Positions 1 through 64,000 of a stretch of DNA of 64,000 nucleotides are shown piece after piece (position 1 is the stretch's first letter; each line of letters opens with the position of its first letter). The notes under the pieces are model-generated. The model ran no database searches. It was not told the origin of the DNA and worked only from the letters and a program-made list of their open reading frames with translations. This DNA comes from Cognatiluteimonas sedimenti. Its GTDB lineage: Bacteria; Pseudomonadota; Gammaproteobacteria; Xanthomonadales; Xanthomonadaceae. A program made the translations under genes and the position numbers. The stretch lies in NCBI RefSeq assembly GCF_022808325.1, contig NZ_JALGCL010000003.1, positions 62,001 to 126,000 of the forward strand. The letters are read 5' to 3'.

Positions 1-1761
1 AAACCGCCCCGCCGGAGCCCGCGCCTGGAGAGCCTGCACGCCATCGACCTGAGCCTGCTGGGGTTCGCGCTGCTGATCCTGGCCGGGATCGCCTCGTCGC
101 TGCTTGCACGGCGCTTCGGCGCGCCGTTGCTGCTGGTGTTCCTGCTGCTCGGCCTGATGCTGGGCGTCGATGGCCCCGGTGGCATCCGCTATGCCGATAC
201 CCGCTTCACCTACCTGGTCGGCTCGCTGTCGCTGGCGATCATCCTGTTCGACGGCGGCCTGCGCACGCGCGCGGTACATGTCCGTGGCAGCGTCGCGCCG
301 GCGGTGCTGCTGGCCAGCGTCGGGGTGCTGGTCACCGCCGGCCTGACCGCGTTCGCGGCCACGAAGCTGCTAGACCTGCCGCCGCTGCAGGGGCTGCTGC
401 TGGGCACGATCGTCGCCTCCACCGATGCGGCGGCGGTGTTCTTCCTGCTGCGCGCCGGCGGCCTGCACCTGGAGCGGCGCACCGGCGCGACGCTTGAAAT
501 CGAATCCGGCAGCAACGACCCGGTCGCGGTGTTCCTGACCGTCGCCCTGACCACCTGGATCAACGGCGAGCAGGAAGGCGGCATCCCCGCGATCGCGCTG
601 CACATGCTCTGGGCCGGCACCGCCGGGCTGGCGCTGGGCTACCTCGGCGGACGCCTGATCGTGGCCGCACTCAACAAGTACGACCTGCCCTCGGGCCTGC
701 ACCCGTGGCTGGCGCTGGCCGGCGCCTTGACGCTGTTCGCGATCACCAACCTGATCGAGGGCAGCGGCTACCTCGCCGTGTACCTGGCCGGCATCGTCGT
801 CGCCAACCGGCCGTTGCGCGCACGCAACCAGGTGATGTCGCTGCAGGACGCGGTGACCTGGTTCGCGCAGCTGGTGATGTTCCTGCTGCTGGGCCTGCTG
901 GCGGCACCGCATGCGTTGTGGCCGATCCTGTGGCCGGCGCTGGGGGTGGCCGCGTTCCTGATGCTGGTGGCGCGGCCGGCGGCGGTGCTGCTGTGCCTGC
1001 TGCCGTTCCGCTACCGCGCGGCGGAGATCACCTTCATCTCCTGGACCGGCCTGCGCGGCGCGGTCGGCATCTTCCTGGCTTCGATCCCGCTGCTGGCGGG
1101 GCTGCCGAATGCCTGGCTGTACTTCAACGTTGCCTTCGTGGTGGTACTGGTGTCGCTGCTGGTGCAGGGCTGGACCCTGGCGCGCGCCGCGCACTGGCTG
1201 GGCGTGGCGGTGCCGCGCGCCGATCCCGACACGCGCCGCATCCAGCTCGATCTTCCGGGGCAACTGGAATACGACATGATCGGCTACCGCATCGCCCCAG
1301 GCAGCGCGGCCCTGCGCGGCGTGCAGTTGCCCGGGCGCGTGCGGCTGGCGATGGTGGTGCGCGCCGGCAAGGTGCTGCTGCCCGACGAATGCGATGCCTT
1401 CGCAGCGCACGACTACGCCTACTTCGTCGCCCCCGGTGGCCAGGCACCCCGGCTGGACTGGCTGTTCGCCGACGGCAGCGACGCCCGCGAGGCCGAGCAG
1501 GACACCTTCGGCAGCTTCATCCTGCCCGGCGACGTGCCGCTGGGCGAACTGGCGAAGTTCTACGGCCTGCCGATGCCCGCACGCATCGCCCGGGCGACCG
1601 CGGCGCAACTGTTCGACGAGCGTTTCGACGCGCAGCCCCAGGTCGGCGACCGGCTGGTGATCGCCCGCGCGGTGCTGGTGGCACGCGAAGTGCGTGACGA
1701 CCGTGTCACCCGCATCGGCCTCAAGTTCACCGGCGTCGGCGAGCGCCTGATCAGCGGCTGA
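1..1761 (+). CDS. Potassium/proton antiporter, NhaP2/CvrA type (5' end uncertain or cut)
   Basis: Inner-membrane monovalent cation/H+ antiporter of the CPA1 family, expected to exchange K+ (or Na+) for protons. The frame is open from the first base of the window. The first TM segment (LLGFALLILAGIASSLLARR) is encoded at about 58-117, before the first ATG-like codon at 127, so the true start is near base 25 or outside the window. About a dozen hydrophobic segments follow, with the family signatures ILFDGGLRT, ESGSNDPVAVFLT and WTGLRGAVGIFLAS. After the membrane part comes a soluble tail resembling a TrkA-C/RCK-C ligand-binding domain (around QLEYDMIGYRI) and then a CorC/HlyC-like C-terminal domain, the layout of CvrA/NhaP2. 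Family assignment is firm; the transported ion is inferred. Confidence 0.88.
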   Translation, partial: KPPRRSPRLESLHAIDLSLLGFALLILAGIASSLLARRFGAPLLLVFLLLGLMLGVDGPGGIRYADTRFTYLVGSLSLAIILFDGGLRTRAVHVRGSVAPAVLLASVGVLVTAGLTAFAATKLLDLPPLQGLLLGTIVASTDAAAVFFLLRAGGLHLERRTGATLEIESGSNDPVAVFLTVALTTWINGEQEGGIPAIALHMLWAGTAGLALGYLGGRLIVAALNKYDLPSGLHPWLALAGALTLFAITNLIEGSGYLAVYLAGIVVANRPLRARNQVMSLQDAVTWFAQLVMFLLLGLLAAPHALWPILWPALGVAAFLMLVARPAAVLLCLLPFRYRAAEITFISWTGLRGAVGIFLASIPLLAGLPNAWLYFNVAFVVVLVSLLVQGWTLARAAHWLGVAVPRADPDTRRIQLDLPGQLEYDMIGYRIAPGSAALRGVQLPGRVRLAMVVRAGKVLLPDECDAFAAHDYAYFVAPGGQAPRLDWLFADGSDAREAEQDTFGSFILPGDVPLGELAKFYGLPMPARIARATAAQLFDERFDAQPQVGDRLVIARAVLVAREVRDDRVTRIGLKFTGVGERLISG

Positions 1762-1781
1762 GCGTCGCGCCCCGCACCTTC

Positions 1782-1900
1782 TGTGGGAGCGCCTTCAGGC
1801 GCGAGCTTTTTTCCCGAAACCTGTGCTGCAGATGCCTTCTTGCATGAAGTATCCAGGAGCTCGCGGCTGAAGCCGCTCCCACAAGAAGCCGCTCCCACAA
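1782..1900. repeat. REP doublet (REPIN-like inverted repeat) with a partial third copy
   Basis: Two inverted copies of a ~27-nt REP unit face each other: TGTGGGAGCGCCTTCAGGCG at 1782 and its reverse form around 1856-1883. Each unit is itself a hairpin (GCGCCTTCAGGCGC; GCGGCTGAAGCCGC). A truncated extra copy (GAAGCCGCTCCCACAA) follows directly at about 1885-1900. The element lies between two convergent genes. The same unit recurs at 8934-9013. The arrangement fits the non-autonomous REPIN elements mobilised by RAYT transposases in Xanthomonadaceae and Pseudomonas; no RAYT gene is visible in this window. Confidence 0.85.
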
Positions 1901-1910
1901 ATGGATCGCC

Positions 1911-3152
1911 TCACTCCCGCGGCCAGACCTTGCGGTTGGGGTCGAACTCGGAGGTCGTCATGGTCGCGGCGCGCTGGCCGAAGCCGCACACCACGATCGG
2001 ACTCTGCGCGTAGCCGACCACGCCGAACGCGCGCTCGATGTCGACCTCGTTGATGGCGCCGGTCACGAATGGCCCCAACCCGGCCTGGGTGGCGCACAGC
2101 TGCAGGGTCTGCGACAGGTGGCCGACATCCAGCACCGCCACCCGGTAGGCCTTGGCGTGGTTGCGGTACTTCCAGAAATTGCGATGGAAGCGCGGCGCGA
2201 GGATGCACAGCACCGGTGCGTCGGCGAAGAAGTCCTGCCCGGCCACCGCGATCCGGGCGAAGGCGCGCAGTTCAGCCGGGGTCCATGCGCGCGATCCCGC
2301 ATCGCCCGGGACCTGCGTGCCGGCGTCACCGGGTTGCGGCGCCGCGATGCCTGGCGTGACCGGCTCCAGCGCATGCGTGTCGATGCGATAGCGGTACAAG
2401 CCGGGCGCGATGCCATCCACGCGCTGCAGGATCAGCCAGCATTCGGTGGGATGCAGCGCGCCGCCGGACGGGCTGGTGCGCTTGTATACGTCGAAGCCGG
2501 GTGCCGGATGGCCGATCCCGCGGGCGCCGAACACCCGCGCCAGCAGCTGCGAGAACGTCGCCAGCGGCACGCTGGCGGTGGTGTCGTAGTTGCGGCAGGT
2601 GGCGCGGGTATCGAGCAGCGCGTCGAAGTCGTCGCGCTCGATCCGCGGCAAGGCGAGGTCGGCAGCCGGATTCGCCGCTGGCAACGCGTGTGGCGGCGGC
2701 GCGCCGTGCTGGCGCAGCAGGCCTTCGTTCGTGTCGAGATCCTGCTCGGCCATGCCCCTGGGCCCGTCGATGCCTTCCCAGCGCGCGGCCATGTGCGCCA
2801 CTGCCGCCGGCGGGTGCCAGCCCTGGGAGCGGAACCGCGCATCGGCCAGCGCGGATTCATCGCCGTCGTCCGGCCGTGCCAGCAGCAGGCCGGCAGCGAG
2901 CAGGGCATCGACCGCCTCGCTGCCGAAGCGCGCATCGAGCGCGTCGCGCGCGATCCAGTCCACCGCACCCAGCGCGCCCAGCAGCGGGGCATGCGCCGCG
3001 TCCACCTGCACAGGAGCCGGCAGATGCGGGGCATGCGCGAACCAGCACAACCGGCCAACCACCCCGGTGCCGCCCGACAACAGGTCGTCGAGCTCGAAAT
3101 CCGCCACCTCGCGTGGCTCCAGCCACGCCACCGCGCAGCGCCTGATCCGCAT
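1911..3152 (-). CDS. SagB-type nitroreductase-fold dehydrogenase, putative peptide-maturation enzyme
   Basis: A 413-residue protein whose C-terminal two thirds is an FMN-dependent nitroreductase/SagB-type domain, with RATCRNYD, SPSGGALHPTE and, near the end, LDVGHLSQTLQLCATQAGLGP. In azole-forming RiPP systems SagB/ThcOx enzymes oxidise azolines to azoles. I match this protein from memory to the subfamily called putative peptide maturation dehydrogenase, found in Xanthomonads beside NHLP-related precursors and a cyclase-domain protein, all three of which are here. The N-terminal ~170 residues are not nitroreductase; they hold a helix-rich stretch (DARFGSEAVDALLAAGLLLARP) that could be a winged-helix, precursor-binding domain (inference). 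The start at 3152 has a good AGGGGAG ribosome site; the longer open frame upstream has none. It diverges from the precursor gene 64 bp away. The natural reaction is unknown. Confidence 0.82.
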   Translation of the reverse strand: MRIRRCAVAWLEPREVADFELDDLLSGGTGVVGRLCWFAHAPHLPAPVQVDAAHAPLLGALGAVDWIARDALDARFGSEAVDALLAAGLLLARPDDGDESALADARFRSQGWHPPAAVAHMAARWEGIDGPRGMAEQDLDTNEGLLRQHGAPPPHALPAANPAADLALPRIERDDFDALLDTRATCRNYDTTASVPLATFSQLLARVFGARGIGHPAPGFDVYKRTSPSGGALHPTECWLILQRVDGIAPGLYRYRIDTHALEPVTPGIAAPQPGDAGTQVPGDAGSRAWTPAELRAFARIAVAGQDFFADAPVLCILAPRFHRNFWKYRNHAKAYRVAVLDVGHLSQTLQLCATQAGLGPFVTGAINEVDIERAFGVVGYAQSPIVVCGFGQRAATMTTSEFDPNRKVWPRE

Positions 3153-3173
3153 GCCCGCTCCCCTGTTCCGATG

Positions 3174-3216
3174 CGGTGCTATTGTCCGGCTTCCATCCAC
3201 CAAGGGGGAATACCAG
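3174..3216 (+). promoter_or_regulatory. Extended -10 promoter and ribosome site of the precursor peptide gene
   Basis: CGGTGCTATT at 3174-3183 contains a TGnTATTnT extended -10 box (TG at 3177, TATTGT at 3180-3185) with no good -35. AAGGGGG at about 3202-3208 is the ribosome site, seven to nine bases before ATG 3217. The same ten bases occur at nearly the same distance before the GGDEF gene of this locus (7266-7275, minus strand). The promoter call is inference from sequence. Confidence 0.45.
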
Positions 3217-3504
3217 ATGGCACAGGAAGACACGATCCCGCCGGCCGGCTTGCATCCGCGTCTGGTCCGCAAGTTGCTGGACAACCTCGAAAGCAACGAG
3301 GAGTTCCGCGCGATGTTCCAGGAATCGCCGGAGAAGGCGTTGCGTTCGATCGGCTACACCGATCCGTGGGGCTGCATGTCGCTGCGCTCGGGCGCGAAGC
3401 TGGCGTCGCCGGCGCAGATCCGGGCGCAACGCAACAAGCTGGAAGACACGATGGTGGGCATCCAGGGCTACCTGTGCCCGCTGGAGGCACAAGAGGGGCT
3501 GTGA
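3217..3504 (+). CDS. NHLP-related RiPP precursor peptide
   Basis: A 95-residue peptide, start set by a strong ribosome site. The N-terminal half reads LHPRLVRKLLDNLESNEEFRAMFQESPEKALRSIGY, a helical leader of the Nif11/nitrile-hydratase-leader type (pattern F-x3-F-x2-sPekAL-x-siGy). The C-terminal half has a WGCM segment, then GAKLASPAQIRAQRNKLEDT and an end with GYLCPLEAQEGL. There are two cysteines, one after the leader (WGC) and one nine residues from the end (YLC). There is no Gly-Gly cleavage site. I match it from memory to the putative modified peptide family that travels with the SagB-like dehydrogenase and cyclase beside it. It is transcribed away from the dehydrogenase and converges on the cyclase. 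Which residues are modified, and whether a core is released, cannot be told. Confidence 0.8.
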   Translation: MAQEDTIPPAGLHPRLVRKLLDNLESNEEFRAMFQESPEKALRSIGYTDPWGCMSLRSGAKLASPAQIRAQRNKLEDTMVGIQGYLCPLEAQEGL

Positions 3505-3570
3505 GGCGCCGCTTTCCGACTGGATCCCGTTCGCGCGGCTGATCTGCCGGCGTCGATCCCTGCAGCACCG

Positions 3571-3594
3571 CGGGAAGGCGATTACGCCTTCCCG
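3571..3594. terminator. Hairpin between convergent precursor and cyclase genes
   Basis: A perfect 10-bp stem (CGGGAAGGCG / CGCCTTCCCG) with a four-base loop ATTA. The loop contains the TAA stop of the cyclase gene read on the minus strand, and the hairpin lies 66 bp after the precursor stop. There is no clear U tract on either side, so a role as a bidirectional transcript end or stability element is an inference. Confidence 0.45.
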
Positions 3595-6179
3595 ACCTTT
3601 GCCGTCTCTTGCGGCTGCGCCGGCGCCTGCGACTTCGCGTCCTGCTGCAAGGCTTCCGCGGATGCCGCGGCATTGAGGAAGCGCAGCACATCGGTCGTGG
3701 TGCTTTCGACGAACACGCGGCCGCGATGCGTCGCCAGCCAATCTCGCTGCGCGCGCGCGCCCGTGGCGTTGCCGGCGGCCAGCTCTGCACGCATCAGCGA
3801 CCAGTGCGCCGCGACCAGGGCCGTTTCGCGCGCCACCAGCGGACGCAACCTGGCCACGGCCGCCTGCGGCTTGCCGGCGAGCCGTTCCTGCTCGGCCAGC
3901 AACACCTGCTGCAGTTGCGCCACGGTCGGGTAGTCGCGGATGACGCGGCTGTCCCGGGTTTGGCGCAACGCGTCGGCCACGCCCGCCGCATCATCCATCC
4001 GCGCCGCAAGCACGCCGGCGTAGAGCCGCACTTCGGTCGCCGCTGCGGGGTAGAGGGCATCGGCAGCCGCTCCCTTCGCCTGCACGGCGGCCAGCAATTC
4101 CTGCAAGCGACGCCCGGCCTCGGCTTGCCCTGCGAAGACCGCCACGCTGGCGACCGCGACGCGGGCGCGCAAGCTTTCGGGGGCGTCGCCGGCTGCGTCG
4201 GCCTGCCGCAACCAGTCCTGTGCGGCAGTGGCCGCACGCGGCCATTGCCCGCGATCGATCCCGGTGACCACCGCGGCCTCGCCCTGCCAGCCGCCACGCC
4301 CGTTGGTCCCGGTCAGGTAGGCCTTGTCCGCCTGCGCATGCTGGCCGCGCGCATCGAAGAGCCGCGCGTACATTTCGCTCGACCCCGTGAATCCCGCCTT
4401 GCGCGAGCGCTCGAATTCGGCCATCGCCTGGTCGTAGCGCTCCTGGCCCAGCAGCATCATGCCGAGGCTATAGCGGGCCGAATCGCCGCGCTCGTATTGC
4501 GGCTTGATGCTGCGCCGGAACGTCGCCTCGGCCAGGCGGAAATCGTTGAGCTGGTGCCACTGGTTGGTGCCCAGGCGCGCAAGCAGGCGATAATCGTCGG
4601 GATACAGCGCCAGGTATTCCTGCGCCTTGCGGAAATAGATTCCCGGCCCGTCGTTCTGCATCTGCAACAGCTCCAGGCGCGCGCGCTCCTGCGGCGACAG
4701 GCGCTGCGGGATGGCCAGCGCCTTGCGCCGCTCTTCGGCGGCCGGTCCGAGTTCGCCGAGCCCCGAGTACAGGTCGGCCATGTCCGCATGCGCCAGCGCG
4801 AATTCAGGGTCCAGTTGCAGCGCGCGCCGGTACAGGCCCAGTGCCTGCTCGCGGTCGCGCGTGGTGTTGAACACGTTGCGCGCCACCGCGAACGCCTTCA
4901 GCGCGTCCAGGCTGGGCGTGGCTACGTTGGGCAGCGCCACGGACGTCTTCTGCACGCTCTCCAGCGCTTCGCCCAGCTTCTCGCGCAGCTGGTCGGTGAC
5001 GTCGTCGATCGAGGCCAGCGCCGAACCAATGCCGCGGCCATCCGCCGAGACCGCATACACCGTGGTCTGGGTACGCGGGTCGATCACTTCCGCGCTGACC
5101 CGCAGCCGACCGCCGACCTCGGCCACCGTGGGCAGCAGCAGCGCGCGGGCGCCGTCGCGCAACGCGATCTCCGAGCCGATGGCGCGGTCCACCGGCACGC
5201 CCGGCTTGCGCTGCATGTTGCCCAGGGTCTCGCGCACCTTGAGGTCGCTGAGCACGTTGACGTAGCGCGACTGCGCCAGGCTCAGGCGGAAGGCCTGGTC
5301 CAGGGTGTCGTCCAGCAGCTTGTCGCCGGTGAGGTTGCGCAGGTCGCCGACCACCACCCAGTCGCGTTCGCCGAAGGCGATCGCCGGCTGTGGCCGGGTC
5401 AGGAACCAGCCACCGCCCACCAGCCCCGCCACCAGCAGCAACTCCGCGGCCAGCGCCGCGGGCTGTCGCCACAGCGGGATGTCGCGCCAGGCCTTGGCGC
5501 GGTTCTGCTGCGGGGCGTGCAGCGGGGCGATGCCGGGCTCGCCGACCTCGTAGATTTCCTGCGCCTGCGGCACGCCCTTGAAGCGCCAGCGTCCCCAGTG
5601 TTTCCACAACAGCTGTTCGCCGCGCTCGCCGAGTTCGCGCGCCGCGCGGTGTGCCAGCGGCTCAGCCGTGGCCGAGAGCAGGATCTGCCCGGGCCGCGCC
5701 AGCGTCATCAGCCTGCCAGCCATCGGCTTGGCCAGGCCTTCGACTTCCAGCGGCTTGGCGCCGACGTTGACCGCTTCGTCGCTGTTGCGCCAGGTCAGCA
5801 CTTCGCCGACGTGCAGGCCGGCGCGCGCCTGCATCACCACGCCGTGGCGCTTGAGTTCCGTGCGATCGCCGAGATCGCGCAGGCCGCGGGCGTAATCCAG
5901 GGCGAAGCCGAGGCCGTCAATGGCACGCTCGAACAGCAGCAGCAGGCCGTCGGATCGGTCGATCAGGCGGCCGTGCCAGCGCTGCTGCAGCTCCAGCACC
6001 AGGCGGTCGTGGGCGCGGAATAGTTCCGCAGCGGCGTTGTCGCCGAGTTTCTCGACCAGGCTGGTCGAGTCGCACAGGTCGGTCAGCAGCAGGGTGCGCA
6101 CCTGCGGCGTGGCCAACGGTGCTGGCGCGGTTGCGCTGGCTGGATCGGCTCGGTCGATGCTGTCGTTGGCGGCGTGCAT
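3582..6179 (-). CDS. Putative peptide-modification-system cyclase (class III cyclase + TM + TolB-like + TPR)
   Basis: An 865-residue membrane protein. Residues ~25-210 form a class III adenylate/guanylate cyclase homology domain: LLTDLCDST (metal Asp34), DRSDGLL (Asp77), LHVGEV and EAVNVGAK (Asn138) match the usual positions, although the loop is shorter than in classical enzymes. A single TM helix lies at about 241-260, then a TolB-N/FlgO-like region (VVVGDLRNLTGDKLLDD...) and a long TPR-like helical array (~430-840). This layout matches what I recall as the 'putative peptide modification system cyclase' family, which occurs with the precursor and dehydrogenase found just downstream. It sits 22 bp after the GGDEF gene, probably one transcript. 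Whether it makes cAMP or cGMP, or only binds nucleotide, is not known. Confidence 0.8.
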   Translation of the reverse strand: MHAANDSIDRADPASATAPAPLATPQVRTLLLTDLCDSTSLVEKLGDNAAAELFRAHDRLVLELQQRWHGRLIDRSDGLLLLFERAIDGLGFALDYARGLRDLGDRTELKRHGVVMQARAGLHVGEVLTWRNSDEAVNVGAKPLEVEGLAKPMAGRLMTLARPGQILLSATAEPLAHRAARELGERGEQLLWKHWGRWRFKGVPQAQEIYEVGEPGIAPLHAPQQNRAKAWRDIPLWRQPAALAAELLLVAGLVGGGWFLTRPQPAIAFGERDWVVVGDLRNLTGDKLLDDTLDQAFRLSLAQSRYVNVLSDLKVRETLGNMQRKPGVPVDRAIGSEIALRDGARALLLPTVAEVGGRLRVSAEVIDPRTQTTVYAVSADGRGIGSALASIDDVTDQLREKLGEALESVQKTSVALPNVATPSLDALKAFAVARNVFNTTRDREQALGLYRRALQLDPEFALAHADMADLYSGLGELGPAAEERRKALAIPQRLSPQERARLELLQMQNDGPGIYFRKAQEYLALYPDDYRLLARLGTNQWHQLNDFRLAEATFRRSIKPQYERGDSARYSLGMMLLGQERYDQAMAEFERSRKAGFTGSSEMYARLFDARGQHAQADKAYLTGTNGRGGWQGEAAVVTGIDRGQWPRAATAAQDWLRQADAAGDAPESLRARVAVASVAVFAGQAEAGRRLQELLAAVQAKGAAADALYPAAATEVRLYAGVLAARMDDAAGVADALRQTRDSRVIRDYPTVAQLQQVLLAEQERLAGKPQAAVARLRPLVARETALVAAHWSLMRAELAAGNATGARAQRDWLATHRGRVFVESTTTDVLRFLNAAASAEALQQDAKSQAPAQPQETAKVGKA

Positions 6180-6201
6180 GGCGGTGGCGGGACCTGCTCG
6201 C

Positions 6202-7233
6202 CTAGACCGGCGCGAGCGCGTCGTCCTGCCATTCGACGCGGTTGCCGCCCAACCGCTTGGCCCGGTACAGCGCGGCGTCGGCGTTGGCGTACCAGTCCTC
6301 CCAGCGCTGGTCCAGCGCCACCGGGCAGGCGCCGATGCTGAGGGTGGCGATCTGCGGCGGCGAGGACTGCAGTTTGTGCAGCGCCTGCGCGGTGTCGATC
6401 ACGAACTGGGCGATGCGCAGGATCCCGGCGCGATGCTCAGCGCCGACCAGCAGGCAGAACTCGTCGCCGCCGAGGCGGCAGGCGATGTCGCCCGGGCCGG
6501 CGGCCGAGCGCAGGATGTTGGCCACGCCCTGCAGCACGCGGTCGCCGACCTGGTGGCCGTGCTCGTCGTTGATGCCCTTGAAACTGTCGCAGTCCAGCAG
6601 CAGCAGGCCGCAGCCGCCGAGGGCGTCGTTGCGGCGGCGCTGCTCGAGTTGCAGCTGGAAGCCGCGGCGGTTGTTGAGCCCGGTGAGCTCGTCGGTGCGG
6701 GTCAGCGCCTCGGTCTGGTTGAGGCGGTGGGTGGTGGCGCGCAGGGTGTCCAGCGCGGACTGCAGGTCGGCGTTGCGGCGGCGCAGGCGCGCGATCAGGC
6801 TCTGTTCGTTGAGCACCACGCGGGCGATGGCGCGGCGCAGGAAATGCGCGAGCAGGGCCGGGTCGCGCGCGGCCAGCGGCTCGAATTCCTCCTGCCGCAG
6901 TTCCAGCAGCACCGCGCTGCTGGCGGCGACGGCGTCGGCGCTGCGCGCGTGGTCGCCGATCAGCAGGCCGAGTTCGCCGAAGAACTGGTGCCGGCCCAAG
7001 CGCTTGGGGACGAGGTCGTCGCCGAAGTCCAGGTCGATGTCGCCCTGCACGATCACGTACATGGTGGTGCCGAGGTCGCCGCGGCGGAACAGGGCTTCGC
7101 CGGCCGCCACCAGTCGCGGGCGCCCGACTTTCTCGAACAGCGCGTACTCCTCCGCGGTCAGCGCGGCGGCGGACTGCTCCATCCCGGTCTCCGGCGGGCG
7201 GGCTGGTGCCAGCCCCGCGACGTCTGCACTCAT
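6202..7233 (-). CDS. Diguanylate cyclase with N-terminal cyclic-nucleotide-binding domain
   Basis: A 343-residue cytoplasmic signalling protein. Residues ~20-135 are a CRP-like cyclic-nucleotide-binding domain (LFRRGDLGTTMYVIVQGDIDL, FFGELGLLIGDHARSADAVA), followed by a short linking helix and a GGDEF domain (~185-343) with an intact RLGGDEF active site and DELTGLNNRR. No RxxD inhibitory site is seen five residues before GGDEF, so product inhibition through an I-site is unlikely. The expected reaction is 2 GTP to c-di-GMP, gated by a cyclic nucleotide. Start at 7233 has an AGGGGG ribosome site. It is immediately upstream of the cyclase-domain protein, so that protein could supply the ligand; this is inference from position. 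Confidence 0.88.
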   Translation of the reverse strand: MSADVAGLAPARPPETGMEQSAAALTAEEYALFEKVGRPRLVAAGEALFRRGDLGTTMYVIVQGDIDLDFGDDLVPKRLGRHQFFGELGLLIGDHARSADAVAASSAVLLELRQEEFEPLAARDPALLAHFLRRAIARVVLNEQSLIARLRRRNADLQSALDTLRATTHRLNQTEALTRTDELTGLNNRRGFQLQLEQRRRNDALGGCGLLLLDCDSFKGINDEHGHQVGDRVLQGVANILRSAAGPGDIACRLGGDEFCLLVGAEHRAGILRIAQFVIDTAQALHKLQSSPPQIATLSIGACPVALDQRWEDWYANADAALYRAKRLGGNRVEWQDDALAPV

Positions 7234-7265
7234 TCCACGACCCCCTGTCGTGTAGTGAACGCGAG

Positions 7266-7275
7266 AATAGCACCG
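7266..7275 (-). promoter_or_regulatory. Extended -10 promoter of the GGDEF-cyclase operon
   Basis: On the minus strand CGGTGCTATT continues to TGCTATTCT, an extended -10 box, 32 nt before the ATG at 7233. The same ten bases stand 33 nt before the precursor peptide gene (3174-3183). No convincing -35 is visible. The call rests on this match and on position only. Confidence 0.4.
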
Positions 7276-7315
7276 GGCCGGCCGCGGACCCGGGCGAGGA
7301 GCCGCACCCTTCCCC

Positions 7316-7545
7316 CTGCTTCGCTGCGCGAACCGGTCCTTCTCCTCGCAATCGGGGCAGGGCACTGCGGCAAGCCTCGTGCCGTTCCTTCTCCCCGCTG
7401 GCGGGGAGAAGGTGCCGGAGGCGGATGAGGGGCGGTCTGGCTGCGATAGGCAGTGCAGAGCCGCGTCGACAGCCGCGCCCCTCACCCTGCCGCGCTGCGC
7501 GCGGCTGTCCCTCTCCCCGCTCGCGGGGCGAGGGCAACTCAGTGG
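7316..7545. repeat. Two inverted, hairpin-bearing intergenic repeat modules
   Basis: The 327-bp gap between the GGDEF gene and aceA holds no gene. It contains two related modules in opposite orientation. One is a hairpin CCTTCTCCCC(GCTGGC)GGGGAGAAGG at 7387-7412 followed by a GATGAGGGG end near 7426-7434. The other starts with CCCCTCACCCTG at about 7480 and has the hairpin CCCTCTCCCCGCTCGCGGGG at 7509-7534. A third weaker arm (CTTCCCCCTGCTTCG) begins near 7310. These resemble the dispersed CTCTCCCC/GGGGAGAG palindromes common between proteobacterial genes. No transposase is present. Confidence 0.7.
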
Positions 7546-7560
7546 CGCGACTGCATGGCC

Positions 7561-8880
7561 TCAGGCAGCGACGGCCTCGACCTGGTGCTGGAACTGCTCT
7601 TCTTCCGTGGACCCTTTCAGCGCCACCGTCGACGACTGCGCGCCCTGGATGGTCTGCGTCACCGCGTCGAAATAACCGGTGCCGACCTCGCGCTGGTGCT
7701 TGACCGCGGTGAAACCCTGCGACGCCGCGGCGAATTCCGCCTGCTGCAGCTCCACGAACGCGCTCATCTGCCGGCGCGCATAACCGTGCGCGAGCTGGAA
7801 CATCGAGTGATTGAGCGCGTGGAAGCCGGCCAGGGTGATGAACTGGAACTTGTAGCCCATCGCCGCGAGTTCCTGCTGGAAGCCGGCGATGGTGGCGTCG
7901 TCCAGGTGCTGCTTCCAGTTGAAGCTGGGCGAACAGTTGTAGGCCAGCAGCTTGCCGGGGTACCTGGCATGGATCGCGGCGGCGAACTGGCGCGCGAAGG
8001 CCAGGTCCGGCTTGCCGGTCTCGCACCAGACCAGGTCCGCGTACGGCGCGTACGCCAGGCCGCGGCTGATCGCCTGCCCCAGGCCCTTGCGGGTCTTGTG
8101 GAAGCCCTCGACGGTGCGCTCGCCGGTGCAGAACGGCTGGTCGTTGGCGTCGATGTCGCTGGTCAGCAGGTCGGCGGCCTCGGCGTCGGTGCGGGCGACG
8201 ATCAGCGTCGGTACGCCCATCACGTCGGCGGCAAGGCGCGCGGCGACCAGTTTCTCCACCGCCTCGCGGGTGGGCACGAGCACCTTGCCGCCCATGTGCC
8301 CGCATTTCTTGGCGCTGGCCAGCTGGTCCTCGAAATGCACGCCGGCCGCGCCGGCCTCGATCATCGCCTTCATCAGCTCGAAGGCGTTGAGCACGCCACC
8401 GAACCCGGCCTCGGCATCGGCGACGATCGGCTGCAGGAAGTCGATGCGGTCGCAGCGCTCGTCCTCGCCGCGCTCGGCATGGTGCAGCTGGTCGGCGCGC
8501 AGCAGGGTGTTGTTGATGCGCTTGACCACCTGCGGCACCGAGTTGGCCGGGTACAGCGACTGGTCCGGGTACATCTCGCCGGCGCCGTTGGCGTCGGCGG
8601 CGACCTGCCAGCCGGAGAGATAAATGGCTTTCAATCCGGCCTTGACCTGCTGCATCGCCTGGTTGCCGGTCAGCGCGCCAAGCGCGTTGACGAAGGGCTC
8701 GCGGTGCAGCGAGGTCCACAACTTGCCGGCGCCCAGTTTCGCCAGGGAATGCTCGACCGCGACGGTGCCGCGCAGGCGCACCACGTCGGCCGGCGAGTAC
8801 GGGCGGGCGATCCCGGCCCAGCGCGGGTTGTGGCTCCAGTCGTGTGCGATCTGTTCGGCGGTGGGCAGTTGAGTTTTCAT
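7561..8880 (-). CDS. aceA: Isocitrate lyase
   Basis: Splits isocitrate into succinate and glyoxylate, the first step of the glyoxylate shunt that allows growth on acetate and fatty acids. The 439-residue length and the sequence agree with the short (about 430-440 residue) bacterial form. The catalytic loop [23 protein letters not shown] and YNCSPSFNW are all present. The start is ATG 8880; a TTG directly before it is unlikely to be used. It lies downstream of aceB on the same strand, separated by a REP doublet, which may alter the ratio of the two messages. Confidence 0.97.
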
Positions 8881-8933
8881 CAAGGATTCTCGGTGGGTGG
8901 GGCTGGCGATGACGGGCGGGGGTATTGGTTGTT

Positions 8934-9013
8934 TGTGGGAGCGGCTTCAGCCGCGAGCTTTTTGCTGGTGGTGGGCGATGCGGGAAAAGCTCGCGGCTGA
9001 AGCCGCTCCCACA
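8934..9013. repeat. REP doublet (REPIN-like) between aceB and aceA
   Basis: Two exact inverted copies of TGTGGGAGCGGCTTCAGCCG plus CGAGCTT (8934-8960 and 8987-9013) separated by 26 nt. Each copy can fold on itself (GCGGCTTCAGCCGC) and the pair can form a long cruciform. The unit is the same as in the doublet at 1782-1900. It is transcribed between two metabolic genes and could act as an mRNA 3'-stabiliser for aceB, which is an inference. Confidence 0.88.
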
Positions 9014-9025
9014 GTCATGGGCTGA

Positions 9026-10735
9026 TCAATCGATCAGGGCGTACGCGGGGATGGTCAGGAACTCCTCGAGAGCGTCGTTGCGGGTGAGTCGCTCCAGCAG
9101 CGCGATCGCGGCATCGAGCTTGGCGGCGCCGGGAATGCCGTCCTGGCCGCCGAGCTTTCCAGGCAGGCCGATCAGCGCGCGCTCGAACAGCACGAAATCG
9201 ATCGGCGTGCCGTCGTCGAGCAGCAGCGGCGCGCGCGCGGGCCCGCGCGGTCCCGCCGCGGTTGCGGTGTCGCCGAAGTGCAGCCATTGCCACAGCTGCG
9301 CGCGCGCGATCTCGGCGGTGGCGGCGTCCTCCATCAGGCCATGGATCGGCACGCAGCCGTTGCCGTCGAGCCACGCGGCGAGGTAGCGCACGCAGACCTC
9401 GACGTTGTTGTCGAAGCCGGCGCGGGAAATGCTGCCGCGCGGCGTGCGCAACAGGTCCTCGCGGGTGGGCTGTGCATCCTCGCGCCGCACGTGCTGCTGG
9501 TGTGGCGTGGGCATGTGCGCGTCGAAAGCCGCGCGCGCCACGGCAATCAGCGCCGGGTGCGCGACCCAGGTGCCATCGAAGCCGGCGCCGGCCTCGCGCA
9601 GCTTGTCGTCGCGCACGCGCTGCAGCGCGGCGGCGTTGGCCTCGGCGTCGCCGGCGATCGGCACCTGCGCGGCCATCCCGCCCATCGCGTGCGCGCCGCG
9701 CCGGTGGCAGGTGCGCACGAGCAGGTCCGAATAGGCCTTCAGGAACGGCTGCAGCATCGTCACCTGGCCGCGCTCGGGCAGCACCTTGCCCGGGTGCGCG
9801 CGCAGGGTCTTGATGCAGGAAAAGATGTAGTCCCAGCGGCCGCAGTTGAGCCCGGCGACGCGGTCCTTCAGCGCGAACAGGATCTCGTCCATCTCGAACG
9901 CCGCCGGCAGGGTCTCGACCAGCACCGTCGCCTTCATCTGCCCGCGCGGCAGGCCCAGCGCGGATTCGACCTGCACCAGCGCCTCGTCCCACAGCGCGGC
10001 TTCTTCCATCGACTGCAGCTTGGGCAGGTAGAAGTACGGGCCGCGATCCCGTGCCGCCAGCGCTCGGGCGTTGTGGAACGCGAACAGTCCGAGGTCGAAC
10101 AGGCCGGCGCTGATCGCGGTGCCGTCGACCACCAGGTGTTTCTCGTCCAGGTGCCAGCCGCGCGGCCGCACCAGCAGCACGGCCTGTTGCTCGAATGGCT
10201 TGAGCGCGTAGTCCTTGCCGGCCGCGCCCGCGGAACCGGGGGCGGTGAACGCCAGCGTGCCGGCCACCGCCTGCCGCAGCGCGCGCTGGCCGGCGACGAG
10301 GTTGGCCCAGGTGGGCGCGGTCGAATCCTCGAAGTCGGCCATGTAGCAGCTGGCGCCGGAGTTGAGCGCGTTGATCACCATCTTCGGGTCGACCGGCCCG
10401 GTGATCTCGACCCGGCGGTCGAGCAGCGCCGGCGGCAGCGGCGCCACCCGCCAGTCGGCGGCACGGATGTGGGCGGTGTCGGCGCGGAAGTCGGGCAGGG
10501 CGCCGGCATCGAATTCGGCCTGGCGTCGGCGGCGCGCGGCCAGCCGCTGCTGGCGGGCAGGCTCGAAGCGACGATGCAGGGCGGCGAGGAAGGCCAGCGC
10601 CGCCGGTGTCAGCAGGTCGTCCTGGTCCGGCCGCTGGCCGCCCGGCGCGATCGCGCCGGGCGCGGCCTCCGGGCCCGTTTCCACTGCATCCAGCACTGCC
10701 TGCACGTCCAGCTCCACGGCCACTCGGGGAGCCAC
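9026..10735 (-). CDS. aceB: Malate synthase A
   Basis: Condenses glyoxylate with acetyl-CoA to malate, completing the glyoxylate shunt with aceA downstream. Signatures of the A isoform are RRVEITGPVDPKMVINALNSGA, YMADFEDSTAPTW, the LNCGRWDYIFSCIKT segment and PMRG-like AMGGMAAQVPI. The start is unsure: the frame is open to a TTG at 10768, and I place it at GTG 10735 because family homology begins near DDLLTPAALAFLAALHRRF; neither has a clear ribosome site. The gene is divergent from a LysR regulator across a short AT-rich region. Confidence 0.93.
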   Translation of the reverse strand: MAPRVAVELDVQAVLDAVETGPEAAPGAIAPGGQRPDQDDLLTPAALAFLAALHRRFEPARQQRLAARRRRQAEFDAGALPDFRADTAHIRAADWRVAPLPPALLDRRVEITGPVDPKMVINALNSGASCYMADFEDSTAPTWANLVAGQRALRQAVAGTLAFTAPGSAGAAGKDYALKPFEQQAVLLVRPRGWHLDEKHLVVDGTAISAGLFDLGLFAFHNARALAARDRGPYFYLPKLQSMEEAALWDEALVQVESALGLPRGQMKATVLVETLPAAFEMDEILFALKDRVAGLNCGRWDYIFSCIKTLRAHPGKVLPERGQVTMLQPFLKAYSDLLVRTCHRRGAHAMGGMAAQVPIAGDAEANAAALQRVRDDKLREAGAGFDGTWVAHPALIAVARAAFDAHMPTPHQQHVRREDAQPTREDLLRTPRGSISRAGFDNNVEVCVRYLAAWLDGNGCVPIHGLMEDAATAEIARAQLWQWLHFGDTATAAGPRGPARAPLLLDDGTPIDFVLFERALIGLPGKLGGQDGIPGAAKLDAAIALLERLTRNDALEEFLTIPAYALID

Positions 10736-10739
10736 ACCA

Positions 10740-10816
10740 TCCGCTGCGGTACGGTATTTGACAAACAATAGTTATCAATACATACCATTAGCAAACCTTA
10801 TATCTTGTTCCCGCCC
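10740..10816. promoter_or_regulatory. AT-rich divergent aceB / LysR promoter region
   Basis: A sharply AT-rich stretch in an otherwise GC-rich region, between divergent aceB and the LysR gene. TTGACA at 10758-10763 could serve as a -35 for the plus strand. The segment GGTATTTG ... CAATACATACC forms an imperfect inverted repeat around ATAGTTATCAAT and is a plausible LysR-type operator. Exact start sites cannot be fixed from sequence. Confidence 0.45.
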
Positions 10817-11785
10817 ATGGCCGAGCGCGCCCCGCCCGCCCCGCGATTCGCCTACAAGGCCTCCCGGCTGAAGCCGCTGCGGGCGTTCTGCCAGGTGGCG
10901 CGGCTGGGCTCGGTCTCGCGCGCGGCCGAGGCGCTGTACCTGAGCCAGCCGGCCGTGACCCTGCAAGTGCAGGCGCTGGAGCGCGAACTCGGGGTGCGGC
11001 TGCTGGAGCGAAGCGGCCGCCGCCTGCTGCCGACCCGCGAGGGCGAGGCCCTGTATGCGCTGGCGCGGCCCCTGGTCGAGGGCATCGACGGCCTGGCAGC
11101 GAGCTTTCACGAGCAGCTGCGCGGGCTCGACGCCGGCGAGCTGGACATCGCCGCCGGCAGCTCGACCATCCTTTACCTGCTGCCAGGCCTGGTCGAAGCC
11201 TTCCGCGAGCGCCATGCGGACGTGCGCCTGCGCCTGCACAACGTCACCGGCGCCAGCGGCCTGGACCTGCTGCGCTCGGACGCGGTCGACTTCGCGGTCG
11301 GCTCGATGCTGGAGGTGCCGGCGGACCTGGACTACGCCCCGGTCTACAACTTCGAGCCGATGCTGATCGCCCCGCCCGGGCACCCGCTGGCCGACAAGCC
11401 CGAATTGCGGCTGCAGGACCTCTCGCCCTACGGCCTGATCCTGCCGCCGCAACGGCTGACCACGTACCGGCTGGTGGACCTGGTGTTCCAGCGCAACCAG
11501 GTGCCGTACACGGTGGCGCTGGAGGTCGGCGGCTGGGAGGTCATCAAGCAGTACGTGGCGATGGGCCTGGGGATCTCGATCGTCACCGCGATCTGCCTGA
11601 CCGAGGCCGACCGCGCGCGGCTGGCGGTGCGCTCGCTGTCGGCGTGGTTCCCGTCGCGCAGCTACGGCGTGGTGGTGCGCAAGGGCAAGTACCTGTCGCC
11701 GCAGGCGCGCGCCTTCGTCGGCCTGATCCGGCCCGACCTGTTCGCGCAGCGCGACTACGACCAGAGCGGGCATTCGGCACGCTGA
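10817..11785 (+). CDS. LysR-family transcriptional regulator, divergent to aceB
   Basis: A 322-residue LysR regulator. The N-terminal winged helix-turn-helix reads LKPLRAFCQVARLGSVSRAAEALYLSQPAVTLQVQALERELG, and the rest is the substrate-binding domain with GWEVIKQYVAMGLGISIVTA, typical of the CysB-like branch. The start is ATG 10817; a TTG 12 bases earlier is less likely. Divergent placement from aceB, with a short AT-rich spacer, points to control of the glyoxylate shunt and of its own gene. The effector is not evident. Confidence 0.9.
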   Translation: MAERAPPAPRFAYKASRLKPLRAFCQVARLGSVSRAAEALYLSQPAVTLQVQALERELGVRLLERSGRRLLPTREGEALYALARPLVEGIDGLAASFHEQLRGLDAGELDIAAGSSTILYLLPGLVEAFRERHADVRLRLHNVTGASGLDLLRSDAVDFAVGSMLEVPADLDYAPVYNFEPMLIAPPGHPLADKPELRLQDLSPYGLILPPQRLTTYRLVDLVFQRNQVPYTVALEVGGWEVIKQYVAMGLGISIVTAICLTEADRARLAVRSLSAWFPSRSYGVVVRKGKYLSPQARAFVGLIRPDLFAQRDYDQSGHSAR

Positions 11786-11902
11786 GCGTACGCACCCGCG
11801 GGCGGTCCGAGCACTACGGGCGACCGCGGGGACTTGCGGGGCGCATTCGTCGGCGCGCGCAGGCGCGGCGGCGTGCGCGTGCGCGGCGACGATGCCGGTG
11901 CG

Positions 11903-12961
11903 TCACTCCGCGTCCGCGGGCACGCCAGCGAGGTCCTTGACCCAGTGCGGCGAAGTCGGCTCGCCGCCGTAGAAGTTCCATGACCAGCCCGCGGCAAGCG
12001 CCCAGCGGTGGATCCAGCTGACACCCAGTGCGCTGGTGAATGCATCCGCGCGCCGGTAGGCGGGATCGCCCATCGCTTCGTCGATGTCGACGAAGCGGTA
12101 ACCGCGCCCGCGCAACCCGGCGACGAACTCCGGGTAGGTATCGGCATTGAGCGCGTTGGCGTGCAGCAGCATCACCTGCGGCAATGCGTAGCCGAGCAGC
12201 TTGATCGAACGATGCTCGAAGTAGTTGACCATCCGCAGCAGGTACGGCACGTACTGCGCGCGCAGCTTCGCCTGGGCGGCGGTATCGCCGCTGTCCAGCG
12301 CCTTGGCGTAGGCGGCCGCCCAGATCCAGTCCGAGTCCGTGATCGTGACCGGGGCGATGCGGTAATCGTGCTCGGCGAGGAAGGCGTCCATCGCCGCCTT
12401 GTCCGCCAGGGTACGACCCGTGCGCAGGTAGGGATGCCGGAACCAGCGCGGCTGCAGTCCGCGCGCGGCAAGCAGCGGCCGCAGGACGCCGTCGCAGGCA
12501 AGGATGTCGTGCTGGTAGGCGGGTACGCCGACCAAGTGCAGGTCGACGTGGGTGGCCGTGTGGTTACCCAGCGCCAGCCCGGCGTCGAGCCACGCGTCGA
12601 GCATCGCGACGCGGTCGGACTGGATCTTGCCATCCACCAGCAGGCGCGCCGAATTGACGAAACCGATCGCTGGCGTGCCCGTGTCGGTGAGCGCCTGCAG
12701 CAGGCGCGCGGATGCGGCCGCGATCCGCGGCGGCACCGTGCCCTGCGCGGGCAGCGGCGTGCGTGGCTCCAGGCTCGACCAGGGCAGGTCGTCGAAGGTG
12801 ATCGCGATGCGCCGGTCCGGGGGCGTCGCGGTCGCGGTCGTGGCGGCCGTTGGCGTCGCCGCGCGCGCCAGGGTTGCGGCCAGCAACAGGCACGCGAGCG
12901 CGGCCCAGGCAAGTCCCGTCGCGCCCTTCGTACGTCCCCCGCGCGACGCGGGCGCGGGCAT
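11903..12961 (-). CDS. Secreted polysaccharide deacetylase (NodB/CE4 fold)
   Basis: Removes acetyl groups from an exported polysaccharide or similar N-acetylated sugar polymer. NodB-homology motifs are clear: ITFDDLPW (motif 1, catalytic Asp), GNHTATHVD (motif 2, metal His) and WFRHPYLRTGRT (motif 3). A signal peptide precedes the domain (GLAWAALACLLLAATLARA). I chose ATG 12961 because it gives a normal-length signal peptide. The frame extends to a TTG at 13072 that overlaps the stop of the upstream gene, so a longer coupled start cannot be excluded. It is the last gene of the exopolysaccharide operon. Confidence 0.82.
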   Translation of the reverse strand: MPAPASRGGRTKGATGLAWAALACLLLAATLARAATPTAATTATATPPDRRIAITFDDLPWSSLEPRTPLPAQGTVPPRIAAASARLLQALTDTGTPAIGFVNSARLLVDGKIQSDRVAMLDAWLDAGLALGNHTATHVDLHLVGVPAYQHDILACDGVLRPLLAARGLQPRWFRHPYLRTGRTLADKAAMDAFLAEHDYRIAPVTITDSDWIWAAAYAKALDSGDTAAQAKLRAQYVPYLLRMVNYFEHRSIKLLGYALPQVMLLHANALNADTYPEFVAGLRGRGYRFVDIDEAMGDPAYRRADAFTSALGVSWIHRWALAAGWSWNFYGGEPTSPHWVKDLAGVPADAE

Positions 12962-13068
12962 GGCCGCAGCGGCCACGGCTACCCCACCAGGCGTCCACGA
13001 GGCGCCTTCGCACAAGCCAGGGTTGGTTGACTGGACGGCGCGTCCCTGCGCTGTTGGTTGCGACGCGA

Positions 13069-14547
13069 TCAACGCACCACCGGGCAGCGGTCGGCGCGGA
13101 ACTCGCAGAAGCGGTATCGCAGTTCCAGGCCGACGCTGGTGCCCTCGTAGCGGCCGAACTGGTTCAGGCGCTGGCTGTAGCCGGCGCTACCGACCAGCTG
13201 CCAATGGCTGAAGATGCCGATGGTGAGTTCGGCGCGCAGGTCGGTGGCGCGCTTCCAGCTGTCGAAGGTCTCGTCCTTCTGCTGGCCAAGCGCGGCCGAC
13301 AGGTAAAGTCCCGCCTCCTCGCCCAACGTGACGTAGCTCGATGCCGCAACCGCGTACCGCCGGTAATCGTCCGGGCTGTAGTAGCCGTTGTCGGTGTTGC
13401 GGCTGTTGTGCTGGCCTTCGGCCTGCAGGCCGAGGTCGAACATGACGTGTTCGCCGCGATGGATCGCGCGCATGTAGCTGGCCAGGACCGAGGTGCGGCT
13501 GTTGTCGTCGTCGAAGTCGTCGGCGGCGATGCGGGCGTCGAAGCGGTCGCGCAGGGTCGGTGTCCAGGCCAGGTCCAGCGCCAGGCCATCGCGCATCACC
13601 GCCAGTGCGCGCGGCGAGGCGTCGACGCGATCGCGGTCGTAGGTCAGCGCATAGCTGAAGGCGTCAGTGGCGCGTTGCGAGAACTGCAGGTGGCCGATGG
13701 TTTCGCCATCGCTGCCGATGCCGTTGTCGATCCGCGAATTGCCCAGCCACAACTCCAGCGCGGTGTCCGCTGTCGGCGCGAAGCGCAGCCCCAGGCCGAC
13801 GCGGCCTTCATCGACATGGTTGTCGCCCAGCAGCGGCGCGAACGCGCTGCCGAAGGCGGCAGAGTGCTGCCGGCGAGTGGCCCCGGCGAGCAGCCGCCAG
13901 CGGTCCGACAGCCACAGGTTGGTATCGATGGCCAGGCTGCGGATCTCGATGTCGTCCGAATCGGTGTACAGCGACGGCGCCAACCCGACCGAGGAGAACA
14001 GCGGCAGCCGCACCGACTTGGCCAGGTCGACGCTGTCCTTCTCGTCCGGCTTGACCGCCTGCACGGTGGCCAGCGCCGGCAGCGCCTGGTGCGGCCACTC
14101 GCCCTGGCGCAGGATCAGCGCCTGGGTCCAGGCGTTTTCGTAATCCTCCGGGTCGGCCGCGTACAACGGCGCATTGAGCGCCAGCGCGGCATCGCGGCGG
14201 CCGGCCCAGGCCAGCACGCGTGCGCGCAGCGCCGTGGCTTCCACGTCCTCGGAGCCGAAGCCGGCCAGGGCATCGTCGGCCCCGGCGTAGTCGCCCAGCC
14301 AGGCGAGGAAGCGCGCACGATCCAGCTGCGCGGCATGGTCGTCCGGGTGCTCGACGAGGTAGGCGTTGATCAGTTGCAGGGCCTCGGCGGTGCGCCCCGC
14401 CCAGGCGGCGTCGAGCGCCGGCTGGTAGGCCACGGCATCCTGGGCCAGGGCCGGCGCCAGCGGCAGCGCGCACGCCAGCGCGCCTGCGAGCAGGCCGACG
14501 CTGATCCGCGCGCGCCCGCCGGCGAAACGGCGGCGACGGGAGGTCAT
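13069..14547 (-). CDS. TPR/YaiO-like outer-membrane barrel for polysaccharide export
   Basis: A 492-residue protein with a signal peptide (LLAGALACALPLAPALAQ), about 170 residues of TPR-like helices (AWAGRTAEALQLINAYLVEHPDD and following) and a C-terminal region of alternating amphipathic beta strands ending in LELRYRFCEFRADRCPVVR. This is the layout of YaiO-family outer-membrane proteins and of export partners such as PgaA/XagA in synthase-dependent polysaccharide systems. Its ATG overlaps the stop of the glycosyltransferase as ATGA, so the two are translationally coupled. The export role is inferred from fold and context. Confidence 0.75.
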   Translation of the reverse strand: MTSRRRRFAGGRARISVGLLAGALACALPLAPALAQDAVAYQPALDAAWAGRTAEALQLINAYLVEHPDDHAAQLDRARFLAWLGDYAGADDALAGFGSEDVEATALRARVLAWAGRRDAALALNAPLYAADPEDYENAWTQALILRQGEWPHQALPALATVQAVKPDEKDSVDLAKSVRLPLFSSVGLAPSLYTDSDDIEIRSLAIDTNLWLSDRWRLLAGATRRQHSAAFGSAFAPLLGDNHVDEGRVGLGLRFAPTADTALELWLGNSRIDNGIGSDGETIGHLQFSQRATDAFSYALTYDRDRVDASPRALAVMRDGLALDLAWTPTLRDRFDARIAADDFDDDNSRTSVLASYMRAIHRGEHVMFDLGLQAEGQHNSRNTDNGYYSPDDYRRYAVAASSYVTLGEEAGLYLSAALGQQKDETFDSWKRATDLRAELTIGIFSHWQLVGSAGYSQRLNQFGRYEGTSVGLELRYRFCEFRADRCPVVR

Positions 14548-15923
14548 TTGCGCCATTTGCGGTTCCCCGTGATCCACAGGTCGAAGGCGAAGCGTCCGAT
14601 GGTGTAGGTGTCGGCCACCATCAACGCGTAGCGCAACGGCGTGATTGCAATGCCCTTGAAGAACGTGGCGATGCGCGCGCCGCGCGCGACCACGACCAGT
14701 GCCGCCAGCGATACCAGCAACTCGGCGATGATGGTCACCGCCAGCGGTTCCCACATGCGCAGCACCAGCATGATGATGAGCGCGGTCGGGAAGCCGATCT
14801 TCTCCACCGCCGAGAGGAACATCGCCCAGCCGATCGGGCGGCCGTATTCCAGCGTGTGCTTCTCGCCGAACGGCTGCCGGTACTGCTCCTTGACCAGGCG
14901 CAGCTCCTCGACCCCGCTCTGCTTCTCCTCGCGCCGCTTGCGCCAGCGCTTGAGCGTCTTGAACGGCGTGCGCAACAGCGCGTCGAAGTAGTAGCAGCTC
15001 TGCAGGAACGACGACGACCACAGGTAGACCTGCCGCGGCAGCCGTTGCACCTCGGGCTCCTCCGAACGCGCCAGCACGTCCTGCAGCTGGACGTTGCGGT
15101 AGCCCTCGTTGTTGAGGGCGAAGCCGATGAAGATGTCCTCGGAGTTGGTCAGGTCGTCGCCGAAGATCGGCTCGTAGCGGTCGAACAGGTCCTTGATGTA
15201 CTTGCGGCGGTAGGCGACCGCGCAGCCCACCGGGTTGGTGATGCCGCCGAAGAACACCATCTGGCCCTTGTAGACGAATCGCTGCAGGAACAGGTACAGG
15301 CACTCGCGATAGGTGTTGGTGATCCACCACCACAGCGAATGCAGCGCGCCGCGTTTGCGGTGCGGGTCGTCGTAGGTCGGCGCGCCGTGCCAGCGGCGGA
15401 ATTCCTCGGTCTGCGCCAGCGCGTGGCGATCCTTCGGCCGCATCGGCAGGATCGTGCCGCAGGCGCTGGCGATGCCGACTCCCTCGTACAGTTCCTGCAC
15501 GCAGCGCTCGATGTAGTCGGCCGATTCCAGGAAGGTGTCGCCATCGAGGATGAACTCGACGTCGGAATCGAACTCGCGCGACTGGCGCTTGATCGTCGGC
15601 GTCTTGCCGATCGACGACGCACGCTCGATCACGGTCAGGTGCATGCCGGCGGCGGCGGCGTATTCGCGCGCGCGCGGCACGGTCAGGTCCCTGGCGCCAT
15701 CCTCGACCAGGATCACGTTGCGCGGGCGCACCGTCTGCCGCGCCAGCGACGCGAGGCAGTGGATGATGTTGTCTTCTTCCTTGTAGGCGGGGATGACGAC
15801 GTCCACCACCGCGGTGCGCCAGTCCTCGGCAGGGGTGGGAACGGTCTTGTCGGGCCCGTGCAGCAGCCCGATCGCGCTAAGCAGCGCGTTCGGACTGAGT
15901 ACGAACCAGGGTGCAGTGGCCAT
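14544..15923 (-). CDS. Processive family 2 glycosyltransferase (HmsR/XagB-like), membrane-bound
   Basis: A 459-residue inner-membrane synthase. The GT-A domain holds VDVVIPAYKEEDNIIHCLASL, the DGD metal site (EFILDGDTFL) and a later EDIFIGFALNNEGYRN element. The polymerase QxxRW region is replaced here by LWSSSFLQSCYYFDALLR. A C-terminal membrane part follows (FPTALIIMLVLRMWEPLAVTIIAELLVSLAALVVV). It overlaps the epimerase gene by 47 nt and the barrel gene by 4 nt. Likely role: polymerising a sugar nucleotide into exopolysaccharide. The sugar is unknown, and the altered acceptor motif makes processivity an inference. Confidence 0.85.
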   Translation of the reverse strand: MATAPWFVLSPNALLSAIGLLHGPDKTVPTPAEDWRTAVVDVVIPAYKEEDNIIHCLASLARQTVRPRNVILVEDGARDLTVPRAREYAAAAGMHLTVIERASSIGKTPTIKRQSREFDSDVEFILDGDTFLESADYIERCVQELYEGVGIASACGTILPMRPKDRHALAQTEEFRRWHGAPTYDDPHRKRGALHSLWWWITNTYRECLYLFLQRFVYKGQMVFFGGITNPVGCAVAYRRKYIKDLFDRYEPIFGDDLTNSEDIFIGFALNNEGYRNVQLQDVLARSEEPEVQRLPRQVYLWSSSFLQSCYYFDALLRTPFKTLKRWRKRREEKQSGVEELRLVKEQYRQPFGEKHTLEYGRPIGWAMFLSAVEKIGFPTALIIMLVLRMWEPLAVTIIAELLVSLAALVVVARGARIATFFKGIAITPLRYALMVADTYTIGRFAFDLWITGNRKWRK

Positions 15924-16905
15924 CTTTTTCCCCTTGCAGGCGCTGGCGCTCGGTGGCGACCAGATCGTCGATTGTCTGTTCCAACGTGTAGCAATGGTTG
16001 AAACCGGTCATCTGGCGCAGGCGGTCCAGGCTGGGGCGGCGGCGGCGGATGTCCTCGAAATCCTCGCCATAGGCCTCGCGCAGCGGCACGTGCTTGAGCT
16101 GCGAGCGGCTGCCGGCGCGTTCGATCACCAGTTGCGCCAGTTCGGCGATGCTGATCTCGCGGTCGTTGCCGACGTTGGCGGTGACGGTATCGCGGCCGGC
16201 GTGGGTGGCGAGCGCGTCGAGCGCGACCACGGTGTCGCGCACGTCGCAGAACGAACGCGTCTGCGCACCGCCACCGAACACGGTGATCGGCTCGTCGCGG
16301 ACCGCTTGGGCGACGAAGCGCGGCACCACCATGCCGTAGCGCCCGACCTGGCGCGGGCCGATGGTGTTGAAGAAGCGGGCGATCACCGCCGGGATGCCGA
16401 AGCGCTGCGCGAACGACAGGCCCAGCGCCTCGTCGGCGATCTTGCTGACCGAATAGCCCCAGCGGGTTCCGGCCTTGGTGCTGACCACCAGGTCCTGGTC
16501 CTCGCGCAGGATGTCCTCGTCGTTGTGGCCGTAGACCTCGGAGCTCGATGCCAGCACCACTTGCGGCTTCCAGCCGCCGGCGTTGGCCGCGCGCAGCAGG
16601 CGCTCGCAGCCGGCGATGTTGGTCGCCAGCACCTTGGTGGGTTCGGCGATGACCCGGTAGACGCCGACCACCGCGGCGAGGTGGTAGATGCGGTCGGCCC
16701 ACCCGACCACGCGCTCGAGCCGGTCCCAGGTGAGTACGTCGGCCTGGTCGAAGCGGAAGCTCGGGTCGTCCTCGTGCGCGGCGAGATTGGCGCGCACGCC
16801 GGTCGACAGGTCGTCGACCACGTGGACCTGGTCCCCGCAGGCGAGGTGGAGGTCGACGAGATGCGAGCCGATGAAACCGGCCCCGCCGGTGATGAGGATA
16901 TGCAT
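15877..16905 (-). CDS. NAD-dependent sugar-nucleotide epimerase/dehydratase
   Basis: A 342-residue extended SDR enzyme with the Rossmann motif MHILITGGAGFIGSHLVD, the catalytic YSVSK site and ARFFNTIGPRQ. It is closest to UDP-glucose 4-epimerase/UDP-glucuronate decarboxylase-type enzymes and should supply or convert a nucleotide sugar for the glycosyltransferase downstream, whose start lies inside its 3' end. It is the first gene of the operon, 77 bp after a sigma-54 promoter core. Substrate cannot be named from sequence. Confidence 0.88.
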   Translation of the reverse strand: MHILITGGAGFIGSHLVDLHLACGDQVHVVDDLSTGVRANLAAHEDDPSFRFDQADVLTWDRLERVVGWADRIYHLAAVVGVYRVIAEPTKVLATNIAGCERLLRAANAGGWKPQVVLASSSEVYGHNDEDILREDQDLVVSTKAGTRWGYSVSKIADEALGLSFAQRFGIPAVIARFFNTIGPRQVGRYGMVVPRFVAQAVRDEPITVFGGGAQTRSFCDVRDTVVALDALATHAGRDTVTANVGNDREISIAELAQLVIERAGSRSQLKHVPLREAYGEDFEDIRRRRPSLDRLRQMTGFNHCYTLEQTIDDLVATERQRLQGEKDGHCTLVRTQSERAA

Positions 16906-16981
16906 GGTGCCCCTGCCCTGCTTCGGTCGCGGCCGGGCCTTGCCACGCGAGAATCCGTGAAACCCGTGCCCAATACAGGAC

Positions 16982-16996
16982 GCAAGGCACGTGCCA
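16982..16996 (-). promoter_or_regulatory. Sigma-54 (-24/-12) promoter of the exopolysaccharide operon
   Basis: Read on the minus strand, TGGCACG-TGCC-TTGC matches the RpoN consensus exactly, with correct spacing of the GG and GC elements. Transcription should start near 16970, about 65 nt before the epimerase ATG at 16905. The 17-nt string TGGCACGTGCCTTGCGT is identical to the one in front of glnA (47362-47376). No NtrC palindrome is seen upstream, so another enhancer-binding protein may act here. Confidence 0.8.
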
Positions 16997-17026
16997 CGCC
17001 GGCCACGCACGGGCACGCCGATGCGG

Positions 17027-17632
17027 TCAGGGCGTGCCGTGGTGGCGGCCCTGCCACGGCCTGTACCAGGCGCGGATGCGGGCGATGTCCGCGGCCATGT
17101 CGTCGCCCAGCTGGAACGGCGGGCCGATGCCGATGACCTTGTCCGGGTAGTGGAAGTAGGCGGGCAGCACCGGCACGCCGGCGGCCTTGGCGATCTTCCA
17201 GAAGCCCGGTTTCCAGGGCACGCCCGGCTTGCGGGTGCCCTCCGGGGCCAATCCGAACCAGAATTTGTCACTTCCGGCAATCAGCGCCGCCGCCTGTTCG
17301 ACCACGCCCGCGGCGGCACTGCGGTCGACCGCGATCACCCCGAGCCGGCGCAACAGCGGTCCCAGCGGCCACCAGAAGAGCTGGTGCTTGCCGAGGATGC
17401 GGATGTCCAGGCCAAGCGCGAGCTTGGCGGCGAATCCCCAGACCCCGTCCCAGTTCGACGAGTGGGGCGCCCCGATCAATACCAGCCTGGGGATGTCCGG
17501 GAAGGCGCCGACCATCCGCCATCCGCCCAGCCGCAGCAGGCTGCGCCCGAGCCAGCGGGTGAAGGCGTTGCGCGGCACCTGCGGTGCGCTCGGCGGCAGC
17601 GGCAACACGATGTCATCGTCGGCCTCGTGCAT
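17027..17632 (-). CDS. 1-acyl-sn-glycerol-3-phosphate acyltransferase-like protein
   Basis: A 201-residue PlsC-fold acyltransferase. The HX4D site is PHSSNWDGV and the phosphate-binding site is FGLAPEGTRK. It lacks a clear membrane helix and is shorter than PlsC, which is typical of the small acyltransferase family of Xanthomonads; acyl donor and acceptor are unknown. The start at 17632 has a GGGGA ribosome site. It is followed by an unrelated operon and preceded by arfB 10 bp away. Confidence 0.82.
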   Translation of the reverse strand: MHEADDDIVLPLPPSAPQVPRNAFTRWLGRSLLRLGGWRMVGAFPDIPRLVLIGAPHSSNWDGVWGFAAKLALGLDIRILGKHQLFWWPLGPLLRRLGVIAVDRSAAAGVVEQAAALIAGSDKFWFGLAPEGTRKPGVPWKPGFWKIAKAAGVPVLPAYFHYPDKVIGIGPPFQLGDDMAADIARIRAWYRPWQGRHHGTP

Positions 17633-17642
17633 GCGTCCCCGT

Positions 17643-18059
17643 TCAGTCCCAATCGCGTTGCCCGCGTCCGCGCTTGATCGTACTGCGTCCGCGCTTGGCG
17701 TCCAGCCGCCGCTGCTGCGAGGCGCGGGTGGGCTTGGTGGCGACCCGCGGCTTCGGCGCGTGCAGGCCGGCTTCGATGAAGGCCGCCAGCCGCGCGCGCG
17801 CGTCCTCGCGATTGCGCTCCTGGGTGCGGAAGCGCTGCGCGCCGAGCACCAGCACGCCTTCGACGGTGAGGCGGCGGTCGCGGCGCGCCAACAGGCGCGC
17901 GCGCACCGGCTCGGGCAGCGACGGCGAATTCGCGACGTCGAAGCGCAATTCCACCGCGGTCGCGACCTTGTTGACGTTCTGCCCGCCCGGACCGGACGCA
18001 CGCACGAAGCGTTCGACCAGTTCGGCGTCGTCGATGGCGATGGATCCGACCTGCAGCAT
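17643..18059 (-). CDS. arfB: Alternative ribosome-rescue factor ArfB (peptidyl-tRNA hydrolase)
   Basis: Releases stalled peptides from ribosomes that lack a stop codon. The 138-residue protein carries the release-factor motif ASGPGGQNVNK and the basic C-terminal tail (SQQRRLDAKRGRSTIKRGRGQRDWD) that enters the empty mRNA channel. Start ATG 18059 gives the usual N-terminus; a longer frame upstream is not conserved. It lies between truC and the acyltransferase, all on one strand. Confidence 0.93.
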   Translation of the reverse strand: MLQVGSIAIDDAELVERFVRASGPGGQNVNKVATAVELRFDVANSPSLPEPVRARLLARRDRRLTVEGVLVLGAQRFRTQERNREDARARLAAFIEAGLHAPKPRVATKPTRASQQRRLDAKRGRSTIKRGRGQRDWD

Positions 18060-18111
18060 CCGTGGATTGTAGTGACGCGCGGGCCGGCCCACAGCAGGGC
18101 AGGACGTCCGG

Positions 18112-18840
18112 CTAGTCCACTGGCGCGCCGTTTCGTGCAGGCGGATCGAACAGCGCCAGCGCCCTGGCGAACTGCGCGTCCGCTGGCGCGACCGCCTCGA
18201 TCCGGCTGCCCCCGCGCGGATGCAGGAACGCCAGCCGCTGCGCGTGCAGCAGCATGCGCGCGATCCCGAGCATGCGGAACGTGCGGTTGTGGCGGCCGTC
18301 GCCGTGGCTGCTGTCGCCGACCAGGTGGTGCGAGGCGTGCTTGAGGTGGCGGCGGATCTGGCGGAAGCGGCCGCTGTGCGGGCTGGCGCGCAGCAGCGCG
18401 TAGCGCGAGGTGGCGAAACCGGCCGAGGGAATCGGCAGTTCGCAGGTCGCCAGCACCTCGAACCGGGTCAGCGCCGGCTTTTTCGCCGGCTTGCCGGGGC
18501 CGCCGTCGAGCGGGTGGTCGATGTCGAAGCGCGCTTCCGCCGGCCAGCCGCGGCAGATGGCGAGGTAGTCCTTTTCGAACGCCTCCGGCCCCTCCGCGCG
18601 CGCCATCACCATCCGCCCCAGCGCCGACGCCGTCTCGCGGTCGAAGGCCAGCAGCAGGCAGCCGCTGGTGGCGCGGTCGAGCCGGTGCACGAGGAAGATC
18701 GGGCGACCGAACTGCGCGCGCAGGCGGTCGGCGGCGAAGTCCGTCTCGCCACGCGCCAGCGCGCTGTCGTGGACCATCAGCCCGGCGGGCTTGTCGACCA
18801 CGGCCAGGTGGTCGTCGCGGTGGAGCACCGTCAGGTCCAT
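18112..18840 (-). CDS. truC: tRNA pseudouridine synthase TruC (RluA family)
   Basis: A 242-residue RluA-family enzyme with the catalytic Asp motif FLVHRLDRATSGCLLLAFD and the RASPHSGRFRQIRRHLKHASHHLVGD block. Sequence and length are closest to TruC, which makes pseudouridine at position 65 of tRNAs; there is no S4 domain. It begins 19 bp after the end of ubiB and could share its transcript. Confidence 0.88.
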   Translation of the reverse strand: MDLTVLHRDDHLAVVDKPAGLMVHDSALARGETDFAADRLRAQFGRPIFLVHRLDRATSGCLLLAFDRETASALGRMVMARAEGPEAFEKDYLAICRGWPAEARFDIDHPLDGGPGKPAKKPALTRFEVLATCELPIPSAGFATSRYALLRASPHSGRFRQIRRHLKHASHHLVGDSSHGDGRHNRTFRMLGIARMLLHAQRLAFLHPRGGSRIEAVAPADAQFARALALFDPPARNGAPVD

Positions 18841-18859
18841 GGCACCGCCGCGCGAGGCG

Positions 18860-20536
18860 TCAGCGCCGGCGCGGCCACGCCGCCAGCAGCGCCCACAGCC
18901 CGCCGAGGCCGGCGATCCATGCCGCCGCCGGGACGCCCGCGATATTCGGGCCGCCGGCTTCGAGCCCGTAGAGCACCGCGGCCACCAGCAGCAGCCCGGT
19001 GCCCAGGATCGCCGCCACCGTGCGCCGTTGCACGCCCTTGATCGTGCGCACCAGCTCGGCCAGGTCGTGCGAACGCAACGCGAGTTCGTGCCGGCCCTCG
19101 ACCTGCTGCCGCAGCCATGCGTGCAACAGCCGCGGCATTTCCGGTGCGTGCGTGATCATCTCCGGCAGGCGCTTGCGGAACTCGCCGAGCAGCCGCTGCG
19201 GGCTGTAGCGCTCGGCCAGGATCTGCTCCAGCACCGGACGCGCCACCGCCCAGATGTCGATCCTGGGGTCCAGCTGGCGGCCGACGCCCTCGATGCTGAG
19301 CAGCGTCTTCTGCAGCAGGATCAATTGCGGCTGGATGGTCAGCTCGTAGCGCTGCGCGGTGCGGAACAGCTTGAGCAATACCTCGCCCAGGGAGATCTCG
19401 GAAAGGGGCCGGGTGAAGTACGGCTCGCAGACCGAACGCGCCGCGGCCTCGAGCTCGTCGATGCGGATGTGCGCCGGCATCCAGCCGGCCTGCACGTGCA
19501 GCTCGGCGACGCGCCGGTAATCCTTGTTGAAGATCGCCATGAAGTTTTCGGCGAGGTAGTACTGGTCCTCGCTGGAGAGCTGGCCCATGATCCCGAAGTC
19601 GAGCGCGATGAAGCGCGGGTCGGCCTTGCGCGCCGGGTCGATGTCGACCCAGATGTTGCCGGCATGGGCGTCGGCGTGGAAGAAGTTGTCGCGGAACACC
19701 TGGGTGTAGAACACGCGCACGCCCTTGGCCGCGAGCGCCTTGCGGTCGATGCCGGCGGCGTCGAGCGCGGCGATGTCGTCGCTGGGGATGCCGCGCACGC
19801 GTTCGAGCGTGAGCACGCGCTCGGCGGTATGGCTCCAGATCGGCTCGGGCACGTACAGGTCGGGCGAACCCAGCCAGTTGCGGCGCAGCACCGACGCGTT
19901 GGCGCCCTCGCGCTGCAGGTCGAGTTCGGCGGCCAGCGTGGATTCGATCTCGGCCACGATCTCGCGCGGGCGGATCTTGTCGGCGTTGGGATGGGTGCGG
20001 TCGACCAGCGCCGCGATGCCCTTCAGCAGCGCGATGTCCTGCGCCACCTGCGCCTCGACCCCGGGCCGCAGCACCTTGACCACCACGTCGCGCGGCGCCG
20101 CGCCGCCGGCCGCCGGCAGCGTCGCGGCGTGCACCTGCGCGATCGAGGCCGAGGCCAGCGGGGTGGTGTCGAAGCCGGCGAAGGCCACGCCGACCGGCCG
20201 TTGCAGCGCGCGCTCGACGATCGCGCGCGCGATGTCGCCGTCGAACGGCGCGACCCGGTCCTGCAGCAGCGTCAGCTCGTCGGCGACGTCCGCCGGCACC
20301 AGGTCGCGGCGAGTGGACAGGATCTGCCCGAACTTGACGAAGATCGGCCCGAGTTCCTGCAAGGCCAGGCGCAGGCGCGCGCCGCGCGATTGCGCCGCGA
20401 TCTCGCGCGAGGCACGCGGCACGAACGGCCTCATCAGCCGCAGCCAGCGCTCCGCGGCGGTGTCGTCGAGCAGGTCGTCGAGCCGGTACCGCAGCAGCAC
20501 CCGGCCGATGCGCAGCGCGCGCAGCCCGGACTTCAT
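18860..20536 (-). CDS. ubiB: UbiB, ABC1/ADCK-family ATPase for ubiquinone biosynthesis
   Basis: A 558-residue UbiB protein. The KxGQ motif ([18 protein letters not shown]), the nucleotide-binding Lys region ([18 protein letters not shown]) and [14 protein letters not shown] are present, and two hydrophobic helices at the C-terminus anchor it in the inner membrane. It assists the soluble Ubi complex in handling coenzyme Q precursors. Its ATG overlaps the ubiJ stop (ATGA), so the two are coupled. The usual ubiE is not next to them. Confidence 0.95.
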
Positions 20537-21204
20537 CGCCCGCTTCCGTTGCGCGCGGCCGCACCGGCCGCGGCCGCGCGCAGGCGCTCGACACGTGCCG
20601 CCAGCCGCGCGGCATCATCGCGCAGGGTGTCGACCTCGTCGTAAAAGGTGTCGAGCTCGGCGCGCGGGACCACGTCGCGCGATTCCTCGGTGACGTATTC
20701 GGCCGCGGCCCCGGCGAGATCGCGGCCGGCATCGCGCGCGTGCGCCAGGGCCGCGGCGAACGCATTGGCCAGCTGCACCCCGAGCACGTCGCCGAACACC
20801 GCGGCGAACGGCTGCTGCCAGTCCGGATCGAAGCGCGTGGCCAGCTGCTGCAGGCGCCGCGCCAGTTCGGCGTCGCCGGACAGCTTCATGCGCCCCACCG
20901 GCGGTGCGTCGTCGCGCCGGAACACCGGCAACTGCGCCAGCAGCCCGGCCAGGGTGCTGCGGACGCTGAGCTCGGGCTCGCGTTGCGCATCCACGGGGCC
21001 GACCTGGAGCCGCGCGCCGGCCACGCACACCTGCAGCGCCAGCGGCCGGCCGCCGGCGACCGGTTCCAGCGTCAGCGCCACGCATTGGCCGTCGAGCGCC
21101 TGCAGGCCGTCGCGGGTCTGCGGGTCCAGCGCCAGCGCGCGGTTGAGCGCGGCTTCCAGCGTGCGCCCTGCCAAGGGCTTCCAGTCGAAGGTGGCTGCGG
21201 TCAT
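20533..21204 (-). CDS. ubiJ: UbiJ, ubiquinone biosynthesis accessory lipid-binding protein
   Basis: A 223-residue SCP2-domain protein that binds lipid ubiquinone intermediates in the soluble Ubi metabolon. The SCP2 part (residues ~20-120; [34 protein letters not shown]) is followed by [22 protein letters not shown] and a coiled C-terminus ([22 protein letters not shown]). Overlap with ubiB by ATGA supports the assignment. Confidence 0.88.
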
Positions 21205-21252
21205 CGGGGCATTGTAGGGCCGCGGGTCAGGGCCGGACGCGAGCGGTCGGGC

Positions 21253-22263
21253 TCAGCCCCCACCGCGGGTTGCTGCAAGCCGCTTCAACCCTTCCGCGAT
21301 CGAGACCCGTGGCCTGTAGCCGAAGTCACGCAGGGCGGGACCCATGTCGTACCAATGCGTCGTCGCCAGCTGCTCGGCAAGGAAACGCGTCAGCGGCGGC
21401 TCCCCGCGCAGCGGCAGCAGCGTCCACGCCGCCTCGCAGGCCGCGCCGATCGCATAGGCCGCGCCGAACGGCAGCGACTTGGTCACGGGTGGCGCGTCCA
21501 CGGCGGCGAGCAGCGCATTGACGATCTCGCGCATCGGCTTCGGCTCGCCGTTGCTGATGAAGTACGCGCGGCCCGCGCACGCCGCGCCGGGCGCGAGGTG
21601 CTCGAACGCGTCGAAATGCGCCTGCGCCGCGTTGTCGATATAGGTCGTGTCGACGAGGTTGTCGCCGCCGCCGACCAGGCGCAGCCGCCCGGCACGCGCG
21701 CGCTGCGCCAGCCGCGGCAGCAGTTGCGCGTCGCCCGGCCCCCAGATCAGGCGCGGGCGCAGGGCGATGGTGGCCAGCGCGGCATTGTTGGCGGCGAGCA
21801 CGGCTTTTTCGGCGACGATCTTGGTGCTGGCGTAGGGTGCCTTGACGTGTTCGCCGTAGGGTACGGTGTCGGCGGTGCCGCCGGCGACCGGGCGGGTCGC
21901 GCGATGGGTGACGCTGGGCGTGGACGTGTACACCAGCTTGCCGATGCCGTGCGCGCGGCAGGCGGCGAGCACGTTGTCGGTGCCAACGACGTTGGCGCGG
22001 TGGTAGCTGTCGCGGCTGCCCCAGGCGCCGGCCTTGGCGGCGTTATGGAACACGCCGTCGAAACCGGCCGCACCTGCGCCGGCGAACGCGGCCAGCACCG
22101 CCTCGCGGTCGGCGAGGTCGCCCTGGATCTGGCGCACCCCGAGCGCGTCCAGCGCCGGATACAGGCCGCGGTTGAAGCTGGTGACGGCGTGCCCGCGCGC
22201 GACCAGCCCGCGGCACAACGCCTGGCCGAGGAAACCGCCGCCGCCGGTGACCAGCAGCTTCAT
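21253..22263 (-). CDS. oleD: OleD, 2-alkyl-3-oxoalkanoate reductase
   Basis: An NADPH-dependent extended SDR of 336 residues that reduces the beta-keto acid made by OleA to a beta-hydroxy acid. It shows [24 protein letters not shown] at the N-terminus, NAAKAGAWG and the catalytic PYASTK motif. The start ATG 22263 overlaps the oleC stop (ATGA). It is the last gene of an oleA-B-C-D cluster transcribed in one direction. Confidence 0.93.
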
Positions 22264-23909
22264 CGCGCGGACCGCCGCAATTGCGCGGACGCCCACGCCG
22301 CCAGCTGTTCGCGCCCGATCTTGGCGTTGTGGCGGATGTCGACCGGGAAACCGGGGTGGAACAGGAAGGCTTCGACCTTGGCGGCATGCACGAAACCCTC
22401 GCCGATGAGGCGCAGCTCATCGGCAATGCGCGCGCGCGCGCCGCGCGCCACGCCCTTGCGCAGTTCCACGCACAGCACCGGACGCTGCGCGCCGGGTGCG
22501 CCGACCCCGACCAGCGCGCTGCGGCGCACGTCGGGATGGGTGTCGAACACCGGCTCGACCTGTTCGGTGCACAGCGTGGCATCGGCGGTGACCACGCGCT
22601 GCGATTTTCGGCCGCAGAACCACAGCCGGCCTTCGGCATCGATCCAGCCCAGGTCGCCCATGCGGTGCACGATGCGTTCGCCGCCTGCGGGGAGCGGTTC
22701 GCGGATCTTCGCCAGCGCGGTCGCGGCATCGCGGTTGAAATAGGCGTCGGTGGCGGTCGGTCCGGCGACGGTGATCTCGCCGACCTGCCCCGGCTTCACC
22801 GGCAATGCATCGGACCATTGCGCGATCGCGCCGTCGTCGATGGCGATGATGCGCACCTGGTTGGGCGCCACCGGCAGGCCGACGCAGGTCCCGGCGCCCT
22901 GTTCGGTGCGCGCGCGCAGCGTGACCAGTTCCCTGCCCTCGATCACGGCCACCGGCAGGCATTCGGTGGCGCCGTACGGCGTCCAGAAGCGGGCGTCGTC
23001 CGGCAGCAGCGCGCGCATCCTGGCGACCACGTCCGCGGGTACCGGTGCGCCGGCCGAAGTCACCCGCCGCAACGTCGGCAATGGTTGGCCATGCTCGGCC
23101 AGCACCCGGACCAGCGCCGGCGAACCGAACAGCTGGCTGACGCCGAAACGTTCGATCGCGCGCAGCAGCTTGCGCGGATCCGCGCGCGCCGGGCGCCTGG
23201 GGTCCATGTCCGGGATCACCGAGGTCAGCCCGAGCGCGGGGTCGAACAGCGCGAACGGCGGAAACGTCGGCAGGTCGACGCCGCCGGGCTCGATCCCGAA
23301 CGCCGATCGCAGCATCTGCGCCTGGGCGACGAAGTGCCGATGCCGGTACACCACGCCCTTGGGCACGCCGGTGGAGCCGGACGTGAACAGGATCGCGGCG
23401 ATGTCGTCGGGCTGCGTGTCCGCCAGCTGCGGGCCGGCGCCGGCGCCATCGCGCTCGACCGCGGCGAGCGTCGCATCGGCGAACAACGCGCGCGCGCCGG
23501 TGGTGATCCGCGTCCGCGCGCCAGGTGCCCAGCGCAGCAGCGCTTTCGCCAGCATCGCCAGCGGGATGCCGATGAAGGCGGCGGGTTGCGCCTCGTCCAG
23601 GCATTGCCTGAGCGCGCGCTTCGCGATCCCCGGGTCGACCAGTACCGGCACCGCGCCTGCCTTGAACAGCGCGAACAGGGTGAGGAAGAACTCCGGCGTC
23701 GGCCGCAGCATCACCACCGTGCGGGTGCCGCGGACGATGCCGCGGTGCGCGAGCCCGGCGGCGATGGCGTCGCTGCGCACGTCCAGTTGCGCGTAGCTCA
23801 GGGTGCTGCGATAAGCGCCGTCGCGGCCGGGGCAATGCATCGCGACCTGGTCGCCGCGTTCGCGCGCCAGCCGCGGCAGCGCGGCGGCGATGTTGCAGGG
23901 TTCTGGCAT
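22260..23909 (-). CDS. oleC: OleC, beta-lactone synthetase (AMP-dependent ligase family)
   Basis: A 549-residue member of the ANL superfamily that converts the 2-alkyl-3-hydroxy acid from OleD into a cis beta-lactone. The P-loop is [14 protein letters not shown], the A5 region is [12 protein letters not shown] and the A7 motif is [18 protein letters not shown]. It is annotated as a fatty-acyl-AMP ligase by default, but its place between OleB and OleD marks it as OleC. The 49-bp gap to oleB holds a small inverted repeat. Confidence 0.93.
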
Positions 23910-23958
23910 GGGGGGATTGTATGCGCCCGGTTGCCGCGGGCACGCGGCGCGGGCGCCG

Positions 23959-24903
23959 TTACGTGGGCAGGGGATGTGCGTCGAGGAAGCGGCGGATCGC
24001 GGGCACCAGCACCTCGTGCTTGTCCTCGAGCACGTAGTGGCCCGCGTCCTCGAAGGCGTGCACTTCGGCGCCCGGCAGCGCGCGGCGGAAGCCGTCGAGG
24101 AAATGCCGGTCGAACACGAAGTCGCGCAGGCCCCAGCCGATGAACGCGGGACGGTCCGCGAGTTCGGCAAGCCGGCGCCCGGTTTCCGCGACCAGCGGCC
24201 ATGCCCGATCGCCCGCGCGCAGCGGGATGTCCTGCATGAAGCGCAACGTCGAGATCGCTTCGTCCCAGCCCTGGTACGGCGCGCAGTAGGCGCGCCGCAC
24301 GGCCGCGGGCAGGCTGCGCCTGGTGCCCAGCCACGCCGCGCCGCGCGCGAACAGGTTGAAGCGGCGGATCGCCCAGCCGCCAAGGCGCGAATCGCGCCCC
24401 AGCGACAGCTGCCACGGCATCGGCTTGCCCGCCGGCAGCGGGAACGCGGCAGTGTTGAGCACCACCAGCCGCTGCACCTGCGGCAGGTGCGACAGCGCCC
24501 AGCCGAAGCCGACCATCCCGCCCCAGTCGTGCACCGCCAGCGTCACCGGGCCGGTGATCCCGAGCTGCCCGAGCAGGGCGGCGAGATCGTCGACCCGTGA
24601 CTGCAGGGTGTAGTCGTAGCGCGCGGCCGCCGGATCCGTCGGCGGACGCACGCCGCCGCCATCGTCCGGCTTGTCCGACAGCCCCATGCCGACATGGTCG
24701 GGGACGATGCAGCGGTAGTGCCTGTCCAGGGCCGGGTCGCACAAGCCCAGCACCAGGTGGCGCCAGTGGTAGCTCCAGGACGGGTTGCCGTGCAGCATCA
24801 CCACGACCTCGCCGTCGCGCGGGCCTTCGTCCAGGTAGCTCATCGCAATGCCCGGGCGGACTTCGATGCGCCGCGGCTGGAACGGATAATCGGGGTAGCG
24901 CAT
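23959..24903 (-). CDS. oleB: OleB, beta-lactone decarboxylase (haloalkane-dehalogenase-like hydrolase)
   Basis: A 314-residue alpha/beta-hydrolase that removes CO2 from the beta-lactone to give the alkene. The Asp nucleophile sits in AVHDWGGMVGFGWAL, the oxyanion site in MLHGNPSWSYHWR, the acid/His pair in GLRDFVFDRHF and EDAGHYVLED. This is the haloalkane dehalogenase fold expected of OleB. ATG 24903 gives the conserved MRYPDYPFQPRRIEV start; the frame runs further up without a better site. A terminator-like hairpin lies between oleA and this gene. Confidence 0.93.
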   Translation of the reverse strand: MRYPDYPFQPRRIEVRPGIAMSYLDEGPRDGEVVVMLHGNPSWSYHWRHLVLGLCDPALDRHYRCIVPDHVGMGLSDKPDDGGGVRPPTDPAAARYDYTLQSRVDDLAALLGQLGITGPVTLAVHDWGGMVGFGWALSHLPQVQRLVVLNTAAFPLPAGKPMPWQLSLGRDSRLGGWAIRRFNLFARGAAWLGTRRSLPAAVRRAYCAPYQGWDEAISTLRFMQDIPLRAGDRAWPLVAETGRRLAELADRPAFIGWGLRDFVFDRHFLDGFRRALPGAEVHAFEDAGHYVLEDKHEVLVPAIRRFLDAHPLPT

Positions 24904-24946
24904 CGTCGTCTGCACGGAACTTTGCACGAAGGGGAGCGGTATCAAT

Positions 24947-24971
24947 GAAAAGGGCCGGACGGGCCGGCCCT
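24947..24971 (-). terminator. Terminator-like hairpin between oleA and oleB
   Basis: On the minus strand AGGGCCGG-(5 nt)-CCGGCCCT is followed at once by TTT and then CATTG, i.e. an 8-bp GC stem with a four-U run. It lies 22 bp after the oleA stop and 44 bp before the oleB ATG. It looks like an intrinsic terminator or partial attenuator that would lower oleBCD relative to oleA. Confidence 0.65.
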
Positions 24972-24992
24972 GCACGGCTCAGGTGGCGCGGC

Positions 24993-26009
24993 TCACCACA
25001 CCACTTCGGCCATCGAGCAGTTCAGCCCGGAGCCGATGCCCAGCAGCGCGATCCGGTTGCCCTTCTTCAGCCGGCCCATCTCGCGCAACTTGCTGAGCAC
25101 GATCGGCACCGAGGCGGGGCCGATGTTGCCGTGCTCGCCGAAGATCGTCAGCACCTTCTTCGGGTCGATGCCCATGGCCTTGGTGAAGGCGGCGGTGTGC
25201 ACCTTGCTGACCTGGTGGACCACGAACTCGTCCATTTCCTCGACCACCCAGCCGAGCTTCTGCCGCGCCACCAGGAAGGTCTTCTGCGCCAGCTTGACGC
25301 CCTCGATCAGCAGGGTGCGCGTGTCGGTGATCATGCCGTCGAGGTTGCCGCGGCAGAGCTTGTTCCACTGGGTCGCGGCGCGGGTGACGCCGCCGCGGTA
25401 GCGCGGCGCGCCCGGAGCCAGCTCGGCGCGCGCCAGCACCATCGCCGCGGCGCCGGAGCCCAGCGTCAGGGTCGCCAGCTCGTTGCGGAAATCGGCCTCG
25501 GTGGAATCGGCGCGCAGCATGCGCTCGAGCGTCTTCTCGTAGGCCAGGTCGGCGGTTTCGCCGTCGACCACCAGGGCGTAGTCGATCTCGCCGCGCTCGA
25601 TCATGCGGCTGGCGATGTCCATGCCGTTGAGGAACGCCAGGCAGGCGTTGGCGACGTCGAAGTTCTGGCACTCGTCGCCCAGGCCGAGGTTGCCGCTGAC
25701 GATCGAAGCGGTCGACGGCTCCAGGTAGTCGCGGCTGACCGAGGTGTTGACCAGCAGGCCGACCTTGTCCGGGTCGATGCCGGCATCGGCCAGCGCCTTG
25801 ACGCCGGCGAGGGTCGCGGCGTCGGAAGCCTGCATGCCTTCGTCCCACAGCCGCCGGGCATGGATGCCGGCCACTTCCTGGAGCACGTCGGTCTTGATCC
25901 CGAGGCGGTCGAGGGTCGGCTTGAGGCGGGCATTGATCTCATCCGAACTCAGGCGCCGCGGGGCGTCGATGTGGGCGAGGCCGGCGATGGCGACGTGCTG
26001 GAACAACAT
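24993..26009 (-). CDS. oleA: OleA, thiolase-fold Claisen condensing enzyme
   Basis: Joins two fatty acyl-CoAs head to head to form a 2-alkyl-3-ketoacid, the first step of long-chain olefin synthesis. The 338-residue length and motifs match the Xanthomonas enzyme: nucleophile Cys in VANACLAFLNG, Glu in VDGETADLAYEKT, His in FVVHQVSKVHTA and the C-terminal HGNIGPASVPIVLSK/GIGSGLNCSM. Databases may label it 3-oxoacyl-ACP synthase III; the ole neighbours settle the role. It is the first gene of the cluster. Confidence 0.96.
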   Translation of the reverse strand: MLFQHVAIAGLAHIDAPRRLSSDEINARLKPTLDRLGIKTDVLQEVAGIHARRLWDEGMQASDAATLAGVKALADAGIDPDKVGLLVNTSVSRDYLEPSTASIVSGNLGLGDECQNFDVANACLAFLNGMDIASRMIERGEIDYALVVDGETADLAYEKTLERMLRADSTEADFRNELATLTLGSGAAAMVLARAELAPGAPRYRGGVTRAATQWNKLCRGNLDGMITDTRTLLIEGVKLAQKTFLVARQKLGWVVEEMDEFVVHQVSKVHTAAFTKAMGIDPKKVLTIFGEHGNIGPASVPIVLSKLREMGRLKKGNRIALLGIGSGLNCSMAEVVW

Positions 26010-26143
26010 GGGCAGTGACCGGAAGCGGATGAAAACGGGACAGGATACCGCCTTTCACCGGCCCTGCAGGTCGGAAATGGTCACGGATCCGGGCATTGCC
26101 AAGGCCCCGCCGGCCCTCGGGGCGACCCGCAGGCGCCTGCGGT

Positions 26144-26479
26144 TCAGCGCCCGCAGCGCCAGGCGGCGTAGCGCTGGGTGCCGTCGCCCGGGTCGTCGAG
26201 CGCCTGCACCGTGTCCGCGCCCAGGCCCGGGGCCTCGTTGCGGGCCAGGGTTTCCAGCTCCTCGCGCACCCGCAGCCGGTTGCGATCGTAGAAGGCGATG
26301 CTGTCCTTGACCGAGACCTCGACCTCGCCGCGCGCCTCGCAGCCGGCGGGGGCGCCGGTCACCACCTGCACCGCGCTGGCTCCCGGCGCCATGTGCACCC
26401 AGGTACAGCCGGACACGGCTAGCAAGCCGACAGCGGCCAGCAGCGGCAGCGAGAACATCGAAGGGGACGGCAACGGCAT
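26144..26479 (-). CDS. DUF4156-type small lipoprotein
   Basis: A 111-residue lipoprotein with signal peptide and lipobox LLAVSGC. The mature part contains GASAVQVVTGAPAGCEARGEVEVSV, RVREELETLARNEAPGLGADTV and a C-terminal AAWRCGR, the pattern of the DUF4156 family; function unknown. AAGGAG stands six bases before ATG 26479, fixing the start. No functional link to oleA next door is evident. Confidence 0.8.
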   Translation of the reverse strand: MPLPSPSMFSLPLLAAVGLLAVSGCTWVHMAPGASAVQVVTGAPAGCEARGEVEVSVKDSIAFYDRNRLRVREELETLARNEAPGLGADTVQALDDPGDGTQRYAAWRCGR

Positions 26480-26584
26480 GGCGGCTCCTTGCGGGGCGAA
26501 AAAAAAACGACGGACGACGCAGGCGAAGAAACGGAAACGCACGGGATTGTGGCCCCGTGCGTCTGAATCCGGCACAAGCGGGAA

Positions 26585-26617
26585 GGCGCGTGCCGCCCGT
26601 TGCCGGGGGCACGCGCC
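26585..26617 (-). terminator. Likely terminator after the M16 peptidase gene
   Basis: A 10-bp perfect stem GGCGCGTGCC / GGCACGCGCC with a 13-nt loop lies directly after the stop at 26625. On the minus strand it is followed only by TTCCCG, so the U tract is poor and the call is tentative. Confidence 0.4.
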
Positions 26618-26624
26618 GGCGGCG

Positions 26625-29507
26625 TTACTTGCCCGCCACCGGCTTGCCGTCGGCGTCGACCACGCTGACCTCGCCCAGCTTCAGCGCGCGCACCGGCTGC
26701 TCGATCTTCGACAGGTCGCCGACCACCACCCAGGTCAGCGCCTTGGCGTCGATCGCCTTGGCCGCTTCGTTGACCTGCGCCGGGGTCATCGCCGCGATCT
26801 GCGCGTTGCGCTGCTGCACCCAGTCGTCGGGCCGGCCGAACTCGACCATGTCGCTGATCGTGCCCATCACCGCTTCAGCGGTCTCGTAGGCGCCGGGCTG
26901 GCTGCGCAGCTCGTTGGCGACCACCTTGGCGACCTCGGCCTCGGTGGCCGGGGCCTGGCCGCTGCCGAACTGGGCGATCTCGCGCTGCATTTCCTGCAGC
27001 GATTCGGCGGTCTTGTCGATCTGCACCGGCGCATAGGCCAGCCACGGCCGTTGCCCGAGCGCGGACGCCAGCATCGAATGCGCGCCGTAGGACCAGTGCT
27101 TGTCTTCGCGCAGGTTCATGTTCAGGCGCGCGGTGAAGTCGCCGCCCAGCACCTGGTTGGCCATCCCCAGCCGCACTGAAGCCGGGTCGGTGTTGGACGG
27201 CATCAGCTCGCCGGTGAAGATGTTGGCCTGGACCGCGCCGGGCTGGTCGATCAGGAACACGCGCGGCTGCAGCGGCCGCGCGACCTTGGCGACTGCGTCC
27301 GCCTTGGCGGCCTCGCCGTCGCCCTTCCAGTCGCCGAAATGCTTGTCCAGCAGCGGCACGATTTCGGCGAGCGTGGTGTCGCCGACCACGATCACGGTGG
27401 CCTGCTCGGGGCGCAGCCAGGCGCGCTGGTAGGCGAGCAGGTCGTCGCGGCTGAGGCTGGCGATCGCCGCCTCGGTGCCGCTGCCGGTGAACGGGATGCC
27501 GTAGGGGTGGTCGCTGCCGTACAGCAGCGGCGGCAGCACGCGCAGGGCGGCCGAATTCGGGCGCGCCTTCTCCTGGGCGATGCCGGCGATCCACTGCGCC
27601 TTGACCCGGTCGATCTCGGCCTGGTCGAAGCGCGGCTGCCGCAGCATGTCGGCGAACAGCGCGAGCGAAGGGTCGAGGTTGCGCTTCAGCGCCGACAAGG
27701 ATGCGTTGCCGCCGTCGAGGTTGGCGCTGGCGCTGATTTCGGCGCCCAGGTCCTCCTCGCGCGAAGCGAAGTCGAGCGCGCCCAGCCCGGCGGCGCCTTC
27801 GTCGAGCATGCCCATGGTGAACGCGGCGGTGCCCAGCTTGCCGCCGCGGTCGGCGGCGTACCCGCCGTCGAAGCTGTAGCCCAGGTTGACCACCGGGATG
27901 TCGTGGCGCTCGGCCAGGATCAGCTTGCTGCCGTTCCTGAGGGTGGCGTGCTGCAGCGCCGGGAACTTGAGCGTCGGGAAGCTGGCCACGTCCGGGACGC
28001 CCTGGCTGCGGTCGACGTCGCTGGCGGCGGTGGTGAACCTGGCGTCGACCGCCGGCAGCGCGAACGGCGCCGGCTTCACCGCCGGCGCTTCTGCCAGCGG
28101 CTTGCGCTCGCCCGGCACCACCACGAAGGTGTGGCTGGGCTTGCCCAGCCACTGCCGCGCCACGTCGCGCACCTGTTCGGGGGTGGCGCTGTCGATGTTG
28201 CGCAGGTTGTCGCGGAAGCAGCCCGGGTCGGCGGTGTAGATCGCGCAGGAAGCGAGCACGTCGGCCTTGCCACCGAAGCCGCCGATGCGCTCGATGCCGC
28301 GGATGAAACCGGCCCGGTATACGGTCTTGGCGCGCGCCAGTTCGGCGGCGCTGGGGCCGTCGCGCAGCAACCGCTGCAATTCCTCGTCCAGCGCCGCCTC
28401 GACCCTGGCCTGCTCGACGCCCTGCTTGACCATCGCGTTCATGATGAAACTGCCCGACAGCTGCGCGCCATAGTTGGCGGTGCTGACGCTGTCGGCGATC
28501 TTGTCCTGGTGCACCAGGCGGGTATCCAGGCGCGAGCTGGCGCTGCCGCCCAGCACCGCGGAGAACAGGTCCAGCAGGTCCGAATCGCGGCTGCCGACCT
28601 GCGGCACGTTCCACATCCGCCGCACCATCACCTGCGGCACCTTGTCCTCGAGCACGGTACGACCCGACTGCGCCAGCGGCGCGATGTCGACCGCCGGCTG
28701 CTGCATGGTCGGCGTCGCCGGGATGTCGCCGAAATACTTCGCCGCCTTGGCCTTGGCGGTGGCCAGGTCGATGTCGCCGGCCAGCACCAGCACCGCGTTG
28801 TTGGGGCCGTACCAGGTGCGGAACCAGGTCTTGACGTCCTCCAGCGAGGCGGCGTTCAAGTCGTTCATCGAGCCGATCGTGGTGTGGTGGTACGGATGCC
28901 CTTCCGGGTACATCGTGTGCGCCACCACCTCCCGCAGCTGGCCATAGGGCTGGTTCATGCCCTGGCGCTTCTCGTTCTGGACCACGCCGCGCTGCTCGTC
29001 CAGGGTGGCCTGGTCGATCGCGCCGAGCAGGTGGCCCATGCGGTCGGACTCCATCCACAGCGCCATGTCCAGCGCGGTGGTCGGCACGTTCTCGAAATAG
29101 TTGGTGCGATCGGTGTTGGTGGTGCCGTTCATGTCGGTGGCACCGGCCTGTTCGAACGGCTCGAAGTATTCACCCGGATTGTTTTCCGAGCCGTTGAACA
29201 TGAGGTGCTCGAACAGGTGCGCGAAGCCGCTGCGCCCGGCCGGCTCGGCGAGGCTGCCGACGTGGTACCAGAGGTTGACCGCGACGATCGGCGCCTTGTG
29301 GTCCTCGTGCACGATCACGCGCAGGCCGTTGGGCAGGGTGAACTGCTGGAAGGCGATGTCGACGCCGGTGGTGGTGGGCGCGACGGCTTCGGCCTGCACG
29401 GCCGGTGCGTAGAAGCCGCCACCGAGCGCGGCGGCCAGGGCGAAGGCGAGGACCCCCTGGCGCAATAGCGCGCGGGGACGGAACGAACGGCTGGCGACGA
29501 CGGACAT
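26625..29507 (-). CDS. Periplasmic M16 (insulinase/pitrilysin-family) zinc peptidase
   Basis: A 960-residue exported peptidase with a signal peptide (LLRQGVLAFALAAALGGGFYAPAVQA). The first M16 half carries the inverted zinc motif HLFEH in GFAHLFEHLMFNG, with the distal Glu in the ALDMALWMESDRMG/DEQRGVVQNEKRQG region. The second half repeats the fold without HxxEH, as usual for single-chain pitrilysin-like enzymes. AGGAG before ATG 29507 supports the start. Likely degrades small peptides in the periplasm; substrate unknown. Confidence 0.92.
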   Translation of the reverse strand: MSVVASRSFRPRALLRQGVLAFALAAALGGGFYAPAVQAEAVAPTTTGVDIAFQQFTLPNGLRVIVHEDHKAPIVAVNLWYHVGSLAEPAGRSGFAHLFEHLMFNGSENNPGEYFEPFEQAGATDMNGTTNTDRTNYFENVPTTALDMALWMESDRMGHLLGAIDQATLDEQRGVVQNEKRQGMNQPYGQLREVVAHTMYPEGHPYHHTTIGSMNDLNAASLEDVKTWFRTWYGPNNAVLVLAGDIDLATAKAKAAKYFGDIPATPTMQQPAVDIAPLAQSGRTVLEDKVPQVMVRRMWNVPQVGSRDSDLLDLFSAVLGGSASSRLDTRLVHQDKIADSVSTANYGAQLSGSFIMNAMVKQGVEQARVEAALDEELQRLLRDGPSAAELARAKTVYRAGFIRGIERIGGFGGKADVLASCAIYTADPGCFRDNLRNIDSATPEQVRDVARQWLGKPSHTFVVVPGERKPLAEAPAVKPAPFALPAVDARFTTAASDVDRSQGVPDVASFPTLKFPALQHATLRNGSKLILAERHDIPVVNLGYSFDGGYAADRGGKLGTAAFTMGMLDEGAAGLGALDFASREEDLGAEISASANLDGGNASLSALKRNLDPSLALFADMLRQPRFDQAEIDRVKAQWIAGIAQEKARPNSAALRVLPPLLYGSDHPYGIPFTGSGTEAAIASLSRDDLLAYQRAWLRPEQATVIVVGDTTLAEIVPLLDKHFGDWKGDGEAAKADAVAKVARPLQPRVFLIDQPGAVQANIFTGELMPSNTDPASVRLGMANQVLGGDFTARLNMNLREDKHWSYGAHSMLASALGQRPWLAYAPVQIDKTAESLQEMQREIAQFGSGQAPATEAEVAKVVANELRSQPGAYETAEAVMGTISDMVEFGRPDDWVQQRNAQIAAMTPAQVNEAAKAIDAKALTWVVVGDLSKIEQPVRALKLGEVSVVDADGKPVAGK

Positions 29508-29680
29508 GCGGCACTCCTGTGCGGGCTGGATGCACGGGCGAGGCGTCGCAGCGTGCGTGAATGGGCGGGGAACCCCGGCTGCCATCGTAACCGCCGTCTC
29601 TTTGCGCGCTGTAGGCCATTAGTCCTGCCCGGCGGGCGGCAACGACGCTGTAACCGCTTGCAGCGCGGCATACTCGGCGC

Positions 29681-30391
29681 ATGGACGCACGCCACAGCCT
29701 GGTCACCGGCGCCAACCGCGGCCTGGGCCTCGAGTTCACCCGGCAACTGCTGGCACGCGGCGATCGCGTGATCGCCACCTGCCGCCATCCCGGCAAGGCC
29801 ACGGCGCTCAATGCGCTGGCCGGCGAACATCCCGGCCGCCTGCACGTGCTGCCGCTGGACGTCTCCGACCCGAAATCGATCGCGGCGCTGGTGTCCGAGC
29901 TGCCGCTGCTGGACGACGGCGGCGATGCGACCCTGGACTTGCTGGTCAACTGCGCCGGCGTGCTGCACTCCGGTGAGCGTTTCGGCAGCGTGGCGGCGGC
30001 GACGCTGGACGACAGTTTCCGCACCAACGCGATGGGCCCGCTACTGCTGACCCAGGCGCTGGCGCCACGGCTGGCGGACAACGCCCGGGTGGCGAACCTC
30101 AGTTCGGTGCTCGGCTCGATCGCTTCGGTCGGCCGCTTCGGCACGCCCAGCTACAACCTCAGCAAGGCCGCGCAGAACATGGCGACCGCCTTGCTGGCGC
30201 GGGCGCTGCAGCCGCGCGGGATCGTGGTGCTGGCGCTGCACCCGGGCTGGGCGCGGACCGACATGGGCGGCGACAACGCCACCGTGGCGGTGGCCGATGC
30301 CGTCGCCGGGTTGTTGCGGGTGATCGACGCGGCAGGCACTGGCGACAGCGGCAGCTTCCAGGACTGGCGCGGAGAGCCGCTGCCTTGGTGA
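29681..30391 (+). CDS. Short-chain dehydrogenase/reductase (CsgA/YciK-like)
   Basis: A 236-residue classical-type SDR: cofactor site LVTGANRGLGLEFT, NCAG in LLVNCAGVLH, catalytic Ser in NLSSVLGS and YNLSK. The C-terminal GWARTDMGGDNATV and the sequence overall resemble the CsgA-like subfamily of NAD(P)H oxidoreductases. Divergent from the M16 peptidase gene across 173 bp. Substrate unknown. Confidence 0.88.
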   Translation: MDARHSLVTGANRGLGLEFTRQLLARGDRVIATCRHPGKATALNALAGEHPGRLHVLPLDVSDPKSIAALVSELPLLDDGGDATLDLLVNCAGVLHSGERFGSVAAATLDDSFRTNAMGPLLLTQALAPRLADNARVANLSSVLGSIASVGRFGTPSYNLSKAAQNMATALLARALQPRGIVVLALHPGWARTDMGGDNATVAVADAVAGLLRVIDAAGTGDSGSFQDWRGEPLPW

Positions 30392-30675
30392 CGATGACCG
30401 GATGACGGACGTCCGGGCCCCGCGCGGACGCTGCATGCCGATACGAAATGCCAGCAGGATCAATCATTTGCGACTGGCACGCGGCCTGCTTACAACCCTC
30501 GTGTACGACTCCTCCGAGTCGCTGCCCGAGGAACCTTCCCATGTCGCTGCATACCCACCTGATCCGTGGCGCGATTGCACTGCCGGTGCTGGCGCTGCTG
30601 TGCATCGCGGCCGCAATCGCGCCGCCAGCGGCGGCCCGCTGCGGCGGCGCCGGGTTCGCGGCCGATAATGCCGCG

Positions 30676-31158
30676 ATGTTCGACGTCATCCTGCACCAGC
30701 CACAGATCCCGCCCAACACCGGCAATGTCATCCGCCTGTGCGCCAACACCGGCGCGCGGCTGCACCTGGTGCAACCGCTGGGCTTCTCGCTGGACGACGC
30801 ACAGCTGCGCCGTGCCGGGCTGGACTACCACGAGTACGCGACGCTGCAGGTGCACGCCTCGCTCGACCTCGCGCTGGCGGCGCTGGCTCGCCGCGAGCAC
30901 GCGCCGCCACGGCTGTACGCGCTCAGCACGCGCGGCGGCACCCGTTTCGACGCGCCGGCGTTCCGCGCCGGGGACGCCTTCGTGTTCGGAAGCGAAACCA
31001 GCGGCCTGCCCGATGCGGTGCTCGACGCATTGCCGCCGTCGCAGCGCCTGCGCCTGCCGATGCAGCCGCACAACCGCAGCCTCAACCTGTCGAACGCGGT
31101 GGCGGTGGTGGTGTACGAGGCCTGGCGGCAATGCGGCTTCGCCGGTGCGAGCGCCTGA
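30676..31158 (+). CDS. trmL: tRNA (cytidine/uridine-34-2'-O)-methyltransferase TrmL
   Basis: A SPOUT-fold methyltransferase of 160 residues that methylates the wobble base of tRNA-Leu. It begins MFDVILHQPQIPPNTGNVIRLCANTG and has the knot motifs VFGSETSGLP and MQPHNRSLNLSNAVAVVVYEAWRQ. The family start is ATG 30676. The frame is, however, open upstream to an ATG at 30541 with a GAGGAA ribosome site and a signal-peptide-like segment (ALPVLALLCIAAAIAPPAAA) fused in frame; see the finding on this. The cytoplasmic role argues that 30676 is the working start. Confidence 0.88.
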   Translation: MFDVILHQPQIPPNTGNVIRLCANTGARLHLVQPLGFSLDDAQLRRAGLDYHEYATLQVHASLDLALAALARREHAPPRLYALSTRGGTRFDAPAFRAGDAFVFGSETSGLPDAVLDALPPSQRLRLPMQPHNRSLNLSNAVAVVVYEAWRQCGFAGASA

Positions 31159-31306
31159 CTGAACCGCGCCGTAAAAGTTCCACCGCGGCGCGCGCGCGGC
31201 TTCAGGTTGCGTTGCAGGGGCGAACGGAAAATCACGCCACCGGTTCACCAGGCGTTGTCCATCCGCCGCCTGCCGGCCCAAAAACAAAATTGAAGAGGCT
31301 CCCCCG

Positions 31307-31861
31307 ATGAAGCGTTCCCTGCTTGCCTTCGCCCTGTTTGCTGCCCTGCCCTTTGCCGCGTCCGCGGCCGACGGCATCTCCTACAACTATGTGCAGGGCG
31401 GCTACGTCGCCACCAACACCGATTCCGGCGACGCCGATGGCTGGGGCCTGGACGGCTCGGCCGCGCTCACCCCCAACTTCCACCTGTTCGGCGGTTACTC
31501 CAACCAGGACGTGAAGGATTTCGACGCAGACTTCGACCAGTGGCGCTTGGGCGTGGGCTACAACCACGAGATCTCGCCGAACATGGACCTGCTGACGCGC
31601 GTGGCGTACGAGAAGTTCGACGCCGGCGATGGCGTCAGCGCCGACGGCTACAGCGTCGAGGCCGGTGTGCGCGGCGCGATGACGCCGATGCTGGAAGGCT
31701 ACGCGCTGGCCGGTTACGAGGACGGCAATGATTTCGATGGCGACTTCTACGGCCGCCTCGGCGCGCAGGTGAAGTTCACTCCGAACTGGGGCGTGGCCGG
31801 CGACGTCAAGGTCTCCGACGGCGACACCCAGTGGTTCGTCGGACCGCGCCTGACCTGGTAA
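31307..31861 (+). CDS. ax21: Ax21-family outer-membrane beta-barrel protein
   Basis: A 184-residue protein with signal peptide (MKRSLLAFALFAALPFAASA) and eight or so amphipathic strands ending in WFVGPRLTW, with a terminal aromatic residue as in outer-membrane barrels. YNYVQGGYVATNTDSGDADGWGLDGS, YSVEAGVRGAMTPMLEGYALAGYED and FYGRLGAQVKFTPNWGVAGDVK match the Xanthomonas Ax21 family, which is likely an OmpA-like barrel. Early claims that Ax21 is a secreted signal that activates rice immunity were retracted. A terminator follows at 31947-31974. Confidence 0.9.
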   Translation: MKRSLLAFALFAALPFAASAADGISYNYVQGGYVATNTDSGDADGWGLDGSAALTPNFHLFGGYSNQDVKDFDADFDQWRLGVGYNHEISPNMDLLTRVAYEKFDAGDGVSADGYSVEAGVRGAMTPMLEGYALAGYEDGNDFDGDFYGRLGAQVKFTPNWGVAGDVKVSDGDTQWFVGPRLTW

Positions 31862-31946
31862 GGACTCCGGCGCAAGGAATCCAGCGCAAGCCCCGACGAA
31901 GGGCAAGATCGCGAACGCTCCCTCCCCTTGGCTTTCGCGATCGGAC

Positions 31947-31974
31947 CCGGCCGGCAACGGCCGGGTTTTTTTGT
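31947..31974 (+). terminator. Intrinsic terminator after ax21
   Basis: ACCCGGCCG-GCAA-CGGCCGGGT followed by a run of seven T: a 9-bp GC stem with a stable GNRA-type tetraloop. It lies 86 bp after the ax21 stop on the plus strand. Confidence 0.9.
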
Positions 31975-32029
31975 GGTCCTGCTCCCGGCAGCAGGAGGGA
32001 TGGGCCGGGTCGCACACCTGGTCGCGACC

Positions 32030-32285
32030 TGATGGGTCCGGCGCGACCACCAGCGCTTCGCGGCGAATGTCCCCCGGCCTCCGCCTGCGGCGGCGGCCTC
32101 CTCCTTGATTTCGCCGCGAAGCGCTGGCGGCCGCACCGGACATCGCCGGCCGGGCTCGACAAAAGCTGAGCACGGCTCCGCGCCCTTGCGGCGAGCGCGG
32201 TCGCGACGTCGGGTGCGCAGGGGCATGGATCCGAAATCAAGGAGGAGGCGACGGCCAGCGGCCGGCGCCGGGGGATATTCGCATC
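32030..32285. repeat. Mosaic of long inverted repeats between ax21 and gpsA
   Basis: The 550-bp gap from 31862 to 32413 holds no gene, only the ax21 terminator and this repeat. An exact 18-bp inverted repeat (CCAGCGCTTCGCGGCGAA at 32050-32067 against 32110-32127) extends imperfectly outward to about 37-bp arms. The spacer (TGTCCCCCGGCC...CTCCTTGATTTCG) is repeated in inverted, diverged form at about 32231-32281 (CGAAATCAAGGAGGAGG ... GGGGGATATTCG). It looks like two copies of a short palindromic mobile element, one decayed. No transposase. Confidence 0.7.
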
Positions 32286-32413
32286 CAGGCGCCTGCGTGC
32301 CCGGCGTCGCGACCAGCCGACGGCTCCTCGATTGGAGGAAGAACCGTTTTCGGGGACATCACGACCGTGGCAGTCAAAGCGCGGTTCGAAAGCAAGCGCC
32401 CATGCGCGCGCAA

Positions 32414-33457
32414 TTACCGGAACAGGTCTGCCGGGTATTCCGCCTTCTGCTCGCGCGCCAGCAGGCGCTGCAGCGCTTCGGCGGGCGTGATGTCTCCGTG
32501 CAGGACGTCACGGACGTTGTGCGCGATCGGCAACTCCAGGCCGTGGCGCTCGGCCAGGCGCATCACCTCGTCGGCGGTCTGCACCGATTCGACCACCTGG
32601 CCGATCTCGCGCACCGCGTCGTCCAGCGACTGTCCACGCCCGAGCGCCAGGCCCAGGCGACGGTTGCGCGACAGGTCGCCGGTACAGGTCAGCACCAGGT
32701 CGCCGAGCCCGGCCAGCCCCATCAGCGTTTCCGGGCGGCCACCGATCGCCGCGTTGAGCCGCAGCATTTCGTTGAGGCCGCGGGTGATCAGGCCCGTGCG
32801 CGCGTTGAGGCCCAGGCCCATGCCATCGGCCGCGCCGGTGGCGACTGCGAGCACGTTCTTCATCGCCCCGCCGAGTTCAGCGCCGCGCATGTCGTCGCCG
32901 GTATAGGCGCGGAAATTCGGGCCGTGGAGGACACCGGCTACCTGCTGCACGAAGCCGTCGTCGTCGCCATGCACGGTCAACGCCGTCGGCAGGCCCTGCG
33001 CGACTTCCCTGGCGAACGACGGCCCGGTGACCACCGCCAGCGGCACGCCGGGGCCCAGCGTGTCGGCGGCCACTTCATGCAGGAATCGCCCGGAACCGGG
33101 TTCGAAACCCTTGGTCGCCCAGGCCACGCCCGCGTGCGAGGGGCGCAACGGCGCCAGCGCGTGCAGCGTCTGCGTAAAGGCATGCGACGGCACCACCACC
33201 AGCACCAGGTCGGCGTCGCGCAGGGCATCGGCCAGGGCGGTGGTCGCGCGCAACGTGTCCGGCAGGACGATGCCCGGCAGGTAGTGCGGATTCTCGTGGC
33301 CCCGGTCGATCGCGGCGACGACGTCGGCATCGCGGCCCCACAGCACGGCGGCATGGCCGTGCCGGGCGATCAGCGCAGCCAGCGCGGTGCCCCAGGAGCC
33401 CGCGCCGAGGACGGCGACCTTCAAAGCCGCCAGCGCGACGGACGCTTGCGCCGACAT
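32414..33457 (-). CDS. gpsA: Glycerol-3-phosphate dehydrogenase [NAD(P)+]
   Basis: Reduces dihydroxyacetone phosphate to sn-glycerol 3-phosphate for phospholipid synthesis. It is 347 residues with the Rossmann motif [32 protein letters not shown], the catalytic Lys in [19 protein letters not shown] and [11 protein letters not shown]. It begins 12 bp after the secB stop on the same strand, the usual secB-gpsA order. Confidence 0.97.
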
Positions 33458-33469
33458 CTGCGCGGCGAC

Positions 33470-33985
33470 TCAGGCGTTGCCGGCGGTTTCCGCGTCGGCG
33501 AGCCCGTCGCCGGACTGCGCCTGCTGCGCGCGCTGGCGCAGGCTTTCGGCATACAGCGATTCGAAATTGATCGGCTGCAGCAGGAACGGCGGGAAGCCAC
33601 CGGCGCTGATCAGGTCGCCGATGCTCTGGCGCGCATAGGGATACAGCGCGTTCGGGCAGTGGGTGCCGAGCATCGCGTCCAGGGTCTGCTCGTCGAAGCC
33701 GGCCAGGCCGAACACGCCGGCCTGCTGCACTTCGGCCAGGTACGCGGTCTTCTCGCCGATGGTGCAGGTCAGGGTGACGCCGAGCACCACTTCGAAGGCG
33801 TTGTCCGACAGCCGCTGCACCTTCTGGCTGAGGTTCATCTGCAGCTGCGGCTGGCCCTGCTCGTTGAACACCTGGGGCGCGCCCGGGGCTTCGAAGGACA
33901 CGTCCTTGAGGTAGATCTTCTCGACCGTGAACATCGGGCCGGTGTCGGCAGCGGCGGCGCCGTTGAGGGTGTCTTGCTCGGACAT
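33470..33985 (-). CDS. secB: Protein-export chaperone SecB
   Basis: Tetrameric cytoplasmic chaperone that keeps exported proteins unfolded and delivers them to SecA. The 171-residue sequence has [16 protein letters not shown], the conserved [34 protein letters not shown] and [36 protein letters not shown]. The C-terminal tail is alanine/glutamine-rich. First gene of a secB-gpsA pair. Confidence 0.97.
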
Positions 33986-34098
33986 CGTGGAACTCCAGCG
34001 CGAAGGCGGAAAAGAAGTCGATTATCGCACGGCGCCCCGCGATGTTCGCCCGCCGTCAGCGCCAGCACGCGCCGCGGCGGGTCCTGCAACCCGTGGCT

Positions 34099-34140
34099 TC
34101 AGCGCCCCTTGGCCAGCGGCAGGCCCGCCTGCTGCCGCGC
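34099..34140 (-). repeat. Duplicated 3' end of the rhodanese gene
   Basis: This 42-nt stretch matches the last 14 codons (with stop) of the rhodanese gene at 34204-34245 with about five mismatches, 105 nt apart. Read on the minus strand it again encodes QQAGLPLAKGR and stop, in the same frame 35 codons past the real stop. It is a relic tandem duplication of the gene's tail, not a gene. Confidence 0.8.
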
Positions 34141-34203
34141 CACGCGACAGCCGGCCGCCGTGCCATCGCAACGCGCCGCGGCGCGCCACCGAGCCATCCG
34201 ACC

Positions 34204-34638
34204 TCAGCGGCCCTTGGCGAGCGGCAGGCCTGCCTGCTGCCAGGCGCCGATGCCGCCATCGAGCACGTAGACCTGCTCGAAACCGGCCTTGCGCAGCCGC
34301 CTGGCGGCGCCACCCGCGGTCTGCCCGGTCTTGCACACCAGCACCACCGGCAGCGCCCGCGCCACGGCGAGCTGCTTGTTCTCGGGATCGAACTGGCTCA
34401 ACTGCACGTTCTTGGCGCCGGGGATGTGGCCCTTGCCGAAATCGGCGGCCGGGCGCAGGTCCACCACCAGGGCGTTGTCGCGATTGACCAGGGCGGTCAG
34501 CCCGGCCGGCTGCAGGCCCTTGTAGCCACGGAACAGGCCCGAGAGTTCGTTGAAGACCAGGGCAACGGTCAGCCCGGCCAGGCCCAGCGACAGGTAGGGA
34601 TGGCGGCCGGCGAAGGCGATCAGTTCGGGGAGGGTCAA
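34204..34638 (-). CDS. Membrane-anchored rhodanese-domain protein
   Basis: A single rhodanese domain (~residues 45-140) after an N-terminal TM helix (HPYLSLGLAGLTVALVFNELSGLF). The active Cys lies in LVCKTGQTAGGAAR, and DLRPAADFGKGHIPGAKNV and VYVLDGGIGAWQQAGLPL are typical. It should transfer sulfur or act as a sulfane carrier facing the cytoplasm. The start is uncertain: TTG 34638 (TLPELIAFAGRH) fits relatives; the frame is open to about 34695. Its 3' end is duplicated downstream (34099-34140). Confidence 0.8.
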   Translation of the reverse strand: MTLPELIAFAGRHPYLSLGLAGLTVALVFNELSGLFRGYKGLQPAGLTALVNRDNALVVDLRPAADFGKGHIPGAKNVQLSQFDPENKQLAVARALPVVLVCKTGQTAGGAARRLRKAGFEQVYVLDGGIGAWQQAGLPLAKGR

Positions 34639-34728
34639 CGGGATGCTCGGATGGCGCGGGGCGGCGATTGTCGCCCGCCAGCCTGCGGGAGGCAAAAACG
34701 GCTGCGCGAGCGCGGCCTCACTGCGTGC

Positions 34729-35139
34729 TCATTGCCCTTCCCACAGGTCCGGCAAGCCGACCGTCAGCCACCACACCTTGCCCTCGGCGTCGTAACGCCA
34801 GCGCTCGGTGTAGCGGGCCTGGCGCTCGACCAGGGTATTGCGGTTGATCACGCCGATGCCGATTTCGCGGATGGCGTTGGTCTGCGTCACCTGGGCGCCC
34901 AGGTCGTGGTAGCCGGAGATCTGCACCTGCTTGTAGCGCTCGAATTCCAGGTCGGTCATCGGGTGCGCCTTGCGGTATTCCGGGTCGACCATGTTCCAGG
35001 CGCCCTCGAAGTCGCCCCAGCGGATCGCGGCGGAATATGCGTACTGCGCCTGCTGCAGCGCGCTGGTCTGGTCGACCTTGGCGGTGCCGCAGGCCGCCAG
35101 CCCCAGCAGCAGCGACAGCAGCATTCCCACGTTCCGCAT
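34729..35139 (-). CDS. Conserved lipoprotein of unknown function
   Basis: A 136-residue lipoprotein with lipobox LGLAAC and a mature domain WGDFEGAWNMVDPEYRKAHPMTDLEFERYKQVQISGYHDLGAQVTQ ending YTERWRYDAEGKVWWLTVGLP. This compact alpha+beta pattern recalls SnoaL/NTF2-like folds, but I do not recognise the family. Start ATG 35139 is preceded by AAGGTG at good distance; in-frame ATGs 15 and 21 bases earlier are possible. Confidence 0.75.
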   Translation of the reverse strand: MRNVGMLLSLLLGLAACGTAKVDQTSALQQAQYAYSAAIRWGDFEGAWNMVDPEYRKAHPMTDLEFERYKQVQISGYHDLGAQVTQTNAIREIGIGVINRNTLVERQARYTERWRYDAEGKVWWLTVGLPDLWEGQ

Positions 35140-35270
35140 CTGCACCTTCAGCATCCGCATCACCTGCACTCCCGCCGCGAAGCCAGCGGGCATCCTAACC
35201 CGGGCGCAGCCATGCCATCGGCGTCACGCGCGTTCCTGGCGGGCTCATCTGCCGGGCTCATCTACCGGGC

Positions 35271-35732
35271 TCATTCAACGCCGGCGATCGCCACGAAGCG
35301 GGCGCGGCCTTCCGCGGCGATGCCGCCGTCGGGCAGGCGCACGCAGGCCTGCAGCTGGAGGCTGGCGCGGCCGTGTTCGCGCAGCGCGGCGGCGGCCGCG
35401 TCCCAGGACTGGCCCTCGTCGAGCCGGGCTTCGGCGACCAGGTCGGCGTACAGCGGCGCGCGGTAGCGCACGCTGCTGTCGGCGACGTACACCTCCGCCG
35501 CCAAGCCGGCGCGTTGCAGGCGCAGGGTGACCAGGCCCCAGCCGGCCAGCGTCATCAACGAACCCAGGCTGCCGCCGAAGGCACAGCCCTTGTCATTGAG
35601 GTGCGCCGCCAGTGGCGCCTGCAGGCGCAGGCAGTCGTCATCGAAGCTGGCGATGCGCAGCTGCAGCGCGGCCACCGGCGGCATCGCCTGGTAATGGGCA
35701 TGGAGTGCTTGCAGGGCGGGATCGGATGGCAT
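35271..35732 (-). CDS. Hotdog-fold thioesterase-like protein (YiiD C-terminal type)
   Basis: A 153-residue hotdog protein. MPPVAALQLRIASFDDDCLRLQAPLAAHLNDKGCAFGGSLGSLMTLAGWGLVTLRL is the signature of the YiiD_C putative thioesterase family, with the LNDKGCAFGGS segment in place of the usual catalytic HGG. Substrate unknown. Divergent from hemD, about 78 bp apart. Confidence 0.82.
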   Translation of the reverse strand: MPSDPALQALHAHYQAMPPVAALQLRIASFDDDCLRLQAPLAAHLNDKGCAFGGSLGSLMTLAGWGLVTLRLQRAGLAAEVYVADSSVRYRAPLYADLVAEARLDEGQSWDAAAAALREHGRASLQLQACVRLPDGGIAAEGRARFVAIAGVE

Positions 35733-35809
35733 GCGGGCCGCTGGCAGTGGGAGGCGAGGCAGCGGCGATCCCGCATGCCGCGGCGCTGGCGCTATGCCAA
35801 GCTGGCGCC

Positions 35810-36574
35810 ATGGCCGAATCGCCGCTCGCCGGATGCTACGTGATCTCGCTGCGCCCGGTCGGCGCGCACGCGGCGTTGCGCCGTGCCGCCGCGGCGCAGG
35901 GCGCACGGCTGCTGGCGCTGTCGCCATGGCGGTTGCAGGCGCGCGACGACGCCGCGACCCGCGCCGCGCTGCGCGCTGCCCTGGACGCGCCGCGGGTGCT
36001 GTTCACCAGCCCGGCGGCGGTGCGGATCGCGGCGCGGCTGCAGCCGTTGGCGGATGCGCGGATGCGCCAGGCCTTCGCGGTCGGCGCCGGCACCGCGGCC
36101 GCGGCGCGGCGCGCCGGGATCGCGGAGGTGACGGCGCCGGCGCGCATGGACAGCGAAGGCCTGCTGGCCTTGCCAGGGCTGCAGGCGCTGGCGGGCAGCG
36201 CGGTGGGCCTGGTCACCGCGCCTGGCGGCCGCGGCGAGATCGGCCCCGAACTGCAACGACGTGGCGCCCAGGTGTTGCGCGCCGATGTCTACGAACGCGT
36301 GGCAATCACCCCTTCGCCGCGCGCGCTGGCCACCCTGCGCACGCTCGCCGCGCCGGCGTGGCTGGCCCTGAGCAGCGGCGCCGCACTGGAGGCGTTGCTG
36401 GCGGCGTTGCCGGCCGACGCCGTCGCGGCGCTGCATCGCGCCCGGGTCGTGGCCGCCAGCGCACGCCTGGCGCAACTGGCACGCGAACGCGGCTTCACCG
36501 CGGCCGTCGTCGCCGCCAGCGCGCGTCAGCGCGACCTGGTGGCCGCGGCCGTGGCCGCGGCCCGCATCCGTTAG
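35810..36574 (+). CDS. hemD: Uroporphyrinogen-III synthase
   Basis: Closes hydroxymethylbilane to uroporphyrinogen III in haem synthesis. The 254-residue protein is poorly conserved, as HemD usually is, but GCYVISLRPVGAHAALRRAAAAQGARLLALSPW, VLFTSPAAVRIAARL and AVGAGTAAAARRAG fit the bilobed fold. It starts at ATG 35810; an in-frame extension upstream lacks homology. It is followed at once by hemX and hemY, the conserved order. Confidence 0.88.
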   Translation: MAESPLAGCYVISLRPVGAHAALRRAAAAQGARLLALSPWRLQARDDAATRAALRAALDAPRVLFTSPAAVRIAARLQPLADARMRQAFAVGAGTAAAARRAGIAEVTAPARMDSEGLLALPGLQALAGSAVGLVTAPGGRGEIGPELQRRGAQVLRADVYERVAITPSPRALATLRTLAAPAWLALSSGAALEALLAALPADAVAALHRARVVAASARLAQLARERGFTAAVVAASARQRDLVAAAVAAARIR

Positions 36575-36604
36575 CATGGCCGCCTTCCCGCTCCTCCCAC
36601 CGCC

Positions 36605-37582
36605 GTGACCGACGCCGTCGCCGCCGCCCCACCCGCCCCACGCCGCCGCGGCCGCGCCGTGCCCTGGCTGTTCGCGCTGGCGTTGCTGGCCGTGCTCGGC
36701 TGGCGCGGCTGGCATGCCTGGCAGGCGCGACAGGCGCGGTCCGCGGCCGAGGCCCACGACGCGGCCGAGCAGTGGCGCGCGCTCGACGCGCGCATCGACG
36801 CGCTGCGCCGCGATCAGCGCGCGCAGGCGCAACGCATCGCCCGGGCCGACGCCAACAACCGTGTGCTGCGCGACGAGGTACTCGGGCTTGGCCAGCGCGC
36901 GGCACTGCTGCAGGACAGCGTCGACAAGCTCGCCGACCCGGCGCGACGCGGCGTGCAGGCGCTGCGCCTGGATGAAGTGGAAATGCTGCTCGCAATCGGA
37001 AGCCAGCGCCTGCAACTGGCCGGCGACCTGGATGGTGCACGCCGCGCCTATGCCCTGGCCGCCGGCGTGCTCGACGGCATCGATGATCCGGCCTGGCTCG
37101 ACCTGCGCCAGGCGCTGGTGCAGGAGCGCGCCGCGCTGGATGCGCTCGGCGCCGATCCGAAGGCGATCGCGCTGGCACGGCTGGAAGCCTTCACGGCGAC
37201 CCTGGCGCCACCGTCGGCGTTGCCGCGCGACAGCCAGGATCCCGCGCTGCCCTGGTGGCGGCGCGCCTTCGCCCGGATCGTCGAGGTGCGGCCGTCGCAG
37301 CGCGACGTCGCGGTCGCGCCCGCCGATCGCGCCGCCGGTTACGCGGCGCTGCAACTGGAATTGACGCTGGCGCGCGGCGCCGGCGAGCGCCGCGACGACG
37401 CTGCCTGGCGCAGCGCGCTGGCACGCGCCGACGGCTGGCTGCCACGGCTGTGGCCACTGTCGCCGGGATTGCGGCGCCAGCGCGCGCAACTGGCGGCCTT
37501 GCGGGCGCTGCCGCTGCAACTGGCGCTGCCCACGCTCGGCAGCACCCTGCAACAACTGCAAGCGATGCGCGCCGCGCGCTGA
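36605..37582 (+). CDS. hemX: HemX-like membrane protein of the hem operon
   Basis: A 325-residue inner-membrane protein starting at GTG 36605. A basic N-terminus is followed by one TM helix (WLFALALLAVLGWRGWHAW), then a coiled coil (EQWRALDARIDALRRDQRAQAQRI) and the HemX core (DEVEMLLAIGSQRLQLAGDLDGARRAYALAAGVLDGIDDPAWLDLRQAL). It has been called a uroporphyrinogen-III C-methyltransferase, but there is no such domain here. Exact role in haem synthesis is unknown. Confidence 0.88.
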   Translation: MTDAVAAAPPAPRRRGRAVPWLFALALLAVLGWRGWHAWQARQARSAAEAHDAAEQWRALDARIDALRRDQRAQAQRIARADANNRVLRDEVLGLGQRAALLQDSVDKLADPARRGVQALRLDEVEMLLAIGSQRLQLAGDLDGARRAYALAAGVLDGIDDPAWLDLRQALVQERAALDALGADPKAIALARLEAFTATLAPPSALPRDSQDPALPWWRRAFARIVEVRPSQRDVAVAPADRAAGYAALQLELTLARGAGERRDDAAWRSALARADGWLPRLWPLSPGLRRQRAQLAALRALPLQLALPTLGSTLQQLQAMRAAR

Positions 37583-37700
37583 GCGGCGTTCAGCGGTTCG
37601 TCAGCGTGCAGACGTGCCGCCGACACGCGCGCGGCTAGGCTGCCGGCACATGGATCGAGGTCCGGGGTGGATGCCGGGCCGTCATTACGAGGATCGCGCG

Positions 37701-38951
37701 ATGAGCCTGTTCCGCAACCTGCTGTTCTGGATCGTGCTGGCGTTGGTTGGCGCGCTGTTGGCGCAACTGCTGCTGGCCGATCCCGGCTACGTGCTGGTGC
37801 GATTCCGCGGCAGCGACTACACCACCACGGTCGCGGCCGGATTGCTGATCCTGCTGGCGATCCTGGTCGGCGCCTGGCTGTTGTGGAAGCTGTTGTCGCT
37901 GCCGTTCCGCAGCTGGCGCATGCATCGCGACCGCCGCGACCGCGCGCGCCTGGGCGATGGCCTGGCCGCGCTGCACCTGGGCCATTACGCGCGCGCCGAG
38001 AAGCTGCTGGCACAGGCCGGCGGCGACGGCGACATCGGCGCCAGCGCCCGCCTGGCCGCTGCGCGTGCCGCCGCCGCGCGCGGCGACGTCGTCGCCGCGC
38101 GTGCGCAACTGGAGGCGCTGGGCGAACGCCATGCCGGCGCGCGCGCGATCGCCAGCGCCGAACTCGCGCTCGACGAGCAGCGCCCGACCGATGCACTGGT
38201 CGCGCTCGATGCCCCCGCGGCGCAACCGCTTCCGCCACGCGGCCTGGCGCTGCGCGCGCAGGCGTTGGCCGCGACCGGCCAGGCGGCCCAGGCGTACGGC
38301 CTGCTCGGGGCATTGCGCCAGCAGCAGGCATTGCCGGCCGCGCGCCTGGACGACCTGCAGGAGCAGTGGGCCGAAGCCGCATTGCGCCAGGCCGGCGACG
38401 CGAACGTCCTCGCCGAGCGCTGGGAAGCGCTGCCCAAGCCATTGCGCAGCGAACCGGGCGTGGTCGATGCCTATGCACAACGCGCCGCCGCGTTGCGCTG
38501 GGACGAGGCGGCGACGAAGTCGCTGGAACAGGCGCTGGATGCGCGCTGGGACGAAACCCTCGCCGACCGCTACGGCAGCCTGCCGGTCGGCCGCCTCGAG
38601 GCGCGCCGCGCCAACGCCGAGCGCTGGCTGCAGGCTCACCCCGCCAGTCCGGCGCTGCTGCTGACGCTGGCACGGCTGGCGCGCGCGCAGGGCCAATGGC
38701 CGCAGGCGGAGAACTACCTGCACCGCGCGATCGCGCAAGGTGCCGGCAGCGATGCCTGGGAAGAGCTCGGCGATGGTTTCGCCGAGCACGGCGAGGACGC
38801 GTTGGCGCGGCAGGGTTACGCCAACGCCCTGCGCGCCGCGCGCGGCGAAGCGCCGGTGGCCTTGCCGATGCGCGACCTGCGCCAGCAGATCCAGGACCAG
38901 GCCGCGATCGAGGAGCGCGACCAGCACGGCGTGCCGCGCCTGCGCGGCTGA
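37701..38951 (+). CDS. hemY: HemY, TPR membrane protein of haem biosynthesis
   Basis: A 416-residue inner-membrane protein with two N-terminal TM helices (LLFWIVLALVGALLAQLLLA; AAGLLILLAILVGAWLLWKLL) separated by DPGYVLVRFRGSDYTTT, then HRDRRDRARLGDGLAALHLGHYARAEKLLAQAG and TPR-like repeats. This is proteobacterial HemY, not the protoporphyrinogen oxidase of the same name. ATG 37701 with GAGG upstream is the likely start; an in-frame ATG at 37650 is possible. Confidence 0.92.
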   Translation: MSLFRNLLFWIVLALVGALLAQLLLADPGYVLVRFRGSDYTTTVAAGLLILLAILVGAWLLWKLLSLPFRSWRMHRDRRDRARLGDGLAALHLGHYARAEKLLAQAGGDGDIGASARLAAARAAAARGDVVAARAQLEALGERHAGARAIASAELALDEQRPTDALVALDAPAAQPLPPRGLALRAQALAATGQAAQAYGLLGALRQQQALPAARLDDLQEQWAEAALRQAGDANVLAERWEALPKPLRSEPGVVDAYAQRAAALRWDEAATKSLEQALDARWDETLADRYGSLPVGRLEARRANAERWLQAHPASPALLLTLARLARAQGQWPQAENYLHRAIAQGAGSDAWEELGDGFAEHGEDALARQGYANALRAARGEAPVALPMRDLRQQIQDQAAIEERDQHGVPRLRG

Positions 38952-38970
38952 CGCGGCGCGCGCCGCGCCC

Positions 38971-40248
38971 TCAGCGTTCCAGGATCGCGACCACGCCCAT
39001 CCCGCCGGCGGTGCAGATCGACACCAGGCAGCGGCCGCCGCCACGCTGCTGCAGCTGCTTGGCGGCGGTGGCGACGATGCGTGCGCCGGTGGCGGCGAAC
39101 GGATGCCCGGTCGCCAGCGAGGACCCATTGAGGTTGATGCGGGCCGGGTCGATCCGGCCCAGCGGCGCATCCAGGCCCAGCCGGGTGCGGCAGTATTCCT
39201 CGCTCTCCCAGGCCCGCAACGTGCACAGCACCTGCGCGGCGAAGGCCTCGTGGATCTCGTACAGGTCGAAGTCCTGCAGCGCCAGTCCGTTGCGCGCCAG
39301 CATCTCCGGCACCGCGACGGTAGGCGCCATCAGCAGGCCCTCGCCATGGACGAAGTCGACCGCGGCCACCTGCGCGTCGCGGATGTGGCACAGCACTTCG
39401 TGCCCGTGCGCGGCCGCCCAGTCGTCGGAGGCGATCAGGCATGCCGCGGCGCCGTCGGTCAGCGGCGTGGAATTGCCGGCGGTCAGCGTGCCGTGGCCCG
39501 AAGTCTTGTCGAACGCCGGCTTGAGCGTCGCCAGTTTTTCCAGCGACGTGTCGGGGCGCAGGTTGTTGTCGCGCGCCACGCCGCGGAAGCTGACCACCAG
39601 GTCGTCGAAGAAGCCGCGCTCGTAGGCGGCGGCCAGCTTGTGGTGCGATCCGACCGCCCACTCGTCCTGCGAATCGCGCGAGATCGACCATTGCCGCGCC
39701 ATGTCTTCGCAGTGGTCACCCATCGACTTGCCGGTTCGCGGTTCCGCCACGCCCGGGAATTCCGGCCTGAGTTCGCGCAAATGGAAACCCTTGAACGCCG
39801 CGAGCTTGTCCTTGAACGCCTTGCCGCGCGCGGCCTGCAGCAAGCGTCGCCGCAACTGCTGGCCATACACGATCGGCACGTCCGAGGTGGTGTCGCTGCC
39901 GCCGCCGATCCCGGCCTCGATCTGGCCGGTGGCGATCTTGTTGCCGATGGTGATGATCGAATCCAGCGAGGTGCCGCAAGCGCGTTGCAGGGTGATGCCC
40001 GGGGTCAGCGGCGACAGCCCCGACGACAGCGTCGCCTCGCGCCCGAGGTTCCAGTCCGAGGGGTGCTTGATCACCGCGCCCATCGCCACTTCGCCGAGCT
40101 GCTGCCCATGCAGGCCGAACTTCTCGACCAGCGCACCGAGCGTGCGCACCGACATGCCGAGGTTGCCGACGTCGGCGTAAGCCGTGTTCTGGCGGCAGAA
40201 CGGGATGCGGACGCCACCGAGGACGGCGACGGGTCGGCCTTGCAGCAT
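38971..40248 (-). CDS. fadI: Acetyl-CoA C-acyltransferase (FadI-like thiolase)
   Basis: A 425-residue degradative thiolase, releasing acetyl-CoA from 3-ketoacyl-CoA. The nucleophile Cys is in LQRACGTSLDSI, the His in GHPFAATGARIV and the second Cys in SICTAGGMGVV. The long insertion KAFKDKLAAFKGFHLRELRPEFPGV is typical of FadI. The partner fadJ is not in this window. ATG 40248 has a GAGG ribosome site. Convergent with hemY (19 bp). Confidence 0.9.
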   Translation of the reverse strand: MLQGRPVAVLGGVRIPFCRQNTAYADVGNLGMSVRTLGALVEKFGLHGQQLGEVAMGAVIKHPSDWNLGREATLSSGLSPLTPGITLQRACGTSLDSIITIGNKIATGQIEAGIGGGSDTTSDVPIVYGQQLRRRLLQAARGKAFKDKLAAFKGFHLRELRPEFPGVAEPRTGKSMGDHCEDMARQWSISRDSQDEWAVGSHHKLAAAYERGFFDDLVVSFRGVARDNNLRPDTSLEKLATLKPAFDKTSGHGTLTAGNSTPLTDGAAACLIASDDWAAAHGHEVLCHIRDAQVAAVDFVHGEGLLMAPTVAVPEMLARNGLALQDFDLYEIHEAFAAQVLCTLRAWESEEYCRTRLGLDAPLGRIDPARINLNGSSLATGHPFAATGARIVATAAKQLQQRGGGRCLVSICTAGGMGVVAILER

Positions 40249-40329
40249 CGCTACCTCGCGCGGCCCGCTTTGCGGCGCGGGCATAATGCGAAGCAGTGTA
40301 AACCCGCACGCGTGGACGGCCAATCACGA

Positions 40330-41226
40330 ATGAGCGCGATCGATTCCCGGGGCAACCACGCCGCCGCCGCCACCCGGGTGCTCGGCGCACTGGCGCTGGA
40401 ACTGGTGCCCGGCAGCACCGCAGCGCGCGACCGGCTTGCGCAGGCGCAGGCCGGCACGCTGGCCGAAGGCATCGCGCGCGACCTCGCCGGCCTCGCGCCG
40501 CAGGCCGCGCAGCTGGACCTGGTGCTGGTCGGCGCGCATTACGACGCGGTCGAGCTGCTGCGCCCGGGCTGGCCGCTGCAGCGAGAACTTGCGCAGCTCG
40601 CCGCGCGCGCACCGGGCGCGGGGGCGGGCGGCGGCGGCCGCGTCATCGCCTTCGGCGCGCACGATGGCCAGCTGCCCGGCACGCTGGCCCCTGCCGAAGA
40701 GTTCGCCGGCGGACCGTTGCGGGTGCTGCCGTTCGTGCTGGTCGGCGATCAGGCTGTCGCCGGCGCGGTGGCAGAAGCGTTCGAGCGCGAGCTGATGGAA
40801 CGCGGCATGGCCGGCGCCGGCACCTCGCTGCTGGTGCAGGAACTGTTCGGGTTGCGGGTCGAACATGCGCACTACCTCACCGTGCACGACCTCGCCGCGA
40901 TGGTCGCGCTGCAGTACGAACACGCCGGGCTGGCTGCGCTGTGGCCGCTGATCGAAACCGCGCTGCTGGCGCCGGGCGCGGAGCAATGGCTGGACGCACC
41001 GCCGGAACCGCTGCTGCATTACGCCGACGGCGAGGCGCGGATCGCGATGTTCTCGCCGGCCGCATGGCGCGAGCGCTACGGCGAAGGCGACAACGACGGC
41101 GAGCGGCTGGAACGCCGCTACGCCCGGTTCCAGGCCCGCGAGCGCCAGTTCGCAGCGGTGCTCGGCGCGCACGGCGTGCCGGTGACGTTCGTGCACTGCG
41201 GCAGCGAGGCGGCGCCGGACGTCTAG
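40330..41226 (+). CDS. Conserved hypothetical protein
   Basis: A 298-residue cytoplasmic protein with no signal peptide or membrane helix. It is Ala/Leu-rich with a glycine-rich loop (APGAGAGGGGRVIAFGAHDG), then LRVLPFVLVGDQAVAGAVAEAFERELMERGMAGAGTSLLVQELFGLRVEHAHYLTVHDLAAMVALQYEHAGL. I do not recognise the family. Composition and codon use agree with its neighbours, so it is probably a real gene of the lineage. Divergent from the thiolase gene; 4 bp from the GNAT gene end. Confidence 0.7.
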   Translation: MSAIDSRGNHAAAATRVLGALALELVPGSTAARDRLAQAQAGTLAEGIARDLAGLAPQAAQLDLVLVGAHYDAVELLRPGWPLQRELAQLAARAPGAGAGGGGRVIAFGAHDGQLPGTLAPAEEFAGGPLRVLPFVLVGDQAVAGAVAEAFERELMERGMAGAGTSLLVQELFGLRVEHAHYLTVHDLAAMVALQYEHAGLAALWPLIETALLAPGAEQWLDAPPEPLLHYADGEARIAMFSPAAWRERYGEGDNDGERLERRYARFQARERQFAAVLGAHGVPVTFVHCGSEAAPDV

Positions 41227-41230
41227 CCGG

Positions 41231-41719
41231 CTAGCGGAATTCCTGCTCGTACATCGCGTAGCCGGCGTCCTGCATGCCGAGCGCGGCATAGGTGCGCTGC
41301 GCCGCGGCGTTGGCCTTTTCGACGTACAGCCGCAGCCCGACCACGCCCGGCGTCGCCCGCGCCTGCGCCTCGACGTGCCGGTACAGCGCGGCGAACACGC
41401 CCTGGCGGCGATGCGCGGGCGCCACGTACACGCTCTGGATCCACCACCAGTCGCCGTTGCGCCAGTCGCTCCATTCGCGCGTCAGCATCAGCGTGCCGGT
41501 GGCGATGCCCACGGTCTCGTGCCCGGCCAGCGCTGCATCGTGCATGGCGACGAAGTACCGCGCCCGGCCGGGGTCGGCGAGGCCGGCGCCGACGCCGGCG
41601 CGCACCGTGTGCGCGTCCAGGCGCTTGTGCTCGGTTTCCCACGCCATCGCCTGCGCCCACTGCGCGAGCAGTTCGAGGTCGGCGGCGACGGCGTCGCGGA
41701 TGCGCGGGGGCTGTGACAT
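41231..41719 (-). CDS. GNAT-family N-acetyltransferase
   Basis: A 162-residue acetyltransferase. The acetyl-CoA-binding motif A is IQSVYVAPAHRRQGVFAALYRHVEAQAR, preceded by RDAVAADLELLAQWAQAM and followed by GVVGLRLYVEKANAAAQRTYAALGM. Acceptor unknown. Ends 4 bp from the convergent hypothetical gene. Confidence 0.88.
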   Translation of the reverse strand: MSQPPRIRDAVAADLELLAQWAQAMAWETEHKRLDAHTVRAGVGAGLADPGRARYFVAMHDAALAGHETVGIATGTLMLTREWSDWRNGDWWWIQSVYVAPAHRRQGVFAALYRHVEAQARATPGVVGLRLYVEKANAAAQRTYAALGMQDAGYAMYEQEFR

Positions 41720-41761
41720 CGCGGCATCGTACCCGCCAATCCGCCGGCCGGCAGCGGCGGC

Positions 41762-42319
41762 TCAGTCGACGATCGTGATCACGCCGCAGGCGATGCGCGC
41801 GCCGGCGTTGCCGGCCGGTTGCGAGGTGTAGTCGTCGGGCGCGGCATGGACCACGATCGCGCGCCCGGCGACGTCGTTGCTGCCGCCACCGCCCAGCGCG
41901 ATCCCGACGACGTGGGTGTTGACGTGGGCGACGCCGCTGGCGTCGGCGACGATGTTGTCGATGTCGCCGGCGTGGTGCGGCGGGATATCGGCGCGGCCGT
42001 GCGCGCTGGCGGTCGGGTTGAAGTGGCCGCCGGCGCTGGACGCGTCCGCGGCGCTGCAGTCGCCCTTTTCGTGGATGTGGAAGCCGTGGGTGCTGCCCGG
42101 GGCCAGGCCGCCGATCTCGCCGGCGACATGCACGCCGCTGCCCATCGCCATCAACTGCAGCTTGCCGCTGACCAGGCTGCCGGACGCGGCGGCGAGGTTG
42201 GCGACCGCGTTGTGCGCGGTGCCCGGGGCCGGTGGCGCAGGGGGCGCTGGCGGTGGCGTGGTGCCACATGCGGTGACCATGCCGATGGCGGTGCAGGCGG
42301 CAATCATGGCGATGCGCAT
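41762..42319 (-). CDS. sodC: Cu/Zn superoxide dismutase, lipoprotein form
   Basis: Periplasmic Cu/Zn SOD of 185 residues, anchored by a lipobox (MVTAC) after a signal peptide and a proline-rich linker. Metal ligands are in HGFHIHEKGDC, GGHFNPTASAHG and PHHAGDIDNIV, and the Arg in GNAGARIACGVI completes the disulfide/catalytic set. GGAGA precedes ATG 42319. Function: detoxify external superoxide. Confidence 0.95.
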   Translation of the reverse strand: MRIAMIAACTAIGMVTACGTTPPPAPPAPPAPGTAHNAVANLAAASGSLVSGKLQLMAMGSGVHVAGEIGGLAPGSTHGFHIHEKGDCSAADASSAGGHFNPTASAHGRADIPPHHAGDIDNIVADASGVAHVNTHVVGIALGGGGSNDVAGRAIVVHAAPDDYTSQPAGNAGARIACGVITIVD

Positions 42320-42386
42320 CACGGCTCTCCTTGGGTCGATGAATCCGGCACGGTAGCGGCGCAAGGGTTCGCGAAAAGTGAACGGG

Positions 42387-43808
<1,422 letters not shown>

Positions 43809-43824
43809 GGCCTGGCCCCGTGCA

Positions 43825-44868
43825 TCACGTTGCACCTTCTTCGGGGATCGGCAACGGCAGCAGCAGGGTGAACACCGTGTGGCCGGGCCGCGACCGGTAC
43901 GCCAGCGAACCCCGGTGCTCGCGCGCGACCTGCTGCGCCAGCGCCAGCCCCAGGCCGGTGCCTTCGGCGCGGCCGCTGACCAGCGGCAGGAACACCTGTT
44001 CGGCCAGCGCCTCGGGCACGCCGCGGCCGTCGTCGGCGATTTCCAGCCGCAACGCCAGCGGATGCACGTGGTCGGCGATGCGCGCGCCGTGTTCGGCGCG
44101 CGTGCGCAGGGTGACGATGGTCGCGCCGGCTTCGATCGCGTTGCGCACCAGGTTCCAGGTCGCCTGCACCAGGCGGTCGGGGTCGCCGGTCAACTCGGGC
44201 AGGCTGGGGTCGTAGTCGCGCACCAGCTTCACCGCCCAGCCGGCATCGGATTCGGCCAGCCGCAGCACGCGCTCGAGCACGGCGTGGATGTTGAGCGGCG
44301 CATGCGGCTGCGGCGGCACCGGCGTCAGCAGGCGGTCGAGCAGCTGGGTCAGGCGTTCGACCTCCGAGCCGATCAGCCCGGTGAGCTCGCGCAATTGCGC
44401 ATCGTCCACGCGCCGCGACAGCAGTTGCGCCGCGCCCTTGAGTCCCGCCAGCGGATTGCGCAGCTCGTGCGCCAGGCCGCGGAGCGCCGCCGACAGCGCC
44501 GACGGCAGCGCCGCGACCGGATCCTCGCCGGGGAATTCGTCCACCGGATTCGCCTCCAGCAGCCAGCCCCCCGCCTCCAGTGCCCCCAGCCAGACATCGG
44601 CAAAGCGCGGCGCGCCGCCGGGGAAGGCCAGCGGCAAGCGCCGCAGCCGCACCGGCTCCTGCGGCGCCGCGCCGTCCAGCACGCGCGCCAGGCCATCGCC
44701 CTCGACCTCCAGCGCCACCAGCGGCACGGCCTGCAGCCGCCGCGCCGCCACCCCCAGCCAGCGCGCGAACGCCGGGTTGCAGCCGACCACCATGCCGTCC
44801 GCCCCCGCCCATGCCAGCGGGGTGGCGAGGTCGTCCAGGGCGGGCGTGGGCAAGGCTGCGGCGGGCAT
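43825..44868 (-). CDS. ntrB: Nitrogen sensor histidine kinase NtrB
   Basis: A soluble 347-residue kinase/phosphatase that controls NtrC. It has an N-terminal PAS-like domain (LDDLATPLAWAGADGMVVGCNPAFARWLG), the H box LAHELRNPLAGLKGAAQLL and ATP-binding boxes NLVRNAIEAG, DDGRGV and GTGLGLALAQQVAREHRG. No membrane helix, as in NtrB/GlnL. ATG 44868. Confidence 0.94.
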   Translation of the reverse strand: MPAAALPTPALDDLATPLAWAGADGMVVGCNPAFARWLGVAARRLQAVPLVALEVEGDGLARVLDGAAPQEPVRLRRLPLAFPGGAPRFADVWLGALEAGGWLLEANPVDEFPGEDPVAALPSALSAALRGLAHELRNPLAGLKGAAQLLSRRVDDAQLRELTGLIGSEVERLTQLLDRLLTPVPPQPHAPLNIHAVLERVLRLAESDAGWAVKLVRDYDPSLPELTGDPDRLVQATWNLVRNAIEAGATIVTLRTRAEHGARIADHVHPLALRLEIADDGRGVPEALAEQVFLPLVSGRAEGTGLGLALAQQVAREHRGSLAYRSRPGHTVFTLLLPLPIPEEGAT

Positions 44869-45014
44869 TGCACCATCTTAGTGCAGCGGCAGGCCCGGCG
44901 CAGTCGCGCCGATCCGCGTGCCGGCGCGCCAGGCCAGCGAGTCCGGGGGCATGCGGGAAGGCCGGCGTTTCCCCTGCGCCGGAAGCGGCCGCTCGCGCCA
45001 TGGGCCGGTGCCTG

Positions 45015-45044
45015 GCGCGTCAGCGCGTCAGCGCGTCAGCGCGT
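45015..45044. repeat. Octamer tandem repeat at the end of the amidase gene
   Basis: 3.75 copies of GCGCGTCA in direct tandem. The stop codon of the amidase gene (TGA, minus strand) is inside the second unit, so loss or gain of a unit would still leave ...ALTR and stop. It is a candidate slippage site, but without a visible effect on the protein. Confidence 0.8.
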
Positions 45045-45765
45045 ACAGGATTCGCGCATCCTGCGCATCGAGCACTTCGCCCTCGTCGCCGCGGAAATGG
45101 CGATGGAAGGCGCGCACGCTGGCGGCGTGGCCGGGGCTGTCGTCCTGGTCCAGCGGGTAGCCGAGCAGGCGCAGTGCCAGCCATGGATCGAAACCGGGAG
45201 GCGGCTCGGACAGCGGGCCCCTTGGCCACGCGCCGAAGCCCGCGTCGGCCAGCTGTTTCCAGGGGAAGCGGAAACCCGGATCGCGCTTGCGCGTCGGCGC
45301 GAAGTCGGCGTGGCCGATCACCTGCGTGCGCGGGATGCGGAGCCGCGTGCACAGGTCGTCGAGCAGGCGGACCAGGGCGTCGATCTGCGCCGGTGCGAAA
45401 TCCGATTCGCCGTCGTTGTCGAGCTCGATCCCGATCGACGCGTCGTTGACGTCGGTGATCGTGCCCCAGCGCCCGGGCCCCGCGTGCCAGGCGCGCTGGT
45501 CGTCTGCGACCAGCTGGTAGAGGTCGCCGTCGCGGCCGACCAGGTAATGCGCGCTCACCGGGCCGCCGCTGTTGCCGGTGCGCAGCGTGTCCAGGCTCTC
45601 GGCGACCGAATCCTGCTCGGTGGCGTGGATCACGATCAGGTTCGGCCGCCGCGGCTCGAAGTTCGGCGACGGCACCCAGCGCGCCATCGGGTTGTGTGGC
45701 GGCGCGTGTGCGCACGCGGCGAGCGCGGACAGCATCAGCAGGATGATGGCGGAGCGGCAACGCAT
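45028..45765 (-). CDS. AmpD-like N-acetylmuramoyl-L-alanine amidase, lipoprotein
   Basis: A 245-residue Amidase_2 enzyme with a signal peptide and lipobox (LSALAAC). Zinc ligands are the His in LIVIHATEQDS and the His and Asp-region in VIGHADFAPTRKRDPGFRFPW; HYLVGRDGDLYQLVADDQRAWHAG is typical of AmpD. It should cleave muramyl-peptide amide bonds at the outer membrane, as AmiD does. It lies between glnA and ntrB, which is unusual for the glnA-ntrBC region. Confidence 0.9.
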   Translation of the reverse strand: MRCRSAIILLMLSALAACAHAPPHNPMARWVPSPNFEPRRPNLIVIHATEQDSVAESLDTLRTGNSGGPVSAHYLVGRDGDLYQLVADDQRAWHAGPGRWGTITDVNDASIGIELDNDGESDFAPAQIDALVRLLDDLCTRLRIPRTQVIGHADFAPTRKRDPGFRFPWKQLADAGFGAWPRGPLSEPPPGFDPWLALRLLGYPLDQDDSPGHAASVRAFHRHFRGDEGEVLDAQDARILYALTR

Positions 45766-45811
45766 GCCGGCATTGCAACCGCGAAGGCGCGCGATTGCAA
45801 GCCGCTGCCGG

Positions 45812-45846
45812 AAACGCACGCGGCCCGGGAGTTCCGGGCCGCGTGC
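45812..45846 (-). terminator. Intrinsic terminator after glnA
   Basis: A 13-bp perfect stem (GCACGCGGCCCGG / CCGGGCCGCGTGC) with five-base loop, directly after the glnA stop at 45893 in the minus direction and followed by GTTTCC. The stem is strong, the U run short. Confidence 0.7.
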
Positions 45847-45892
45847 ATGCGCCCTGGTTGCCGGCCGCACGGCCGCCGGCAATGCGTCCGCC

Positions 45893-47302
45893 TCAGATCG
45901 CGTAGTACATCTGGTACTCGAGCGGGTGGGTCGCCGCGCGGAACGCGGTGACTTCCTTCATCTTCAGGCCGATGTAGGCGTCGATGAAGTCGTCGGTGAA
46001 AACGCCGCCGGCCTTGAGGAAGTCGCGGTCCTTGTCCAGTGCTTCCAGCGCCTGGTCGAGCGACGCGCACACGGTCGGGATGTTCTTCTCTTCCTCCGGC
46101 GGCAGGTCGTACAGGTCCTTGTCCGAAGGCGCACCCGGGTCGATCTGGTTCCGGATGCCGTCCAGCCCGGCCATCATCAGCGCGGCGAAGATCAGGTAGC
46201 CCGAGTTCATCGGGTCGGGGAAGCGGATCTCGATGCGGCGCGCCTTGGGGTTGGCCACGTACGGGATGCGGCACGACGCCGAGCGGTTGGATGCCGAGTA
46301 CGCCAGCATCACCGGCGCCTCGAAGCCCGGCACCAGGCGCTTGTACGAGTTGGTCGTCGAATTGGTGAAGGCGTTGATCGCGCGCGCGTGCTTGAAGATG
46401 CCGCCGATGTACCACAGCGCCATCTGCGACAGGCCGCCGTAGCCGTCGCCGGTGAACAGGTTGGTGCCGCCCTTGGCCAGCGACTGGTGCACGTGCATGC
46501 CGCTGCCGTTGTCGCCGACGATGGGCTTGGGCATGAAAGTCGCGGTCTTGCCGTTGCGGAAGGCGACGTTCTTGATGATGTACTTCATCGTCAGCAGTTC
46601 GTCGGCCTTCTGCACCAGCGTGTTGAAGCGGGTGCCGATCTCGCACTGGCCCGCGTTCGCGACTTCATGGTGGTGCACCTCGACCTCGATGCCGACCTGT
46701 TCCAGGGTCTTGCACATCTCCGCGCGCAGGTCGTGCAGCGAATCCAGCGGCGCGACCGGGAAATAGCCGCCCTTGATGCCCGGCCGATAACCGCTGTTGC
46801 CGCCGGCATATTCCTTGGCCGAGTTCCAGTGCGCCTCTTCCGAATCGATGTGGAAGAAGGTGTGGCCCATGTCGTTGCCATAGCGCACCGAATCGAAGAT
46901 GAAGAACTCCGGTTCCGGGCCGAAGAACGCCTGCTCGGCGATGCCGCTGGACTTCAGGAACGCCTCGGCGCGCTTGGCGATGCCGCGCGGGTCGCGCGAG
47001 TAAGCCTGCATCGTGGTCGGGTCGAGGATGTCGCAGGTCAACACCAGGGTCGGGTCGGCGGTGAACGGGTCCAGGAACGCGGTCGCCGGATCCGGCAGCA
47101 GCACCATGTCCGATTGGTGGATGCCGCGCCAGCCGGAGATGCTGGAGCCGTCGAACATCTTGCCGTCCTCGAACAGCGAGGCGTCGATGATCGACTTGGG
47201 GAAGGTGACGTGGTGCTGCACGCCGCGCATGTCGGCGAAGCGCAGGTCGACGAACTCGACCTTGTGGTCACGGATCAGCTTTTCGACGTTTTCCAGCGAC
47301 AT
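45893..47302 (-). CDS. glnA: Glutamine synthetase, type I
   Basis: Joins ammonia to glutamate using ATP. The 469-residue length fits GS-I-beta. [29 protein letters not shown] and the adenylylation loop with its Tyr ([10 protein letters not shown]) are all present, so activity is probably controlled by GlnE. The start at 47302 has GAGGAAA upstream. Upstream are a sigma-54 promoter and two NtrC sites. It differs from the enteric glnALG order by an amidase gene between glnA and ntrB. Confidence 0.98.
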
Positions 47303-47361
47303 GGCGGGTTTCCTCGGGACGCAGGCGGAAGGGCAAGGGGACGGGCAACGCTGCCTTGTAC

Positions 47362-47376
47362 GCAAGGCACGTGCCA
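47362..47376 (-). promoter_or_regulatory. Sigma-54 promoter of glnA
   Basis: TGGCACG-TGCC-TTGC on the minus strand is an exact -24/-12 RpoN promoter. It places the start of transcription near 47350, about 48 nt before the ATG. The same 17-nt string is found before the exopolysaccharide operon. Confidence 0.92.
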
Positions 47377-47439
47377 AGGGGCGACGGCACGCAAGTCATT
47401 GAATCAACGGGTTGCAGCCCTCGCCGCCGAGTCGGCTTC

Positions 47440-47454
47440 GCACCACGTGGGTGC
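47440..47454. promoter_or_regulatory. NtrC enhancer site 1 of glnA
   Basis: GCACC-ACGTG-GGTGC, a perfect match to the NtrC consensus palindrome (GCACC-N5-GGTGC), centred about 97 bp upstream of the predicted glnA start of transcription. Confidence 0.85.
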
Positions 47455-47469
47455 GGACGCCAGTGTAAA

Positions 47470-47484
47470 GCACCACCCTGGTGC
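47470..47484. promoter_or_regulatory. NtrC enhancer site 2 of glnA
   Basis: GCACC-ACCCT-GGTGC, a second perfect NtrC palindrome whose centre is exactly 30 bp from the first (three helical turns), about 127 bp upstream of the glnA start. The spacing fits cooperative NtrC binding. It is 80 bp from the divergent uppP ATG. Confidence 0.88.
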
Positions 47485-47564
47485 ATTCTCCGCTTCCGTT
47501 ATGCTGCGCCTCGCTGCGGCCCGTGCCTGCCGCGTTCCCCGCCCGTCCTTTCCCAGCGGCCGCC

Positions 47565-48395
47565 ATGACCGATTTCCTCGCTGCCCTGCTGCTCGGCATC
47601 ATCGAAGGCATCACCGAGTTCCTGCCGATCTCCAGCACCGGCCACCTGCTGGTCGCCGAACGCTGGCTGGGGCATCGCAGCGACCTGTTCAACATCGCGA
47701 TCCAGGCCGGGGCGATCCTGGCAGTGGTGCTGATCTACCGCGACCGGCTGTGGCAGCTGCTGCAGTCCTTCCTGCGTCCGGCCGGCGCAGCGACCGTGTT
47801 CGGGCAGGCGCCCCGCGATTACGCGTACAAGCTGGCGACCGCCTTCGGCGTCACCGCGGTGCTCGGCCTGGGGGTCAAGAAGCTCGGCTGGGAGCTGGAC
47901 GATGCGGTGGCGCCGATCGCCTGGGCGCTGATCCTGGGCGGCGCCTGGATGCTGCTCGCCGAGCACTTCGCCGCCCGGCATGCGGCGCGGCTGGGCGAAC
48001 GCAGCACGATCACCTGGACGGTGGCGGTCCTGGTCGGCGTGGCCCAGGTACTGGCGGGGGTGTTCCCCGGCACCTCGCGCTCGGCCGCGACGATCTTCGC
48101 GGCGCTGCTGCTGGGGGTGACCAACCGCGCCGCGGCGACCGAGTTCGCGTTCCTGGTGGGGATCCCGACGATGTTCGCGGCCACCGCCTACGAGCTGCTC
48201 GAGCTGTACCGCGACGGCGGCATCGCCGGCGAGGACTGGGGCATGCTGGCGGTCGCATTCACTGCTTCGGCCGTGACCGCCTTCGCCGCGGTGAAGTGGC
48301 TCCTGCATTACATCCAGAGCCACCGCTTCACGGTGTTCGCGCTCTACCGCTTCGTGCTGGGCGCGGCGTTGCTGCTGCTGGTGCCGGCCGGCTAG
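47565..48395 (+). CDS. uppP: Undecaprenyl-diphosphatase UppP (BacA)
   Basis: A polytopic membrane enzyme of 276 residues that recycles undecaprenyl pyrophosphate for cell-wall synthesis and gives bacitracin tolerance. It has the two conserved motifs GIIEGITEFLPISSTGHLLV and VFPGTSRSAATI, and eight or so TM segments. ATG 47565 matches the family start. Divergent from glnA. Confidence 0.97.
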   Translation: MTDFLAALLLGIIEGITEFLPISSTGHLLVAERWLGHRSDLFNIAIQAGAILAVVLIYRDRLWQLLQSFLRPAGAATVFGQAPRDYAYKLATAFGVTAVLGLGVKKLGWELDDAVAPIAWALILGGAWMLLAEHFAARHAARLGERSTITWTVAVLVGVAQVLAGVFPGTSRSAATIFAALLLGVTNRAAATEFAFLVGIPTMFAATAYELLELYRDGGIAGEDWGMLAVAFTASAVTAFAAVKWLLHYIQSHRFTVFALYRFVLGAALLLLVPAG

Positions 48396-48427
48396 GTTCG
48401 GCCCCCGGCCGCAGCGCGCGCCGGCGC

Positions 48428-49039
48428 CTACGCCGCGGCGCGCGGGTGCAGCGTGTAGGTGCCGTGGACGGCGGCCTCTGCGAGCACGTGCCCGTGCATG
48501 GCCCGGAACACGTCGCCGGCGCTGAACTTCGCCGGCAGGTCCAGCCCGGCCACGTCCAGCGCGAACAGGCGGAAGAAGTAACGGTGCGTGCGCAGGTCGT
48601 GCGCCGGCGGGTACGGGCCGTCGTAGCCGAAATAATCCCCGCCCATGTCGGCATCGCCGGCGAACCAGCCGGTGTAGTCGTTGAATCCGCGGATGCCGCC
48701 GGCATCGTGGCCCGCCGGCTTTCCGCGCTTGCTGACGCCGTCGCTGCAGCTGCCGGCGGCGATCTCGCGCACCTGCGCGGGGATGCCCGCCACCGCCCAG
48801 TGCACGAACTCGCCGCGCGGGTGCTCGACCGGGATCGGGGTGGAGGCATCCGCCACCAGCGCGCCGTCGGTGGGCGCGTCGGTGTCGATGCACAGCAGCG
48901 CGAACGAGCGCGTTCCGGGCGGCACTTCCTCCCACGCCAGGTGCGGGTTGCAGTTGCCTCCGAAGCCGTCGGCCGCGCCGAGCGCGAATCGCGCCGGGAT
49001 GGCGCCGCGGTGTTCGAAACTGTCGCTGCGGATGCGCAT
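48428..49039 (-). CDS. YbhB/YbcL-family PEBP-like protein
   Basis: A 203-residue phosphatidylethanolamine-binding-protein fold: CIDTDAPT (DPDAP motif), PRGEFVHWAVAGIP and FNDYTGWFAG ... DLRTHRYFFRLFALD (HRY). The family is known as Raf-kinase-inhibitor-like in bacteria; ligand unknown. A near-perfect AAGGAGG precedes ATG 49039. Confidence 0.9.
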   Translation of the reverse strand: MRIRSDSFEHRGAIPARFALGAADGFGGNCNPHLAWEEVPPGTRSFALLCIDTDAPTDGALVADASTPIPVEHPRGEFVHWAVAGIPAQVREIAAGSCSDGVSKRGKPAGHDAGGIRGFNDYTGWFAGDADMGGDYFGYDGPYPPAHDLRTHRYFFRLFALDVAGLDLPAKFSAGDVFRAMHGHVLAEAAVHGTYTLHPRAAA

Positions 49040-49089
49040 CGGGACCTCCTTGCCAGGCGGCGCCATTGTAGGCGTGCGCCGGTGGCGTT

Positions 49090-50094
49090 TCAGTCGCCGG
49101 GCGGCGCCAGCCGGTCCGCGACCCAGGCCTCGGCGAAGCCGTCCATGCGCGCACCGAGCAGGAAGCCGCAGTGGCCGCCCTGCGCGGCGATTTCCAGGCG
49201 CGCGACGGCCGGCAGCGACAGCGCATGGAATTCCTGCAGCGGGATCACCGGGTCGTCGGCCGCCATCAGGATGTCGGCGGGCACCTGCAGCGGCGCCAGC
49301 CGGTCGCCGGCGATCGCGTAGCCGTCGAAGTAGTTGTCCAGCGTGCCGAAATCGGTATGCCGCTGCACCAGCCAGCGGGTCAGTTCGCGCATGCCCAGGT
49401 GCAGGGTGCGGTCGTCGAAGTCGTGCGTGCCGGGGAACAGCGCGCGCTTGCGCAGCAGCGACTGCCGCCACTTGCGTTCGAAGTAGCGCTCATAGACGTG
49501 CCAGCCGCGTTCCATGTTGGCCATGGTCCTGGCCGGGTCCAGCACCGGGCAGACCGCGGCCACCCGCGCCAGCGGCAGGCCCGCGGCCGGCGCCCGCAGC
49601 GCAAGCCGCAGCGCGAAGTTGCCGCCCAGCGAATAGCCCGCCGCCACCAGCGGCCGCCGTGGCCCGGCGTCGGGCCAGAAGCGCCGCGCGATGTCGCCGG
49701 CGCCGTGCACCACCTCGTCGATGCGATTGGAATGGAACAGCGCCTCGTTGAGGTGGTGGGTGTTGCCGTGGTCGCGGAAGTTGAGCCGGAAGGTGGCGAA
49801 GCCGCGCCGCAGGAACTGGGCCGCGGTCAGGCGCATGTAGCTGGATTCGGCGCTGCCTTCCCAGCCATGCAGCAGCAACGCCAGCCCGCGCGGCTCGACC
49901 CCGGGCACCGCGCTGTACAGGCCGTGCAGGCGCACCCCGTCGCCGCCGTCGACCAGGTGTTCGCTGGTGGCCGCACCGGCCTCAGCCAGTGCTTCGACGC
50001 CGCGCCGCCGCCGCCACGGGTTGGAGCCCAGCATCGTTTGCAGGTGGCCGTTGCGCAGCCACCAGGGCGGGTGGTAATCGGCGGCGCTCAGCAT
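49090..50094 (-). CDS. YheT-family alpha/beta hydrolase
   Basis: A 334-residue hydrolase: PPWWLRNGHLQTMLGS at the start is characteristic of YheT, the oxyanion region is LLLHGWEGSAESSYM, the nucleophile Ser is in AAGYSLGGNFALRLAL and the Asp/His in MAADDPVIP and AQGGHCGFL. Likely an esterase on lipid or polymer substrates. It is 28 bp after the plsC gene and may share its transcript. Confidence 0.9.
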   Translation of the reverse strand: MLSAADYHPPWWLRNGHLQTMLGSNPWRRRRGVEALAEAGAATSEHLVDGGDGVRLHGLYSAVPGVEPRGLALLLHGWEGSAESSYMRLTAAQFLRRGFATFRLNFRDHGNTHHLNEALFHSNRIDEVVHGAGDIARRFWPDAGPRRPLVAAGYSLGGNFALRLALRAPAAGLPLARVAAVCPVLDPARTMANMERGWHVYERYFERKWRQSLLRKRALFPGTHDFDDRTLHLGMRELTRWLVQRHTDFGTLDNYFDGYAIAGDRLAPLQVPADILMAADDPVIPLQEFHALSLPAVARLEIAAQGGHCGFLLGARMDGFAEAWVADRLAPPGD

Positions 50095-50122
50095 CGCGGG
50101 CGTGTCGACAGCGAGGCCGGCG

Positions 50123-50875
50123 TCATTGCGCCATCGCCGCGACGATGCGTTCGCGCGCCAGCTCGGCGATGCGGCGCCGGCCCTGCGCGTCGCCCGGCGC
50201 GATCGGCGCCAGGAACCGCACGTCCGCGATCCGCGCCGGTTCACCGAGCAGGCGCAGGAAATTGCCGAGGAAACCTTCGCCGGGCTGGAACGCCACCCGG
50301 GTCTGCGCCTGGCCGTGCTCGCCGTAGCGCAGCGCCACCGGCTGCACCGGCGCGCCGGCCTCGACCGCGGCCAGGAAGATGCGGGCGTGGAACGGCCCGA
50401 TCTCGCGGCCATCGCGGGTGCGGCCCTCGGGGAACACCCCGACCGAGTGGCCGCCGCGCAACCGCGCGAGCATGGCGTGCAGCACGCCACCCAGCGATTC
50501 GGTGTTGCCACGCTCGTGGAAGATGGTCTCGGCGCGCGACGCCATCCACCCGACCAGCGGCCAGCCGGCGATCTCGCGCTTGGCGACGAAACCCATCATC
50601 CGCTGGCTGTGCAGGACCACGATGTCGACCCAGCTGACGTGGTTGGCGACGAACACGGTCGCGCCCGCCAGCGGCGTGCCGCTGCGGCGCAGGCGGAAGC
50701 CGAACACCCGCACCAGCCCCGCCGACCAGGCCTGGATCAGGCGGTGGTCCAGCCGCTCGCCGCCCATCCGGATCCCGCCGGTCAGGGGGTTCAGCAGCAC
50801 CAGCACCAGTGGCAGGTCGACCAGCACGTGCCACAGCAGCAGCGGCAACCGGTAGCCGTAACGCAGCCAGCGCAC
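50123..50875 (-). CDS. plsC: 1-acyl-sn-glycerol-3-phosphate acyltransferase
   Basis: A 250-residue membrane acyltransferase that makes phosphatidic acid. It has an N-terminal hydrophobic helix (LPLLLWHVLVDLPLVLVLL), HX4D in VANHVSWVDIVVLHS, GFVAKREIAGWPLVGW and FPEGRTRDG. GTG 50875 is chosen because GGAAGG lies seven bases before it; a TTG six bases upstream would be too close to that site. Confidence 0.88.
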   Translation of the reverse strand: MRWLRYGYRLPLLLWHVLVDLPLVLVLLNPLTGGIRMGGERLDHRLIQAWSAGLVRVFGFRLRRSGTPLAGATVFVANHVSWVDIVVLHSQRMMGFVAKREIAGWPLVGWMASRAETIFHERGNTESLGGVLHAMLARLRGGHSVGVFPEGRTRDGREIGPFHARIFLAAVEAGAPVQPVALRYGEHGQAQTRVAFQPGEGFLGNFLRLLGEPARIADVRFLAPIAPGDAQGRRRIAELARERIVAAMAQ

Positions 50876-51054
50876 GCTCAAGCCTTCCGCATCGGGGCAC
50901 GGCCATTGGCGCGCGGGCGCGGCGCGGTCATGCGGTCACTGCGCGGCTGGTGGCGACTGATGGGAGCAGGATGCATCCGGGCACGATAGCCGAAGCCCGC
51001 GCAGGCGGGCACTTGCGGGCCGGCACCGTCGAGGCGGCGCCGGCCTGGGGCGAC

Positions 51055-51669
51055 TCAGGTGAACTTGAACATGCCCGGGCGCCAGGTACGCACGTAGCTG
51101 CCCTGCCTGGAGCCGTAGCCGCTGCTGCTGCCGTAGCCCACGCCCATGTCGCGGTCGCGGCGCTGGTGCATGCGTTCGACCAGCTCCTCGCGGCGCCCTT
51201 CCAGCCACTCGGCGCGGCCGACCTTGTCCGCCTCCAGCCCGCGGCGCTGCGCCTGCTGCTGGCGGAAATCGCAGAAGTCGTCGTAGGCGTCGATCTCGTG
51301 CTTGAGCTCGCGCACCGACAGTTCGATCATGATCGCGTCGTCGAGGAAGCCCAGCACCGCGACGTTGTCGGGGATCACGTCGTTGGGATCGCAGAAGTAC
51401 ACCAGCGCCGACAGCACCCGCTCGCGATCCGCCTCCGGCAACGCCCAGGCCTCGTCGCGCACCATCGCGATCATGTCGTCCAGGCGCAGCAGGCGCTGCA
51501 GGATGAAATCGGGGATCTGCACCTTCTGCGCGTCCTCCAGCAACTTGGCGGCGCACTCGATGATTTCCTGCGCGGACTTGTTGCCGGCCGCCTTTTTCGC
51601 CGAGGTCATCGCCGCGTGGAAATGCTCCAGGTCACGGTCGTTGAGTTCGAAGTTCAGCGAAATCGACAT
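51055..51669 (-). CDS. YkvA/DUF1232-domain protein with Gly/Ser/Tyr tail
   Basis: A 204-residue protein. The central DUF1232 (YkvA) segment is LSALVYFCDPNDVIPDNVAVLGFLDDAIMIELSVRELKHEID, in a soluble protein with no signal peptide. The last ~34 residues (RDRDMGVGYGSSSGYGSRQGSYVRTWRPG) are a low-complexity Gly/Ser/Tyr tail. The small protein at 52493-52687 ends with almost the same tail. The core function is unknown. Confidence 0.82.
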   Translation of the reverse strand: MSISLNFELNDRDLEHFHAAMTSAKKAAGNKSAQEIIECAAKLLEDAQKVQIPDFILQRLLRLDDMIAMVRDEAWALPEADRERVLSALVYFCDPNDVIPDNVAVLGFLDDAIMIELSVRELKHEIDAYDDFCDFRQQQAQRRGLEADKVGRAEWLEGRREELVERMHQRRDRDMGVGYGSSSGYGSRQGSYVRTWRPGMFKFT

Positions 51670-51884
51670 GTCGGGTCCGGTTCGAGGGGGGAAGGGAAGA
51701 CGCGCAGACTAGGGCGACAGTCGCCAGCGCGTCAATCAAGGACGAACGTGGAAGGCCCGCGGTTGCGGCCGGCCCGGCACGACGCCGGCATGCGGTTGCC
51801 TCCGTGCGCTGCATGATTCGGCTTGCGGCGGGAAGTCCGCCTGCGCGGCGGCGCCGGCATTGGCGGCCCCCGCGTGCGGCGCCA

Positions 51885-52331
51885 TCAGCGCGCGCGCAGC
51901 GGAACCACCGCCAGGGTCAGGCGCGAGATGCAGGCCAGGCGGCCCTGGGCGTCCTCGATGCGGATCTCCCAGACCTGCGTGCTGCGGCCGACATGCAGCG
52001 GCCGCGCGGTGCCGGTGACCTGCCCGCTGCGCACGCCGGCCAAGTGGTTGGCGTTGATTTCGATGCCGACCACGCCCTGGTCCTCGTTCACGCAGAGTCC
52101 GCCGGCCGTGCTGCCGAGGGTTTCGGCCAGCAGCACCGAGGCGCCGCCATGCAGCAGGCCGTAGGGCTGGCGGGTGCGCTCGTCGACCGGCATGGTCGCA
52201 CGCAGGAAATCGGGGCCAATTTCGGTGAACTCGATGCCCAGCGGCTGCATCGCGGTGCCCTGCGAGAGCGCGTTGAGCCCGGCCACGGTGGCTTCACGAC
52301 GAAACGGGGCACGCGGCGGGGAGGCGGTCAT
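51885..52331 (-). CDS. PaaI/EntH-type hotdog thioesterase
   Basis: A 148-residue acyl-CoA thioesterase-like protein. PYGLLHGGASVLLAETLGSTAGGLCVN is the hotdog helix with the HGG and catalytic Glu, and VVGIEINANHLAGVRSGQVTGTARPLHVGRSTQVWEIRI is characteristic of the PaaI/EntH/MenI group. Substrate is not fixed by sequence. Confidence 0.88.
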   Translation of the reverse strand: MTASPPRAPFRREATVAGLNALSQGTAMQPLGIEFTEIGPDFLRATMPVDERTRQPYGLLHGGASVLLAETLGSTAGGLCVNEDQGVVGIEINANHLAGVRSGQVTGTARPLHVGRSTQVWEIRIEDAQGRLACISRLTLAVVPLRAR

Positions 52332-52492
52332 GCCGCCACGATAACGCGCGTCGCCGGCCGGATGGGATCCGGTGGCCGACGGCGGTCACGACCCAATGCC
52401 GCAACCGCCGCCGACAACCGCGGGCGTGGGGAGGCGCCCGAAACCCTTGCGATCGTCCCGCCCCGGCGCGCGGATCGAGGTGCCGGCGCGTT

Positions 52493-52687
52493 TCAGGCGC
52501 AGCGGAAATGTGGCTGGCCGTTCCAGTCGCGGGCGTAGCGGCGCTCGCTGGCGTAGCCGCTGCTATTGCCGTAGCCCACGCCGAGGTCGCGCTGGCGATA
52601 GACGGCACGGCGGGCCGGGCTGGCCGGCTGCGGCCGGGGGGCCGCCGGGTGCCGGGAATAGGTGACGCTGCGCAGGGGGGTGGTCAT
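52493..52687 (-). CDS. 64-residue basic protein with the same Gly/Ser/Tyr tail
   Basis: A real small gene: AAGGAGG stands seven bases before ATG 52687. The first half is Pro/Ala/Arg-rich (RHPAAPRPQPASPARRAVYRQ) and the second is RDLGVGYGNSSGYASERRYARDW, ending QPHFRCA with a single Cys. The tail is nearly the same as the tail of the YkvA protein 1.0 kb away (RDMGVGYGSSSGYGS). No known family. A dyad lies in front of it at 52710-52746. Confidence 0.78.
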   Translation of the reverse strand: MTTPLRSVTYSRHPAAPRPQPASPARRAVYRQRDLGVGYGNSSGYASERRYARDWNGQPHFRCA

Positions 52688-52709
52688 GGCGGCCTCCTTG
52701 GAAGCCTTG

Positions 52710-52746
52710 GTGAATTGGTGTGCTGGTAATCTACAACACCATTCAC
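52710..52746 (-). promoter_or_regulatory. Imperfect inverted repeat upstream of the 64-residue gene
   Basis: GTGAATTGGTG (52710-52720) faces CACCATTCAC (52737-52746) across 16 nt, matching except for one missing base. It lies 22 nt before the small gene on the minus strand, where an operator or a promoter spacer would be. Nothing else is seen in 52688-52886. Confidence 0.35.
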
Positions 52747-52886
52747 ACCCTGCCATGGGCCATTGGTCACCCCACTGAAGGCATCCCGGGACTAGGTTGC
52801 GCGCCCGGCGCGTGGCGTTCCGAACCCACTCCCTGCCGCGACCTGGCAGGCCCGGCGAAACCCTTTGCCGCCGCCGCAAGCCCGGT

Positions 52887-54812
52887 TCAGAGGATCGGGG
52901 CCAGTCCCGCGCCGAAAGCCGTGAAGATCCGCGTCAGCAGCGACTTCAGGCCCAGGTCCACTTCGGGGAAGTCGCCGACCGGCCGGTAGCAGTCGCGGAA
53001 GCGCGGATCGAACGGCGACAGCGTCCGCGGGCACTGGGGCCCGGGCACGAACTCGTAGCTGGTGGCGTAGCGCACCGGCCACAGGTCGAAGATCGGCATG
53101 CGCTCGGAAACCTTGGCCAGCGTGTATTCCAGCCCGGAGAACAGCGGCGGGTCCGGGCGCCGGGCGATGGTCCAGGCGTTGTCCGGCGCGATGTCGCGGC
53201 GGATGCTCTCCGCCAGCGCGCGCGCGAACGCGGGATCGTCCACCACCACCGCGCCCTCGGTGTTGTAGCGATCGCCACGGGGATCGAAGTTGTGGGTGCC
53301 GACCACGCCGACGCGTTCGTCGACCACCAGCGACTTGGCGTGCAGGCCGATGCGTACCCCGGCGCGCGCCAGCGGCACGCGCTCGTTGGCGCTGCGGCGG
53401 GCGTAGCGCAGCGCCGCGTATTCGGCCTGCAACGGCCGCCGGTAGCGCTGCGCATGCGCGCCGGAACCGTTGCGCGCGGCCAGCAGCCGTTCGCGCGCCT
53501 GCGCCAGTTCCTCGTCGCTGGGCACCGGCGGCAACGTTGCCCCGGTGGCGGCCAGGTCGATCGGCGCGTCGGCCGGGAACGGCTTGAACTCGTGGATCTC
53601 GAAACCGAAGTCGCGCAGGTAGCGGCGCTTGTACTTGTACGACAGCGCGTAGGTGATGAACGAGTCGGTCGAGGCCAGCGAATTGGTGGAGACGATCACC
53701 CGCGGCGGCTGCGGGCGCTGGCGCAGGGCGCGGAACATGTCCTGCGCCGGCCGCGACAGCACCAGGTAGGGCGTCTGCAGCAACACCTCGTCGTGCGCCG
53801 ACTCGATCAGCGCGCGCAGTTCGGTCGACGCCGGCGCCGGCCGTTCGTTGTCGGCCCGGTGCTTCTGCGGCAGGTCGGCGATGTAGGCGACGGCGGCCAC
53901 GGGCAGGGCGGCGGCGGCGAGCGCGGCGATCCGCGTGCCGGCGTCGACATCGCGCGAGACCTGCGCCACGCGTCGCGGATGCTCGAACGGCGCGTCGGCC
54001 AGCGCCGGCACGCCACTGGCCAGCAGGCGGCCGCCGACGTCGCGCAGCTGCGACGGCGGCACGCTGCGGCGGTCGTCCCAGAACGCCTGGAAGTTGGCCG
54101 CCATCTCGCGCGCCACCGGCCCCGCGACCAGCACGTCGCGATCGCGGAAATTGTATTGGTCGTCCCAGTCGTAATAGTCGTCCTGGTAGTTGCGCCCGCC
54201 GCTGATGCCGACCGCGCCATCCACCAGCAGCAGCTTGCTGTGCATGCGCTGGTTGAGCCTGCGCCAGCAGCAGGCGGCGGCCAGCAGGTATTGCGGATAG
54301 CTCAGCCGCGCGCGCCCCAGCACCGGGTTGTAGATGCGCAGGTCGAAACCGGCCTGCGCGCCGGCGAGCGCCGCCAGCGTATCCACCCGCTTGAGCGCCG
54401 ACAGCTGGTCGACCAGCACCCGTACCCTGACCCCGCGCCGCGCCGCGGCCAGCAGTTCGTCGAGGAACAGGTGGCCGGCGTCGTCCTCGTCGAAGATGTA
54501 GGTCTGCAGGTCGATCGAACTGGTGGCGCTGCGGATCAGGTCGATCCGCGCCAGCAGCGCGTCCTGGCCGTGGTCCAGGATCAGGGCGTAGTGGCGTGGC
54601 GCAGCCGGCGTGCTGCTGGCGAAGGCGCGCGCACCGAGCTGGTGCAGCGGCGACGGCCGCGCGCAGGCATCGGCACGCTCGCACCCGGCCTGCGGCGCGC
54701 GCGCCGACAACGCGATCGCCTGGCTGCGCGTGCGTTGCGCCGGCGACAGCGTGGTGCAGGCGACGGCGGACAACGCCAGCAACAGCGCCAGCGCGCGCAG
54801 CATGCGGTTCAT
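52887..54812 (-). CDS. Phospholipase D-family lipoprotein (cardiolipin-synthase-like)
   Basis: A 641-residue protein with a lipobox (LSAVAC) and two HKD domains: QRMHSKLLLVDGAVGISGGRNYQDDYY and IGLHAKSLVVDERVGVVGTHNFDPRGD. Domain order and length fit the ClsC/YmdC-like branch, which makes cardiolipin or transfers phosphatidyl groups. Its ATG overlaps the yceI stop (ATGA). Confidence 0.88.
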   Translation of the reverse strand: MNRMLRALALLLALSAVACTTLSPAQRTRSQAIALSARAPQAGCERADACARPSPLHQLGARAFASSTPAAPRHYALILDHGQDALLARIDLIRSATSSIDLQTYIFDEDDAGHLFLDELLAAARRGVRVRVLVDQLSALKRVDTLAALAGAQAGFDLRIYNPVLGRARLSYPQYLLAAACCWRRLNQRMHSKLLLVDGAVGISGGRNYQDDYYDWDDQYNFRDRDVLVAGPVAREMAANFQAFWDDRRSVPPSQLRDVGGRLLASGVPALADAPFEHPRRVAQVSRDVDAGTRIAALAAAALPVAAVAYIADLPQKHRADNERPAPASTELRALIESAHDEVLLQTPYLVLSRPAQDMFRALRQRPQPPRVIVSTNSLASTDSFITYALSYKYKRRYLRDFGFEIHEFKPFPADAPIDLAATGATLPPVPSDEELAQARERLLAARNGSGAHAQRYRRPLQAEYAALRYARRSANERVPLARAGVRIGLHAKSLVVDERVGVVGTHNFDPRGDRYNTEGAVVVDDPAFARALAESIRRDIAPDNAWTIARRPDPPLFSGLEYTLAKVSERMPIFDLWPVRYATSYEFVPGPQCPRTLSPFDPRFRDCYRPVGDFPEVDLGLKSLLTRIFTAFGAGLAPIL

Positions 54813-55390
54813 GCGCCCGCGCCCCCGCGCACGCGCATCCGCAACGAGAAGCCGACGTCCGCCGACACGGCGAACTTCCAGCGGTCCATGCCGTAGTCGC
54901 CGCGGTGGATGGTGCCGGTGGCGACCACGTCGCAATCCCGGCCCGGCAGCGCGCAACCCGCCGGCGCGATCTCGAACACCTCGCGCCGGTGCACGCCGCG
55001 GATGCGCAGCGTGCCGGCCAGTGCGCCGCCATGCTGCAACAGCGCGGGCGCGTAGGCATCGGACAGGAATTCGACCTGCGGCCAGTGGTCGGCATCGAAG
55101 AAGCCGCCGCCGCGGGTGAAGCGGGTATAGCCCGGATGGCCCACGATCTCGACGTCGCGGGTCGACAGCAGCAGCCGCACCTGGTGGCGGCCGTCGGGCA
55201 ATTCCTCGACTTCGCCGTGGACGGTCGGGAAGCGCCCCTCCAGCACCTGCCCCCAGCGCGTGGTCAGGCTGAAGCCCACCCGCGAGGCGACACCGTCGAT
55301 CTGCGTCGCCTGCGCCAGCGTGGCGACGGCCAGCAACGCCGCGCCCAGCAGCCAGGCGCCCCGGCTCCGGAGGCGACCCGGTTGGCTCAC
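54809..55390 (-). CDS. YceI-family periplasmic protein
   Basis: A 193-residue secreted lipocalin-like protein: signal peptide (AWLLGAALLAVATLAQA), then QIDGVASRVGFSLTTRWGQVLEGRFPTVHGEVEEL, VEFLSDAYAP and GTLRIRGVHRREVFEI, typical of YceI (isoprenoid binding in relatives). GTG 55390 overlaps the sixA stop (GTGA), so sixA, yceI and the phospholipase gene form one coupled operon. Confidence 0.85.
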   Translation of the reverse strand: MSQPGRLRSRGAWLLGAALLAVATLAQATQIDGVASRVGFSLTTRWGQVLEGRFPTVHGEVEELPDGRHQVRLLLSTRDVEIVGHPGYTRFTRGGGFFDADHWPQVEFLSDAYAPALLQHGGALAGTLRIRGVHRREVFEIAPAGCALPGRDCDVVATGTIHRGDYGMDRWKFAVSADVGFSLRMRVRGGAGA

Positions 55391-55863
55391 GGCCACCAGA
55401 AGGCGGAGAGGGTCGCGACGCCGGGCTCGATCGCCGCGTCCGCGGGCAGGGTCAACACCGCGATGCCGCCCGGCGGCATGCCGCGATAATCGCCGGACTG
55501 GCCGCTGTGCATCAGCGCGGCCAGGTGCTCGAGCCCGGGGTTGTGGCCGACCAGCAGCAGCCGCTCGGCGTCGCGATGGCTGTCGGCCAGCGCCGCGAGC
55601 GTGCCCGAGGTCGCTTCGTAGATGGCGTCGTCCAGCCGTTGCTCGACGTAGCCGATCGCGCCCAGCACCGCTTCCAGCGTTTCGCGCGTGCGCCGCGCCG
55701 GCGAACACAGCACGCAGTCCGGGACCAGTCCACGCTCGGCAAGCCAGCGCCCGGCGGCTTCGGCCTCGGCCAGGCCTTCGGGCGACAACGGCCGGTCCAG
55801 GTCGGCCTGGCCGGTGCTGGCCGGTTCGGCATGGGCGTGGCGCAGCAGGATCAGCTCTCTCAT
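55387..55863 (-). CDS. sixA: Phosphohistidine phosphatase SixA-like
   Basis: A 158-residue histidine-phosphatase: LILLRHAHAEPASTG is the catalytic RHG-type motif (here RHA), SPARRTRETLEAVL and LVGHNPGLEHLAALM complete the site. SixA removes phosphate from HPt domains; the nearby hybrid kinase with an HPt domain (58450-61329) is a possible partner, but that link is inference. Confidence 0.9.
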   Translation of the reverse strand: MRELILLRHAHAEPASTGQADLDRPLSPEGLAEAEAAGRWLAERGLVPDCVLCSPARRTRETLEAVLGAIGYVEQRLDDAIYEATSGTLAALADSHRDAERLLLVGHNPGLEHLAALMHSGQSGDYRGMPPGGIAVLTLPADAAIEPGVATLSAFWWP

Positions 55864-55974
55864 GCCGGTGCTCTCGATGGGTGTGCGTGCGCGTGCGCGC
55901 GGATGCCGCCAGCGTAGCCGAGCGCGCGGGAGTTGGCGTGAGCGCCGAAGACGGCGGCGACGACCGCGATCAGC

Positions 55975-56607
55975 TCACTTCTTCAGCCAGCGCAGCAGCG
56001 GTTGCCAGTCGTCCTGGTGTTCGCGCACCTGGGCGGAGTGGTAGTCGAACAGGCTCTTGCCCAGGCCGACCAGCACCGAATACGCCTGGCTGTCGCGCAA
56101 CTGCGCCACCACCGGATAGGGCCATTGCCGCCACAACTCCAGCGCCTGCTGCGAGGCGTTGGTCCAGGGCCGCAGCTTGTTGCCCACCAGCCCGACCGGC
56201 AGCTGGCCGCGACGCACCCGCGCCAGCTTGGCAAGGCTGTCCAGGAACGGCACGGTGGCTTCGATGTCGAGGGTCGACGGCAGCACCGGCACCAGCACCG
56301 CGTCGGCGCGCTCCAGGAACGGCATCAGCTCGTGCGCCATCGCGCCGGCCGCGCCGTCGATCACCACGACCTGGGTGTTCTCCGGCAGTGCGCGCTGCCA
56401 GCCGCGCTCGGCCTTGCTGCCGTCCACCGGCAGCACCGCGCTGTCGAGCCCGGCGCGGCGTTCGGCCCAGCGGGTGGAGGAGCGCTGCGGGTCGGCATCG
56501 ACCAGCACCGTGCGTTTCCCGGACAGCGCGGCCTGGGCCGCGAGGTGGGTGGCGATGGTGGTCTTGCCGGCACCGCCCTTGGAACTGGCCACCAGGATCG
56601 TTTTCAT
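55975..56607 (-). CDS. ParA/MinD-type ATPase
   Basis: A 210-residue P-loop ATPase: deviant Walker A is SSKGGAGKTTIATHLA, followed by VDADPQRSSTRWAERR and VVVIDGAAGAMAHEL. The C-terminal part has SLFDYHSAQVREHQDDWQPLLRWLKK. No ParB is next to it, so this is an orphan ParA that may position a protein rather than a replicon. GGAG precedes ATG 56607. Confidence 0.9.
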   Translation of the reverse strand: MKTILVASSKGGAGKTTIATHLAAQAALSGKRTVLVDADPQRSSTRWAERRAGLDSAVLPVDGSKAERGWQRALPENTQVVVIDGAAGAMAHELMPFLERADAVLVPVLPSTLDIEATVPFLDSLAKLARVRRGQLPVGLVGNKLRPWTNASQQALELWRQWPYPVVAQLRDSQAYSVLVGLGKSLFDYHSAQVREHQDDWQPLLRWLKK

Positions 56608-56666
56608 CCGCGACTCCGCCGTGAACACGAAGCCCGCAGCCTAACACCGCCCCGGCGGACCATGGC

Positions 56667-57485
56667 TCAGGCCGGGCGCGCGGCCCAGCCGCTGCCGTGG
56701 GCGTAATGGAAATGCTGCTGCGCCAAAGGCAGGAAGGCGCCCCGATCCGCCGCCCAGGCCTGCGTCTCCAGCGCCATGTCGGCCGCGCCGATGCGCAGCA
56801 CGTTGAAGGCGTTGGCTTCGCCGCGGCCACGGGTCGAGGTCGCGGTGCCGGCCTGGACCACCAATGCGGCGTAGCCGTCGATGTCGTAGCGCGCCGCGGT
56901 GTTGGCCGCATGCGAATGGTGCAGGTGCCCGGACAGGAACAGGTCGACGCCGCAGCCGGAAAACGCCTGCATCGCCATCCCTGCGCGGCCGACGAGATCG
57001 CCTTCGTCGCCATGGGCGGGGATGTCGAAGGGATGGTGGCTGACCACGATCCGGGTCACCGCCTCCGGCAGGCCGCGGAAGCGGCGCTCGACTTCGGCGA
57101 CCTGCTCGCGGTTGATGCGCCCACCCTTGAACGTCAGCGAGCGCGCGGTGTTGATGCCGATCACCGCGATCTCCGCGTCCTGGTGGTACGGGAAGTCCTC
57201 GCTGCCGATGTAGCGGCGGAACCGCGCCAGCGGCGCCAGGAACCGCCGCAGCACGTCGTACAACGGGACATCGTGGTTGCCGGGCACCACCAGTTGCGGC
57301 ATCGGCAGCGTGCGCAGGTACGCGGCCGCGGCGCGGAACTGCCGCGCGCGCGCGCGCTGGGTGAGGTCGCCGGACACCACCACGAGGTCCGGCGCGCAGG
57401 CGGCGACCGCCTGCGCCAGCGGCGCCAGCAGCACCGGGTCGACGCGGCCGAAATGCAGGTCGGAGAGGTGGACGATGGTGCGCAT
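56667..57485 (-). CDS. Calcineurin-type metallophosphoesterase (CpdA-like)
   Basis: A 272-residue phosphoesterase with the metal-binding set LSDLHFGRVD, VVSGDLTQRA, VPGNHDVPLYD, SHHPFDIP and LSGHLHHSHA. This is the pattern of CpdA/3',5'-cAMP phosphodiesterases, but related enzymes act on UDP-2,3-diacylglucosamine or on lipids. Its ATG shares a base with the stop of the lipid-kinase-like gene (TGATG), so the two are coupled. Confidence 0.88.
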   Translation of the reverse strand: MRTIVHLSDLHFGRVDPVLLAPLAQAVAACAPDLVVVSGDLTQRARARQFRAAAAYLRTLPMPQLVVPGNHDVPLYDVLRRFLAPLARFRRYIGSEDFPYHQDAEIAVIGINTARSLTFKGGRINREQVAEVERRFRGLPEAVTRIVVSHHPFDIPAHGDEGDLVGRAGMAMQAFSGCGVDLFLSGHLHHSHAANTAARYDIDGYAALVVQAGTATSTRGRGEANAFNVLRIGAADMALETQAWAADRGAFLPLAQQHFHYAHGSGWAARPA

Positions 57486-58387
57486 CAGCCGGCCCCCGGG
57501 TCGGGTGCCAGCACCCGCAGCGCGCGCGGCCGTACCGCGAACCGCACCGGCGTCGCCATCGCCTCGACCTCGCCGTCGCGGGCCACGTCCAGCTGCGGCG
57601 CGCGCGCCGCGACGGTCAGCGCGCCCGCGCTGAAGGCGTCGAGGTCGCGGGCGCCGGAGCGGCCGCGCAGCAGCGTGCGCAACGCCAGCCACAGCAGCCC
57701 GAGGGCGGTGCGCGGGTGCAACACGTACAGCGACAGCGTGCCGTCGTCCAGGCGCGCCCGCTGCCCGGCCGCGGGACCCTGCACGATGTAGTCGTTGTTG
57801 CCGACGAACAGGAACGGCGTGGTCCGCCGCAGCTGCCTGCCGTCGACCTCGACCGCGACCTCGAAGGGGTCGGGGTCGCGCAGCGCGGCGAGGGTCGCGC
57901 GGCACAGCGCCTGCCACTTGCCGCGCCCGAGTCGGCGCTGCTGCGACTCGCGGTCCAGCACGATGGTGGCGTACAGGCCGATGCTGGCGTTGTTGAGGAA
58001 CAGCTTGTCGTTGACCGTGCCGACGTCGACCAGGCGGCTGCGGCCTTCGGCGATCACCCGCACGGCGGCGTCGAGCTCGTCGGGGATGCCGAGGTCGCGG
58101 GCGAAATGGTTGAGCGTGCCCAGCGGCAGCACGCCCAGCTCCAGGTCGCGCTCGAGCGCGCGCGCGGCAACGGCGTTGACGGTGCCATCGCCACCGGCGG
58201 CGACCAGGCAGCCGGCGCCCGCCGCGAGTGCGCGGTCGAGCAGGGCGTCCATGTCGCCGCCCGGCGCCAACTCGTGCACGGTCGCGTGCAGGCCATGCTG
58301 GCGGAACACGCCCGGGAGGCTGGAAGGATCCGGGCGTTCGCGGCCTGCGCCCGAGCCCGCGTTGGCGATCACTGCAATCGTGCCCAT
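57485..58387 (-). CDS. Diacylglycerol-kinase-family lipid kinase
   Basis: A 300-residue DAGK-catalytic-domain protein: IAVIANAGSGAGRER, the nucleotide site AAGGDGTVNAVAAR, LGVLPLGTLNHFARDLGIP and TPFLFVGNNDYIVQG. It is the YegS/DgkB-like soluble type and should phosphorylate a membrane lipid; substrate uncertain. ATG 58387. Confidence 0.9.
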   Translation of the reverse strand: MGTIAVIANAGSGAGRERPDPSSLPGVFRQHGLHATVHELAPGGDMDALLDRALAAGAGCLVAAGGDGTVNAVAARALERDLELGVLPLGTLNHFARDLGIPDELDAAVRVIAEGRSRLVDVGTVNDKLFLNNASIGLYATIVLDRESQQRRLGRGKWQALCRATLAALRDPDPFEVAVEVDGRQLRRTTPFLFVGNNDYIVQGPAAGQRARLDDGTLSLYVLHPRTALGLLWLALRTLLRGRSGARDLDAFSAGALTVAARAPQLDVARDGEVEAMATPVRFAVRPRALRVLAPDPGAG

Positions 58388-58449
58388 GGCGCATCCGTGG
58401 CAGGTGGGCCGCAATCCTCGTCAGCCGGCCGTGCATGCTGCGTGCATGC

Positions 58450-61329
58450 TCAGTGCGGGTAGCGCTCGTCCACGTGGCGCCGCAGGCGTTCGGCGGCGGT
58501 CGCCAGGTCGGCGGCCAGCGGCAGGATCGCCGGCCATTCCTCGCCGCGGCCGCTGGCTTCCAGCTGGCCGGCGGTTTCGGCCAGTTCGACCGCGCCGACC
58601 ATGCGCGCCGCGCCCTTGATCTTGTGCGCCTGGCGGGTCAGCGCGGGCAGGTCGCCGGCGGCGCGCGCGGCATCGAGTTCGGCCAGGTCCTGCACGGTGC
58701 TGGCGAGGAAGTCGTCGAGCAGTTCGCGCGCAATCGCGGGGTCGCCCCCGGTCAGCGCGTCGAGCGTGACCGGGTCCAGCGCGGGCGGGTGCGCCAGTTG
58801 CGGCAACGGCATGGCGATCGGCGCGACGTCGCCGGCGGCGGCCGGGATCGTATGCGGCAGCCACCGCTGCAACGCCGCCGTCAGCGCCGGGATGCCGACC
58901 GGCTTGGCCAGGTAGTCGTCCATGCCCGCGGCCAGGCATCGCTCGGCCTCGCCCTTCAGCGCCGACGCCGTCAACGCCACGATCGGGGTGCGCGGCAGCC
59001 CGCGCAGCGCTTCCTCGGCGCGGATCGCGTGCGCCAGGCCGTAGCCATCGAGCCGCGGCATGTGCACGTCCGATAGCAGCAGCGCGTAGCGGCCGCTGCG
59101 CCATTTCTCCAGGCCCGCCGCGCCGTCCTCGGCGGCTTCGCTGGCGTAGCCGGCCAGCGCCAGCTGGCGCGCGATCACCAGGCGGTTGGTGGGATGGTCA
59201 TCGACCAGCAGCACCAGGCTGCGTTCGCGTTCGGCCTCCTCGACCGCGGGCAGGCTGCGCGCGGTGAAGCCGGCGGCGGCCGCCGCCGAGACCGGCTCCG
59301 GCGCGACCTCGGACAGCGGCGCGCGCGGCAACGCCACCAGCAGCCGCATCGTCGTGCCCAGGCCCGGCACGCTTTCCATGCTGACCTCGCCGCCCATCAG
59401 CTCGGCCAGCCGGCGGCAGATCGCCAGCCCCAGGCCGGTACCGCCATAGCGCCGGGTGGTGTCGCCCTCGGCCTGCGCGAACGGCTGGAACAGGCGCGCC
59501 TGCGCTTCGGCGCTGACGCCGATGCCGGTGTCGGTGACGCGGAAGCAGAGCAGGTCGCGGCCGGCGTCGGGATCGCCGCGCGGATCGCCGCCGCGCCACT
59601 CCAGCACCGCCTGGACCACGCCGGCCTCGGTGAACTTGATCGCGTTGGACAGGAAGTTGCCGAGGATCTGCCGCAGGCGCAGCGCATCGGCGTAATGCGC
59701 CGGCGGCACGCGCTCGTCCACGCTGCAGGTCAGGGTCAGGCCCTTGCTCGACGCCGAGCCGCTGAAGTTGGCTACCGCGCCGTGGATCACCCGCGACAGG
59801 CTGGTCGCGGCCGGCTGCAGCTCCAGCCGGCCGGCTTCGATCTTGGAGAAGTCGAGGATGTCGCCGATGATCTGCAGCAACGATTGCGCCGAGGACTGGA
59901 TCACGTTGAGCGCGCGCCGCTGGTCGGCGTCGAGCGCGGTGTGCGCCAGCACCTCGACCATGCCGGTGACGCCGATCATCGGCGTGCGGATCTCGTGGCT
60001 CATCGCCGCCAGGAACGCGCTCTTGGCGTGGTTGGCCTCCTTGGCGCGCGCCTCGCTGTCGCGCAGCGCGCGTTCCAGTCGCTTGAGCGCCGACAGGTCC
60101 GCGGCCACCAGCAGCATGCCTTCGAGGCCGCCGGCCTCGTCGCGCATCGCCGACAGCGCCAGCAGCACCGGCAGGGCGCGGCCGCGCCGGTGCTGCAGCG
60201 ACATCTCGCGCGGCGCCTGCTTGCGCGCGGCCAGCTGCCGCAGCGCGCTCCAGTCGGCCGGCAGTTCACGCCCCTGCTGCCTGCCCAGCGACTGCGCCAG
60301 CGCCTGCAGGGACTCCGGCTCGAACAGCACGTCCAGCCGCCGCTTGCCCAGCAGCTCGGCCGCCGACCAGCCCAGCAGCTGCTCGGCGAAGGGATTGACC
60401 AGGGTGAACACGCCGTCGGCATCGACCGCGACGATCGCGGTCTGCGCCGCGTCCAGCAGCGAGCGCTGGAACGCCTCGCGCTGGCCCAGCGCTTCGCGCA
60501 CCTGCTCGTTGCGCACCAGCTGGTCGGTGAGCTCGTTCTCGAAGCGCAGCACGTCCCCGCGCATGTCCAGGAACGCGTCCATCACCTCGCCCAGTTCGCC
60601 GCGCGGACGTTCGTCCGGCTCGGCCACGTAGTCGTGCTCGCGCATGCGTTGCGCCAGCCAGGTCAGGCTTTCGACCCCGCGATAGGCGTTGCGCAGGATC
60701 CGGCGCCCGGCCAGCGCCGCCACCAGCAACGCCAGCAGCGACAGGCCGATGCGCAGCGCGCTGGTGCGATAGCCGCGCACCACGTCGGCGCGGACCGTGC
60801 CCTGCGCCGCGACCATCGCCAGGTCGCTGAGCCGCTGCAGCCGGGTGCTGACCGGGTCGATCGCCGGGTACAGGTCGTTGTCGGCGAACTGGCCCAGGCC
60901 ATGGATGTCGCGCCGCACCAGGATCGCGCGCAGGTCGAGCAGGGCGCGGTCCGCGCGCAGCCGCGCCTGCGCGGTCTCGGTGAACAAGCGCTGCTGCGCC
61001 GGCGCCCTCGGCATCCGTTCCAGCTCGCGCCAGCTGCGATCGATGTCGGCATGGGCACGGTCCAGGGTCGCCAGCCCCTGCGGCCAGTCGATCAGGTAGT
61101 TGCGGACCTTGAAGGTGGTGTCGACTACGCCGAGGCTGTAGCCGTCGGCCACCGCCTTGAGCGCGCGCAGCCGCCCCAGCGATTGGTCGCGCAGCGAATG
61201 CAGCGATTGCCGCGCGCGGTACTGCGCGATCTCGTCGATCACCAGCACGGTGGCGCCGGTCAGCAGCAGCAGGCCGAACAGCGCCAGCAACTGGCGGCGG
61301 ATGCTCGGGTTCCCCTGCCGCAGGCGCAC
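58450..61329 (-). CDS. Hybrid sensor histidine kinase with receiver and HPt domains
   Basis: A 959-residue inner-membrane kinase. Order: TM helix ([21 protein letters not shown]), periplasmic helical sensor, second TM ([17 protein letters not shown]), HAMP-like linker, PAS ([37 protein letters not shown]), H box [15 protein letters not shown], HATPase ([18 protein letters not shown]), receiver ([22 protein letters not shown], Asp in LLLSDVHMP) and HPt ([16 protein letters not shown]). This is a BarA/phosphorelay type architecture. GTG start. The EAL response regulator starts upstream on the same strand with only 9 bp between them. Confidence 0.93.
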
Positions 61330-61338
61330 GGCCGCGGC

Positions 61339-62535
61339 TCAGTATTCCGGGCGCCGCCAGCGCGCGACCACCGCGGCCAGTTCCTCGCCCGGCGCCGGCT
61401 TGGCGATCAGGTAGCCCTGGGCCATGCCGCAGCCCAGCTCTGCCAGCATCTGCCAGTCCTCGACGGTCTCCACGCCCTCGGCGACCACTTCCAGCTGCAG
61501 CTTGCGCGCCAGCTCGAGGCTGGCTTCGATCACCGCGCGCTTGCGCGGATCGGTGTGCGCGCCGGAGACGAAGCCCTGGTCGATCTTGAGTTCGGTGAAC
61601 GGGATCTGCGACAACTGCGACAACGACGAATAGCCGGTGCCGAAGTCGTCGATCGACAGGCCGAAGCCCTTCAGCCGCAACCGCGCCAGCACCCCGAGCC
61701 CGCGCGCGGCATCGGCCATCAGCGAGCTCTCGGTCACCTCCAGCACCACCTCGCGCGGGTCCACGCCGTGGTCCTGCACGATCTGCTGGTAGTGGTCGGC
61801 GGCGGCCGGGTCGGCCAGTGTCGACGCCGACACGTTGACCGACACGTGCAGGCGCAGGCCCTGGTCGTCCCAGCGCCGCTTCCACTGGCAGGCCTGCTCC
61901 AGCATCAGGTCGGTCAAGCGCGGCGCCAGCCCTTCGCGCTCGAGCAGCGGCACGAACTGCAGCGGCCGCACGATGTGGCCGTCGCTGCGGCGCCAGCGCG
62001 CCAGCGCCTCGACCGACACCACCTTGCCGTTGCCGAACTCGACCTGCGGCTGGAACCATGGCAGCAGCTGGCCGTTGAGCAACGCGGCGCGCATGTCCTC
62101 GAGGCTGGCTTCGGCCGGTTCGTCGTCGTCTTCGTCCTGCAGCCGCACCTTGTAGGAAGCGAGCACGCCCTGCAGCTTGTCGACCGTCAACGGCTTCTCG
62201 ACGCTGCCCAGCACGTGCAGCCCGTAGGCACGGGCCATGGTCTGCACGGTGTTGAGCAGCGCCGGGTCGAGCGCGCTGACCAGCGCGACGCCGCGCGCCA
62301 GCCGCAGCTGGGCGACGTGGCCGATGAATTCGATCCCGTCCATGCCGGGCATGTCCAGGTCCACCAGCACCACGTCCGGCGGCTCCGACAGGCGCTGCAG
62401 GAGTTCCAGCGCGGCGATGCCGTCGGCGGCTTCCTGCACGGTTTCGATGCCGAGCTCGGCCAGCAGGCGCAGGGCCATGCGGCGCTGGAAGCCGTGGTCC
62501 TCGACCACCAGGATCTTCAGTGCAGACAAGGTCAC
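61339..62535 (-). CDS. Response regulator with EAL c-di-GMP phosphodiesterase domain
   Basis: A 398-residue protein: receiver domain (KILVVEDHGFQRRMALRLLAELG, phospho-Asp in VVLVDLDMPGMDG) then an EAL domain (residues ~150-395). The catalytic set is intact: VSVEALARWR, NVSASTL, VTESSLM, SIDDFGTGYSSLSQL, KIDQGFV and AEGVETVED. It should hydrolyse c-di-GMP to pGpG. It is 9 bp upstream of the hybrid kinase, a likely cognate pair. GTG start with AGGGGAG upstream. Confidence 0.94.
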   Translation of the reverse strand: MTLSALKILVVEDHGFQRRMALRLLAELGIETVQEAADGIAALELLQRLSEPPDVVLVDLDMPGMDGIEFIGHVAQLRLARGVALVSALDPALLNTVQTMARAYGLHVLGSVEKPLTVDKLQGVLASYKVRLQDEDDDEPAEASLEDMRAALLNGQLLPWFQPQVEFGNGKVVSVEALARWRRSDGHIVRPLQFVPLLEREGLAPRLTDLMLEQACQWKRRWDDQGLRLHVSVNVSASTLADPAAADHYQQIVQDHGVDPREVVLEVTESSLMADAARGLGVLARLRLKGFGLSIDDFGTGYSSLSQLSQIPFTELKIDQGFVSGAHTDPRKRAVIEASLELARKLQLEVVAEGVETVEDWQMLAELGCGMAQGYLIAKPAPGEELAAVVARWRRPEY

Positions 62536-62693
62536 CGCATCTCCCCTGATGGATGCGCGTCGCGAACGCCGAGCCTACTCCAGCCGGGGTGCGCCGCGAA
62601 AGCGCGACGGGTGGATGGCGCCGGCGCGGAATTGCCAGGGCGCGCCGCGGCTGCAGGGCACCTGCCGCATGCGCGTCGGCCAAGCCTCGTTCG

Positions 62694-63515
62694 CTAGCGC
62701 GCTGCCACCTGCAGGCCGCCGCCGCCACGGCGCGCACTGGCCAGGATCTCGCGCGCGTTGCGTCCGCTGCAGCCGAACCAGCGCGAGCCCGACAGCCAGT
62801 CGGCTTCGTCGGCGTAGGCGAACAGCAACTGGCCGCCCTTGAGCGTGTCGATCACCGCGTGCGCCACCTGCGGCCGCAGCGCCGGGCACCCCCAGCTGCG
62901 GCCGAGCCGGCCCTGGCGCCGGGCCTGCACCGGATCCACGTACGACGCGCCGTGCATCACGATCAGGCGCTGGCGGGCGTTGTCGTTGAAACCCGGATCC
63001 AGCCCGTCCATGCGCAGCGAGTAACCGTTGCCGCCGACGTAGGTGTCGGCGGTGGCGAACAGGCCCAGGCTGGTCTGGTGGCTGCCGTCGCGGTTGGAGA
63101 AGGCGGTGGCGAAATTCTCGCCACTGCCACTGCCGTGGGCGACATGCTCGTCGTACAGCAACCGCCCGCGCTCGAGGTCGAAGACCCACAGCCGCGGCTG
63201 GGTCGAAGGCCGGGTGTAGTCGATCACCGCCAGCCGCGAGCCGTCGGCGACGTCACCGGCGGCCATTGCGCAGCTGCGTGCCTCCAGCGCCAGCGCCAGC
63301 ACCCCGCGGTCGGCGTCGGGCGCCAGCCGCGACAGCTGTTCGAGCACGACGGCTTTGCGATCGGCCGCGGGCGGCACCGGCGTGGCCGTGGGCGGCGCGA
63401 TGGCAGCGGCCGCCGGCGCGGCGGCGGGCGCGGGCTGAGGACGGGGCTCGGGCGCGGCGCAGCCGGCGATTGCGCCCGCAGCCAGCAAGGTCAAGGCGAG
63501 GTGAAAACGCGACAT
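62694..63515 (-). CDS. L,D-transpeptidase-catalytic-domain lipoprotein
   Basis: A 273-residue lipoprotein (lipobox GAIAGC) with a Pro/Ala-rich linker and a C-terminal murein L,D-transpeptidase-type domain: LWVFDLERGRLLYDEHVAHGSGSG, LIVMHGASYVDP and the active Cys in LGRSWGCPALR. It should act on peptidoglycan or its amino-acid cross-links. It lies 18 bp downstream of a related gene that has no Cys (63534-64000). Confidence 0.87.
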   Translation of the reverse strand: MSRFHLALTLLAAGAIAGCAAPEPRPQPAPAAAPAAAAIAPPTATPVPPAADRKAVVLEQLSRLAPDADRGVLALALEARSCAMAAGDVADGSRLAVIDYTRPSTQPRLWVFDLERGRLLYDEHVAHGSGSGENFATAFSNRDGSHQTSLGLFATADTYVGGNGYSLRMDGLDPGFNDNARQRLIVMHGASYVDPVQARRQGRLGRSWGCPALRPQVAHAVIDTLKGGQLLFAYADEADWLSGSRWFGCSGRNAREILASARRGGGGLQVAAR

Positions 63516-63533
63516 TGCCGCAGGATAGCGGCA

Positions 63534-64000
63534 TCAGTCCCCGGCTGGCTGAACCGATGTCGCAGGTTCGGCTTCCAGCACCGTGATGTCATCGCCAGCG
63601 GCGGCCTGCGCGGACGGGTTCAGGCCCAGGGAATCGCCGGTGACCACCAGCGTGGCGCCGGGCGCGAGCGCGTCGTACAGCGCGGCGGCGAAGGCCGGCG
63701 GGAGCTGCAGCTTGCCCGCGCGCACCGCGGCCACCACGGCATCGGCCGGTGCACCCGAGGCGGTCGCCTCCATCCAGCGTCGCGCCGGGCGGTCCGGGGC
63801 GACGCTGCTGGCGCCGGTGCCATCGCCCTCCAGCAGCACCCAGGCGCGGGTGCCGCTGTAGGCGGGGCCCTGCCACTGCACCGGCGCGCGCCCGATTTCC
63901 ACGCCCTGGCGCAGCACCGCCAGTTCGCCGTCGCCCAGGCTCAGCACCACGGTCAGCGGCCCGGCCGGCGCCAGCTCCGGCTGCCAGCGGTAGGCCCCCG
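63534..64000 (-). CDS. C-terminal end of a degenerate L,D-transpeptidase-like protein (5' end outside window)
   Basis: The frame is open to the last base. GAYRWQPELAPAGPLTVVLSLGDGELAVLRQGVEIGRAP is the entry strand of YkuD domains, and LQLPPAFAAALYDALAPGATLVVTGD is the usual exit, but the catalytic middle is replaced by QGPAYSGTRAWVLLEGDG and no Cys or SHGCxR is present. It is probably an inactive relative of L,D-transpeptidases, maybe a regulatory partner of the gene just downstream. The N-terminal part cannot be seen. Confidence 0.6.
   Translation of the reverse strand, partial: GAYRWQPELAPAGPLTVVLSLGDGELAVLRQGVEIGRAPVQWQGPAYSGTRAWVLLEGDGTGASSVAPDRPARRWMEATASGAPADAVVAAVRAGKLQLPPAFAAALYDALAPGATLVVTGDSLGLNPSAQAAAGDDITVLEAEPATSVQPAGD

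Follow-up and report, generated by a model that had tools for sequence, protein, structure and literature searches.

Co-inheritance and matched block exchange of a peptide, a flavin oxidase and a receptor-like guanylate cyclase suggest a bacterial peptide-signalling system

Introduction

The stretch of Cognatiluteimonas sedimenti DNA analysed here (64,000 nucleotides, hereafter the window) contains, at positions 1911-7233, the genes for a flavin oxidase, a putative RiPP precursor, a cyclase-TPR protein and a cNMP-GGDEF protein. The arrangement raises the question of what a small ribosomal peptide does between an oxidase and a nucleotide cyclase. The answer that we favour, and consider rather probable, is that the oxidised peptide is a variant-specific ligand of the receptor guanylate cyclase; we infer its modification, export and ligand role from the comparisons described below. 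Co-inheritance of the genes and matched-block swapping with the outer part of the receptor suggest a bacterial peptide-signalling system.

Gene content of the locus

Open reading frame positions and profile matches agree on the four genes that an initial annotation had placed here (Table 1). They also bear out its assignment of three adjacent genes to TIGR04509, TIGR04510 and TIGR04511, as the window proteins exceeded all three curated NCBIfam cut-offs. The precursor scored 48.4 bits against TIGR04509 (cut-off 34), which places it among peptides with an NHLP-related leader, and 23.6 bits against NF038399, the other NHLP-clan model listed, below its cut-off of 40. The oxidase reached 464.9 bits with TIGR04511 (cut-off 240) and, as a SagB/McbC-type dehydrogenase, 102.4 bits with TIGR03605 (cut-off 78.4), and the cyclase reached 923.3 bits with TIGR04510 (cut-off 400). 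The names of the three NCBIfam models are putative and include neither the GGDEF partner nor YcaO-free genomes nor cassette exchange, and a literature search for the model numbers found them in none of the available papers. The cyclase and precursor genes meet at their 3' ends, with a median gap of 3 bp. REP-like inverted repeats flank the region on both sides in the window.

Table 1. Features of the locus in window coordinates.
Feature	Position	Strand	Basis
SagB-type flavin oxidase with fused N-terminal domain, 413 aa	1911..3152	-	TIGR04511, TIGR03605, Pfam nitroreductase
Oxidase N-terminal domain, ~residues 1-95; in exchanged block	2868..3152	-	structure alignments, pairwise identities
NHLP-related RiPP precursor (putative), 95 aa	3217..3504	+	TIGR04509
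Precursor variable C-terminal core, residues 82-95, IQGYLCPLEAQEGL	3460..3501	+	column identity
Receptor-like class III guanylate cyclase, cyclase-TPR, 865 aa	3582..6179	-	TIGR04510
Guanylate cyclase catalytic domain, ~residues 25-205; conserved chassis	5565..6107	-	XC_0250 residues, pair comparisons
Cyclase transmembrane helix (predicted), ~residues 242-260	5400..5456	-	hydropathy 1.85
Cyclase TPR sensor part (predicted), ~residues 421-840; exchanged with peptide	3660..4919	-	correlation and block swaps
cNMP-binding and GGDEF diguanylate cyclase, XC_0249 family, 343 aa	6202..7233	-	Pfam cNMP_binding and GGDEF
aceA (isocitrate lyase), conserved chromosomal anchor adjoining the set, outside it	7561..8880	-	NF011645

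The guanylate cyclase and the GGDEF protein

Judging by profile and residue matches, the window cyclase and GGDEF protein belong to the families of XC_0250 and XC_0249. The earlier description of a class III cyclase protein therefore holds, with the correction that it is a guanylate cyclase and not a peptide cyclase. In Xanthomonas campestris these proteins have been shown to synthesise cGMP and to carry out cGMP-stimulated c-di-GMP synthesis (PMC3770947, available text), so the set is, contrary to the earlier view, not wholly uncharacterised; modification of the peptide is a proposal. The XC_0250 residues D41, D71, L73, A150, L157 and A161 are all kept in the window cyclase, and in 138 aligned rows they were found in 137 (D41), 138 (D71), 115 (L73), 138 (A150), 116 (L157) and 133 (A161). 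A locus of the genus Xanthomonas (L094) encodes a Met-started cyclase of 886 residues with all six at the published numbers. The GGDEF protein matched PDB 5h5o (E 1.7e-41) and retains the GGDEF motif and the XC_0249 cGMP contacts F73, E90, H98, N145 and E146, placed by residue spacing on L094. Among 130 GGDEF proteins, F73, E90, H98 and E146 are present in all and N145 in 119. The window thus shares both protein families with the published pathway, with the six residues and five contacts kept; what the present comparison adds to that report is the partnership with a peptide and an oxidase, and the swapping of the cyclase's outer domain.

The cyclase consists of the cyclase domain, one transmembrane helix and then the middle and TPR parts. 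A single helix is predicted in 132 of 138 homologues; the N-terminal side is positive in the window protein, and in 136 of 136 homologues more positive charge lies on the catalytic side. The middle part, initially called TolB-like, matched no model among the NCBIfam and Pfam profiles. The cyclase domain by itself restored biofilm (PMC3770947, available text), so the outer part is dispensable for basal output. The text of that report leaves the cyclase-activating signal unnamed, and a term search of its main text returned neither XC_0251 nor XC_0252 nor words beginning with "peptide". A literature search, judged on titles and the beginnings of abstracts, gave no paper tying peptide genes to cGMP. 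The candidate activator beside the Xanthomonas cGMP cyclase would be a co-inherited, allele-matched peptide.

Co-inheritance of the gene set

Among 297 host-family genomes (counts uncorrected for relatedness), 177 carry all four genes and 98 carry none. Taken singly, the precursor is present in 185 genomes, the cyclase (E<1e-40) in 188 and the oxidase in 189, of which 182 score over its cut-off. Precursor and oxidase occur together in 185 genomes, with the precursor alone in none and the oxidase alone in 4; precursor and cyclase occur together in 184, leaving 4 of the 188 cyclase-bearing genomes without a precursor. The co-conservation of these three genes is near perfect and far exceeds what chance would give. 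One genome (G054) has kept the cyclase and GGDEF genes and lacks precursor and oxidase, and eight genomes have the GGDEF gene without a precursor.

Gene order was compared at 141 loci, a nonrandom set of 140 chosen from the best-scoring among the matches listed, plus one (L082) added for its lack of precursor and oxidase. Precursor relatives are present at 140 loci, GGDEF relatives scoring at least 200 bits at 130 (133 with any match), and the order GGDEF-CYC-PRE(reverse)-DH at 103. Newly recognised here is that the GGDEF gene regularly accompanies the other three as a member of the set. Because low-complexity and antisense frames obscured a clustering of the flanking genes, four named neighbours were checked instead; aceA was found at 111 loci, aceB at 60, a K/H antiporter at 19 and LysR at 3. 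In genomes without all or part of the set, aceA exceeded its cut-off in 22 of 25 (not in G054, G170 and G225). Twenty aceA regions from precursor-less genomes, taken where aceA had been found, contained no cyclase, oxidase or precursor match.

The set had been thought confined to Xanthomonads, which did not hold: precursor and oxidase were also found without the cyclase at six actinobacterial loci, in Streptomyces and Kribbella. At least two precursors occur at three of the six, and one Kribbella locus (L254) has five beside a single oxidase. The peptide would therefore have some cyclase-independent use. This fits an alternative in which the peptide, useful in its own right, lies at the output end: cGMP/c-di-GMP signalling would control the making of an antibiotic-like or kin-discrimination peptide in oxidised form, and self product would be sensed by the TPR part for feedback or immunity. 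Polymorphic cassettes, such as the one described below, are typical of competition systems and favour the same alternative. However, XC_0250 influences many Xanthomonas genes (PMC3770947, available text), and yet so few cyclase-bearing genomes lack the precursor that the peptide as input fits better. We regard the output alternative as unlikely, although it is the strongest competitor to a ligand role.

Allelic block exchange

Identity profiles show that close relatives exchange an allelic block, which takes in the peptide, the cyclase TPR domain and either the whole oxidase or just its N-terminal domain. Outside this block, the GGDEF protein and the cyclase catalytic domain are about 90% identical on average. 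Across the 111 of 141 loci with single-copy, full-length genes, core distance rose with TPR distance (partial r 0.56, with p 0.001 from permutations that leave some dependence between relatives) and with oxidase distance (partial r 0.46), as against -0.01 for the cyclase catalytic part; with the cyclase middle part there was no correlation over all pairs. This co-variation of core and TPR part lends evolutionary support to the coupling of the peptide to second messengers that the initial annotation had suggested.

Same-genus comparisons gave a similar picture. In 43 pairs sharing no locus, 13 same-core pairs were compared with 24 different-core pairs, excluding 6 intermediate ones. Identity was 0.78 versus 0.41 in the TPR part (p 5e-6), 0.74 versus 0.50 in the oxidase N-terminal domain (p 2e-4) and 0.92 versus 0.74 in the cyclase middle part, and the two classes did not differ in GGDEF (p 0.43) or the cyclase catalytic part (p 0.19). 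The oxidase, too, varies with the core. Among the 24 different-core pairs there were four exceptions, all in one genus (g51), whose TPR parts are still 0.61-0.66 identical; in four other different-core pairs (genera g29 and g42) the cyclase catalytic part also falls below 0.80. The exchanged block is thus not always the same, and co-variation of peptide, receptor sensor part and modifier on a conserved output was found with exceptions in these three genera.

Since the cyclase and precursor genes abut at their 3' ends, co-exchange could follow from adjacency. The region would then be a recombination hot spot in which TPR part, peptide and oxidase travel together unmatched in function, an explanation that also draws on the flanking REP-like repeats and on block limits that differ among genera. 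The positions of the breakpoints make it quite unlikely. In the profiled pairs they lie near domain borders within the cyclase gene. The DNA of L096 and L097 is 92-100% identical across the GGDEF gene and the catalytic part of the cyclase gene, 36-58% from about the transmembrane codon, and back at 96% just past the oxidase gene. L106 and L109 diverge within the cyclase ahead of the TPR part and regain at least 0.85 inside the oxidase gene, past its N-terminal domain, with identities of 0.54 in that domain and 0.91 in the oxidase catalytic part; in L147/L153, which also break inside the oxidase gene past that domain, the values are 0.63 and 0.96. Furthermore, of 114 different-core pairs with GGDEF identity of at least 0.85, seven combine a TPR part below 0.45 with an oxidase catalytic part of at least 0.85; five of these come from g45 and two from g15. 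For the signalling reading, the breakpoints name two expected recognition pairs, one formed by the core and the TPR part, the other by the leader and the oxidase N-terminal domain.

The precursor peptide

Helices are predicted in the precursor at residues 14-26, 28-36, 38-44, 65-70 and 72-81, and the predicted structure has pLDDT below 50 at residues 1-9 and 84-95. After removal of two sequences shorter than 70 aa and one duplicate, 174 of 177 precursors were compared; mean pairwise identity was 0.17 in core columns versus 0.46 in the leader helices. A Cys upstream of the tail is conserved in 132 of the 163 sequences with a residue at that column. The window core contains one Cys. In the first 14 core residues, 118 of the 174 sequences have no Cys and 20 have no Cys, Ser or Thr, so a cyclisable residue is not constant among these precursors. 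Core position Y85 (window numbering) is occupied by an unbranched residue in 162 of 174 relatives.

The small protein might, instead of being a RiPP precursor, assist the oxidase in a structural or regulatory role, as AlbB does AlbA, and the conserved helices and Cys, together with the match of the oxidase flavin fold to AlbA, are compatible with this. We consider it improbable given the variable tail, predicted at low confidence, beside the better conserved leader helices, and the five Kribbella precursors beside one oxidase. Additionally, the top seven matches in a fold search were all RiPP precursors or NHLP-clan proteins, albeit weak ones (best E 2.3).

NHLP-type leaders are usually paired with a Peptidase_C39-type exporter. 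Peptidase_C39 (PF03412) had no match in the C. sedimenti genome and is present in 69 of 119 host-family genomes; no exporter for the peptide was found in that genome search, in the window or at the six actinobacterial loci (frames of at least 90 aa).

The oxidase and the absence of YcaO

The AlphaFold model of the oxidase has a mean pLDDT of 94.9, and its best fold matches are ThcOx, BmdC and McbC, azoline oxidases that share its catalytic fold; AlbA is also among the matches. K328-Y329 is invariant in 68 aligned representatives, and the FWKY motif aligns with ThcOx/CyaGox. The N-terminal region can be aligned with those of ThcOx and BmdC from residue 1 (rmsd 11 and about 5), an alignment that barely tests residues before 165. 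The N-terminal part of ThcOx has been described as a peptide-clamp fold (PMC5108345, available text). By analogy, we propose that the oxidase N-terminal domain probably binds the precursor leader. A single flavin enzyme probably modifies the small ribosomal peptide.

Unlike the setting of ThcOx, McbC and BmdC, the window genome has no YcaO-type azoline maker, and related cores often lack Cys or even Cys, Ser and Thr. YcaO (PF02624) had no match in this genome (99.97% complete), which carries the absence first seen in the window through to the whole genome and leaves the oxidase in a YcaO-free background. YcaO was found in 20 of the 297 host-family genomes (18 over the cut-off), and it is absent from 168 of the 185 precursor-bearing ones and from the Kribbella L254 genome. 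These genomes and cores make it very improbable that the product is a classical azole peptide whose cyclodehydratase is unlinked or missing, and the variant with an unlinked YcaO was set aside on the same grounds. In favour of such a peptide, the oxidase retains the Lys-Tyr motif known from azole dehydrogenases, and YcaO is slightly commoner with the precursor (17 of 185 versus 3 of 112 precursor-less genomes, p 0.03). AlbAB, of nitroreductase fold like the window oxidase, dehydrogenates alpha-beta bonds directly; it differs in its cyclic dipeptide substrates, its small partner AlbB and its covalently bound FMN (PMC11055893, available text).

Proposed signalling circuit

The sequence comparisons show the gene set, its co-inheritance, the residue conservation, the predicted topology, the absence of YcaO and the block exchange. 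On the signalling reading, the oxidase N-terminal domain would hold the leader while the flavin domain oxidises the short C-terminal core with no YcaO step, perhaps by direct dehydrogenation. After export, the product or its core may act as an allele-specific ligand of the predicted periplasmic TPR part of a one-helix guanylate cyclase, and binding would set intracellular cGMP output in either direction. The co-encoded GGDEF protein would bind this cGMP through its cNMP domain, and the resulting change in c-di-GMP could alter biofilm formation among other behaviours. The peptide core and the TPR sensor, together with the oxidase or the N-terminal domain of the oxidase, would then make up a single polymorphic cassette, and the signalling chassis that carries it would be conserved. 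Several observations speak against this reading: the absence of a Peptidase_C39 protein from this genome, the abutting cyclase and precursor genes, the actinobacterial precursors without a cyclase, the genomes that keep cyclase or GGDEF genes without a precursor, the varying limits of the exchanged block, the inconsistent behaviour of the cyclase middle part, the variation of the oxidase with the core, and the biofilm restored by the cyclase domain by itself. If this is true, bacteria possess peptide-receptor guanylate cyclases functionally like animal ones, and a peptide oxidase working without an azoline-forming partner. More tentatively, the locus may represent a new bacterial peptide communication, with polymorphic peptides, a YcaO-independent flavoenzyme, possibly an alpha,beta-unsaturated residue at the Y85 position and group-specific cyclase ligands. 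The peptides would then provide, throughout Lysobacteraceae and Rhodanobacteraceae, the input so far missing from the Xanthomonas cGMP/c-di-GMP pathway.

Peptide-signalling loci such as comQXPA and agr show variation of a similar pattern. Metazoan peptide-receptor guanylate cyclases have an outer peptide-sensing part, one transmembrane helix and the cyclase inside, a layout similar to that of the window cyclase; domain order and folds differ, and homology is not claimed. The likeness to comQXPA and agr lies in a variable peptide, receptor sensor part and modifying enzyme and a conserved output part (in part PMC4408185). Unlike those loci, the window receptor is a guanylate cyclase and not a histidine kinase, the host is Gram-negative, the proposed modifier is a flavin oxidase and the precursor is of NHLP type.

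Possible CRP/Clp-like sites also occur in a few of the gaps between the precursor and oxidase genes. The best match to the consensus TGTGA-N6-TCACA covered 9 or 10 of 10 positions in 6 of 118 gaps versus 1 of 590 mononucleotide shuffles, counts uncorrected for relatedness.

Gene set and co-inheritance

The four genes proposed in the initial annotation were borne out by gene positions and model matches. The SagB-like oxidase (TIGR04511), the precursor (TIGR04509) and the cyclase (TIGR04510) each score above the curated cut-off of their model; the fourth gene encodes cNMP-binding and GGDEF domains (Pfam). The window (G000:C3:62001-126000) belongs to a genome of 2.74 Mb that is 99.97% complete.

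Coordinates of the features in the window and in two compared loci
Feature	Location	Coordinates	Remark
Four-gene set	window	1911-7233	oxidase (-), precursor (+), cyclase (-), GGDEF gene (-)
REP-like palindromic element GTGGGAGCGGCTTCAGCCGCGA	window	1783-1882 and 8935-9012	four copies, two inverted pairs; up to 3 mismatches
Precursor C53	window	3373-3375	
Empty site, aceA to K/H antiporter	L207 (G108, window's genus)	about 4783-4819	~35 bp
Five tandem precursors beside one oxidase	L254 (Kribbella antibiotica)	5058-6949	

Gene order was compared across 141 loci, the window and 140 that were fetched. The exact order GGDEF gene, cyclase, reversed precursor and oxidase was observed in 103, and the order in the remaining loci is variable, with several precursors or oxidases in some. 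The GGDEF gene precedes the cyclase gene by a median gap of 23 bp (130 loci), and across 118 loci the cyclase and precursor genes meet end to end, with a median spacing of 3 bp. In L199 and L200, whose genomes (G022 and G067) also have YcaO, a single cyclase is surrounded by amplified arrays of several precursors and oxidases.

The co-occurrence originally proposed was supported by a comparison of 297 genomes of the Xanthomonadaceae, of which 177 carry all four genes and 98 none. Taken singly, the precursor was identified in 185 genomes, and so was a GGDEF relative (E<=1e-40); the oxidase has matches in 189 genomes, over cut-off in 182, and the cyclase is over cut-off in 184 and reaches E<1e-40 in 188. 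The precursor was found without the GGDEF gene in 8 genomes and without the cyclase in 1; conversely, the GGDEF gene, the cyclase and the oxidase were found without the precursor in 8, 4 and 4. At L082 (G054, window's genus) the cyclase and GGDEF gene are present and the precursor and oxidase were undetected, which offers a natural test of the cyclase in the absence of its peptide; this genome has no aceA over cut-off.

The gene aceA adjoins the set in 111 of the 141 loci, and it is over cut-off in 22 of 25 searched genomes without all or part of the set. Twenty aceA regions were fetched from such genomes, all without a precursor match in the family search, and no match to the cyclase, oxidase or precursor was found in them; a strong GGDEF match still lies beside aceA in four (L219, L220, L221 and L225). 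The window's set is flanked by aceA and the K/H antiporter; at the empty site in L207 these two lie about 35 bp apart, with none of the four genes between them. From these counts, the set-less aceA regions and the empty site, it follows that the set is largely gained and lost as one island. The REP-like element reaches four copies against 0.01 expected, with no other matches in the window, and its copies lie on both sides of the island plus aceA.

Joint exchange of the peptide and the TPR part of the cyclase

Across 111 single-copy loci, the distance between precursor cores (the variable C-terminal end) correlates with that between the TPR parts of the cyclases (r 0.63). The value is 0.56 (p 0.001) with GGDEF distance removed and 0.42 (p 0.002) with the oxidase also removed; for core against oxidase it is 0.46 with GGDEF distance removed and 0.25 with the TPR part also removed. 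No correlation was observed with the catalytic (-0.01) or middle (-0.08) part of the same cyclase.

Two Xanthomonas loci, L096 and L097, illustrate the pattern. Their GGDEF proteins are 97% and their cyclase catalytic parts 100% identical, while the TPR parts share 32% and the oxidases 44-52%, with unrelated cores; L097 and L098 have near-identical cores and TPR parts 81% identical. At the DNA level, L096 and L097 share 92-100% across the GGDEF and cyclase catalytic parts, with one dip to 0.71 upstream of the GGDEF gene. The 300-bp segment across the drop, close to the TM codon, has an identity of 0.65; identity is 36-58% over the TPR part, precursor and oxidase, and 96% just past the oxidase. 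The low-identity block of L106/L109 and of L147/L153 starts within the cyclase and stops within the oxidase gene, past the N-terminal domain (roughly codons 110 to 210). From these limits, the exchanged unit in both pairs is, as judged by sequence, the peptide together with the parts expected to touch it.

Same-genus comparisons covered 43 pairs with no shared locus (13 with the same core, 6 intermediate, 24 different). Between same-core and different-core pairs, the TPR part, middle part, leader, and oxidase N-terminal domain and catalytic part all differ; no such difference was seen in GGDEF identity (0.93 v 0.90, p 0.43) or in the cyclase catalytic part (0.93 v 0.89, p 0.19). Counter-cases were also observed. 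Among the 24 different-core pairs, four, each from genus g51, retain TPR identities of 0.61-0.66, and there the oxidase follows the core more closely; a further four (g29 and g42) have a cyclase catalytic part that also falls below 0.80. The middle part differs by core type within genera and is uncorrelated over all pairs. The block limits are therefore not fixed and differ from genus to genus.

A cGMP to c-di-GMP pathway and the proposed role of the peptide

According to PMC3770947, XC_0250 of Xanthomonas synthesises cGMP, XC_0249 binds it and thereby raises its c-di-GMP synthesis, and mutants show reduced biofilm and virulence; neither XC_0251 nor XC_0252, nor any word beginning with "peptide", appears in the main text of that paper. 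Twelve start positions fit the six published XC_0250 residue numbers, and that of L094 (Xanthomonas) alone gives a Met-started protein of 886 aa, the published length. The window cyclase has all six residues in alignment. Its GGDEF partner has 5/5 XC_0249 cGMP contacts, placed by residue spacing, and a cNMP domain whose best match is PDB 5h5o (E 1.7e-41). Across 130 GGDEF proteins, the F, E, H and E contacts are invariant, N occurs in 119 and all have the GGDEF motif. Of 138 cyclases, 132 have a single predicted TM, 4 have two and 2 have none, and the flank on the catalytic-domain side is more positive in 136/136; the TPR part should lie on the periplasmic side.

In the proposed mechanism, a ligand would act on the receptor cyclase, whose cGMP would act through the GGDEF protein on c-di-GMP. 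We prefer the peptide as the input of this pathway over the peptide as its output, since many genes are affected by the published cyclase and yet only 4 of the 188 cyclase genomes are without the peptide gene. The ligand reading has weak points, namely export (Peptidase_C39 is absent from the window's genome), the adjacent TPR-coding and peptide-coding ends, and stand-alone actinobacterial pairs. The NCBIfam models and XC_0250/XC_0249 had been named earlier; in the literature searched, no paper joining them was found, and three points appear new within that scope: that the GGDEF gene is a fourth member, that YcaO is absent, and that peptide and receptor part are exchanged as a matched pair.

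Precursor peptide

Mean identity is 0.46 in the leader helices, which are conserved, and 0.17 in the core, which is not. The predicted structure is of moderate confidence (pLDDT 69.8) with a low-confidence tail, and a fold search gave weak matches (best E 2.3), the seven highest-ranked of which are without exception RiPP precursors or proteins of the NHLP clan (Os1348, SonA, DprE2). C53, in the loop joining the leader helices to the last helix, is Cys in 132 of the 163 sequences with a residue there. CRP/Clp-like palindromes matching 9 or 10 of 10 positions were identified in the precursor-oxidase intergenic regions of 6/118 loci, a slight excess over shuffles (1/590); they are perhaps a feedback site.

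Spread and actinobacterial pairs

TIGR04511 is over cut-off in only 3 of 229 sampled genomes of the class, all in the window's family, and the best 80 of 273 matches, for which loci were named, also include Rhodanobacteraceae. The full set of four genes is found at 67 of these 80 loci, a GGDEF match is missing from 6, and 7 carry precursor and oxidase only: five from Streptomyces, one from Kribbella, and L267, a contig end whose probable genome (G030) has the cyclase on another contig. TIGR04510 was found in 0/6 of the actinobacterial genomes; the pair of peptide and oxidase can thus exist in the absence of the cyclase. No family is common to the six loci except precursor, oxidase and frames overlapping them. 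A FastTree tree places the actinobacterial oxidases together with that of L103, from genus g15 (support 98), which suggests transfer out of the window's family. YcaO is present in the five Streptomyces genomes and absent from that of Kribbella, where L254, with its tandem precursors, offers a simple system for studying the chemistry.
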